A stretch of DNA of 34,505 bases. Source: Planctomycetota bacterium. GTDB taxonomy: Bacteria; Planctomycetota; JAMOSO01. A model generated the notes under the pieces. It ran no database searches and had not been told where the DNA came from. It saw nothing but the letters and a program-made list of their open reading frames with translations. Position numbers and translations under genes: made by a program. The stretch is taken from positions 1 through 34,505 of the forward strand of contig JAMOSO010000044.1 in NCBI GenBank assembly GCA_027063065.1. Direction: 5' to 3'. Positions 1-34,505 of the stretch are shown here, in pieces (the first letter of the stretch is position 1; each line of letters begins with the position of its first letter).

Positions 1-228
1 CAATCCGGGGGAGCTTTCCAAATACTTTACAAAAACCCCACTATTGCCAATTACCCCAAATTTATAAGATTTATCCTGCAAAGTAAAAGGTACTTCAGAA
101 CCAACCATACCTTCGGCTGTTGAAGGGATTTCACTATCGATTAATTCATCACAAAAAAGAAGAGTTGTCTCCTCAAAAGTCGCTAGAATTGTCTGAGTTA
201 TCTTTTGATAATTCTCGGCTATGTTCAT
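1..228 (-). CDS. Partial CheX-like chemotaxis protein (3' part beyond the left edge)
   Basis: An open frame begins at an ATG (228-226) inside the end of cheY and stays open for 76 codons to the window edge. The N-terminal part (TFEETTLLFCDEL, about residues 18-30) resembles the first helix of CheX/CheC-type chemotaxis phosphatases, which remove phosphate from CheY. It is the last visible member of the chemotaxis operon, and a phosphatase directly after cheY makes sense. The overlap with cheY is long (56 bases) and the ATG has only a weak upstream GGGA. The EGxMV-type region at residues 49-52 is compatible with the fold but the catalytic helix motifs are not all in view. CheX-like is a reasoned guess; another small chemotaxis accessory protein is possible. 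Confidence 0.5.
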   Translation of the reverse strand, partial: MNIAENYQKITQTILATFEETTLLFCDELIDSEIPSTAEGMVGSEVPFTLQDKSYKFGVIGNSGVFVKYLESSPGL

Positions 229-610
229 ATTCCCAATCTCCTGCTAATTTTATAACAATTTCTTTTAATTCAAATTCCTTAAAAGGTTTTTGAATAACCC
301 CTTCTATACCCAACTCTTTAAGCTTTCCAAGTTTTACTTTGCTTCTTTCCGAAGACAAAATCACCGCTGGAATATCACTAAACAACTGATTATTTTTAAT
401 TTTTTCAATAAGCTCAAACCCAGTCATCTTGGGCATATGCAAATCTGTAAAAATTATATCCACCCAATTATTATTTATTACATCTAACGCCTGATGGCCG
501 TTTACTGCAATATATAAATTTTGAATTGGTAAATTTGTTTTTTCAAATGCTATTTTTAAAGCATTTCTTATCAAGGCCGAATCATCTACTATCAATATTG
601 AATACGCCAT
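173..610 (-). CDS. cheY: CheY-like response regulator, single receiver domain
   Basis: A 145-residue receiver protein. The acidic pair is D9-D10, the phosphoacceptor is D56 (IIFTD followed by LHMPKMTG), the switch hydroxyl is S86 and the conserved lysine is K108 (QKPF). The first 120 residues fill the receiver domain; a short acidic polar tail follows, ending SDNSSDF. There is no output domain, so it should carry the signal from CheA to the motor or another target. The start at 610 is chosen over a longer frame reaching 655, because 610 has AAGGAG four to five bases upstream and the receiver begins right there. The ribosome site overlaps the stop region of cheD, consistent with tight co-translation. 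Family assignment is secure; the link to flagella cannot be shown here. Confidence 0.92.
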   Translation of the reverse strand: MAYSILIVDDSALIRNALKIAFEKTNLPIQNLYIAVNGHQALDVINNNWVDIIFTDLHMPKMTGFELIEKIKNNQLFSDIPAVILSSERSKVKLGKLKELGIEGVIQKPFKEFELKEIVIKLAGDWEYEHSRELSKDNSDNSSDF

Positions 611-618
611 TTTACTCC

Positions 619-1095
619 TTATAAATCCTTTGCCACACCTGCCGTAGTTGTCCACACCCTACCGCTTGCCATTTCAAGATATAAAGTACGCGGTTTTGCC
701 CCTCCTGTATCTTCATTGGCAATAAAAACATTATTCTTTTTAAAAAGTCTTTCGGCAATTACAACATTGCGTCTACCAATGGGTAATGATGTTGTACCCA
801 ATAATTCACTACCACCTGCCATCACAATCCTTAAACTATCTTTTGTAGCACCTTTTTTATAAAGCAGTTTAAAAAAATTAGGTATTGCCTCTTCACCGTA
901 CTTCCAAGATTCCTCATAAGTAACTTTTTTATTAGGCAATGTTGGTAGCATATAATGCAAAATACCTCCCACCCTACATTTACTATCATAGGCGGCAATT
1001 CCCACACAAGAACCTAACGCATGGGTAACAATAATGGCACAATCATCACCCGTCACCAATGCTTCGCCTATACCCACCACGAGGTTCTTGCTCAT
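619..1095 (-). CDS. cheD: Chemoreceptor glutamine deamidase CheD (canonical copy)
   Basis: A 158-residue CheD. CheD deamidates glutamines in chemoreceptor helices and in some bacteria binds CheC to raise phosphatase activity. The catalytic triad described for the Thermotoga enzyme is present with the same spacing: T24, C30 (in HALGSCVGI) and H47 (GGILHYMLP). The downstream GGSELLG loop is also kept. It starts two bases after cheR, with AGGAAGC upstream of the ATG. This is the more conventional of two cheD genes in the operon; the other lies at 1889-2404. The two-copy arrangement suggests different receptor sites or partners, which is an inference. Confidence 0.9.
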   Translation of the reverse strand: MSKNLVVGIGEALVTGDDCAIIVTHALGSCVGIAAYDSKCRVGGILHYMLPTLPNKKVTYEESWKYGEEAIPNFFKLLYKKGATKDSLRIVMAGGSELLGTTSLPIGRRNVVIAERLFKKNNVFIANEDTGGAKPRTLYLEMASGRVWTTTAGVAKDL

Positions 1096-1097
1096 TT

Positions 1098-1892
1098 TTA
1101 TAGCTTCCTAAATACCGATGGGGCTACTTTTTCAAAGCCATCAACCAACTGTGCCACCAAAGATTCCGCATGACCAACAAACAATAAACCTCCTTGTTTT
1201 AATAACCTTTTACACTCTTTAACAATAACTGTACGTAAAGAGTTATCAAAATATATCATTACATTTCTAATAAAAATCACATCAAATGGACCGCTCATTA
1301 AATAAGGTGATTTTTTTAAATTCATACATGCAAAATACGCCTGCGGTTTAAGACTTTGCTTAATGGTATAAAAATCACCATTATTGCTAAAATATTTTGT
1401 TTTAAACTCCACTGGCAACGATGAAATTTCTTTACTGTTATAAACACCTTTACGTCCTTGCTCTAATACAGTTCTATTTATATCAGTCGATAAAAGTTTA
1501 AAATCAAAACTATGGCTTATACCAGCACGCCTAGCCGTTATCATCAACGACCAAGGTTCTTGCCCTGAAGACGCTGCTCCACACCACATTCTTATTTTTT
1601 TATTACCGCTTAACACTTCTTGCTTTAAATAATCTTTTAAAATTTCAAAATGGGCTTCTTCTCTAAAAAAATGTGTCGTATTTGTCGAGACTTCTTCAAC
1701 TAGGTTATTCCACTCTTCTAAGGTTGTGGCATTATCTAAATAATCAATATATTCACTAAAATTATTTAAATTTAAAATTCTCAACCGTTTTGCCAACCTT
1801 GTTTCAAGCAATGTTTTTTTCTTATCTTCTAACTTTATCCCCGTATTGGCGTAAATTCTATCCCTTAAAATATTAAATTCGTTTTTATTCAT
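1098..1892 (-). CDS. cheR: Chemoreceptor methyltransferase CheR
   Basis: A CheR-type S-adenosylmethionine-dependent methyltransferase that methylates glutamates on the receptor signalling domain. The N-terminal helical domain is followed by THFFREEAHF, the SAM-binding segment IRMWCGAASSGQEPWSL, the FDVIFIRNVMIYF motif and the late LLFVGHAESL strand, all in the expected order. Length (264 residues) is normal for CheR without TPR repeats. The ATG at 1892 overlaps the TGA of the upstream cheD-like gene as ATGA, so it is preferred to a TTG six bases upstream. No CheB methylesterase is seen in the window; unless it lies elsewhere, demethylation would depend on another locus. Confidence 0.93.
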   Translation of the reverse strand: MNKNEFNILRDRIYANTGIKLEDKKKTLLETRLAKRLRILNLNNFSEYIDYLDNATTLEEWNNLVEEVSTNTTHFFREEAHFEILKDYLKQEVLSGNKKIRMWCGAASSGQEPWSLMITARRAGISHSFDFKLLSTDINRTVLEQGRKGVYNSKEISSLPVEFKTKYFSNNGDFYTIKQSLKPQAYFACMNLKKSPYLMSGPFDVIFIRNVMIYFDNSLRTVIVKECKRLLKQGGLLFVGHAESLVAQLVDGFEKVAPSVFRKL

Positions 1893-2404
1893 ACCCAATC
1901 ACTTTCCCTTAGAACTTTAGTTTTTTTAATAAAAATATCACCACTTTTTGTATCAAAAATAATTTTTCTACCATATAGCCCTCCGCAGTCTTCTGACGTA
2001 TAAGCAATTTTATATTTATCTAAAATTTTTTTGGTTATCTTTATATTTGCTTCTCCTCGGGCATCTTTATCATCTAATTTAGCACCACCAATTATATGTA
2101 CATCAAATAAATCCATCTCAAAGGATTGGCTTAAATTATTTATAATAAACGGCAAGGCGACGTTACCATACTTGGCAGTTGCCTTAGTTGACTCATAAAT
2201 TGCAGGTTGGGTAAAATGCGACACCCCCACAAATGATGCCTTGGCACTCCAAAAAGTAACACAAATACCAAAGGTTACCACTGTTGAAACAGGCTCACCT
2301 TTTTTAAAAACCTTTAATGAAGCCGGTAAAAAAATATGCTTACAATCGTCATTACGACGATTGTAAGCTTGTCCATCTTTAGAATTCACGAAGGGTATCT
2401 TCAT
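1889..2404 (-). CDS. Second, divergent CheD-like protein
   Basis: A 171-residue CheD homologue that differs strongly from the copy at 619-1095. The family LGSC signature is replaced by TFGIC, with the cysteine at C48, and a histidine follows at H63 in a GVSHF context. The threonine of the catalytic triad is not at the expected offset from the cysteine (a valine is there; threonines lie at 41 and 44). The C-terminal half keeps the HIIGGAKL and [11 protein letters not shown] segments typical of CheD. The start is uncertain: the ATG at 2404 overlaps the receptor gene by 26 bases and has no ribosome site, and a GTG at 2389 is an alternative. A hairpin lies across codons 13-23. It may be a deamidase with altered specificity or a binding-only paralogue. 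Confidence 0.75.
2328..2368 (-). terminator. Intra-operon hairpin with T7 tract after the chemoreceptor gene
   Basis: Two perfect 13-base arms (2338-2350 and 2356-2368) enclose ATTAC. Read on the minus strand, the hairpin is followed by AT and then seven T (2334-2328). It begins about ten bases after the receptor stop codon and lies within the first codons of the downstream cheD-like gene. The form is that of a Rho-independent terminator. In the middle of an operon it would attenuate expression of the downstream genes relative to receptor, CheW and CheA. The stem has only six G-C pairs of thirteen, so read-through is likely. Confidence 0.5.
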
Positions 2405-4241
2405 CCATTGGAATTACATCTTCTTGTTTATGCTCTATTGCCTTAGGCTGTGATACTTGCACAGGTTTAACTGGTGCTGAGGCAGAAATAGCTTTTTGTT
2501 GCCTTGGTGCTGCAATAGTTTTTTCAGAACGTCCATTGCCTACGTCAATAATAAAAGTTTCCATTAAAGCTTGTAATTCTTCTGTTTGAGCACTTAGCTC
2601 TTCAGATACGGATGCCGATTCTTCAGAATTTGCCGCAGTTGCCTGAGTAACCTTATCCAACTCAACCATAGCAACATTAATCTGATCTATGCCCTTAGCT
2701 TGTTCCCCTGATGCTGTGGCAATTTCTTGAATAATAGAATCAACCTTACCAACCGATTCTTTAATTACAGTTAAAGCCTCTGCCGCCAAATTGGACACAT
2801 TGACACCAGCGTCTGCTTTTTCAGCAGAACCTTTAATTAATGCCGCAGTTTCTTTGGCGGCTTCGGCACTGCGTCCTGCAAGGTTTCTAACTTCTTCGGC
2901 AACAACGGCAAAACCTCTACCAGCTTCGCCTGCCCGCGCTGCTTCAACCGCAGCATTAAGCGCCAATAGATTGGTTTGCTTGGCAATATCATCAATATTT
3001 TTTACAATCTCAGCTGTTTCATCAGATGCTTTTTTAATAGCTTCCATATTAGCAACCATCTCTGCCACTTGTTTTTCGCCTGCCAAAGTATTTTTATTAG
3101 CCTCCTCTGCCAACACCCTTGCCTGAGCAGTATTATCCGCATTTTGCTTAACCATTGAGTTCATCTCTTCTAAACTAGCGGTGGTTTCTTCTAAGGAGCT
3201 AGCTTGCTCATTAGCACCCTGAGCCAAAGATTGACTGCCGGCAGCAATTTGCTGACTAGCTGATGTTATTTGAATAACTGATCCTGTAACTTGTGAAAGG
3301 GCTTCCTTAAGATTATTTATCAACACATTTACATTTTGTTTTAAAATTTCATAATCGCCACTATATTGATTAACCACTAATTTAGTTAAATCTTTTTGAG
3401 CTGCAAAATTTAAAATAGTGCCTATATCTTTTAAAGGCGTAGCCACACTGTCTAACATTTTATTAAACCCTTCCCTCAAAGCACGATAATCTCCAGTGGA
3501 GTTACCAAGATCTGCTCTTTTATCAAGATCACCATTTTGTGCTAATTTAATTAAATTAGCCAGTATCTCTACGGTTTCTTTTTGCTCTGTTTGATCAGTT
3601 AAGACCTCCATACCACCAATAACGTTTCCAGCTTTATCAAACATAGCAGAACAAGCCGCAAATACAGGTATTTTATCACCATTTCTTTTGGTTGCTACTA
3701 TTTCAGCAAGTGTAGGATTTTTTGTAATAAAAGATTTTTTAATAGTACAATTTTCTGTATTACAAACAGATGTATTACATAACTGATCACATCGCATTTT
3801 ACCTACAACTTCTTCTTTTCTAAATCCTGTAACTTGCTCCATCGCTTCATTCATAGAAACTACCAATAAATCTTTGTCTGTCACAAACATGGGTGCTGCT
3901 ATACTCTTTAAAACATTCTCTGTATATTCTTGATGAGACACCACCAAATCTAACGCTTTATTAATATTACTATTTAAGTTTCCAAAAATACCTTCAAAAG
4001 AATCTGAAGCTTTGTTAGACATATTACCTGATGATATATCTGCCATGACTTGTGCGGCATTTTTAAGCGGCTTTGAAATAGACTCTACCATATTGTTGAT
4101 TTCGTTAGCTATTTGCGCATCGATATTATCAAATTTGCTTTCACTAATACGTACATCAAGATTGCCACTTCCTACCTGTTTGGCTACTGTTTTGATTTCT
4201 TTAAGTAATTCCTCTTTTTTTGCATTATTTGAAAAAAACAT
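2379..4241 (-). CDS. Soluble methyl-accepting chemotaxis protein with PAS domain
   Basis: A 620-residue chemoreceptor with no membrane segment, so it should act in the cytoplasm. Order: HAMP-like helices (about 1-110), PAS domain (about 112-218), a second HAMP-like segment (about 225-320), then the signalling domain (about 330-560) with the hairpin tip around 416-458, where CheA and CheW dock. Helices around 345-360 contain [15 protein letters not shown], typical methylation and deamidation sites. The PAS domain contains four closely spaced cysteines (C151, C155, C160, C165), suggesting a metal, heme or redox-linked input. The protein ends DTLREF after a proline/glutamine-rich linker; this resembles a CheR/CheD docking tail but lacks the tryptophan of the enteric NWETF motif. 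AGGAGAAGTT precedes the ATG. Confidence 0.93.
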
Positions 4242-4249
4242 AACTTCTC

Positions 4250-4768
4250 CTATTTATTTGTTTTTTGATTTATTTTTGAAATATTTTCAATTTCTTTAAT
4301 TGACAAAGCCTTTTCTATATCTAAAAGAGAAATAACCTCTTCACCTTTTTGATATAGACCAAGTAAAAACTCTGTTTCGACACTTTCGCCAAACTCTGGC
4401 ACAGGGCCTATATCATCTTGGGCAATATCTAAGACCTCTTGAACATCATCAATAATAACTCCCAACTCAATAGTCCTAGTTTCTTCTTCCAGATAAATAA
4501 CAATAATGCCCATATCGTTATCATCTGGTTTTGCATCCATACCAAATCTAATGCGTAAATCTACAACGGGAATAATAGTTCCCCTTAGATTAATAACCCC
4601 GCGATAATCAGACGGAATACGCGGTATTGGGGTTATTGACATTAAAGATATAATCTCTTTTACCGTAAGTATGGGAATGGCAAATGTTTGTTTGCCCAAT
4701 ATAAAGCTCATATATTGCCCTCCCAACGCAATGGAATTATTGCTGTCGTTGTCGTTTGTTTCGCTCAT
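4250..4768 (-). CDS. cheW: CheW coupling protein
   Basis: A 172-residue CheW that links receptors to the CheA kinase. After an acidic N-terminal tail it shows [15 protein letters not shown], then [35 protein letters not shown] and later [11 protein letters not shown], which together cover both beta barrels of the fold. The conserved NLRG segment that contacts receptor and CheA is intact. It lies 15 bases downstream of cheA and eight bases upstream of the receptor gene. AAGGA sits upstream of the ATG. Confidence 0.94.
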
Positions 4769-4783
4769 AACAATCCTTTCTTG

Positions 4784-7234
4784 TTAGTTTTGTTTCATCC
4801 ATTTATGTATAGCCGTTATATCAAGTATTAACCTAACCCTGCCATCACCCATAATTATTCCCCCGCTTACACCTTCTGTTAATAAGCCATGTGGCAAGCC
4901 TAAATTTTTAACTAAAACCTGCTGTTCACCCACAATTCCTGTTACACCAAGTGCAAATTGAGAACCTAATTGGTCTTCAATCAAAATTATGGTTTCTATT
5001 TTCCCCTCTGTTTGGGTAAATTCGCTTAATGGTAAATAAGGATATATTTTACCGCGCAATTTTACCGTTTTACCCTTGCCCAAAAGTGAGGTAATAGCGT
5101 GATGTTCAATATCAAAAGATTCCACAATGCTAAGTATTGGGATAATAAAACGATTTTCACCAAGAGCTATCACCATACCGTCTGTTATTGCCATTGTTAA
5201 AGGCAGTATTATTGTAAAGGTACTTCCGTGCCCTAATGTTGAAGATGTTTTTAAAGTGCCACTAAGAGATTCTATAGATCTTTTTACAACATCCATACCT
5301 ACGCCACGCCCAGATACATCAGTTACCTTAGCTGCCGTAGAAAACCCTGGCAAAAAAAGAAAATCAAAAATTTCTTCTTGCGAATAATTTTTACCAGCAT
5401 CAACAATGCCTTTTTCTACCGCTTTAGCCAATATCTTTTTGGTATCTAGCCCCCTACCATCATCTTTAATTTCTATCACAACACTATCAGCGCTGTGATA
5501 AGCAGATAAGGTAATTGTGCCTTGTTTGTCCTTACCCGTATTAAGGCGTTCTTCTTGGGTTTCCAAACCGTGATCCATTGCATTACGCATAATATGCATC
5601 AGAGGATCACTAATTTTTTCTACAATAGATTTATCAATTTCGGTATCTTCGCCCGTGGTTATAAAATTTACTTGCTTATCTAATTTGCTAGATAAATCAT
5701 AAACCAAGCGTTTCATTTTTTGAAAAATTGGAGCAAGAGTTACCATACGCAATTTTAAAGCGTACTCTTGCAACTCCTTTAATAAATTATTAGTTGTGTT
5801 GATTTCTTTATGAATATTATCCAATTTTTCTATTTTATTAGTTACCGACAGGGTAACCTGCGATTGGGATATGACTGTTTCGCCAATTAAATTAATAATA
5901 TGGCTTAATCTATCCACTGGTACACGGATACTTTCTTGATGAACAAATGTTTTTTTAGAATTAACTAATTGAGCATTAATATTTTGTTTTTTGTCTTGTT
6001 TTTTTTGACCTATTTTTGCATTATTTTGACTTTCTTTTTGCAAATTTAATAAATCATTATAAACTACCGAATAATTATCAGGTAAGCTAAAAGGAACACC
6101 TTGTTCCAAAGATTGCTTAAGACTATCTTTTAATTCTCTTAATACGTCAATTGTATCCAAGGTAACAGTTTTTATAACTTCTGAAAAATTATTTTTTTTA
6201 TCCCTTAGCTTGCTTATAATATCCTCGGCAATATGAGTAATTTTTACAAAATCATCAAGTGCTAATAAACCACCAGAACCTTTAATAGAATGAAAAGCTC
6301 TAAAAATAGTATTAATATCATCTAAACGTATATGAGAAAAATCTGTTAAATTAACTAAAATAGTTTCGGCAGACTCTAAATGTTGTTCTACCTCATCAAA
6401 AAAATCAGCAATTATATTTGCATCATTTTGCAAAACTAAATTTAAATCTGTTTCGGCTTCTATTATATCGTTATCGGTAGCGTTATCGCTATCTGAGTGT
6501 TCTGTTGTGTTGTTATTAATATTTTTTAAACCAAAAAATTCTATTTCTTGATTACTTAGCCTAGGAATTTTCATGTCCTTAACTAAAGACACTGCCAACC
6601 TTAATGTATCAACAAAAGCTAACATAACTTTTGTTGATACATTATTTTTAATTAATTCACTTTCGATAAAATGAATTAACTCTACATAATCGTGTAAATC
6701 CAATAAACCAAATTCACCCTTGTAGGTATGGATGGTACGCTTAATAGCATCTAAAGCTTCTGGGTTTTGTTTATCAAACTCGATAACCCAAGCTTCAAGG
6801 GTTTCAAGACGATCGCTTGCCTCAACAGTAAATATGTCAATTAAGGGGCTTAAACCAGCATCAAAATTTTCATATTCAACATTTTGTTCAGGCTGACAAT
6901 CTAGTTGGTTGTTGGTTGTTGGTTGTTGGTTGTTGCTCAAGCTCTCTGCAGAGCTTGTGCAACAACTCTCTGTTAAAGAAACCTGTTTTAAATCATTTAA
7001 ACTAAAGTTCAATTCTTTTAAAGCAGTTTTAATACTTACAAATGCTTTATTTTGATCTATATTACCATCTAAAGCTTTATTTATAAGTACAAGTACCCTA
7101 TCTGTTTTTTTTATACCCGCCTCTGGTAATGCCACATTAGATTGAAAATCTTCAATTACATCTTTTAATTGTTTTAAATCCCCACTCTCAAGACCATCAA
7201 ACTTTACAAAATACTCTTCTATTGTTTTGTTCAT
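4784..7234 (-). CDS. cheA: Chemotaxis histidine kinase CheA with two Hpt domains
   Basis: An 816-residue CheA. Residues 1-85 are an uncharacterised helical region. A Hpt domain around 130-220 has H169 in HTYKGEFG, and a second around 272-375 has H315 in the classical HSIKGSGG. Dimerisation helices follow at about 440-510, then the ATPase domain with the N box MRNAMDHG (549-556), G1 DDGRG (591-595) and G2 GRGVGMD (642-648), and a CheW-like domain (about 683-812). Two histidines in the phosphotransfer region suggest two acceptor sites or partners. The linker at residues 90-111 is odd: it is encoded by a 17-base inverted repeat joined to a heptamer tandem repeat. This gene heads the operon; AGAGGG lies before the ATG. 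Confidence 0.95.
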   Translation of the reverse strand: MNKTIEEYFVKFDGLESGDLKQLKDVIEDFQSNVALPEAGIKKTDRVLVLINKALDGNIDQNKAFVSIKTALKELNFSLNDLKQVSLTESCCTSSAESLSNNQQPTTNNQLDCQPEQNVEYENFDAGLSPLIDIFTVEASDRLETLEAWVIEFDKQNPEALDAIKRTIHTYKGEFGLLDLHDYVELIHFIESELIKNNVSTKVMLAFVDTLRLAVSLVKDMKIPRLSNQEIEFFGLKNINNNTTEHSDSDNATDNDIIEAETDLNLVLQNDANIIADFFDEVEQHLESAETILVNLTDFSHIRLDDINTIFRAFHSIKGSGGLLALDDFVKITHIAEDIISKLRDKKNNFSEVIKTVTLDTIDVLRELKDSLKQSLEQGVPFSLPDNYSVVYNDLLNLQKESQNNAKIGQKKQDKKQNINAQLVNSKKTFVHQESIRVPVDRLSHIINLIGETVISQSQVTLSVTNKIEKLDNIHKEINTTNNLLKELQEYALKLRMVTLAPIFQKMKRLVYDLSSKLDKQVNFITTGEDTEIDKSIVEKISDPLMHIMRNAMDHGLETQEERLNTGKDKQGTITLSAYHSADSVVIEIKDDGRGLDTKKILAKAVEKGIVDAGKNYSQEEIFDFLFLPGFSTAAKVTDVSGRGVGMDVVKRSIESLSGTLKTSSTLGHGSTFTIILPLTMAITDGMVIALGENRFIIPILSIVESFDIEHHAITSLLGKGKTVKLRGKIYPYLPLSEFTQTEGKIETIILIEDQLGSQFALGVTGIVGEQQVLVKNLGLPHGLLTEGVSGGIIMGDGRVRLILDITAIHKWMKQN
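6905..6935 (-). repeat. Heptanucleotide tandem repeat inside cheA
   Basis: Four exact copies of TTGGTTG on the plus strand (CAACCAA in the coding sense), 6905-6932, plus a partial fifth unit. They encode about residues 101-110 (NNQQPTTNNQ) in the linker before the first Hpt domain. Because seven is not a multiple of three, gain or loss of one unit shifts the reading frame. Confidence 0.85.
6929..6966. repeat. 17-base imperfect inverted repeat inside cheA
   Basis: Arms 6929-6945 and 6950-6966 match at 16 of 17 positions around the four-base loop CTGC. The repeat abuts and shares bases with the heptamer array. It encodes residues 90-102 (SCCTSSAESLSNN), a segment outside every recognised CheA domain. 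The pair looks like a small inserted palindromic element tolerated in a linker. Confidence 0.75.
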
Positions 7235-7384
7235 AAACCCTCTTACATGATTAGCGCAATCACACTGTAAATTTTAAGTTTAAACACAACCTACTTAAAA
7301 ATTACATTTATGCAAGTATTTTTTAGCACAAAACTGTTATGTTATTGTTTAACTATTCTGAATTTTACATCTACAAAAGAAACC

Positions 7385-7412
7385 TTGCCCCAAAAAACAT
7401 CATACATATAAT
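7385..7412 (+). promoter_or_regulatory. Promoter of the Rpn-like gene, leaderless geometry
   Basis: TTGCCC (7385-7390), a 16-base spacer and a perfect TATAAT (7407-7412). Only eight bases separate the -10 box from the ATG at 7421, so transcription should begin at or next to the start codon. There is no Shine-Dalgarno sequence. Confidence 0.55.
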
Positions 7413-7420
7413 TATGTGCT

Positions 7421-8323
7421 ATGGCTCGTTATTTAAAAGATACTTATATTAGTCCTTTTACGGATTTTGGTTTTAAAAAATTATTTGGCACAGAGCTAAA
7501 TAAGGATTTATTAATTGATTTTTTAAATCAATTATTGCAAAAAGATGAGGGTGTTATTGTAGATTTAACCTATCTTAATAACGAATTATTACCCCGTCAC
7601 CAAGACGAACGCAAGGCCATATTTGATATTTATTGCGAAAATGAAAAAGGCGAGAAATTTATTGTTGAGCTTCAAAAAGCCAAACAAAATTATTTTAAAG
7701 ACCGCAGTATTTATTATTCATCTTTCCCTATTCAGCATCAGGCACAAAAAGGCCCTTGGAATTTTAAATTAAAAGCAATTTATACCATAGGTATCTTAGA
7801 TTTTGTCTTTGATGAAGACAAAGACGATGATCAGATTTTTCATCATGAGGTTAAATTAGTAGACACTAAAACCAAAAAGGTGTTTTATGATAAACTAACC
7901 TATGTTTATTTAGAAATGCCTAAATTTAATAAAACCGAAGACCAACTAGAAACCCAATTTGACAAGTGGATGTATGTACTTAAAAATCTAAACGATTTAA
8001 CTAAACGCCCTGCCAAACTACAAGAACGCGTATTTGAAAAATTATTTAAACAAGCAGAAATAGCCCAATACACAGAACAAGAATATGACGAATACGAACT
8101 AAGCCTAAAATATTATCGCGATTTAAAAAATTCAATAGACACCGCCTACGGAGACGGCTATTTTGAAGGGGTAGAAAAAGGTATTGAGAAAGGTTTGCAA
8201 AAAGGCAAAGAAGAAACCACTATCGCTATAGTTAAAAACCTTAAAAAAGCTGGTGCATCAAACGATATGATTTACCAAGCCACAGGTCTTTCAGTAACAG
8301 AAATAAATAAAATTACACAATAA
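7421..8323 (+). CDS. Rpn-family PD-(D/E)XK nuclease / transposase-like protein
   Basis: A 300-residue protein of the family annotated as Rpn recombination-promoting nuclease or putative transposase (TIGR01784 type). The opening MARYLKDTYISPFTDFGFKKLFG is the family start. The nuclease core reads FDIYC ... KFIVELQKAKQ at about residues 68-88, giving the D and ExQ residues of the PD-(D/E)XK fold. The C-terminal third (about 245-300) carries the charged repeat GVEKGIEKGLQKGKEE and a helix-turn-helix-like tail (GASNDMIYQATGLSVTEI). Family members promote RecA-independent recombination in E. coli. It stands alone with its own promoter and a full-length frame, and I see no terminal repeats, so it is probably not a complete transposon. 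Confidence 0.88.
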   Translation: MARYLKDTYISPFTDFGFKKLFGTELNKDLLIDFLNQLLQKDEGVIVDLTYLNNELLPRHQDERKAIFDIYCENEKGEKFIVELQKAKQNYFKDRSIYYSSFPIQHQAQKGPWNFKLKAIYTIGILDFVFDEDKDDDQIFHHEVKLVDTKTKKVFYDKLTYVYLEMPKFNKTEDQLETQFDKWMYVLKNLNDLTKRPAKLQERVFEKLFKQAEIAQYTEQEYDEYELSLKYYRDLKNSIDTAYGDGYFEGVEKGIEKGLQKGKEETTIAIVKNLKKAGASNDMIYQATGLSVTEINKITQ

Positions 8324-8374
8324 TATAATGCAACACCAATCTGAGGGATAAAGAAAGCATAAAAAGGCACTATT

Positions 8375-9556
8375 ATGAATCAAATAATTAACGATTTAAT
8401 AGATAAAGGTGTAACAATTTATGCACCTGCATCTCAGTGGATAAATGTTAAAGCATCACAAATAGCACCAAACACTGTTCTTTATCCCGGTTCACGCATC
8501 ACAGGCAAAGATACCAGCATTGGACCTGGATGTATTATTGGCCAAGAAGCACCTGTAACTATTGACAATTGCCAACTAGGACACGGTGTACGACTAAAAG
8601 GTGGCTATTTTAATGGTGCTACCTTTTTAGATGGTGTATCTTTTGGATCTTCCGCCCATGTTCGCCCTGGCACACTACTTGAAGAACAAGCTAATGCTGC
8701 CCACTGTGTAGGACTAAAACAAACCATATTATTACCATTTGTAACACTTGGTTCACTTATAAATTTTTGCGATTGCTTAATGAGCGGTGGTACATCACGC
8801 AAAAATCACAGTGAAGTTGGCTCTTCTTATATTCATTTTAATTTTACACCACACCAAGACAAGGCTACCCCATCTTTATTTGGCTGTGTTAGTAAAGGAG
8901 TTTTTTTAAATCAAAAACCAATATTTTTAGGCGGACAAGGAGGCTGTGTTGGCCCCGTACAAGTTGAATATGGTAATATCATAGCAGCTGGAGCTATTTT
9001 AAGAAATGACATAAAGGATATAGACAAATTATTGATACCAAAAACATTATCCGAAGCAAAACTAAATTATCCAATAGGCGCATATAGCTGTATAAAGCGT
9101 ATAGTTAAACACAATTTAGAATATATTGGCAATATTTATGCCCTGTTAGCATGGTATCAACAAATAAGACAAGTTTGCCAATGGGATCAGTGGCAACAAG
9201 CTTGTATGCAAGGTGCTAATACACGCCTAAATGAAGTATTAACAGAACGCATTAACCGCTTAGAAAAACTTGCATTAGCAATGCCTAATTCTATTGCAAA
9301 ACATCGAGCAATGGGTAAAGATATAACTAGCAAGTCTATTGATTTTCAACAAAAATTTCATGATGCTTGGAGCGAATTTAAAAGTTTTTTTGCATCATAT
9401 ACACCGCCAAATGCACCATCAGAAATTTGCTCTAAAATGTATAATACAAAATATTTAAGCAATTTAAAAACCCTAGATAAAGATGATATAAACTCTGCCA
9501 AAACTTGGCTAGACACAATTGTGACAGATTGCAAAAACCTAGTGGAAAAGGTGTGA
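8375..9556 (+). CDS. Left-handed beta-helix (hexapeptide) transferase-like protein
   Basis: A 393-residue protein. Residues 25-230 contain repeating isoleucine/valine-rich hexapeptide turns (for example APNTVLYPGSRI, TSIGPGCIIG), the hallmark of the left-handed beta-helix in sugar acyltransferases. RPGTLLEEQANAAHCVGLK (about 97-115) resembles the GlmU acetyltransferase domain, and GGTSRKNHSEVGSSYIHF follows. There is no N-terminal nucleotidyltransferase domain, so it is not a bifunctional GlmU. The C-terminal part (about 240-393) is helical and unrecognised. AAAGG lies upstream of the ATG. Its stop overlaps the GTG of the helicase gene downstream. An N-acetyltransferase or sugar-nucleotide role is likely but the substrate is unknown. 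Confidence 0.7.
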   Translation: MNQIINDLIDKGVTIYAPASQWINVKASQIAPNTVLYPGSRITGKDTSIGPGCIIGQEAPVTIDNCQLGHGVRLKGGYFNGATFLDGVSFGSSAHVRPGTLLEEQANAAHCVGLKQTILLPFVTLGSLINFCDCLMSGGTSRKNHSEVGSSYIHFNFTPHQDKATPSLFGCVSKGVFLNQKPIFLGGQGGCVGPVQVEYGNIIAAGAILRNDIKDIDKLLIPKTLSEAKLNYPIGAYSCIKRIVKHNLEYIGNIYALLAWYQQIRQVCQWDQWQQACMQGANTRLNEVLTERINRLEKLALAMPNSIAKHRAMGKDITSKSIDFQQKFHDAWSEFKSFFASYTPPNAPSEICSKMYNTKYLSNLKTLDKDDINSAKTWLDTIVTDCKNLVEKV

Positions 9557-11970
9557 ATAAGTTACAAATAAATGTAAAAGACTTTTGTAAACCAATAATA
9601 AAAACAGGCAATTTAAATCAATATAAAAAAGATAAATTGCCAGTCGGACTACAAGAAAAAGCCAATGATTTATTAGCAAATATTCAAGACGAACAAAGTT
9701 TAATAACGGGGTATCGCAAAAATTTTTTTATATATAAAAAACTAATGCACGATGATTTAAATATCGAATTATCATCGATAACCTGTGGTATTTTTGTCAA
9801 TAATGATATTGTAACTTTAGAAAACATAATCCCTACATTTAATCTAAATGCACTGCACCAACAATTGTGTAACGATGAACTTAACCCTCACATACTAGAA
9901 ATTAAAACTACAGCATGGATGTATTATAGCCATAACAATATCAAACCTATATGCCAACTATTTTTGGTTTCTGTACAAAACCCCGACGAGCATATATGCC
10001 TAAACATAAATTATGACGATGTAAATCATAATATTTGGGTAAAAAAACGACAGCATATTTTTATTAAAAAAGAATTGTTAAAACAAAAAAAAGATAAAGG
10101 CAGGCAAAGCATAGGTAACGATTTGGGGTTTCCTTTTAGTAGACCACGGGAAGGTCAAATAGATCTTATGAACACGGTAGGTGATATTGTTGACAACAAC
10201 AAACAAGGTATATTACAAGCCCCTACCGGTTTAGGAAAAACAGCTGGCGTTTTAATACCAGCTTTAAAAAATGCACTGCTAAACTGGAAACAGGTAATGT
10301 ATTTAACACCAAAAAATTCTCAGCAATTACTGGTCTTGCAAACAATTGAAAAATTACGCCAAATAGGAAGCCCCATAACTGGACTAATTATTACCGCAAA
10401 GGAGCGTATCTGTCTAAAAGAAGAAGTTATTTGCAATCCAAAATACTGTGAATATGCCCAAAAATATTACGACAAACTACGCAAAGACAAAGTAATTGAA
10501 AAAGTAATTACAGAAGGACTTTTAACCCAAGAAATCTTTACCAAATACGGCAAAAAATATCAAGTTTGCCCATTTGAACTATCCCTAGACGCCACTGCAC
10601 ACTGCGATGTGATTATATGCGATTATAATTACGCAATATCCCCCAAAACAGCCCTCAAGCGATACTTTGACGAAGATGGCAAAGCCAATAAATTAAATCT
10701 GGTTATCGACGAAGCTCACAATCTGCATAACCGAGCTATGAATCATTACTCACCTGAATTAGATGAAGAAATATTAAAGCAATTTTTAAATAGCATAAAT
10801 ACAATTAACAAGCCTTTTAGCCTACAAGGCAGTCAAATAATCAAGCAAACCATACAGTTTATTTTAGATAAACGCCCCGATGAAACCATAAATTCGCCCA
10901 TATACAATCGTAATACAGACGACCACTATGGACATTCCATGTTGATAAAATTTGACTATGAGCAACTGTACGAAATAGAACAAAATCTAAACAAATTATT
11001 AAATCGTTACAGTGAAAGCCAAGAATATTTATCGCCCAACAATCCACTGGTACAGCTATGTGCCTATATAGGCGATTTTTGTGCTGTATCGCGTATGCGA
11101 GGTGATTATTTTTATCATACTTACAATGTCAACCCAAACGGTTATAAATTAGTTATTACCTGTGCTGATCCATCTAAATTTTTATGCGAAATTTGGGAGA
11201 TGTGCGCTTCTACTATTGTATTTTCGGCAACAATAAAGCCATTTAAGTTTTATACAAATATTTTAGGATTAGAACCAAGTTCTACCCAATCCGCTGAATT
11301 TTTGTCGCCATTTCCACAAAAAAATCGCAAATTACTTATAATACCCCAAGTTTCAACATTATATAACGAAAGAGTTCATTATTACGATAAAATAACCGAC
11401 GCTATAGAACGCATTTTACCTAGAAAATTAGGCAACTATTTTTTGTTTTTTTCATCATTTATATTTTTAGATGAAATTTACCAACGATTAAAACTTCCCG
11501 AGTTTAAATTGCTGGTTCAAAAACCAGCAATGCCAAGGGATGAAGCCCAACAATTATTACAAGAAATGGCAAACACCACCACCCCAACTGTAACACTAGC
11601 CGTGCAAGGAGGCATTTTTGCCGAAGGCATAGATTTACCTGGCAATGCTGTAATTGGCGCCATAATTATAGGCCCTGGACTGCCCGCTTTTACCTTAGAA
11701 CGAAATTGCATTAAAGAATATTTTGAACAACGCCACGGCGATGGTTTTAACTATGCCTATACATATCCTGCAATGGCAAAAACTATACAAGCTGCTGGGC
11801 GAGTAATCAGAACCGAAAACGATAAAGGTTTAATTGTTTTACTAGGTAAACGTTTTTATAGTAAAAAATACGCCCAATGTATGCCAAATGACTGGTTTAG
11901 ATTATCCACAGACGAACTTACCAGTCAAAGTTTATTAAGTGATATCGATAAATTTTGGAAAACTAAATAA
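9553..11970 (+). CDS. DinG/XPD-type ATP-dependent DNA helicase
   Basis: A superfamily 2 helicase of the Rad3/XPD/DinG group (805 residues from the GTG at 9553, which overlaps the upstream TGA as GTGA; a TTG at 9505 is a longer alternative). Walker A is APTGLGKT (223-230), the DEAH box is 386-389, FSATIKPF follows, and motif VI is QAAGRVIR (746-753). Four cysteines between Walker A and DEAH (C287, C294, C299, C339) match the position of the iron-sulfur cluster of this group. The N-terminal 190 residues contain EIKTT at 116-120, which recalls the PD-(D/E)XK nuclease-like head found on some bacterial homologues, but the preceding acidic residue is not clear. It would unwind damaged or structured DNA. 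A terminator follows the stop. Confidence 0.88.
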   Translation: MNKLQINVKDFCKPIIKTGNLNQYKKDKLPVGLQEKANDLLANIQDEQSLITGYRKNFFIYKKLMHDDLNIELSSITCGIFVNNDIVTLENIIPTFNLNALHQQLCNDELNPHILEIKTTAWMYYSHNNIKPICQLFLVSVQNPDEHICLNINYDDVNHNIWVKKRQHIFIKKELLKQKKDKGRQSIGNDLGFPFSRPREGQIDLMNTVGDIVDNNKQGILQAPTGLGKTAGVLIPALKNALLNWKQVMYLTPKNSQQLLVLQTIEKLRQIGSPITGLIITAKERICLKEEVICNPKYCEYAQKYYDKLRKDKVIEKVITEGLLTQEIFTKYGKKYQVCPFELSLDATAHCDVIICDYNYAISPKTALKRYFDEDGKANKLNLVIDEAHNLHNRAMNHYSPELDEEILKQFLNSINTINKPFSLQGSQIIKQTIQFILDKRPDETINSPIYNRNTDDHYGHSMLIKFDYEQLYEIEQNLNKLLNRYSESQEYLSPNNPLVQLCAYIGDFCAVSRMRGDYFYHTYNVNPNGYKLVITCADPSKFLCEIWEMCASTIVFSATIKPFKFYTNILGLEPSSTQSAEFLSPFPQKNRKLLIIPQVSTLYNERVHYYDKITDAIERILPRKLGNYFLFFSSFIFLDEIYQRLKLPEFKLLVQKPAMPRDEAQQLLQEMANTTTPTVTLAVQGGIFAEGIDLPGNAVIGAIIIGPGLPAFTLERNCIKEYFEQRHGDGFNYAYTYPAMAKTIQAAGRVIRTENDKGLIVLLGKRFYSKKYAQCMPNDWFRLSTDELTSQSLLSDIDKFWKTK

Positions 11971-11971
11971 A

Positions 11972-11996
11972 AAAGGCTCGGTAAAACCGAGCCTTT
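11972..11996. terminator. Bidirectional Rho-independent terminator
   Basis: A perfect 11-base stem (11972-11982 with 11986-11996, loop AAA) has the GC-rich core GGCTCGGT. It is flanked by an A-run on the left and TTTAAAT on the right. It lies right after the helicase stop on the plus strand and 26 bases beyond the ferredoxin stop on the minus strand. The minus direction has the better T-tract (TTTTTTATTT). Confidence 0.9.
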
Positions 11997-12021
11997 AAAT
12001 TACATATTTTGTGTTTGACTA

Positions 12022-12255
12022 TTATTCGCCGTCGTTTCCGATAGCTTCTACTGGACAAGCTTCCATAGCAGCTTCACACTGTTCGATTTCTTCATCTGTT
12101 GAAGGTTGAGCTTTTACAAAAGCAAAGCCATTATCATCGTCCATTTCAAAGAAATCTGGAGCTTCACCAATGCAAGCATCACATGCAATACATTCTTCGT
12201 CAACATAATATTTACCATCAACACTACCAGCTACTTTATTTGCAGAATCGGCCAT
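12022..12255 (-). CDS. Small single-cluster ferredoxin
   Basis: A 77-residue acidic ferredoxin. Cysteines C22, C25 and C28 (CIACDAC) and C67 before proline (ACPVEAI) form one [4Fe-4S] site. C60 is an extra cysteine in the place where some ferredoxins keep a second cluster or a disulfide. The charge and size fit a low-potential electron carrier in the cytoplasm. It is monocistronic: AAGGAG stands five bases before the ATG and a strong terminator follows. The partner redox enzyme is not encoded nearby. Confidence 0.93.
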   Translation of the reverse strand: MADSANKVAGSVDGKYYVDEECIACDACIGEAPDFFEMDDDNGFAFVKAQPSTDEEIEQCEAAMEACPVEAIGNDGE

Positions 12256-12390
12256 TTTTTCTCCTTATGTTATTAAAAAAACCGTTTAAATTCACGTTCG
12301 TGAGTATCGTTTTTTTTATGCTCTAGGTAAAGAAAAAATGTAAAAAATTTTAAGTTTTTTGTACATAAAATTAGTCTAGCCTAATTTCAG

Positions 12391-12419
12391 TTTAAGCTGT
12401 ATATTTTATGTTTTATAAT
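12391..12419 (+). promoter_or_regulatory. Candidate promoter of pepN
   Basis: A perfect TATAAT (12414-12419) is preceded, with a 17-base spacer, by the weak -35 element TTTAAG (12391-12396). The start codon of pepN follows 19 bases after the -10 box. The 183-base gap to the ferredoxin gene holds nothing else I can name. Confidence 0.4.
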
Positions 12420-12438
12420 CTTCTGACAGAAAGTTAAT

Positions 12439-15039
12439 ATGAACTCTACAAAAACCATATACTTAAAAGACTATACTCCTCCAAATTATTTAATAACCCA
12501 TACTGATTTAGAATTTAAATTAGACGCAGACAGCACCATTGTAAAAGCACAATTAAGCATAAAACCAAATAAGATTACCGATAACAATAATATACTGATT
12601 TTAAACGGCGAAAACCTCAAATTAAAATCCATACAAATAAATAACAAGGATTTAAACAGCAACTCTTACACAATAACCGATACAGAACTACATATAAACG
12701 CACCGATGGAAAAATTTACTCTAACTACCATCGTAGAAATTAGCCCATTAAAAAATACTGCTTTAGAAGGTCTGTATAAATCTGGCGACATACTTTGCAC
12801 CCAATGCGAGGCCAACGGTTTTAGACGTATTACATACTATATGGACAGGCCAGACGTAATGAGTTGTTTTACCACAACCATATATGCCGACAAAACACTT
12901 TACCCAATTTTACTTTCCAATGGAAACCCAATTGAACGTGGTCAAGATGACACAAAACACTGGGTGTGCTGGCAAGATCCAAACCCAAAACCATGCTATT
13001 TATTTGCTTTAGTAGCTGGTAATTTGGATGTCATCAAAGACATATTTATCACTAAAAGTAACCGCCCTATCAATTTAGAAATATATTGCGACCCTGGCAA
13101 TAAAAACAAATGTCAACACGCCATGACATCACTCAAAAAATCAATGCAATGGGATGAAAAGCGTTTTGGAAGAGAATACGACTTAGATATTTATATGATT
13201 GTAGCTGTGGATTCTTTTAATATGGGTGCCATGGAAAACAAGGGTTTAAATATTTTTAATTCTTGCTACGTCTTAGCCGACCAAGAAAGTGCCACAGACA
13301 ATAATTTTTTGGGCATAGAAGCAGTAATAGCCCATGAGTATTTCCATAACTGGACAGGCAATCGCATAACTTGTCGAGATTGGTTTCAATTAACCTTAAA
13401 GGAAGGTTTGACAGTATTTCGAGATCAGTGTTTTTCTGCCGATATGAATTCTGAAATTTTACAACGCATAGACGATGTAAGCACCTTGCGTAATAGGCAA
13501 TTTCCAGAAGACGCCGGCCCCACTGCCCATCCAATCAAACCAAAAAGTTATATTAAAATGGATAATTTTTATACAGCCACTGTATATGAAAAAGGTGCCG
13601 AAGTTATCCGTATGTATTACACTATTTTGGGCAAAGATAAATTTTACCAAGCAATGGATTATTATTTTAACAAATTTGATGGACAGGCAATTACTACAGA
13701 AGATTTTTTTGAAGCTATGCAAAGTGCTACAGACATTGATTTAACACAATTTTTACGCTGGTACGACTTGGCTGGAACACCTCTTTTAGAAATTAGTGAC
13801 TGCTATAACGCAAAAGAAAACAGCTTACATATCAATATAAAACAATCAATCCCAAAGCTTAAATATCAAGATTTTAAACCGCTTTTGATACCATTGAGTA
13901 TTGGATTGTTAGATGCCAACGGAAACGACATTAAAATACAATGCCCAAAACAACCCCTGATAGACAAAGGTCTATTATTGATATGCGAAGAAGAACAAAC
14001 CTTTATTTTTAACAATATAACTGCAAAACCTATACTTTCATTAAATAGAAATTTCTCAGCGCCAGTAAATATAAGCTATAATTATAGCAATGCTGAATAT
14101 GTGTTTTTAGCCAAACATGACAATGATGATTTTAATCGTTTTGAAGCAATACAAAGTTTATCCAAAAATATTTTATTAAAAGCATGTCAAAACAATGCCC
14201 AAATTCAAGATTACCAAGCCTATACAGAATTAATTGGCGAGGTTTTAAAACAAGCTTTAATCAAACCTGCCTTTACAGCAAAGATGTTGCAATTACCATC
14301 TGTTGACATTTTGCTTGCACAACAAAAAATATTAAACTTTAAAGACACCTTCCAAGCACGCAAAAATTTGACAACGGCAGTATTTAATATCCACGGTCAT
14401 GACATTGCCAAAATTTATATGAAATTAAATCCCGCTAACGATTTAAGCCCCAAAAGTATTAAAGAAAGAGAGCTAAAAAATACTCTACTGTATATTTTAG
14501 CCTCTGATAATTCATATTTTGACTTGGTTAAAAAGCAATTTGACAACGCTTTAAATATGACAGAAACAATAGGTGCTTTACAGGCATTAATAAAATTAAA
14601 CCGAGCCGATGAGGCATTAAAAAGTTTTTATAAAAAATGGAATAAAGACAATTTGGTAATTCAAAAATGGTTAGCTTTGCAAGCGTCTTCACACACCATT
14701 GGCGACATACCAAAAATACAAACATTATTACAAGATGATATCTATGACAAAACAATACCCAATTTTGTACGTTCGGTTATAGGTGCTTTTAGCAATAATC
14801 ATTTACAATTTAATAAAGAAGACGGCAGTGGCTATGTTTTTTTTACTGCCCAATTAATCCAAATAGATGCTATCAACCCACAAATTGCCGCCAGGCTAGC
14901 GGGGGCATATCGCAATTTTAACAAATTACCTAAAAATCTAAAATTACTCATGTTAAAATCTTTAAATACAATTGTTGCCGATAAAAATATAAGTGACAAT
15001 ACCCGTGAAATCATAGAAATGACATTAAAAAATGATTAA
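12439..15039 (+). CDS. pepN: Aminopeptidase N, M1 family zinc metallopeptidase
   Basis: An 866-residue M1 aminopeptidase that removes N-terminal residues from peptides in the cytoplasm. The exopeptidase motif GAMEN is at 263-267. The zinc site is H299-E300-x-x-H303 with the third ligand E322 (LKEGL), each two residues later than in E. coli PepN. The C-terminal half matches the long helical domain of the enterobacterial PepN type (870 residues), not the shorter Lon/ERAP-like forms. There is no signal peptide. It overlaps the adenosyltransferase gene by eight bases, so the two are likely co-transcribed. Confidence 0.96.
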   Translation: MNSTKTIYLKDYTPPNYLITHTDLEFKLDADSTIVKAQLSIKPNKITDNNNILILNGENLKLKSIQINNKDLNSNSYTITDTELHINAPMEKFTLTTIVEISPLKNTALEGLYKSGDILCTQCEANGFRRITYYMDRPDVMSCFTTTIYADKTLYPILLSNGNPIERGQDDTKHWVCWQDPNPKPCYLFALVAGNLDVIKDIFITKSNRPINLEIYCDPGNKNKCQHAMTSLKKSMQWDEKRFGREYDLDIYMIVAVDSFNMGAMENKGLNIFNSCYVLADQESATDNNFLGIEAVIAHEYFHNWTGNRITCRDWFQLTLKEGLTVFRDQCFSADMNSEILQRIDDVSTLRNRQFPEDAGPTAHPIKPKSYIKMDNFYTATVYEKGAEVIRMYYTILGKDKFYQAMDYYFNKFDGQAITTEDFFEAMQSATDIDLTQFLRWYDLAGTPLLEISDCYNAKENSLHINIKQSIPKLKYQDFKPLLIPLSIGLLDANGNDIKIQCPKQPLIDKGLLLICEEEQTFIFNNITAKPILSLNRNFSAPVNISYNYSNAEYVFLAKHDNDDFNRFEAIQSLSKNILLKACQNNAQIQDYQAYTELIGEVLKQALIKPAFTAKMLQLPSVDILLAQQKILNFKDTFQARKNLTTAVFNIHGHDIAKIYMKLNPANDLSPKSIKERELKNTLLYILASDNSYFDLVKKQFDNALNMTETIGALQALIKLNRADEALKSFYKKWNKDNLVIQKWLALQASSHTIGDIPKIQTLLQDDIYDKTIPNFVRSVIGAFSNNHLQFNKEDGSGYVFFTAQLIQIDAINPQIAARLAGAYRNFNKLPKNLKLLMLKSLNTIVADKNISDNTREIIEMTLKND

Positions 15040-15634
15040 CGAGCAAAACAAACACAAATCTAAAATGCAAAAATATAAAAAAGCTGTGGATAAAGGTATC
15101 TCAAAAGCCTCAAAAAACAAAAACCTTGTCATTGTCTTAACTGGCAATGGCAAGGGCAAATCTACATCGGCATTTGGTATGGTCATGAGAAGCTTAGGCT
15201 ACGGTCATAAAGTTGGTATAATTCAATTTATTAAAGGACAACAAAAAACCGGCGAAGAGATTTACATCTCCAAATATCATCCAGAAGTATTTTTATATCA
15301 AATGAACACTGGATTTACTTGGAACTCACAAGATAAAGACAACGATATTAAGGCCGCAGAAAATACCTGGCAAAAGGCCAAAGATCTTTTGCAAAATCCT
15401 AAAATAGACTTAGTTGTTTTAGACGAAATAACCTATATGTTAAATTATAAATATTTAGATACACAAGATGTTATACACGCTATACAAAATCGCCCCGCTA
15501 ATCAAAGTGTGATTTTGACGGGGCGTATGGCTTGCCAAGAGTTAACCAATATTGCCGATACAGTATCGATAATTCAAGACGAAAAACATGCGTTTAAATC
15601 CGGCATCAAAGCCAGAAAAGGTATTGATTTGTAA
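15032..15634 (+). CDS. cobO: Cob(I)alamin adenosyltransferase, CobA/CobO/BtuR type
   Basis: A 200-residue P-loop protein that transfers the adenosyl group of ATP to cob(I)alamin, making coenzyme B12. The characteristic loop TGNGKGKST is at 37-45, followed by AFGMVMRSLGYGHKVGIIQFIKG, the GFTW segment and VVLDEITYML. About 30 lysine-rich residues precede the P-loop, somewhat like BtuR. There is no Shine-Dalgarno; the start lies within the end of pepN and translation is probably coupled. No other cobalamin gene and no B12 riboswitch is present, so it may serve corrinoid salvage. Confidence 0.92.
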   Translation: MINEQNKHKSKMQKYKKAVDKGISKASKNKNLVIVLTGNGKGKSTSAFGMVMRSLGYGHKVGIIQFIKGQQKTGEEIYISKYHPEVFLYQMNTGFTWNSQDKDNDIKAAENTWQKAKDLLQNPKIDLVVLDEITYMLNYKYLDTQDVIHAIQNRPANQSVILTGRMACQELTNIADTVSIIQDEKHAFKSGIKARKGIDL

Positions 15635-15638
15635 AATT

Positions 15639-16448
15639 TTAAACAAATTTAAAATCTATGTCATACCCAGCATGTGATCTTATATTTATAACTTGATTAT
15701 CAAATATTAAATATTGACCTTTAATAGCTGTTAAAACTCCTGAAATCTCTGAGGTTTTATCTAACCTTGTAGATTTAACTTTTTTTGGCCAATCCAAATG
15801 AGGATAATCCAAAGTAATTGTCTTTGGGGTATCCAACAAACATTGCTTTTGTTCTGGATTTAAAATTTCTTTGACACTTTCTAAAACTTCTTCAAATGGC
15901 TGGTTAGTGATCTCGTTTTTTAACATTTTGTGCCAACTTGTTCTATCGGTGATACCAGCATCTGATATGGATTTTTCGGCCTTGCCAACTTCAAAACGAT
16001 TGGGAAATTTACCAATAACCATAGCTTCTGAGGCACCTTGATCTGCCCACCTGACAAGTTGATTATTAAAACGAGTTATGCCTATTTTTATACTTCCCGA
16101 ACGTGCAAGATACAAACACTGCTCCATAAAACAATTTTGTTTTGCCCATTTTGGCTCTCGACAAGTACCTTCTGCAAAATGACAAGTTTCCGGTTTCATA
16201 ATACACATATCATTACAAGCCAATTTGTTAAAACAAATCCAACACGCCCCTTGACCAAAACTTTTTTTAGTTTTTTTACCACAATGTACACAACTAATTG
16301 AACCATTAAATTTTATAGATACTTCTTTACCGACAATATCATTAAGTGGCAATACAGCTTTACCATCTATAACCAAATTATAATCTACCATACCACCAGA
16401 TAAATTACATTTAGTTTGCATTTTGTTTAAGCTTCCTGAGATTTGCAT
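15639..16448 (-). CDS. DUF2797 family protein
   Basis: A 269-residue protein of the uncharacterised DUF2797 family. It is cysteine-rich in its first 110 residues: C53-x2-C56 and C69-x2-C72 form a probable zinc ribbon, and further cysteines at 76, 82, 89, 96, 106 and 111 suggest a second metal site. YLARSGSIKIGITR (113-126) recalls the GIY-YIG-like segment of the family. The start follows the ttcA stop by one base, so it is the last gene of an operon with a tRNA thiolase. A role in RNA or tRNA modification is plausible from this context only. Confidence 0.82.
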   Translation of the reverse strand: MQISGSLNKMQTKCNLSGGMVDYNLVIDGKAVLPLNDIVGKEVSIKFNGSISCVHCGKKTKKSFGQGACWICFNKLACNDMCIMKPETCHFAEGTCREPKWAKQNCFMEQCLYLARSGSIKIGITRFNNQLVRWADQGASEAMVIGKFPNRFEVGKAEKSISDAGITDRTSWHKMLKNEITNQPFEEVLESVKEILNPEQKQCLLDTPKTITLDYPHLDWPKKVKSTRLDKTSEISGVLTAIKGQYLIFDNQVINIRSHAGYDIDFKFV

Positions 16449-16449
16449 A

Positions 16450-17208
16450 TTAGTCTTCTTTCAATTTTAAATAATTTTTATCCAATAAATGATTGGCTTT
16501 AATATTTTTACACGCACCCAAAATAGAAGCTCCTATATTGGGATGTTTAGTTTCTAAATCTAATAATAAATTGCGTATTTTCTGACGTTTAAAACTATCT
16601 CTATAGCCACAATCACCGCAGTCAATAATTGGAAAATCAATAAACTTTGCATAATCTACAATTAGTTTTTGTGGAGCCAAACAAAAAGGTCTAATTACAG
16701 TATTAATATTATCCTTAGCCTTTAAAACCGCTGGCATTGTAGCTAATGACCCTTCAAAAAATATATTCAATAATAAAGTCTCGTTGATATCATCGCGGTG
16801 ATGCCCAAGTGCAATTTTATTAAAACCGTTTTTTTTAGCATAGGTATATAAAATTCCCCTGCGTAATCTGGCACATAAACTACAACTGGTTTTATTGAAA
16901 GATTTATCTGCAACTATACTATATGTATCCTCATAAATAACCTCTATTTTGATTTGCCTTTTAGCAAACCACTTTATTAATTCATCTGGATTAAACCCCG
17001 GTTGATTTTGATGCAACATTACAGGATAAATTTGAAAATCAACTGGCGAACGTTTTAAGATATCATTAAGAATTAAAATCAAAGCTGTGGAATCTAATCC
17101 ACCACTACAGGCAACTAAGACTTTATCGCCATTTCCTATCATAGAATATTCAGAAATGGCAGTACCTGTCAAACGTCTTAATTTTTCAGAAAACTTATTA
17201 CCTGACAC
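16450..17208 (-). CDS. ttcA: tRNA cytidine(32) 2-sulfurtransferase TtcA
   Basis: A 252-residue ATP pyrophosphatase that thiolates cytidine 32 of tRNA. The PP-loop SGGLDS is at 35-40. Cysteines C109 and C112 (SCSLCARLRRG) and C197 (DCGDCGYRD) occupy the positions that hold the iron-sulfur cluster in E. coli TtcA. GHHRDD (135-140) is the usual second nucleotide-binding segment. The start is GTG at 17208, one base after the lipoprotein stop. The protein is about 60 residues shorter than the E. coli enzyme, mostly at the ends, and no key residue is lost. Confidence 0.93.
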   Translation of the reverse strand: MSGNKFSEKLRRLTGTAISEYSMIGNGDKVLVACSGGLDSTALILILNDILKRSPVDFQIYPVMLHQNQPGFNPDELIKWFAKRQIKIEVIYEDTYSIVADKSFNKTSCSLCARLRRGILYTYAKKNGFNKIALGHHRDDINETLLLNIFFEGSLATMPAVLKAKDNINTVIRPFCLAPQKLIVDYAKFIDFPIIDCGDCGYRDSFKRQKIRNLLLDLETKHPNIGASILGACKNIKANHLLDKNYLKLKED

Positions 17209-17209
17209 T

Positions 17210-17584
17210 TTATAAAAATTCTTGTCGTAATAAATACCAACCTCGATCTTTTTTATTTTGCAATACCAATCTCAAAACTCGTGCTTCAAACACAGCAATA
17301 CGCTTGCCAAATTCATCGCGAACTTGTTGCGCAAAATCAAAGGTCAATATATCGTGTTTGGTGTTCCAACTTTTATTAATTAATTCTAAATCAACTTCTA
17401 CTACAGGATTTTTATAACGTCTTGAGTTATTATATTCTTGAAGCAATTGCTGTTCCTGCTCTTTTAAAATAATTTTAACACTATCATCTTGCAAAATTGG
17501 ATCGACACCGTAACTACTTAAATCTAAGCAAGCACTGGCAAATAGAGCTAGTACACAAATAATTAAAAAATTTAATTTAGACAT
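17210..17584 (-). CDS. Small predicted lipoprotein
   Basis: A 124-residue protein starting MSKLNFLIICVLALFASAC: a charged start, a hydrophobic stretch and a lipobox with the cysteine at 19. It should be lipid-anchored outside the inner membrane. The mature part is charged and contains VEVDLELINKSWNTKHDILTF, which I cannot assign to a family. A longer frame exists from a TTG at 17620, but that would spoil the signal peptide. It heads the ttcA-DUF2797 operon. It has no ribosome site, and its promoter lies only eight bases upstream. Function unknown. Confidence 0.72.
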   Translation of the reverse strand: MSKLNFLIICVLALFASACLDLSSYGVDPILQDDSVKIILKEQEQQLLQEYNNSRRYKNPVVEVDLELINKSWNTKHDILTFDFAQQVRDEFGKRIAVFEARVLRLVLQNKKDRGWYLLRQEFL

Positions 17585-17592
17585 AATTTCAA

Positions 17593-17620
17593 ATAATAAG
17601 GATAGACCATAAAGATGCAA
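17593..17620 (-). promoter_or_regulatory. Candidate promoter of the lipoprotein-ttcA operon
   Basis: On the minus strand, TTGCAT (17620-17615), a 16-base spacer and TATTAT (17598-17593). The ATG at 17584 begins after only eight more bases, implying a leaderless transcript if the promoter is used. Confidence 0.4.
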
Positions 17621-17647
17621 TAAAATACATGAGAATCATATCGTTTA

Positions 17648-17656
17648 TGCTATAAT
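17648..17656 (+). promoter_or_regulatory. Extended -10 promoter of gpmI
   Basis: TGCTATAAT is an extended -10 element (TGnTATAAT). No good -35 box is present, which such promoters do not need. The gpmI ATG follows 30 bases later with AAAGGA in between. Confidence 0.6.
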
Positions 17657-17686
17657 GTAATATTTAAATCATTTTAAAGGATTAAT

Positions 17687-19255
17687 ATGAAAACACCATA
17701 CGCAATTATAATTCGTGACGGTTTTGGGCATAACCCAAATACTCAATTTAATGCTATTTCCGATGCCAATACACCAAATAATGATAATTATATTAAAAAT
17801 TTTCCAACAACTTTTATTAAAACTGATAGTCAAGCAGTTGGATTACCAGAAGGTACTATGGGATCTAGCGAGGTTGGACATTTAAATATCGGTGCTGGCC
17901 GAGTCGTATGGCAAAGTTTAGCACGTATCAACGAAGACATTAAAAGTGGTGAATATGCAAAAAATAATGCCATAGTTGATAGCATTAACAAAGCAAAACA
18001 AACAGGATCTACATTACATCTAATGGGGCTAACGCAAGATGCAGGCGTACACGCTCATAGCTCTCATACTTTAGCAACATTACAACTTGCCAAAGATTTA
18101 GGTATGGATAGTAATAAGGTGTTATTACATATCATAACTGATGGTCGAGATACAGCCCCTTCGTCTGCTAAAGAACATATCAAATTGCTTACCGATTGGA
18201 TGGATAAAGAAAATTTTGGTGCAATAGCCACCGTAACAGGGCGTTATTTTGCTATGGATCGCGATACAAATTGGGATAGGATTCAACTGGCCTATGATAT
18301 TGTGGCGCGTGGCATATCCCAGTGCAATACTTTTTCATCTGCATTAAATGCCATAGATGATGCTTATAACAATGATGAAACAGATGAATTTGTAAAACCA
18401 AGATGTATAAATAATTATCAAGGTATAAAAGACGGTGATGTTTTCTTTTTTACTAATTTCCGTTTTGATAGAACAAGAGAATTAACCAAAGCATTTATTT
18501 TAAATGACTTTGCAGAGTTTGCTACAGTGCCATTAAAAGATTTTACATTTCTTGCTATGACCAATTATTATGATGGTATGCAAAACAGCAACCGAGCATC
18601 AGTACAAATTGCCTATGCCCCTATTATTATGAAAAATCTTTTAGGCCCTTACTTATCTAATTTAGGCAAAACACAACTGCGCATTGCCGAAACTGAAAAA
18701 TACGCCCATGTTACATTCTTTTTTAACGGACAATCAGATGAAAAAAGCCCTGGTGAAGTGCATATGGGGCCAGATTCGCCCAAGGTTGCCACTTATGATT
18801 TGCAACCAGAAATGAGCGCAAAAGAAACTGCCGATATGGCCATTGAGCAAATAGAAAAAGGTGAGTTTGATGTTATTATTATGAATTTTGCAAACTGTGA
18901 TATGGTGGGACACACTGGCATCCACCCTGCTATTATCAAAGCTGTTGAAACTGTTGACTATGAAGCTGATCGTGTTATACAAGCCATATTAAAACACAAC
19001 GGAGTTGCGATTGTATCTGCCGATCACGGCAATTCTGAACAAACCCAAGATTATACCACAGGCGAGCCAATGACGTCGCATACAACCTTTGACGTGTGGG
19101 CTTCTGTAATTTCAAATAGAGATGACTTACAAAGCAACAAAATAGATTTGCGCTCTGATGGAGCATTATGTGACTTAGCACCAACACTTTTAGATGTTAT
19201 GAATATTGAACAGCCAGCCGAAATGACTGGTAAAAGTTTAATTATACAAAAGTAA
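17687..19255 (+). CDS. gpmI: 2,3-bisphosphoglycerate-independent phosphoglycerate mutase
   Basis: A 522-residue manganese-dependent enzyme that interconverts 3- and 2-phosphoglycerate in glycolysis. The phosphatase-domain metal residue is D11, in IRDGFG where most homologues have LDGWG or LDGFG. The phosphorylated serine is S61 in GSSEVGHLN. ITDGRDTAPSSA (about 150-161), DRDTNWDR and the late SADHGNSE and TSHTTF motifs complete the two active-site halves. Length is standard (about 510-515 in most). AAAGGA precedes the ATG. The kinase gene follows after 25 bases, so the two may share a transcript. Confidence 0.96.
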   Translation: MKTPYAIIIRDGFGHNPNTQFNAISDANTPNNDNYIKNFPTTFIKTDSQAVGLPEGTMGSSEVGHLNIGAGRVVWQSLARINEDIKSGEYAKNNAIVDSINKAKQTGSTLHLMGLTQDAGVHAHSSHTLATLQLAKDLGMDSNKVLLHIITDGRDTAPSSAKEHIKLLTDWMDKENFGAIATVTGRYFAMDRDTNWDRIQLAYDIVARGISQCNTFSSALNAIDDAYNNDETDEFVKPRCINNYQGIKDGDVFFFTNFRFDRTRELTKAFILNDFAEFATVPLKDFTFLAMTNYYDGMQNSNRASVQIAYAPIIMKNLLGPYLSNLGKTQLRIAETEKYAHVTFFFNGQSDEKSPGEVHMGPDSPKVATYDLQPEMSAKETADMAIEQIEKGEFDVIIMNFANCDMVGHTGIHPAIIKAVETVDYEADRVIQAILKHNGVAIVSADHGNSEQTQDYTTGEPMTSHTTFDVWASVISNRDDLQSNKIDLRSDGALCDLAPTLLDVMNIEQPAEMTGKSLIIQK

Positions 19256-19280
19256 TTATATAAATAAGTAAGGTTGACAA

Positions 19281-22200
19281 ATGGCACGTTTAATTGTTTT
19301 AGCTGGCAAAAATATCGGGGAAAGTTATGAGTTAGGACAAACCAACTCCCTAGGCAGTGGCGACGCCAATGCAGTGATTATCCCCGACCCAGCAGTGAGC
19401 GAATACCACGCTCAATTAAGCCAAATAAAAAAACGTTTTTATATTGTCAACCTTACTGTTACTGACACAATCGAAGTTAACGGTCGAGAAATAGAAAAAA
19501 TCATGCTATCTAACGGAGATAGCTTAAAGCTAGGTTCAACTACATTTTTATTTTCTGATGAACACGAAGAAAAAAGTGACGATGAAGATGTAATGTCACA
19601 GAGTTCCGAACTAAAAGAAATGGACTTTGGCAAATATAAAATTATTGAAGAAATATCCCGTGGTGCAAATGCCGTAGTTTACAAAGCAGTACAAAAAGGA
19701 TTAGACAGAATTGTAGCTCTAAAAGTGATGTTATCTGGCGAATTTGCTGGCCGTGATGAAATTAATAGATTTTATTCGGAAGCAAGGGCGGTCGCCTCTT
19801 TAACCCATCCAAATATTGTGCCTATTTTTGATATAGGCGTTTATAACAAACGTCATTATTTTGCTATGGAATATATAGAGGGGCAAACTTTAGGCGCTGC
19901 CCTTGAGACCAAGGACATAAGCCCATTACGTGGACTAAAAGCCATAGAACAAGTAGCTAACGCCCTTGCCTATGCCCACAAACGAAGTATTGTGCATCGC
20001 GATATAAAACCTACTAATATTTTAATTGATAATTTTGGAAAAGCTTTACTCAGTGATTTTGGCATTGCTAAACAACTAGGTGCCGGCAATAAAACCAACA
20101 CTCAAACTGGACAAGCATTGGGTACTCCAGCATATATGCCACCAGAACAAGCAGAAGGTAAAATACGTATCTCACCACGCTCGGATATATACTCATTAGG
20201 TGCTGTACTATATGAAATTTTTACAGGACAAAAACCTTATGACGCATCTTCTGCGGCGGCAATATTAATGAAGGTATTAACAGAAGACCCTATACCACCA
20301 CAAAAAGTAAATCCACAAATGAATCCAGACGTGGCAACTATCATATCTAAAGCAATGGAACGCATGCCAGAACGTCGCTATCAAAGTGCTAAAGCCATGG
20401 CCGAAGATATTGCTGCATTTAGACGTGGACAACAAATAAAAGCAAAACCTACATCAAAGTATTATTATCTAATGCAAAGTATGAAAAAAAATGCCATGGC
20501 CATTACAGCTATTAGCATATCTTTAATGTCTACTGTAGCCTCATTATTTTATATGAATATTAATTCAAAAAACGCTAAACGGCAAATCCATAAAATAGAA
20601 ATCGAAAAAGAAAAAGTAGTTTTTGCAGCAAAAAAAGCTGCCAAACAAACAAAGCGTGAAGAAACTTCACGTTGGCATATCGCAGATAATTCTAGCCAAA
20701 ATAATTTTGCAAATTGGACGCGAAGCACTTCACAAAAATCAAAAACCATCATTATTGATAGTGTTTTGTTAAGTGATGAAAATGACGTGATAAATTTAAA
20801 TTATGATCGAGAACACAATGGCAATTTACAAATAGACTTTGCCTTTAAAACACCTGATACGGGAGGCAATATACGACTTTCTGGATTTATAGGTAAAACA
20901 TCGCACAACGGTTTGCAATTTATTTTTGGCAAATGGCAGGATTTTGAAATGGTAATAATGCGCGGTGGCAAGATTTTAGCTATGCGAAAAATAGACAAAC
21001 CGGAAGCTGGTCAAGTTATTAACATTTCTTTTAAATTACAAGGATTACAAGCATGGCTAGTGGCACGCTATGACGATGCTACACCAACAGCTTTAACATA
21101 TAGAGGCTTAGAAATTTTACAAGTGCCTTATAAAAGAAAAGCAGGCATAACATTAAATCACAGCGATGGAGAATTAGCCAATTTAAAAATACGTTATGAA
21201 GATTTACCTCTAAAGCCAACACGATTAGATTTTGCCCATACTTATTTTTTTAAAGGCGACTTAAATGAAGCCTACAATGATTATATGCAAATATCTAAAT
21301 CACTTACATATAAAGGTGATGCTATGGCAGTAGAAGCCCTATACTATGCCGGCTTAACTTTGGAGGCTCAACGCAAATATACACAAGCTCATAAAATTTT
21401 TGAATCTATTATAAAAGCTAAAAATCTAAATGCGCCGGCAAGTGAAATACAAATTCAATATGCTATATTGCAAAACGTATTTGCTTTGGCTCATATTGGA
21501 GAAATAAAATCTGCATCTAACGAATTAAAAAAACTAATTAAACGTATCCCATCACAAAATATTACCACTCCTTGGGAATGGGAATTTGTAGATTTATTAC
21601 CTAAATATTACAATACTGGCCATTACTCAGAGGCGTTAGACATCATAAAGTCTATACAATGGTGCCAAGGAAATTTAATAGTAGAAGAAAAAATTAAAAC
21701 TTTAGCTACCAGAATATGCAATGAAAAACCGTACTTGATGGCACAACTTATTGAGTTATATCCTCATAAAGAGTTATTGCCTACCATTAAAAAAACTCTG
21801 ACAAAACTGACAAAAAAACATAATTGGCAACAATTAAATCACCTACGCAATATTATAATAACCAATAATATTGCAGACACAGAATTAAAAAATATTTTTA
21901 AAACACAACTTATTAATGCATTAAACCATAATGGCGATATATGGACAGATTTACTTAGTTATTTTTACAACAAAAATACTGATGATACCATAATAACAAC
22001 AGCTGTATCTAACGCATTAGATTATTTTTTAAATAAAAAACAATTTGACAAATGTGTCGAAATTTATAAAAGATGGCCGTCTAAAGATTTTTTTCATCGC
22101 TTTGTTACATTTGAATTAGCCAATAGCAACCAAAGTCTATCTGCTTTTTTAAAGGCCGAAAATTCAAATCTAAATTTAGCTATTGAGATTCTTATGGAAA

Positions 22201-22610
22201 ATTCTCAATACGAACAAGCTTTAATAATTGCTAATAAAGCCTTAAATAACCAACCAAACAATATTACTATCTTATTAAAACAAGCTACTCTTTTAGAAAT
22301 TTTAGATGATGAAAGCGCCCTAGACTATTGGGAAAATATTGCTAAAAATAACACTGCGTCATTCATCGGAGAAATTGCAGGCCTATTTGCCGGAGAACTA
22401 GATGCAGATGACATTCGTCTTAAATATGCCGAAGTAGAACCAAAATATCTTATAGATTTTTATATCGGTTTATATGAATTAAATTCTAATAACGCAAATA
22501 TAGCACGCGTTTTGCTACAACGTTCTTTAATCAATAATCCATTTAAACAATGGCCATACCATCTATGCCGACAAATGCTAAAAAAAGCCAATAAACAAAC
22601 AGATTTTTAA
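19281..22610 (+). CDS. FHA-domain Ser/Thr protein kinase with membrane segment and TPR-like tail
   Basis: A 1109-residue receptor-type kinase. An FHA domain (about 1-95, VSEYHAQL signature) should bind phosphothreonine. The kinase domain (about 115-375) has K148 in ALKVM, catalytic D241 in HRDIKPTN, D259 of DFG, and GTPAYMPPEQ. The glycine loop SRGANAVVY keeps only its middle glycine. One membrane helix lies at about 395-417. The outer part has a lysine-rich coiled segment (about 420-455), a beta-rich region resembling a concanavalin/laminin-G fold (about 490-640), and helical TPR-like repeats to the end. It probably senses an envelope signal; targets are unknown. Such FHA-kinase fusions are frequent in PVC bacteria. 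Confidence 0.9.
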   Translation: MARLIVLAGKNIGESYELGQTNSLGSGDANAVIIPDPAVSEYHAQLSQIKKRFYIVNLTVTDTIEVNGREIEKIMLSNGDSLKLGSTTFLFSDEHEEKSDDEDVMSQSSELKEMDFGKYKIIEEISRGANAVVYKAVQKGLDRIVALKVMLSGEFAGRDEINRFYSEARAVASLTHPNIVPIFDIGVYNKRHYFAMEYIEGQTLGAALETKDISPLRGLKAIEQVANALAYAHKRSIVHRDIKPTNILIDNFGKALLSDFGIAKQLGAGNKTNTQTGQALGTPAYMPPEQAEGKIRISPRSDIYSLGAVLYEIFTGQKPYDASSAAAILMKVLTEDPIPPQKVNPQMNPDVATIISKAMERMPERRYQSAKAMAEDIAAFRRGQQIKAKPTSKYYYLMQSMKKNAMAITAISISLMSTVASLFYMNINSKNAKRQIHKIEIEKEKVVFAAKKAAKQTKREETSRWHIADNSSQNNFANWTRSTSQKSKTIIIDSVLLSDENDVINLNYDREHNGNLQIDFAFKTPDTGGNIRLSGFIGKTSHNGLQFIFGKWQDFEMVIMRGGKILAMRKIDKPEAGQVINISFKLQGLQAWLVARYDDATPTALTYRGLEILQVPYKRKAGITLNHSDGELANLKIRYEDLPLKPTRLDFAHTYFFKGDLNEAYNDYMQISKSLTYKGDAMAVEALYYAGLTLEAQRKYTQAHKIFESIIKAKNLNAPASEIQIQYAILQNVFALAHIGEIKSASNELKKLIKRIPSQNITTPWEWEFVDLLPKYYNTGHYSEALDIIKSIQWCQGNLIVEEKIKTLATRICNEKPYLMAQLIELYPHKELLPTIKKTLTKLTKKHNWQQLNHLRNIIITNNIADTELKNIFKTQLINALNHNGDIWTDLLSYFYNKNTDDTIITTAVSNALDYFLNKKQFDKCVEIYKRWPSKDFFHRFVTFELANSNQSLSAFLKAENSNLNLAIEILMENSQYEQALIIANKALNNQPNNITILLKQATLLEILDDESALDYWENIAKNNTASFIGEIAGLFAGELDADDIRLKYAEVEPKYLIDFYIGLYELNSNNANIARVLLQRSLINNPFKQWPYHLCRQMLKKANKQTDF

Positions 22611-22614
22611 CAAA

Positions 22615-23505
22615 TTATCTACCTATCATTAACTGTAAATTTCTAATTTGTTGGTCTCTGTTTTTTAATTTTGCCTTCACTTTTTCAAAACTGTTTTTTA
22701 ACTCTGCCAATTCTCTATGCAAATCTGCAGTTTTTAATTGATGTTTTAATTCTATCTGTTGTTTATCTAACTCAATATTTTTTGCATACTGCTTAGCCAA
22801 CTTTTTGTCTATCTCCAAATTATGCTGATTGGCCATTTGTAATTTTTTATTTTTAATATCTAATTTTAAATGACTGAGTTTATCCATTAATGATTTTTCT
22901 TTTTGAGCTAAACTTAAATTTAAATCGCGCTCCTTTTTTAATTGGCTATTTAATAACGCCTCTTGTTGTATGGCGTGATTTAAACTTTCTTGCACTTTTA
23001 ACAGTTGTTCTTGTAACTGATTACGCTCTTGCTCAATTAAAGTGCGTTGAGAAAACTCTGAAAGCTTAGTAGTTAATGCGAGACTTGTTGTATTATTATG
23101 CCAATTGTAATAAATACCTACTGCGATTATTGCAAAAATAACCAACATTAATGAGGCATACCATCTATTGCTATTGATAATACGTTTTTCTTGATATTCT
23201 TGTAAATTTACAACTTGTTGCAACATCTCAAAAGCTCTTTGCTCTCCATGACTTGGCTCTATGGCATTTTGTGATACTGGCAAGTCATTAAAGACCCCAC
23301 CAATCGCCATACCGTTACTGTCTAACAATTGTGGGCGCAAGCCCTCTCCTGCTGTACGCTGTATCAACCAACTACGTGGCACCATTCTTATTTTATTTTT
23401 ACCTTGCCAAATATAACGATAATCAACTCCATCTTGGACTATCCATTGCTCTATGGTTAGAGGTTCTATTCCGTATGTTTGACAAGCATCTTCTATTGAT
23501 ATCAC
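22615..23505 (-). CDS. Membrane-anchored coiled-coil protein with HTH-like N-terminus
   Basis: A 296-residue protein of unknown function. Residues 1-50 (ISIEDACQTYGIEPLTIEQW, then RMVPRSWLIQR) look like an excisionase/MerR-type winged helix that binds DNA. A linker leads to a single membrane helix at 115-134, and residues 145-293 form a long, glutamine/leucine/lysine-rich coiled coil. With the head in the cytoplasm the coiled coil would be outside the membrane. It starts at a GTG supported by AAGGAG four bases upstream. It ends four bases from the kinase stop, on the opposite strand. Tethering DNA or a regulator to the envelope is one possibility, not shown by the sequence. Confidence 0.75.
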   Translation of the reverse strand: MISIEDACQTYGIEPLTIEQWIVQDGVDYRYIWQGKNKIRMVPRSWLIQRTAGEGLRPQLLDSNGMAIGGVFNDLPVSQNAIEPSHGEQRAFEMLQQVVNLQEYQEKRIINSNRWYASLMLVIFAIIAVGIYYNWHNNTTSLALTTKLSEFSQRTLIEQERNQLQEQLLKVQESLNHAIQQEALLNSQLKKERDLNLSLAQKEKSLMDKLSHLKLDIKNKKLQMANQHNLEIDKKLAKQYAKNIELDKQQIELKHQLKTADLHRELAELKNSFEKVKAKLKNRDQQIRNLQLMIGR

Positions 23506-23519
23506 CGTACTCCTTTTGA

Positions 23520-23547
23520 TTGACTATCGATATTTTATCACTATTAT
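23520..23547 (+). promoter_or_regulatory. Promoter of the nusB operon
   Basis: TTGACT (23520-23525), a 16-base spacer and TATTAT (23542-23547) give five of six matches in each box. The nusB ATG at 23586 lies 38 bases after the -10 box. The -35 box adjoins the ribosome site of the divergent gene. Confidence 0.6.
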
Positions 23548-23585
23548 ATTGGCGTTCTTTAACATACGCAAATAGGAAACATCTC

Positions 23586-24002
23586 ATGAGAAACCGAACT
23601 TTAGCCAGGGAAATATCCCTACAATATCTCTACCTTACTGAAATCACTAAACGCAGTGGCTTTGAAGTGGAACATTTACGCCAAACCGTTTCCAACTTTG
23701 CTCTTGCCAATACAACTCCTGCTTACATTGAAACCCTTGTATCTGGCGTTATCGTAGAAAAAGAAAAAGCTGTTTTATTAATTCAAGAACGTGCCAAAAA
23801 TTGGCACATAAATAGAATACTTCCTATTGATAGAATTTTACTAAGAATGGGGATTTATGAAATGTTTAATTCTGAGGACGTTCCGTACAAAGTAGCTATT
23901 AATGAAGCTGTAGAATTGGCCAAACGCTTTAGCTCTTCAAAATCGGGAGCATTTGTTAATGGTATATTAGATAGTATTGGCAAAGATCATGGCCTCAGGT
24001 GA
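23586..24002 (+). CDS. nusB: Transcription antitermination factor NusB
   Basis: A 139-residue helical RNA-binding protein that acts in rRNA antitermination with NusE (S10). It begins RNRTLAREISLQYLY, then has ILPIDRILLRMGIYEM and the family signature VPYKVAINEAVELAKRF ... GAFVNGILD. The start at 23586 is chosen over 23520 because the family begins there and AGGAAA lies upstream; the earlier start would also overlap the promoter. It is the first gene of a five-gene operon. Confidence 0.94.
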   Translation: MRNRTLAREISLQYLYLTEITKRSGFEVEHLRQTVSNFALANTTPAYIETLVSGVIVEKEKAVLLIQERAKNWHINRILPIDRILLRMGIYEMFNSEDVPYKVAINEAVELAKRFSSSKSGAFVNGILDSIGKDHGLR

Positions 24003-24003
24003 A

Positions 24004-24825
24004 ATGTATGGCGACTTACATATGCATTCCTACTATTCTGACGGAAAGCATAGTCCAACTGATTTGGTAGAACGTGCAGCAAAAGCTGGCATAGACGTTA
24101 TATCACTAACAGATCACGATAATTACCGAGGTATTACAGAAGCCATCGAAGCTGGACGCAAACACTGGATAGAAGTGATTCCAGGAGCCGAAATTAGCTC
24201 GCGACTCGATGGGCGTGAAATGCATATATTGTGTTATTATATCGACTTAACTGATGAAAAAACCACACGTCTATTGGACATGGTTTGTGATACACGTTTA
24301 AAACGTATACAAAAAATGATAGCAGAATTACAAAAAACAGGCGTTGATATATGTTTTGAAGACCTAGCTATCCCCCATCCAAAAACTAGCTTAGGCAGAT
24401 TACACCTGGCAGAAGCTATGGTTAAAAAAGGCATTGTCAGCAATAATGGTGAGGCTTTTAAATTATATATAGGCGATGATAGTGACGTCTACGAACCACA
24501 TCAAAGTGCTAATGCAGAAGAAGTTATCAAGACTATGTTGGCTTCGGGCGCATTACCCGTATTAGCCCATCCTGGAGAAGATTTCCCAGAAGAAATTTTA
24601 AAGAAAATGGTTGAATTTGGCTTAGTTGGTATCGAAGGTCTTTACCCAAACTCACACGAAAAAACACGGCGTCAAATCTTACATTGGGCAAAACATTACG
24701 GTCTAATTTTAACAGGTGGCAGTGATTTTCATTATGAAGGCGGTCATATACAAGTCGGAAACCCCAAAATAAAAAGTATTTCGTTAGAAGCTTTAAAATT
24801 AAAACACAATAGTCTTAAATCATGA
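24004..24825 (+). CDS. PHP-domain phosphoesterase (RNase AM / YciV-like)
   Basis: A 273-residue PHP protein. Metal ligands are visible in order: DLHMHSYYSDG (residues 4-14), LTDHDNY, the GAEISS glutamate, the LAHPGED histidine and GGSDFHYEGG near the end. Members of this branch (E. coli YciV/RnaAM) remove nucleotides from RNA 5' ends or hydrolyse 3',5'-nucleoside bisphosphates. The ATG at 24004 follows the nusB stop by one base with AGG upstream; a TTG at 23977 and an ATG at 23989 are longer options. The gene ends in a 4-base overlap with ftsY. Confidence 0.88.
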   Translation: MYGDLHMHSYYSDGKHSPTDLVERAAKAGIDVISLTDHDNYRGITEAIEAGRKHWIEVIPGAEISSRLDGREMHILCYYIDLTDEKTTRLLDMVCDTRLKRIQKMIAELQKTGVDICFEDLAIPHPKTSLGRLHLAEAMVKKGIVSNNGEAFKLYIGDDSDVYEPHQSANAEEVIKTMLASGALPVLAHPGEDFPEEILKKMVEFGLVGIEGLYPNSHEKTRRQILHWAKHYGLILTGGSDFHYEGGHIQVGNPKIKSISLEALKLKHNSLKS

Positions 24826-25898
24826 ATACACAACAGATAATCAAAGAAATAAACACTTACATTACAATAAGTCAAAACTGGATATTGCACCATTATAATT
24901 TGGCGATGTATTTGGCGATAGCCATTTTATCGGTCTTACTATTGCTATTATTGTCAATCCGCAAAAAAAATAAAATAAAAGCTCTAAAACGCTCTGCAAG
25001 CGGTTTAGACTTGGCACTTAATAAAACTCGTAGCGGAATAGTAAATGGATTAAAAGAGCTAGTTGGACTTGGACGCACCATAGATGATGACTTTTTAGAA
25101 GAACTACAAAGCACTTTATTATCAGCAGATGTCGGAGCTTTAATCACCACAAAATTAATTGCTAAATTAGAAGATGACTGGGTCGGCAAAAAAATAGATG
25201 ATAATGAACAAATTATCAATTATTTAAAACAAGAGTTACATCACACAATGGGCAAAAACCCACCTGATATTGATTTTAATCAAAAGAAACCACATGTTAT
25301 TTTGGTAGTTGGTGTCAATGGTAGCGGAAAAACCACAACCATTGGCAAGTTAGCAAATAGTTTAGTAAAAGACGGTAAAAAAGTTTTACTAGGAGCTTCT
25401 GATACTTTTCGGGCTGCTGCGGCCGAGCAATTAGAGGTTTGGGCAAACAGAGTTGGTTGCCAAATTGTACGTCAAAACGAGGGTGCTGCACCTGCTACTG
25501 TGGCATACGATGCTGCTGAAGCTGCACTGGCAAGAGACATAGATGTATTAATTATTGATACCGCTGGACGCTTACACAACAAAAAGAATTTAATGCTAGA
25601 ATTAGAAAAAGTATTTAATATTATCAATAAAAAAATACCTGGAGCCCCCCATGAGGTACTAATGGTTATCGATGCTTGCACTGGTCAAAACGCCTTAAAT
25701 CAGGTAAAAACATTTAAAAAAGATGTTAAAGTAACTGGTATTGTAGCTACTAAACTAGATGGCACAGCCAAGGGTGGCGTATTGCTTGCTATTCAACGTG
25801 ATTTAGGTGTACCAATCAGATATATTGGTACTGGCGAAGGTATCGAAGATTTTGATAAATTCGATAAAAACACTTTTATTGATGCACTTTTTTCATAG
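24822..25898 (+). CDS. ftsY: Signal recognition particle receptor FtsY with N-terminal membrane helix
   Basis: A 358-residue SRP GTPase that delivers ribosomes translating membrane proteins to the translocon. The NG domain is complete: helical N domain (about 55-145), G1 GVNGSGKT (164-171), DTFRAAAAEQL (194-204), DTAGR (246-250) and TKLDGTAKGG (310-319). The acidic A domain of enteric FtsY is absent; a hydrophobic helix at about 27-46 takes its place and should anchor the protein. It overlaps the PHP gene as ATGA. Confidence 0.95.
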   Translation: MNTQQIIKEINTYITISQNWILHHYNLAMYLAIAILSVLLLLLLSIRKKNKIKALKRSASGLDLALNKTRSGIVNGLKELVGLGRTIDDDFLEELQSTLLSADVGALITTKLIAKLEDDWVGKKIDDNEQIINYLKQELHHTMGKNPPDIDFNQKKPHVILVVGVNGSGKTTTIGKLANSLVKDGKKVLLGASDTFRAAAAEQLEVWANRVGCQIVRQNEGAAPATVAYDAAEAALARDIDVLIIDTAGRLHNKKNLMLELEKVFNIINKKIPGAPHEVLMVIDACTGQNALNQVKTFKKDVKVTGIVATKLDGTAKGGVLLAIQRDLGVPIRYIGTGEGIEDFDKFDKNTFIDALFS

Positions 25899-25908
25899 AG
25901 GTAAAAAA

Positions 25909-26364
25909 ATGACAGAAGAAGAACTAACACCAATTATCAAACAATATTTAGAAAACGGCCTATCAGAAACAGCAATCTTACAGGCACTTAAAAAAGACCA
26001 TAATGAAATTATAACATATATGGATTTACAAATGATTTTGGCAGATTTAGATGATGTTATGGCATCCGATAGCGAAGCTGTTGACGATTTAAATGCCGAA
26101 AAAGCCAAGCATGCAGCCAAATTAGACAAAAAACTAACAGAAGGTGGCGCAACAACAGTCGCTATAGATGATGTACCTGTAGCTGGAGCAGTGTTAAGTG
26201 GCTCGGCTAATTTAAGCTCAGGAGCAAAAATCAATTGGGCATTACAAGGCAATGGGCAACTTGGTTTACTACCAGGTGGTGAAGGCGAGCCAACCGAAGA
26301 TGATATGAGTGAATTTCAACGAGTATTACAAACTGAAATACAAAAAAAACAGGGTATTTTTTAA
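25909..26364 (+). CDS. Small conserved-looking hypothetical protein
   Basis: A 151-residue acidic protein with no signal peptide or membrane segment. Residues 1-45 are helical with TYMDLQMILADLDD, a charged linker follows, and residues 90-151 form a glycine-rich part (SGSANLSSGAKINWALQG, then GQLGLLPGG) ending in a helix (DMSEFQRVLQTEI). From memory this two-part pattern occurs in small proteins of Verrucomicrobia and Lentisphaerae, but I cannot confirm it here. The ATG at 25909 has GAGG upstream and follows ftsY by ten bases, so a frame reaching 25807 is rejected. Function unknown; the operon suggests a housekeeping role. Confidence 0.72.
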   Translation: MTEEELTPIIKQYLENGLSETAILQALKKDHNEIITYMDLQMILADLDDVMASDSEAVDDLNAEKAKHAAKLDKKLTEGGATTVAIDDVPVAGAVLSGSANLSSGAKINWALQGNGQLGLLPGGEGEPTEDDMSEFQRVLQTEIQKKQGIF

Positions 26365-26371
26365 TACCCTG
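26342..26371 (-). terminator. Minus-strand Rho-independent terminator antisense to the operon
   Basis: Nine-base perfect arms (26350-26358 and 26363-26371, loop TTTT) are followed, on the minus strand, by eight T (26349-26342). In the plus direction there is no T-tract. It overlaps the stop codon of the hypothetical gene at 25909-26364. No minus-strand gene ends here, so it could stop read-through leaving queE or an antisense RNA. Confidence 0.6.
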
Positions 26372-26382
26372 ACAATAGCTAA

Positions 26383-27135
26383 ATGCTATCTGTTTGTATC
26401 ATTACTAAAAACGAAGAAAAACATATTGGCCTATGCCTACAAAAATTACAATGGGCAGATGAAATCATATTAGTCGATTCTGGCTCTAATGATAACACCG
26501 TAGAAATTGCCAAATCATATGGGGCTAAAATATTCACTAGGCCTTTTGATAATTTTTCTAAACAAAAAAATTATTGCATCAAACAAGCAACTAAGCAATG
26601 GATTTTACTGGTTGATGCAGATGAGTTTATCGAAAAAAAATTAGCACAAGAAATACAAGAAGTTATCACAAATCAAAACACCTACAGAGCCTTTTGGGTT
26701 ACTAGACAAGTACGATGGCTAGGCAAACCTCTAAGATTTGGAGGATTGCAAAACGAAGCATTAATTAGGCTAATTAAAAATGGATATGGTTATTATCAGC
26801 GAGATGTACATGAAGAAATGATTGTCGATGGTAAAGTTGGTCATTTGACACATAGTATGTTACACGATACAACACCCACCATGAACGATTATATTCGCAA
26901 ACACAGACATTATTTAATCCTAGATTTAAGAATGCGATTAAAAACAGGGAAAATTCCAAGTTTAGCAAAAATATGGTTGTGGCCTTCTTTATTATTTGTA
27001 CGCAAATATATTTTTCAGTTAGGTTTTTTAGATGGATTAAATGGTTTTAAATATCAACTAGCCTGTGTGCATTTTGTTTGGGCAAAATACAAACTAACCC
27101 GTAAAATAAATTTAAAACGTAAAAACAAAAATTAA
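26383..27135 (+). CDS. Family 2 glycosyltransferase, WaaE/KdtX-like
   Basis: A 250-residue GT-A glycosyltransferase. It opens with MLSVCIITKNEEKHIGLCL, then VDSGSNDNTVEIAKSYGAK, FSKQKNYCIKQA and the DXD-type motif LLVDADEFI at about 76-84. The mid-part (GKPLRFGG ... VHEEM) and the basic amphipathic tail (KLTRKINLKRKNKN) match the WaaE/KdtX type that adds glucose to lipopolysaccharide core, and suggest peripheral membrane binding. It follows the previous gene by 18 bases. Its TAA shares bases with the convergent queE stop. The sugar and acceptor are not known. Confidence 0.85.
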   Translation: MLSVCIITKNEEKHIGLCLQKLQWADEIILVDSGSNDNTVEIAKSYGAKIFTRPFDNFSKQKNYCIKQATKQWILLVDADEFIEKKLAQEIQEVITNQNTYRAFWVTRQVRWLGKPLRFGGLQNEALIRLIKNGYGYYQRDVHEEMIVDGKVGHLTHSMLHDTTPTMNDYIRKHRHYLILDLRMRLKTGKIPSLAKIWLWPSLLFVRKYIFQLGFLDGLNGFKYQLACVHFVWAKYKLTRKINLKRKNKN

Positions 27136-27782
27136 TTTTTAGAACCCTCTGGTTCATCTCCCCATATAAATTTATGTAATTGCAACTGCATTTTAACAGG
27201 CAAACAATCACGACATATCCAATTTGCCAAATCTTTAGGGTTTACCGCACTTGTAACTGGAGAAAAAAATATTTCATTATTAATACCTAATAGATATTTT
27301 TGTAAAATTTCTTTACTCCAAATATAATCCGCTTCGGAATTTAACACAAATTTTATTTCTGAACTTGAATTTAAAATGTTTAAATTACTCCATACATTAT
27401 GATTATGCATTTTAGAATCTGGCGTTTTAATATCCAAAATAACTTTAACCTGTTTTGGTAAACACGATATATCATAAGAACCGCTTGTTTCCAATAAAAT
27501 TTCATAACCTTTTTTTAACAACTCATCAATCAAATGCAAACACTCTTTACCCTGCTGAAGAGGCTCACCACCAGTAATTTCAATCAATTTAGCTTTATAT
27601 TGTGCAACTTCATATAATATTTCGTCTATAGTTTTACTCTCCCCTATTTCAAATGCATCTTGAGTATCACAATAACTACATCTTAAATTACAACCAGTAA
27701 AACGAATAAAAATACATGGTCTGCCAGCATGAGAAGACTCACCCTGGATAGAATAAAATATTTCATTAATTTTAATTGTCAT
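27132..27782 (-). CDS. queE: 7-carboxy-7-deazaguanine synthase QueE
   Basis: A 216-residue radical SAM enzyme that makes the deazaguanine core for queuosine in tRNA. FYSIQGESSHAGRPCIFIR leads into the cluster-binding cysteines C31-x3-C35-x2-C38 (CNLRCSYC). ITGGEPLQQG is the SAM-binding GGE motif, and LETSG and LDIKTP follow. No queC, queD or queF is nearby. It overlaps the upstream DUF58 gene by 11 bases, so it is expressed with the MoxR module, an unexpected partner. Confidence 0.94.
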   Translation of the reverse strand: MTIKINEIFYSIQGESSHAGRPCIFIRFTGCNLRCSYCDTQDAFEIGESKTIDEILYEVAQYKAKLIEITGGEPLQQGKECLHLIDELLKKGYEILLETSGSYDISCLPKQVKVILDIKTPDSKMHNHNVWSNLNILNSSSEIKFVLNSEADYIWSKEILQKYLLGINNEIFFSPVTSAVNPKDLANWICRDCLPVKMQLQLHKFIWGDEPEGSKN

Positions 27783-28464
27783 TGCAATATTCCAGATAAT
27801 TAAATAAATAATAAGCTAAATGTAACCAACCATCTTTTTGCGCCATTCTAACAATTGGAATATGCAACTTCTCACAAATAGTATCAATTTCCTGAAGAAA
27901 TTTGACAATATTTATATAAGTATCTTCATTTCTATATATATTACCTTTATTTGTTATAAATTGACAATTAGATGTTACAAATAAGCTTGGTTCAAATAAG
28001 TGCAATATCATAATCTGAGTTGGAGTATCATATAACCATTCAAAAAAAGGTGTATTTGAATTTAATAACCCACTAACCAATATAGTAATATTATTGTTAT
28101 TGGGTTTTGACTCTGCCAATACCTTATTAATGTTACTACTAGATTGTAATTTTAAAGACTCTAAAAAATATACAAGCCGTCTATAATCTGACTGTGTGCT
28201 AAACACAGGGACATTTAATTGAGGATTATCATTAAATGGTATCACCTTTACAGATATTTGACTTCTCAAAGATAACCAAGCAATACAAGATACAGAATAC
28301 TTAAGCGTATCAAACATCGCATGCATACCATCAGAAATATCACACAATATAGTGATTTGTTGTAAATTTAAATCCGGTAGCAAGTTTTTAAAAAAATTGA
28401 TCGCACCTAGGCTCTCCAAATATTGTAACTTAGACAGGAAGCCTTCCTGTAAAAACTGCGACAT
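27772..28464 (-). CDS. Short divergent DUF58 protein
   Basis: A 230-residue protein directly after a MoxR ATPase, the usual place of DUF58. ITILCDISDGM (38-47) is the start of the von Willebrand-like domain; its metal site reads DISDG (42-46) instead of the common DxSxSM. Then CIAWLSLRSQISVKVIPFND and a long C-terminal region follow. Only 38 residues precede this domain, so the conserved N-terminal part of DUF58 (the segment ending IDWKASAR in typical members) is missing. The gene starts immediately after the moxR stop. The family is thought to work with MoxR in assembly or maturation of partner proteins. Confidence 0.65.
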   Translation of the reverse strand: MSQFLQEGFLSKLQYLESLGAINFFKNLLPDLNLQQITILCDISDGMHAMFDTLKYSVSCIAWLSLRSQISVKVIPFNDNPQLNVPVFSTQSDYRRLVYFLESLKLQSSSNINKVLAESKPNNNNITILVSGLLNSNTPFFEWLYDTPTQIMILHLFEPSLFVTSNCQFITNKGNIYRNEDTYINIVKFLQEIDTICEKLHIPIVRMAQKDGWLHLAYYLFNYLEYCNDN

Positions 28465-29394
28465 TTAAAAAAACCTTTGCTTTACAGCCTCTAAAATCGA
28501 TTGGCTTGCAACTGCATTTGCAAATCCCGAAAAATTCAAAACTAATCTATGCGCTAAAACAGGCTCTAACAATGTAAATATATCATCTGCCATCACCTCT
28601 GTACGGCCATTAATAAATGCCAAAGCTTTTGATGTTTGCAACAATGCTCTTGCTGCGCGTACGCCAGCTCCATGTTTAACATATCGTTTTACAATATCTG
28701 GCGCAGTATTAGCTTCTGGAGAAGTGGCCACAACAAGATTAGCTATTAAGCCAACCTGTTTTTTAGATACATTAACACTTTGACAATATGCCTGTATACA
28801 TTTTAATTGCTCAATATCACACAAAGCATTGGTAGTTATCATACTCTCATAATCATCGCTTAACATTACCATCAATTCATCGACATTGGGCGAAGACAAT
28901 GGAATAATCATACCAAAGCGATCTAATTGAGATTTTGATAACGCAAAAGAATCTGACGAATAATCATTAGTTTGCGTAGCTATAACTGTAAAAGGCAATT
29001 TTGTATAATATTTTGTGCGTTCAAAAGAAAAAAAACCATCCTCCATTAGTTCTAATAAATGACTTTGAAACCCAAATGACGCCCTGTTAATTTCGTCAAT
29101 AGACAACACATTGCACAATATCTGTCCATCCGACAACGGTTGTAAAATCTGACTTAAATCAGACGCTTGACTTTCTGAAGTACAATGAATAGATCTACGC
29201 TGTAAACCCAATATTGATGATATATTCTTAATCAATAATGTTTTGCCAGTGCCTGGAGCACCTTTTAAAATAACATGAGACGAACTTAAAATTGCAGTTA
29301 ATAATAACTTCACAGAATTTTGTGAATTTAAAATTAATGCAGAACTTGCTGCATTAATTTTATCAACAATCTGTAAGGCCTCTGATAAATCCAC
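28465..29394 (-). CDS. MoxR-family AAA+ ATPase
   Basis: A 309-residue AAA+ protein of the MoxR branch. Walker A is GAPGTGKT (45-52), Walker B is VLSIDEINRA (97-105 region, D100-E101), the sensor segment is VIATQTNDY and SQLDRFGM holds the arginine finger. GAGVRAARALLQTSKALAF is the sensor 2 region typical of MoxR. Several positions usually fixed in the family differ (for example TxGPLFANVLLADE becomes SDGQILCNVLSIDE). MoxR proteins act as chaperone-like ATPases with DUF58/VWA partners, and such a partner follows directly. Confidence 0.93.
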   Translation of the reverse strand: MDLSEALQIVDKINAASSALILNSQNSVKLLLTAILSSSHVILKGAPGTGKTLLIKNISSILGLQRRSIHCTSESQASDLSQILQPLSDGQILCNVLSIDEINRASFGFQSHLLELMEDGFFSFERTKYYTKLPFTVIATQTNDYSSDSFALSKSQLDRFGMIIPLSSPNVDELMVMLSDDYESMITTNALCDIEQLKCIQAYCQSVNVSKKQVGLIANLVVATSPEANTAPDIVKRYVKHGAGVRAARALLQTSKALAFINGRTEVMADDIFTLLEPVLAHRLVLNFSGFANAVASQSILEAVKQRFF

Positions 29395-29396
29395 AA

Positions 29397-30380
29397 TTAT
29401 TTTTTATGACGTTTATACGGCGTAATTGGTCTCAAATCAGTACTTCCACATTCAGGACAACGAGGTTGGTAATTATAAAAAGATACAAAATCTTTAGAAC
29501 CACATTTTGGACATTTTTTAGCCTCTTTTAATTTGCCATTTTTATCTGGTAAAACAACCCAAACATTACCATCGGTATAACAATAATATGTCAATACCGG
29601 TATATGACCTGAACAACCTGGAGTGCCATCTTCTGCAAATTGAGCTGAACAAACTAGCATCCCAGAGCTATATGCATCACCATCATACACCATTTTTGCG
29701 CCACATTTTGGACAAGACATATCTATTTCTGGCAGTTTTAATGGTTTTAAGGGAAAATGATGATGATTTTCACATTGCATAGCAGCGTATAAAGAATTTT
29801 GACCACATTCTGGACACTCCCAAGGTTGTGCCCCCCTAGGTATTTCTGCACGTACCTCAGCATCACATTCAGAACACATCATATCTATTTTTGGTCTATT
29901 TCCCGTATCACTGACCATATCAACACCCATTTTAATCCACATGCCTAAAATAACAACAATAAGCGCAACGCCAACTAAAGGAGATTTCTTCCAACCCATC
30001 GAGAAATCAACACCATCTCTTTTGACTTTTTTAGGTTTACGCCTAATTGTACTGATGCTGGTTTTTGCAGCCGAAACAATATCATCCTCGACATCTTCTT
30101 CACTTTTTACTACAGGAAAGAAGTTCTTCGATTGACACCCCAAACAAACAGTATCCGGTGACCACTCTATATCCGAAAAAGTCGATCCGCAATCATTACA
30201 TTTAACATTACATTTGCGTTTTTTTACCTTTATAGGATTTGACTTTTTAGTTGATGGACCTAATTCACTAGGTACTACCAATACAGTTTTACAAGCGGGA
30301 CATTTGATTTTTTTACCAGCATATTCCTGTTTAACTTCCAAATTTTTTGAACATGATGTGCAAGAAAACTTTATGGTCAT
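29397..30380 (-). CDS. Multi-zinc-ribbon membrane protein
   Basis: A 327-residue protein with five probable zinc ribbons: C7/C10 with C27/C30; C61/C64 with C79/C82; C169/C172 with C189/C192; C223/C226 with C244 and C256; C290/C293 with C308/C311. The first ribbon (FSCTSCSKNLEVKQEYAGKK) is a type found very often at the start of PVC proteins. One membrane helix lies at 133-156, leaving two ribbons on one side and three on the other. GGAG precedes the ATG. It is two bases from moxR and 55 bases after argC. Function unknown. Confidence 0.8.
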   Translation of the reverse strand: MTIKFSCTSCSKNLEVKQEYAGKKIKCPACKTVLVVPSELGPSTKKSNPIKVKKRKCNVKCNDCGSTFSDIEWSPDTVCLGCQSKNFFPVVKSEEDVEDDIVSAAKTSISTIRRKPKKVKRDGVDFSMGWKKSPLVGVALIVVILGMWIKMGVDMVSDTGNRPKIDMMCSECDAEVRAEIPRGAQPWECPECGQNSLYAAMQCENHHHFPLKPLKLPEIDMSCPKCGAKMVYDGDAYSSGMLVCSAQFAEDGTPGCSGHIPVLTYYCYTDGNVWVVLPDKNGKLKEAKKCPKCGSKDFVSFYNYQPRCPECGSTDLRPITPYKRHKK

Positions 30381-30435
30381 AATACTCCAATGAAATTAAT
30401 ATAAAAGATGCTTTGCATTAAACACTAATTGATAA

Positions 30436-31443
30436 TTAGGTCAAGCCTAATACCTCATCTACACCCATGACAATATTCATATTTTGAACTGCTTGAGAGG
30501 CTGCTCCCTTTTGTAAATTATCAATAGCACTTATAATTATATAGCCACCTTCAACTTCTGTAAGAGAAATATCACAATAATTACTGCGCTCTACATCTTT
30601 TAATGCCGGAGGTTGCTTGCGATAACGAATAAATTGGTTTTCATCATCAAATTTTTGATAAGCAGCATTTAATGCCTCCATTTGACCATGCTGTTCTGTC
30701 ATTAAGTAAATAGTTGAATAAATCCCTCTATTTACCGGTAATAAATGGGGGGTAAAGATAAGTGGAAATTGACCACCTGCCATTTTTGAAGCATATAATT
30801 TAATTTCTGGCAAATGCTGATGCGTACCAACCTTATAAGCTTTAACACTAGAGTACACAGAAGAAAAATGCGTAACTTCATTACAACTGCGACCTGCTCC
30901 ACTTAAACCTGTTTTCGAATCAATAATAACCTGAGAAATATTGTCGCCCAATAGCGATAAGGCAGGATATAATCCCAATAATATACTTGTAGGGAAACAT
31001 CCAGGATTTGCTATTAACTGTGCATCTGTAATCTTTTGACGATTAACCTCTGATAGTCCATAAACAGCTTTTGATAACAATTCTGGTGCTAGATGTTCAC
31101 AGTGATAAAAATCTTGCCATTGTGATGCATCTTCTAATCTAAAATCAGCACCCAAATCTATGATTTTAATGTTTTTTTTTAACAAATCAGGTATCAACAA
31201 TTGTGATTTTGTATGTGGCAAAGCCAAAAACACAATATCGTTATTTGACGCAATTACATCTGTATCGATAGCTTGACAACATAAATTAGTTTTAGATGTC
31301 AAGTCTGGATACATTTCATCAATAGCCAAACCTGGGCTAGAATGGGAATAAATACCCCCTATTTTAATTTTTGGATGATTTAACAATAACCTTAAAACTT
31401 CTACACCACCAAAACCTGTAACACCAATAATTCCTGCACGCAT
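30436..31443 (-). CDS. argC: N-acetyl-gamma-glutamyl-phosphate reductase
   Basis: A 335-residue enzyme for the third step of arginine synthesis, reducing N-acetylglutamyl phosphate with NADPH. GVTGFGGVE (7-15) binds the cofactor, the nucleophile is C149 in ANPGCFPTS, and the substrate-binding KTGLSGAGR, GTHQHLPEI and FTPHLLPVNRG segments are all present. Length is normal. The ATG has no convincing ribosome site and a candidate -10 box sits eight bases upstream. Two palindromes lie 42 and 67 bases upstream of the start. No other arginine gene is adjacent. Confidence 0.96.
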   Translation of the reverse strand: MRAGIIGVTGFGGVEVLRLLLNHPKIKIGGIYSHSSPGLAIDEMYPDLTSKTNLCCQAIDTDVIASNNDIVFLALPHTKSQLLIPDLLKKNIKIIDLGADFRLEDASQWQDFYHCEHLAPELLSKAVYGLSEVNRQKITDAQLIANPGCFPTSILLGLYPALSLLGDNISQVIIDSKTGLSGAGRSCNEVTHFSSVYSSVKAYKVGTHQHLPEIKLYASKMAGGQFPLIFTPHLLPVNRGIYSTIYLMTEQHGQMEALNAAYQKFDDENQFIRYRKQPPALKDVERSNYCDISLTEVEGGYIIISAIDNLQKGAASQAVQNMNIVMGVDEVLGLT

Positions 31444-31451
31444 CTGATTAC

Positions 31452-31481
31452 CATATAAAATAAAAAATTCAATTGTAACAA
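31452..31481 (-). promoter_or_regulatory. Candidate promoter of argC
   Basis: On the minus strand, TTGTTA (31481-31476), an 18-base spacer and TATATG (31457-31452), four of six matches each. The start codon comes eight bases later. A 19-base palindrome ends four bases upstream of the -35 box. Confidence 0.35.
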
Positions 31482-31484
31482 TGC

Positions 31485-31503
31485 TTAATAGAACTTCTAT
31501 TAA
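31485..31503. promoter_or_regulatory. 19-base perfect palindrome, operator candidate
   Basis: TTAATAGAACTTCTATTAA has two nine-base arms around a single C. It stands just upstream of the candidate argC -35 box, where a regulator could act. It does not match the ArgR consensus arms (TGAAT/ATTCA). Confidence 0.5.
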
Positions 31504-31509
31504 AAAATA

Positions 31510-31534
31510 TGACTTTATATAAATTATAAAGTCA
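31510..31534. promoter_or_regulatory. 25-base palindrome with 10-base arms
   Basis: TGACTTTATA (31510-31519) and TATAAAGTCA (31525-31534) flank TAAAT. It lies six bases from the palindrome at 31485-31503, so the pair may form two operators facing argC. On the minus strand a short T-rich stretch follows, but the stem is too AT-rich for a convincing terminator. Confidence 0.45.
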
Positions 31535-31668
31535 ATAAAAGTAAGGATTTAGCTAATTATACAGCAACTCACATATCCTTTTTTTAATTAGCAAGCTTTT
31601 TTATCAAAAAACTAAAGCTCTTTTTAACTGATAATACTTTTAAGGTTTAACTAGCAAATGTTTAGATT

Positions 31669-31693
31669 ACGCCTTATCTAAGGCGTTTTTTTT
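31669..31693 (+). terminator. Orphan Rho-independent terminator
   Basis: ACGCCTT (31669-31675), loop ATCT and AAGGCGT (31680-31686), followed by a run of eight T in all. It is directional for the plus strand. No plus-strand coding gene ends within 4.5 kb upstream, so it should close a small RNA or a dnaA leader transcript. Confidence 0.75.
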
Positions 31694-31850
31694 AATACAC
31701 ATTCGGTATGCGCAAATAAAATACAGGAAATCATAAATGAGTACTTTTCTTAAAGTTAAAATAAAATTTCTAAGCTCTATAAAAATAGCAACTTAGACCA
31801 AACCAAAAACAATAATTAACAATTATATTTTTTACTTATAAATTTGGTTT

Positions 31851-31878
31851 TTGATAAAAATAAATTGAACCATACAAT
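31851..31878 (+). promoter_or_regulatory. dnaA promoter
   Basis: TTGATA (31851-31856), a 16-base spacer and TACAAT (31873-31878), five of six matches in each box. The ATG at 31903 follows 24 bases after the -10 box with AAGGA in between. The inverted 13-mer at 31848-31860 covers the -35 box. Confidence 0.65.
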
Positions 31879-31902
31879 ACTTTTTTGTTTTTATAAGGAA
31901 TT

Positions 31903-33315
31903 ATGTCTCAAGAGATTACTAAACAAAATTTAACTTCGCAGTTCCAAGAAGCTAGCTCAGTAATTTTTAGATTATTAGAGCAAAAACTTGGTTCACCTGT
32001 TTTTAATTTATGGCTAGTAAATACTCATTTTATTGAATTAAATGATCATAAAGCTATTTTGGGTGTACAAAATCGCTTTATAAAAAATTGGATTGAGCGC
32101 AAATATACCAAAGATATTTTAAGCTCCATCGATGAAATATGTAATATTCAACCTGATTTGAATATTAAAATAGACGCAAATTTATTTAGCAAATCCAAAG
32201 ATATAAACTCTTCTCAAAAAAATATTCAAGATACAGATGAAAGTTTAAATAAAAACAATGTTTGCTATCATTCTCAAAACAACAAAATAACCCAAGCAAA
32301 TGTTAAACAAAAATATAGATTAGAAAGTTTTATTGGCATACAAGACAACGCATTACCTTTGTTAGTTGCGCGCCAATTTGTAGATGAAATCAAAAATTCA
32401 CTATACCATAAATTGTCTTTCTTTGGTGCAAAAGGAAACGGAAAGACACATTTATTAAAAGGTATTGAAATCGCCTTATGCACAAACGGTTGTAATTTAT
32501 CTACCAAATACTCAACAGCAGAAGCATTTACAAACAGCTATGTACATGCTATTCAATCTAAACAATATAATGAATTTCAAAAAACGTATAATAATTTAGA
32601 TGTTTTAATTTTAGACGACATACAATTTTTGGCGGGCAAAACCAAAACTCAAGAAGGATTATTAAGCACTATAAAACATTTAGAAAGCGAAGGAAAGCAC
32701 ATCGTATTAGCTAGCGATAGACACCCAAACAACATACCTGGTCTTTGCCCTAACCTGAGAGAATTTATTTCTGCGGGTATGATGATTGAAGTACCGCCCC
32801 CATGCCATACAAGCAGAATGGCCATTTTAAAGAGCTTATGCTGTAAAGCCTCTGCACAGTGTCCAAATAATGTTTTAGAATTTTTAGCCAAGCATTTCAC
32901 ATCTTCGGTCAGAGAATTAGAAGGTGCATTATTAAAAGTTATGGCTTATTCTTCTCTTTGCAAACAACCAGCATCTGTCGAGCTATCCCGCAAAATATTA
33001 CAACCACACTTAATGCATTCCCAAAAAAACAAGGATAATGTAGAATCGATAATAAATGATGTGGCAGCAATTTTTACGGCTGATCCCAAAGATTTAATAT
33101 CTAGAAAACAAGATAGAAGCACTGTAAGAGCGCGTCAAATTGCAATGTATACAGTTAGAAAATTATCGCAAAAATCCTACCAAGAAATAGGCAATATTTT
33201 TGGTGGCAAAAAATACTCTGCTGTTATGTATGCAGAAAAAATAGCTCAAAAAATTATTGATAATGATCCAAATGTGGCTCGTCACGTCGATGCAATTATA
33301 AAGAGGTACAAATGA
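31903..33315 (+). CDS. dnaA: Chromosomal replication initiator DnaA homologue, divergent
   Basis: A 470-residue DnaA with all four domains: N-terminal interaction domain (about 15-85), a polar linker (about 92-135), AAA+ domain (about 140-350) and helix-turn-helix domain IV (about 375-470). Walker A is GAKGNGKT (175-182), Walker B is LILDDIQFLAG (235-245) and sensor 2 SVRELEGAL (335-343) is intact. The Box VII arginines are lost: E. coli R281 and R285 align without gaps to N284 and F288. The five base-contacting residues of E. coli (R399, P423, D433, H434, T435) align to Q403, Q427, K437, Y438 and S439; the usual GGRDHTTV reads GGKKYSAV. It may be a second DnaA or the initiator of a lineage with a different box. 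AAGGA precedes the ATG. Confidence 0.92.
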   Translation: MSQEITKQNLTSQFQEASSVIFRLLEQKLGSPVFNLWLVNTHFIELNDHKAILGVQNRFIKNWIERKYTKDILSSIDEICNIQPDLNIKIDANLFSKSKDINSSQKNIQDTDESLNKNNVCYHSQNNKITQANVKQKYRLESFIGIQDNALPLLVARQFVDEIKNSLYHKLSFFGAKGNGKTHLLKGIEIALCTNGCNLSTKYSTAEAFTNSYVHAIQSKQYNEFQKTYNNLDVLILDDIQFLAGKTKTQEGLLSTIKHLESEGKHIVLASDRHPNNIPGLCPNLREFISAGMMIEVPPPCHTSRMAILKSLCCKASAQCPNNVLEFLAKHFTSSVRELEGALLKVMAYSSLCKQPASVELSRKILQPHLMHSQKNKDNVESIINDVAAIFTADPKDLISRKQDRSTVRARQIAMYTVRKLSQKSYQEIGNIFGGKKYSAVMYAEKIAQKIIDNDPNVARHVDAIIKRYK

Positions 33316-34181
33316 GTTTTAGAAACAACTTAAACAATGCCATTATAGAAAAAAACTCGCGCTTATGCGTTGGATTAGACCCTCAAATTGCTAATTTACC
33401 AGAATGTTTTAAAGGTGCAAAATCAGCTCAAGATATTGCAAATAATATTTTAGAATTTAATAAAGTAGTAATCGATGCCTGTGCCGAGTATGCTGCGTGT
33501 ATTAAACCTCAAATAGCATATTACGAAATTTTAGGTCATGAAGGCTTACGTTGCTATGAAGAAACCACTGCATATGCACAGAGTCAAGACCTATTGGTAG
33601 TAGGCGATGCCAAGCGTGGTGATATAGGTTCCACCTCACAGGCCTATGCAGATGCCCATTTAAAGAATCAATATGGGCTAAAACGACCTGACGCATTAAC
33701 TGTAAATCCTTTTTTTGGTACAGACGGTATTGAGCCTTTTATTAAGACAGCCAAAGCAGAAAACAAAGGTATTTACCTATTAGTAAAAACATCAAACCCT
33801 TCTTCTGCGGAAATACAAGATCAATTAATTAATAATGAACCTCTATACCGACATATAGCAAAATTACTAACCAAGTGGGAACAGAAATATCAATTTGACA
33901 GTCTTGGTGCCGTGATTGGCGCTACTCATCCCGAAGAACTCAAACTTCTTCGAGAACTAATGCCAAATACACCATTATTAATACCAGGTTATGGAGCTCA
34001 AGGTGGTACAGCCGATAAACTTAGTCCAGCATTTAACGCAAATGGTTTAGATGCAGTAATCAACTCTTCAAGAGGTATATTGTATTCTTGGCAAAAAGAA
34101 ATAAACGGTCAAAAAGAATTTAAAAGTATCATAGCAAGCACAGCAAAAGCAAGTCGTGACGACATTAATAAAGCCATATAA
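33312..34181 (+). CDS. pyrF: Orotidine 5'-phosphate decarboxylase, type 2
   Basis: A 289-residue decarboxylase that makes UMP. The active site motif VVGDAKRGDIGST gives D99, K101 and D104; D23 (VGLDP) and K65 (CIKPQIAYYE) are also in place. The length and the LKRPDALTVNPFFGTDG and IPGYGAQGG segments are those of the longer type 2 enzymes. It overlaps dnaA as ATGA, so it is translated from the same transcript, an unusual pairing; dnaN, the common neighbour of dnaA, is absent. It ends flush against the convergent truB stop. Confidence 0.95.
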   Translation: MSFRNNLNNAIIEKNSRLCVGLDPQIANLPECFKGAKSAQDIANNILEFNKVVIDACAEYAACIKPQIAYYEILGHEGLRCYEETTAYAQSQDLLVVGDAKRGDIGSTSQAYADAHLKNQYGLKRPDALTVNPFFGTDGIEPFIKTAKAENKGIYLLVKTSNPSSAEIQDQLINNEPLYRHIAKLLTKWEQKYQFDSLGAVIGATHPEELKLLRELMPNTPLLIPGYGAQGGTADKLSPAFNANGLDAVINSSRGILYSWQKEINGQKEFKSIIASTAKASRDDINKAI

Positions 34182-34505
34182 TTAAAGTATTACAACTTCG
34201 GAGCGCCACTCACCTTGATTAATAGTAGGCTTAATAACAGCACATAGTCTATTTTCATATAAACAACCCAAAATCTGGCTATCTGATTCTGACAAACAAA
34301 TAGGCCGTCCCGTTTTTAATAAATACCATATATCAGAATCTATATTAATCATTTTTAAATCTACCACTTCTTTAGGTGCAACCAAATATTTGCCTACCCC
34401 ATAAGATTGCAAATCTTCAAGCTCAATTGCCTGCTGTACATCTAATCCAGAAGCCCATGTACGCCTCAAAGCGGACATACAACCTCCACAACCCAATAAT
34501 TGCCC
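34182..34505 (-). CDS. truB: Partial TruB tRNA pseudouridine-55 synthase, C-terminal part
   Basis: The frame is open from the right window edge for 107 codons and its start lies outside. GQLLGCGGCMSALRRTW followed by LDVQQAIELEDL matches the C-terminal end of the TruB catalytic domain, and the last 60 residues fit the short PUA-like tail (GRPICL ... ILGCLYENRLCAVIKP). The catalytic aspartate region is outside the window. TruB makes pseudouridine 55 in tRNA. Stop codons of truB and pyrF are adjacent with no terminator between them. Confidence 0.82.
   Translation of the reverse strand, partial: GQLLGCGGCMSALRRTWASGLDVQQAIELEDLQSYGVGKYLVAPKEVVDLKMINIDSDIWYLLKTGRPICLSESDSQILGCLYENRLCAVIKPTINQGEWRSEVVIL

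Follow-up and report, generated by a model that had tools for sequence, protein, structure and literature searches.

The DnaA protein encoded in a 34,505-nucleotide stretch of a Planctomycetota genome (contig JAMOSO010000044.1, here called the window) is likely an extreme member of a second DnaA lineage whose box-reading residues and ATP-interface arginines appear to be under relaxed or altered constraint. Most of the 58 Planctomycetota genomes examined as relatives encode two DnaAs: copy A, which usually adjoins dnaN, and copy B, the second lineage, which never did so among the loci read. What is new here is the phylum-wide B lineage and, in the window genome, a candidate re-coded origin array upstream of dnaN. 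Few recognition pairs in bacteria are as conserved as DnaA and its box, and a second DnaA whose box contacts and interface arginines are free to vary across a phylum offers a natural set with which to probe the roles of those residues. Our searches of the open-access literature turned up no account of two DnaAs in Planctomycetota. Two genes, DnaA1 and DnaA2, also occur in the chlamydiae, a PVC phylum, and the likeness that we note is that of having two genes.

The window encodes a full-length DnaA with an unusual DNA-reading face

The gene, its surroundings and the residues discussed below lie in the window as follows.

31444..31902, no strand: argC-dnaA intergenic region, 22% GC, without TTWTNCACA, TTTACAT or any enriched word
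31903..33315, + strand: dnaA, assigned to the B lineage, 470 aa, the lone PF00308/PF08299 match of the assembly
31969..32130, + strand: domain I (DnaA_N), aa 23-76, PF11638 at 43.8 bits
32305..32787, + strand: domain III AAA+ core, aa 135-295, with Walker A K181, Walker B D238 and V214 kept, from PF00308 and the residue map
32590..32592, + strand: R227N, ATP-DnaA interface AID-1 position, by alignment
32752..32766, + strand: R281N and R285F (R285 is the arginine finger), by alignment
33040..33240, + strand: domain IV, DNA binding, aa 380-446, PF08299 at 74.7 bits
33109..33111, + strand: R399Q, a minor-groove contact in E. coli, by alignment
33178..33183, + strand: L422Y and P423Q (codon 33181-33183; 423 is variable in the phylum), by alignment
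33208..33222, + strand: R432K, D433K (33211-33213), H434Y (33214-33216), T435S (33217-33219) and T436A, start of the recognition helix, GGRDHTT to GGKKYSA, by alignment
33312..34181, + strand: pyrF (OMP decarboxylase), its start overlapped by the dnaA stop, with the skew sign of the remaining window

By profile search, the open reading frame is a full-length DnaA. DnaA_N, Bac_DnaA and Bac_DnaA_C all match, and the DnaA family profile TIGR00362 scores 348.7 bits, above its cut-off of 343.9. The Hda profile of NCBIfam scores 80.2 bits, far below its cut-off of 194.8, and while the AAA+ part of Hda is related to that of the window DnaA, Hda lacks the domain IV that the window protein has. A search with the window DnaA against genome contigs and viral contigs returned no relatives. 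Elsewhere in the window, an open reading frame at 7421-8323 encodes a transposase of the PD-(D/E)XK nuclease family (Rpn-like).

Domain IV aligned without gaps in a MAFFT alignment of E. coli DnaA, about 90 relatives and the window protein, and likewise with the solved structure of B. subtilis DnaA (8btg); the numbering was verified (E. coli 399 is R, 423 is P, and 433-436 are DHTT). The original prediction held that R399, P423, D433, H434 and T435 are replaced by Q, Q, K, Y and S, and each substitution is correct in the gap-free alignment. It did not mention T436A, R432K and L422Y. Its further claim, that all five known box contacts are lost, is overstated: the substitutions are real, but ordinary DnaAs of the phylum are variable at 423 (not P in most dnaN-linked copies, E in 25 of the 47 A-type ones) and at 435 (S in 20 of 47). 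Thus, P423Q and T435S carry no weight. For comparison, 35 Planctomycetota DnaAs with readable columns were picked by dnaN synteny alone, blind to residues, and at positions 399/433/434/436 they read RDHT (32 proteins), RHHT (two) or RNHT (one), with none QKYA-like. On this alignment, R399Q, D433K, H434Y and T436A are the unusual and informative changes, and where canonical DnaA carries the DHT signature and R399, the window protein carries KYS and Q.

According to an E. coli DnaA review (PMC5742627), R399 reads the 5' TTA part of the box through the minor groove and the helix from 434 onward reads 5'-TnCACA. Base-contact positions are listed in another article (PMC5043019) as 399, 423 and 432-435/438-439. 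We infer that DNA recognition is altered and that TTATCCACA is no longer read. Altered box preference in epsilonproteobacterial DnaA is likewise ascribed to the start of recognition helix 5, but that protein keeps R399 and the D433/H434 dyad and prefers T at box position 5, whereas the window DnaA lacks the dyad (PMC5043019).

Arginines of the ATP interface are also replaced

Three ATP-interface arginines absent from the original prediction, R227, R281 and R285, are replaced as well. Positions 281/285 are RR in 34 of the 35 dnaN-linked Planctomycetota DnaAs, and the window protein has N and F, two further informative changes. In E. coli, R285 plays an important part in the ATP-dependent activation of oriC complexes, and R281 is required for helicase loading (PMC5742627). 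Loss of all three counts against a classical ATP-DnaA filament. In common with the DnaAs of E. coli and B. subtilis, the window protein has the domain order I-III-IV, Walker A K178 (K181 in the feature list), Walker B D235 (D238), V211 of the single-stranded DNA motif (V214), sensor II R334 and a gap-free domain IV; R245 has become K. It differs from them in lacking D433, H434, T436, R399, R227, R281 and R285, and its gene lies off the origin without an adjoining dnaN. The protein would still fold as a DnaA, bind ATP through the conserved Walker motifs and bind DNA through domain IV, but it would neither read TTATCCACA nor form the usual arginine-finger filament.

Two DnaA lineages in the Planctomycetota

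Copy A typically keeps R399, D433/H434, R281 and R285. With copies labeled by dnaN linkage, and manually for 13 of them, R281 was kept in 46 of 47 A copies versus 5 of 41 B copies, and H434 in 47 of 47 versus 28 of 41. Of 47 A copies 43 kept D433, which S, N, T and other residues replace in nearly every B copy, and R285 was kept in 30 of 41 B copies. Because B copies have lost D433 and R281, and often H434, the window pattern is probably the extreme end of a lineage-wide trend. The window protein has the traits of B (R281 and D433 lost, no dnaN neighbor), and its grouping with this phylum-wide lineage supports the paralogue that the original prediction had offered as one reading. Other second copies, such as the 6.17-Mb copy of G047, resemble it in belonging to clade B, lacking a dnaN neighbor and having lost R281 and D433, but they usually have an A copy alongside and most keep R285 and H434. 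Individual substitutions recur: a DnaA from another genome (L014) shares Y422, Q423, K432 and K433 with the window DnaA, and R399Q is found again at L078. Contigs of Gimesia and other Planctomycetota match the G047 DnaA at about 80%. No conserved gene neighbors of B copies were found. Separately, we note that two Planctomycetota assemblies, G037 (93% complete) and G040 (83%), have no PF08299 match at all.

An alternative that we consider unlikely is that the window protein is a very divergent descendant of copy A, drawn toward B by long-branch attraction and parallel loss. It is the single copy found in its genome, and the first tree joined it to two long-branched position-1 copies from two complete genomes, one of them Gimesia-like. 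A careful tree that left those two out separated A (26 rows, 97/75) from B (19 rows) and placed the window protein inside B at 100/97. Forcing it into A cost 14.6 log units and was not rejected by the AU test (p 0.116), and its branch is very long. Against descent from A, however, R281N, R285F and D433K match B and almost no A copy, and the gene has no adjoining dnaN. Membership in B is the likelier placement.

The dnaA locus is not the origin, and a noncanonical array lies upstream of dnaN

Third-codon GC skew keeps one sign across all 28 window genes, whichever strand they lie on and whether they precede or follow dnaA, the window covering about 2.6 kb to the right of the dnaA start. Comparing skew with the dnaA locus, the check named in the original prediction, thus leads us to reject the locus as an origin. 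Linkage to dnaN, the other mark of a canonical origin-proximal dnaA, is also missing, as dnaN lies on another contig. No TTWTNCACA, TTTACAT or enriched word of any kind occurs in the 459 bp that precede dnaA. The original prediction took the missing box as agreeing with a new specificity; the box is indeed absent, but because the locus is not the origin, its absence is weak support.

In relatives, the dnaA-dnaN gap holds canonical boxes (24 TTWTNCACA in 17.2 kb, and 36 in whole loci where 5.9 are expected), and thus the DNA upstream of dnaN is where an origin is expected. Skew was surveyed by sampling contig ends. The dnaN contig (C27) runs from -0.46 at its start to about -0.1 at dnaN, and an overlapping contig (C63) starts at +0.16. 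Thus, the change of sign on the main chromosome, from negative to positive, seems to fall at dnaN or close to it, with a weak signal (-0.1 to +0.2). The best-scoring ParB of three spans the join of C27 and C35. At L055:9012-11127, separately, dnaN closes a long co-directional flagellar gene cluster and is followed by rpmF and plsX.

Upstream of dnaN in the window genome is a polysaccharide deacetylase gene rather than dnaA, across a gap of 265 bp at 16% GC. The gap contains no canonical box. It contains six TTTACAT words, three spaced 11 bp apart on the same strand, two spaced 9 bp apart and one alone, and five of the six read TTTTACATW, which is TTWTNCACA bearing T in place of C8. It is the recognition helix, altered here at D433, H434 and T436, that reads the half of the box containing this base. 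None of 2,000 shuffles reached six words in 265 bp, the array is the densest spot in the 847 kb sampled, and three of the seven direct TTTACAT pairs of the assembly lie here. Canonical TTWTNCACA is not enriched in the assembly (36 versus 50 for the reversed control), and no direct pair of canonical boxes within 30 bp occurs anywhere in it. The new specificity proposed in the original prediction is thereby plausible, the assembly being without clustered canonical boxes and dnaN having a unique TTTTACATW array, but it is unproven. The array could also be the sites of another dnaN regulator.

Two other skew switches probably mark secondary replicons

Clear switches from negative to positive skew occur at two other sites, one on C48, where the switch is sharp, and one on C1. 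Each has its own parS and parAB, the assembly containing three parAB systems.

L236 (C48):16214-17060: 18-bp repeat TTTAYACTNAAATATCAA, 17 degenerate copies, next to parS-parAB and an RPA-like ORF where GC skew switches sharply
L233 (C1):15216-17075 and C1:40064-41841: another RPA-like ORF at a skew switch, accompanied by a parS and parAB of its own

The two ORFs, of about 620 aa, are homologous (30% identity, E 8e-74) and match PF10134 (Replication initiator protein A) below the gathering score, at 4.8e-6 for the 616-aa C48 ORF and at 0.0026. Because homologous RPA-like ORFs each accompany their own parAB, C48 and C1 are best read, from sequence, as two secondary replicons with their own initiators, and the genome probably holds three replicons. 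The TTTAYACTNAAATATCAA repeats would then most simply be iterons of a secondary-replicon origin. We had taken TTACAC words, and then the C48 18-bp array, as altered DnaA boxes. Both candidates were statistically very strong, and both were dropped given the three parAB systems and the two homologous RPA-like ORFs at the sharpest switches. That C48 bears the chromosomal origin, with the array at 16214-17060 as altered boxes, is now very improbable: the 17 copies (EM score 296 versus a shuffled maximum of 207), the sharp switch and the adjoining parS and parAB fit it, but the 616-aa ORF alongside, with its weak PF10134 match and a homologue at the C1 switch, points to a secondary replicon with its own initiator.

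How the window protein might function in the cell

The window genome, at 2.13 Mb in 71 contigs and 90.5% completeness, is the sole representative of its class in the sample, and its whole assembly has one match each to PF08299 and PF00308. A search for a second dnaA and for dnaN, as the original prediction advised, found dnaN on another contig and no second dnaA in the assembly, at that completeness. Perhaps the window protein is the chromosomal DnaA, which would act on the six TTTTACATW-like putative sites upstream of dnaN and start replication there; we put this close to an even chance. The lone DnaA and the noncanonical array at the dnaN skew crossing together suggest that the DnaA box may have been re-coded, with the window protein as initiator. 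More tentatively, ordinary DnaA may have been lost and the B paralogue become the sole chromosomal initiator on re-coded TTTTACATW boxes, initiator and box having been swapped together. Were it the sole DnaA of the cell, an initiator and its origin signal could be re-coded together and the arginine finger would be dispensable. Counting against initiation, however, is the loss of R227, R281 and R285, on which the initiation complex of E. coli depends (PMC5742627). Moreover, B coexists with A elsewhere, which suggests that B had a different ancestral job.

Alternatively, a canonical A-type dnaA may sit in unassembled sequence and the window protein may serve as an auxiliary beside it, which we regard as plausible if somewhat short of even. 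The completeness of 90.5% leaves room for such a gene. Six genomes (G004, G008, G031, G035, G054 and G058) yielded B and no A, and G058 has B alone where its genus mate G007 has both copies; because B-only genomes are about as frequent as incompleteness predicts, they were rejected as proof of A loss, and loss cannot be claimed from the counts. Nevertheless, dnaN is assembled with a polysaccharide deacetylase gene in the place of dnaA, the array beside it is noncanonical, and canonical box clusters are found nowhere in the assembly. Moreover, about two dozen pairs of contig ends overlap, an estimated two-thirds of testable breaks, and thus many breaks are not gaps and much of the breakage is not lost sequence. 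We consider it unlikely that the window protein stands outside initiation, a decaying or re-purposed remnant in a cell whose replication is DnaA independent. Loss of the interface arginines and box contacts would fit, and some cyanobacteria are known to have lost DnaA (PMC7198777). The ORF is full length and intact, however, and keeps the Walker motifs, domain I, V211 and R334. Among these readings we lean slightly to the window protein as the chromosomal DnaA, acting on the array upstream of dnaN.

A changed box may have arisen more than once. The dnaN-linked DnaA of another genome, G017 (L104), carries D433H. In that genome the DNA between dnaA and dnaN lacks canonical boxes, and TTTAACAA-like words recur in it. 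None of 1,000 shuffles reached the TTAACAA count observed in that gap, and G017 is a possible second case, parallel to the window genome.
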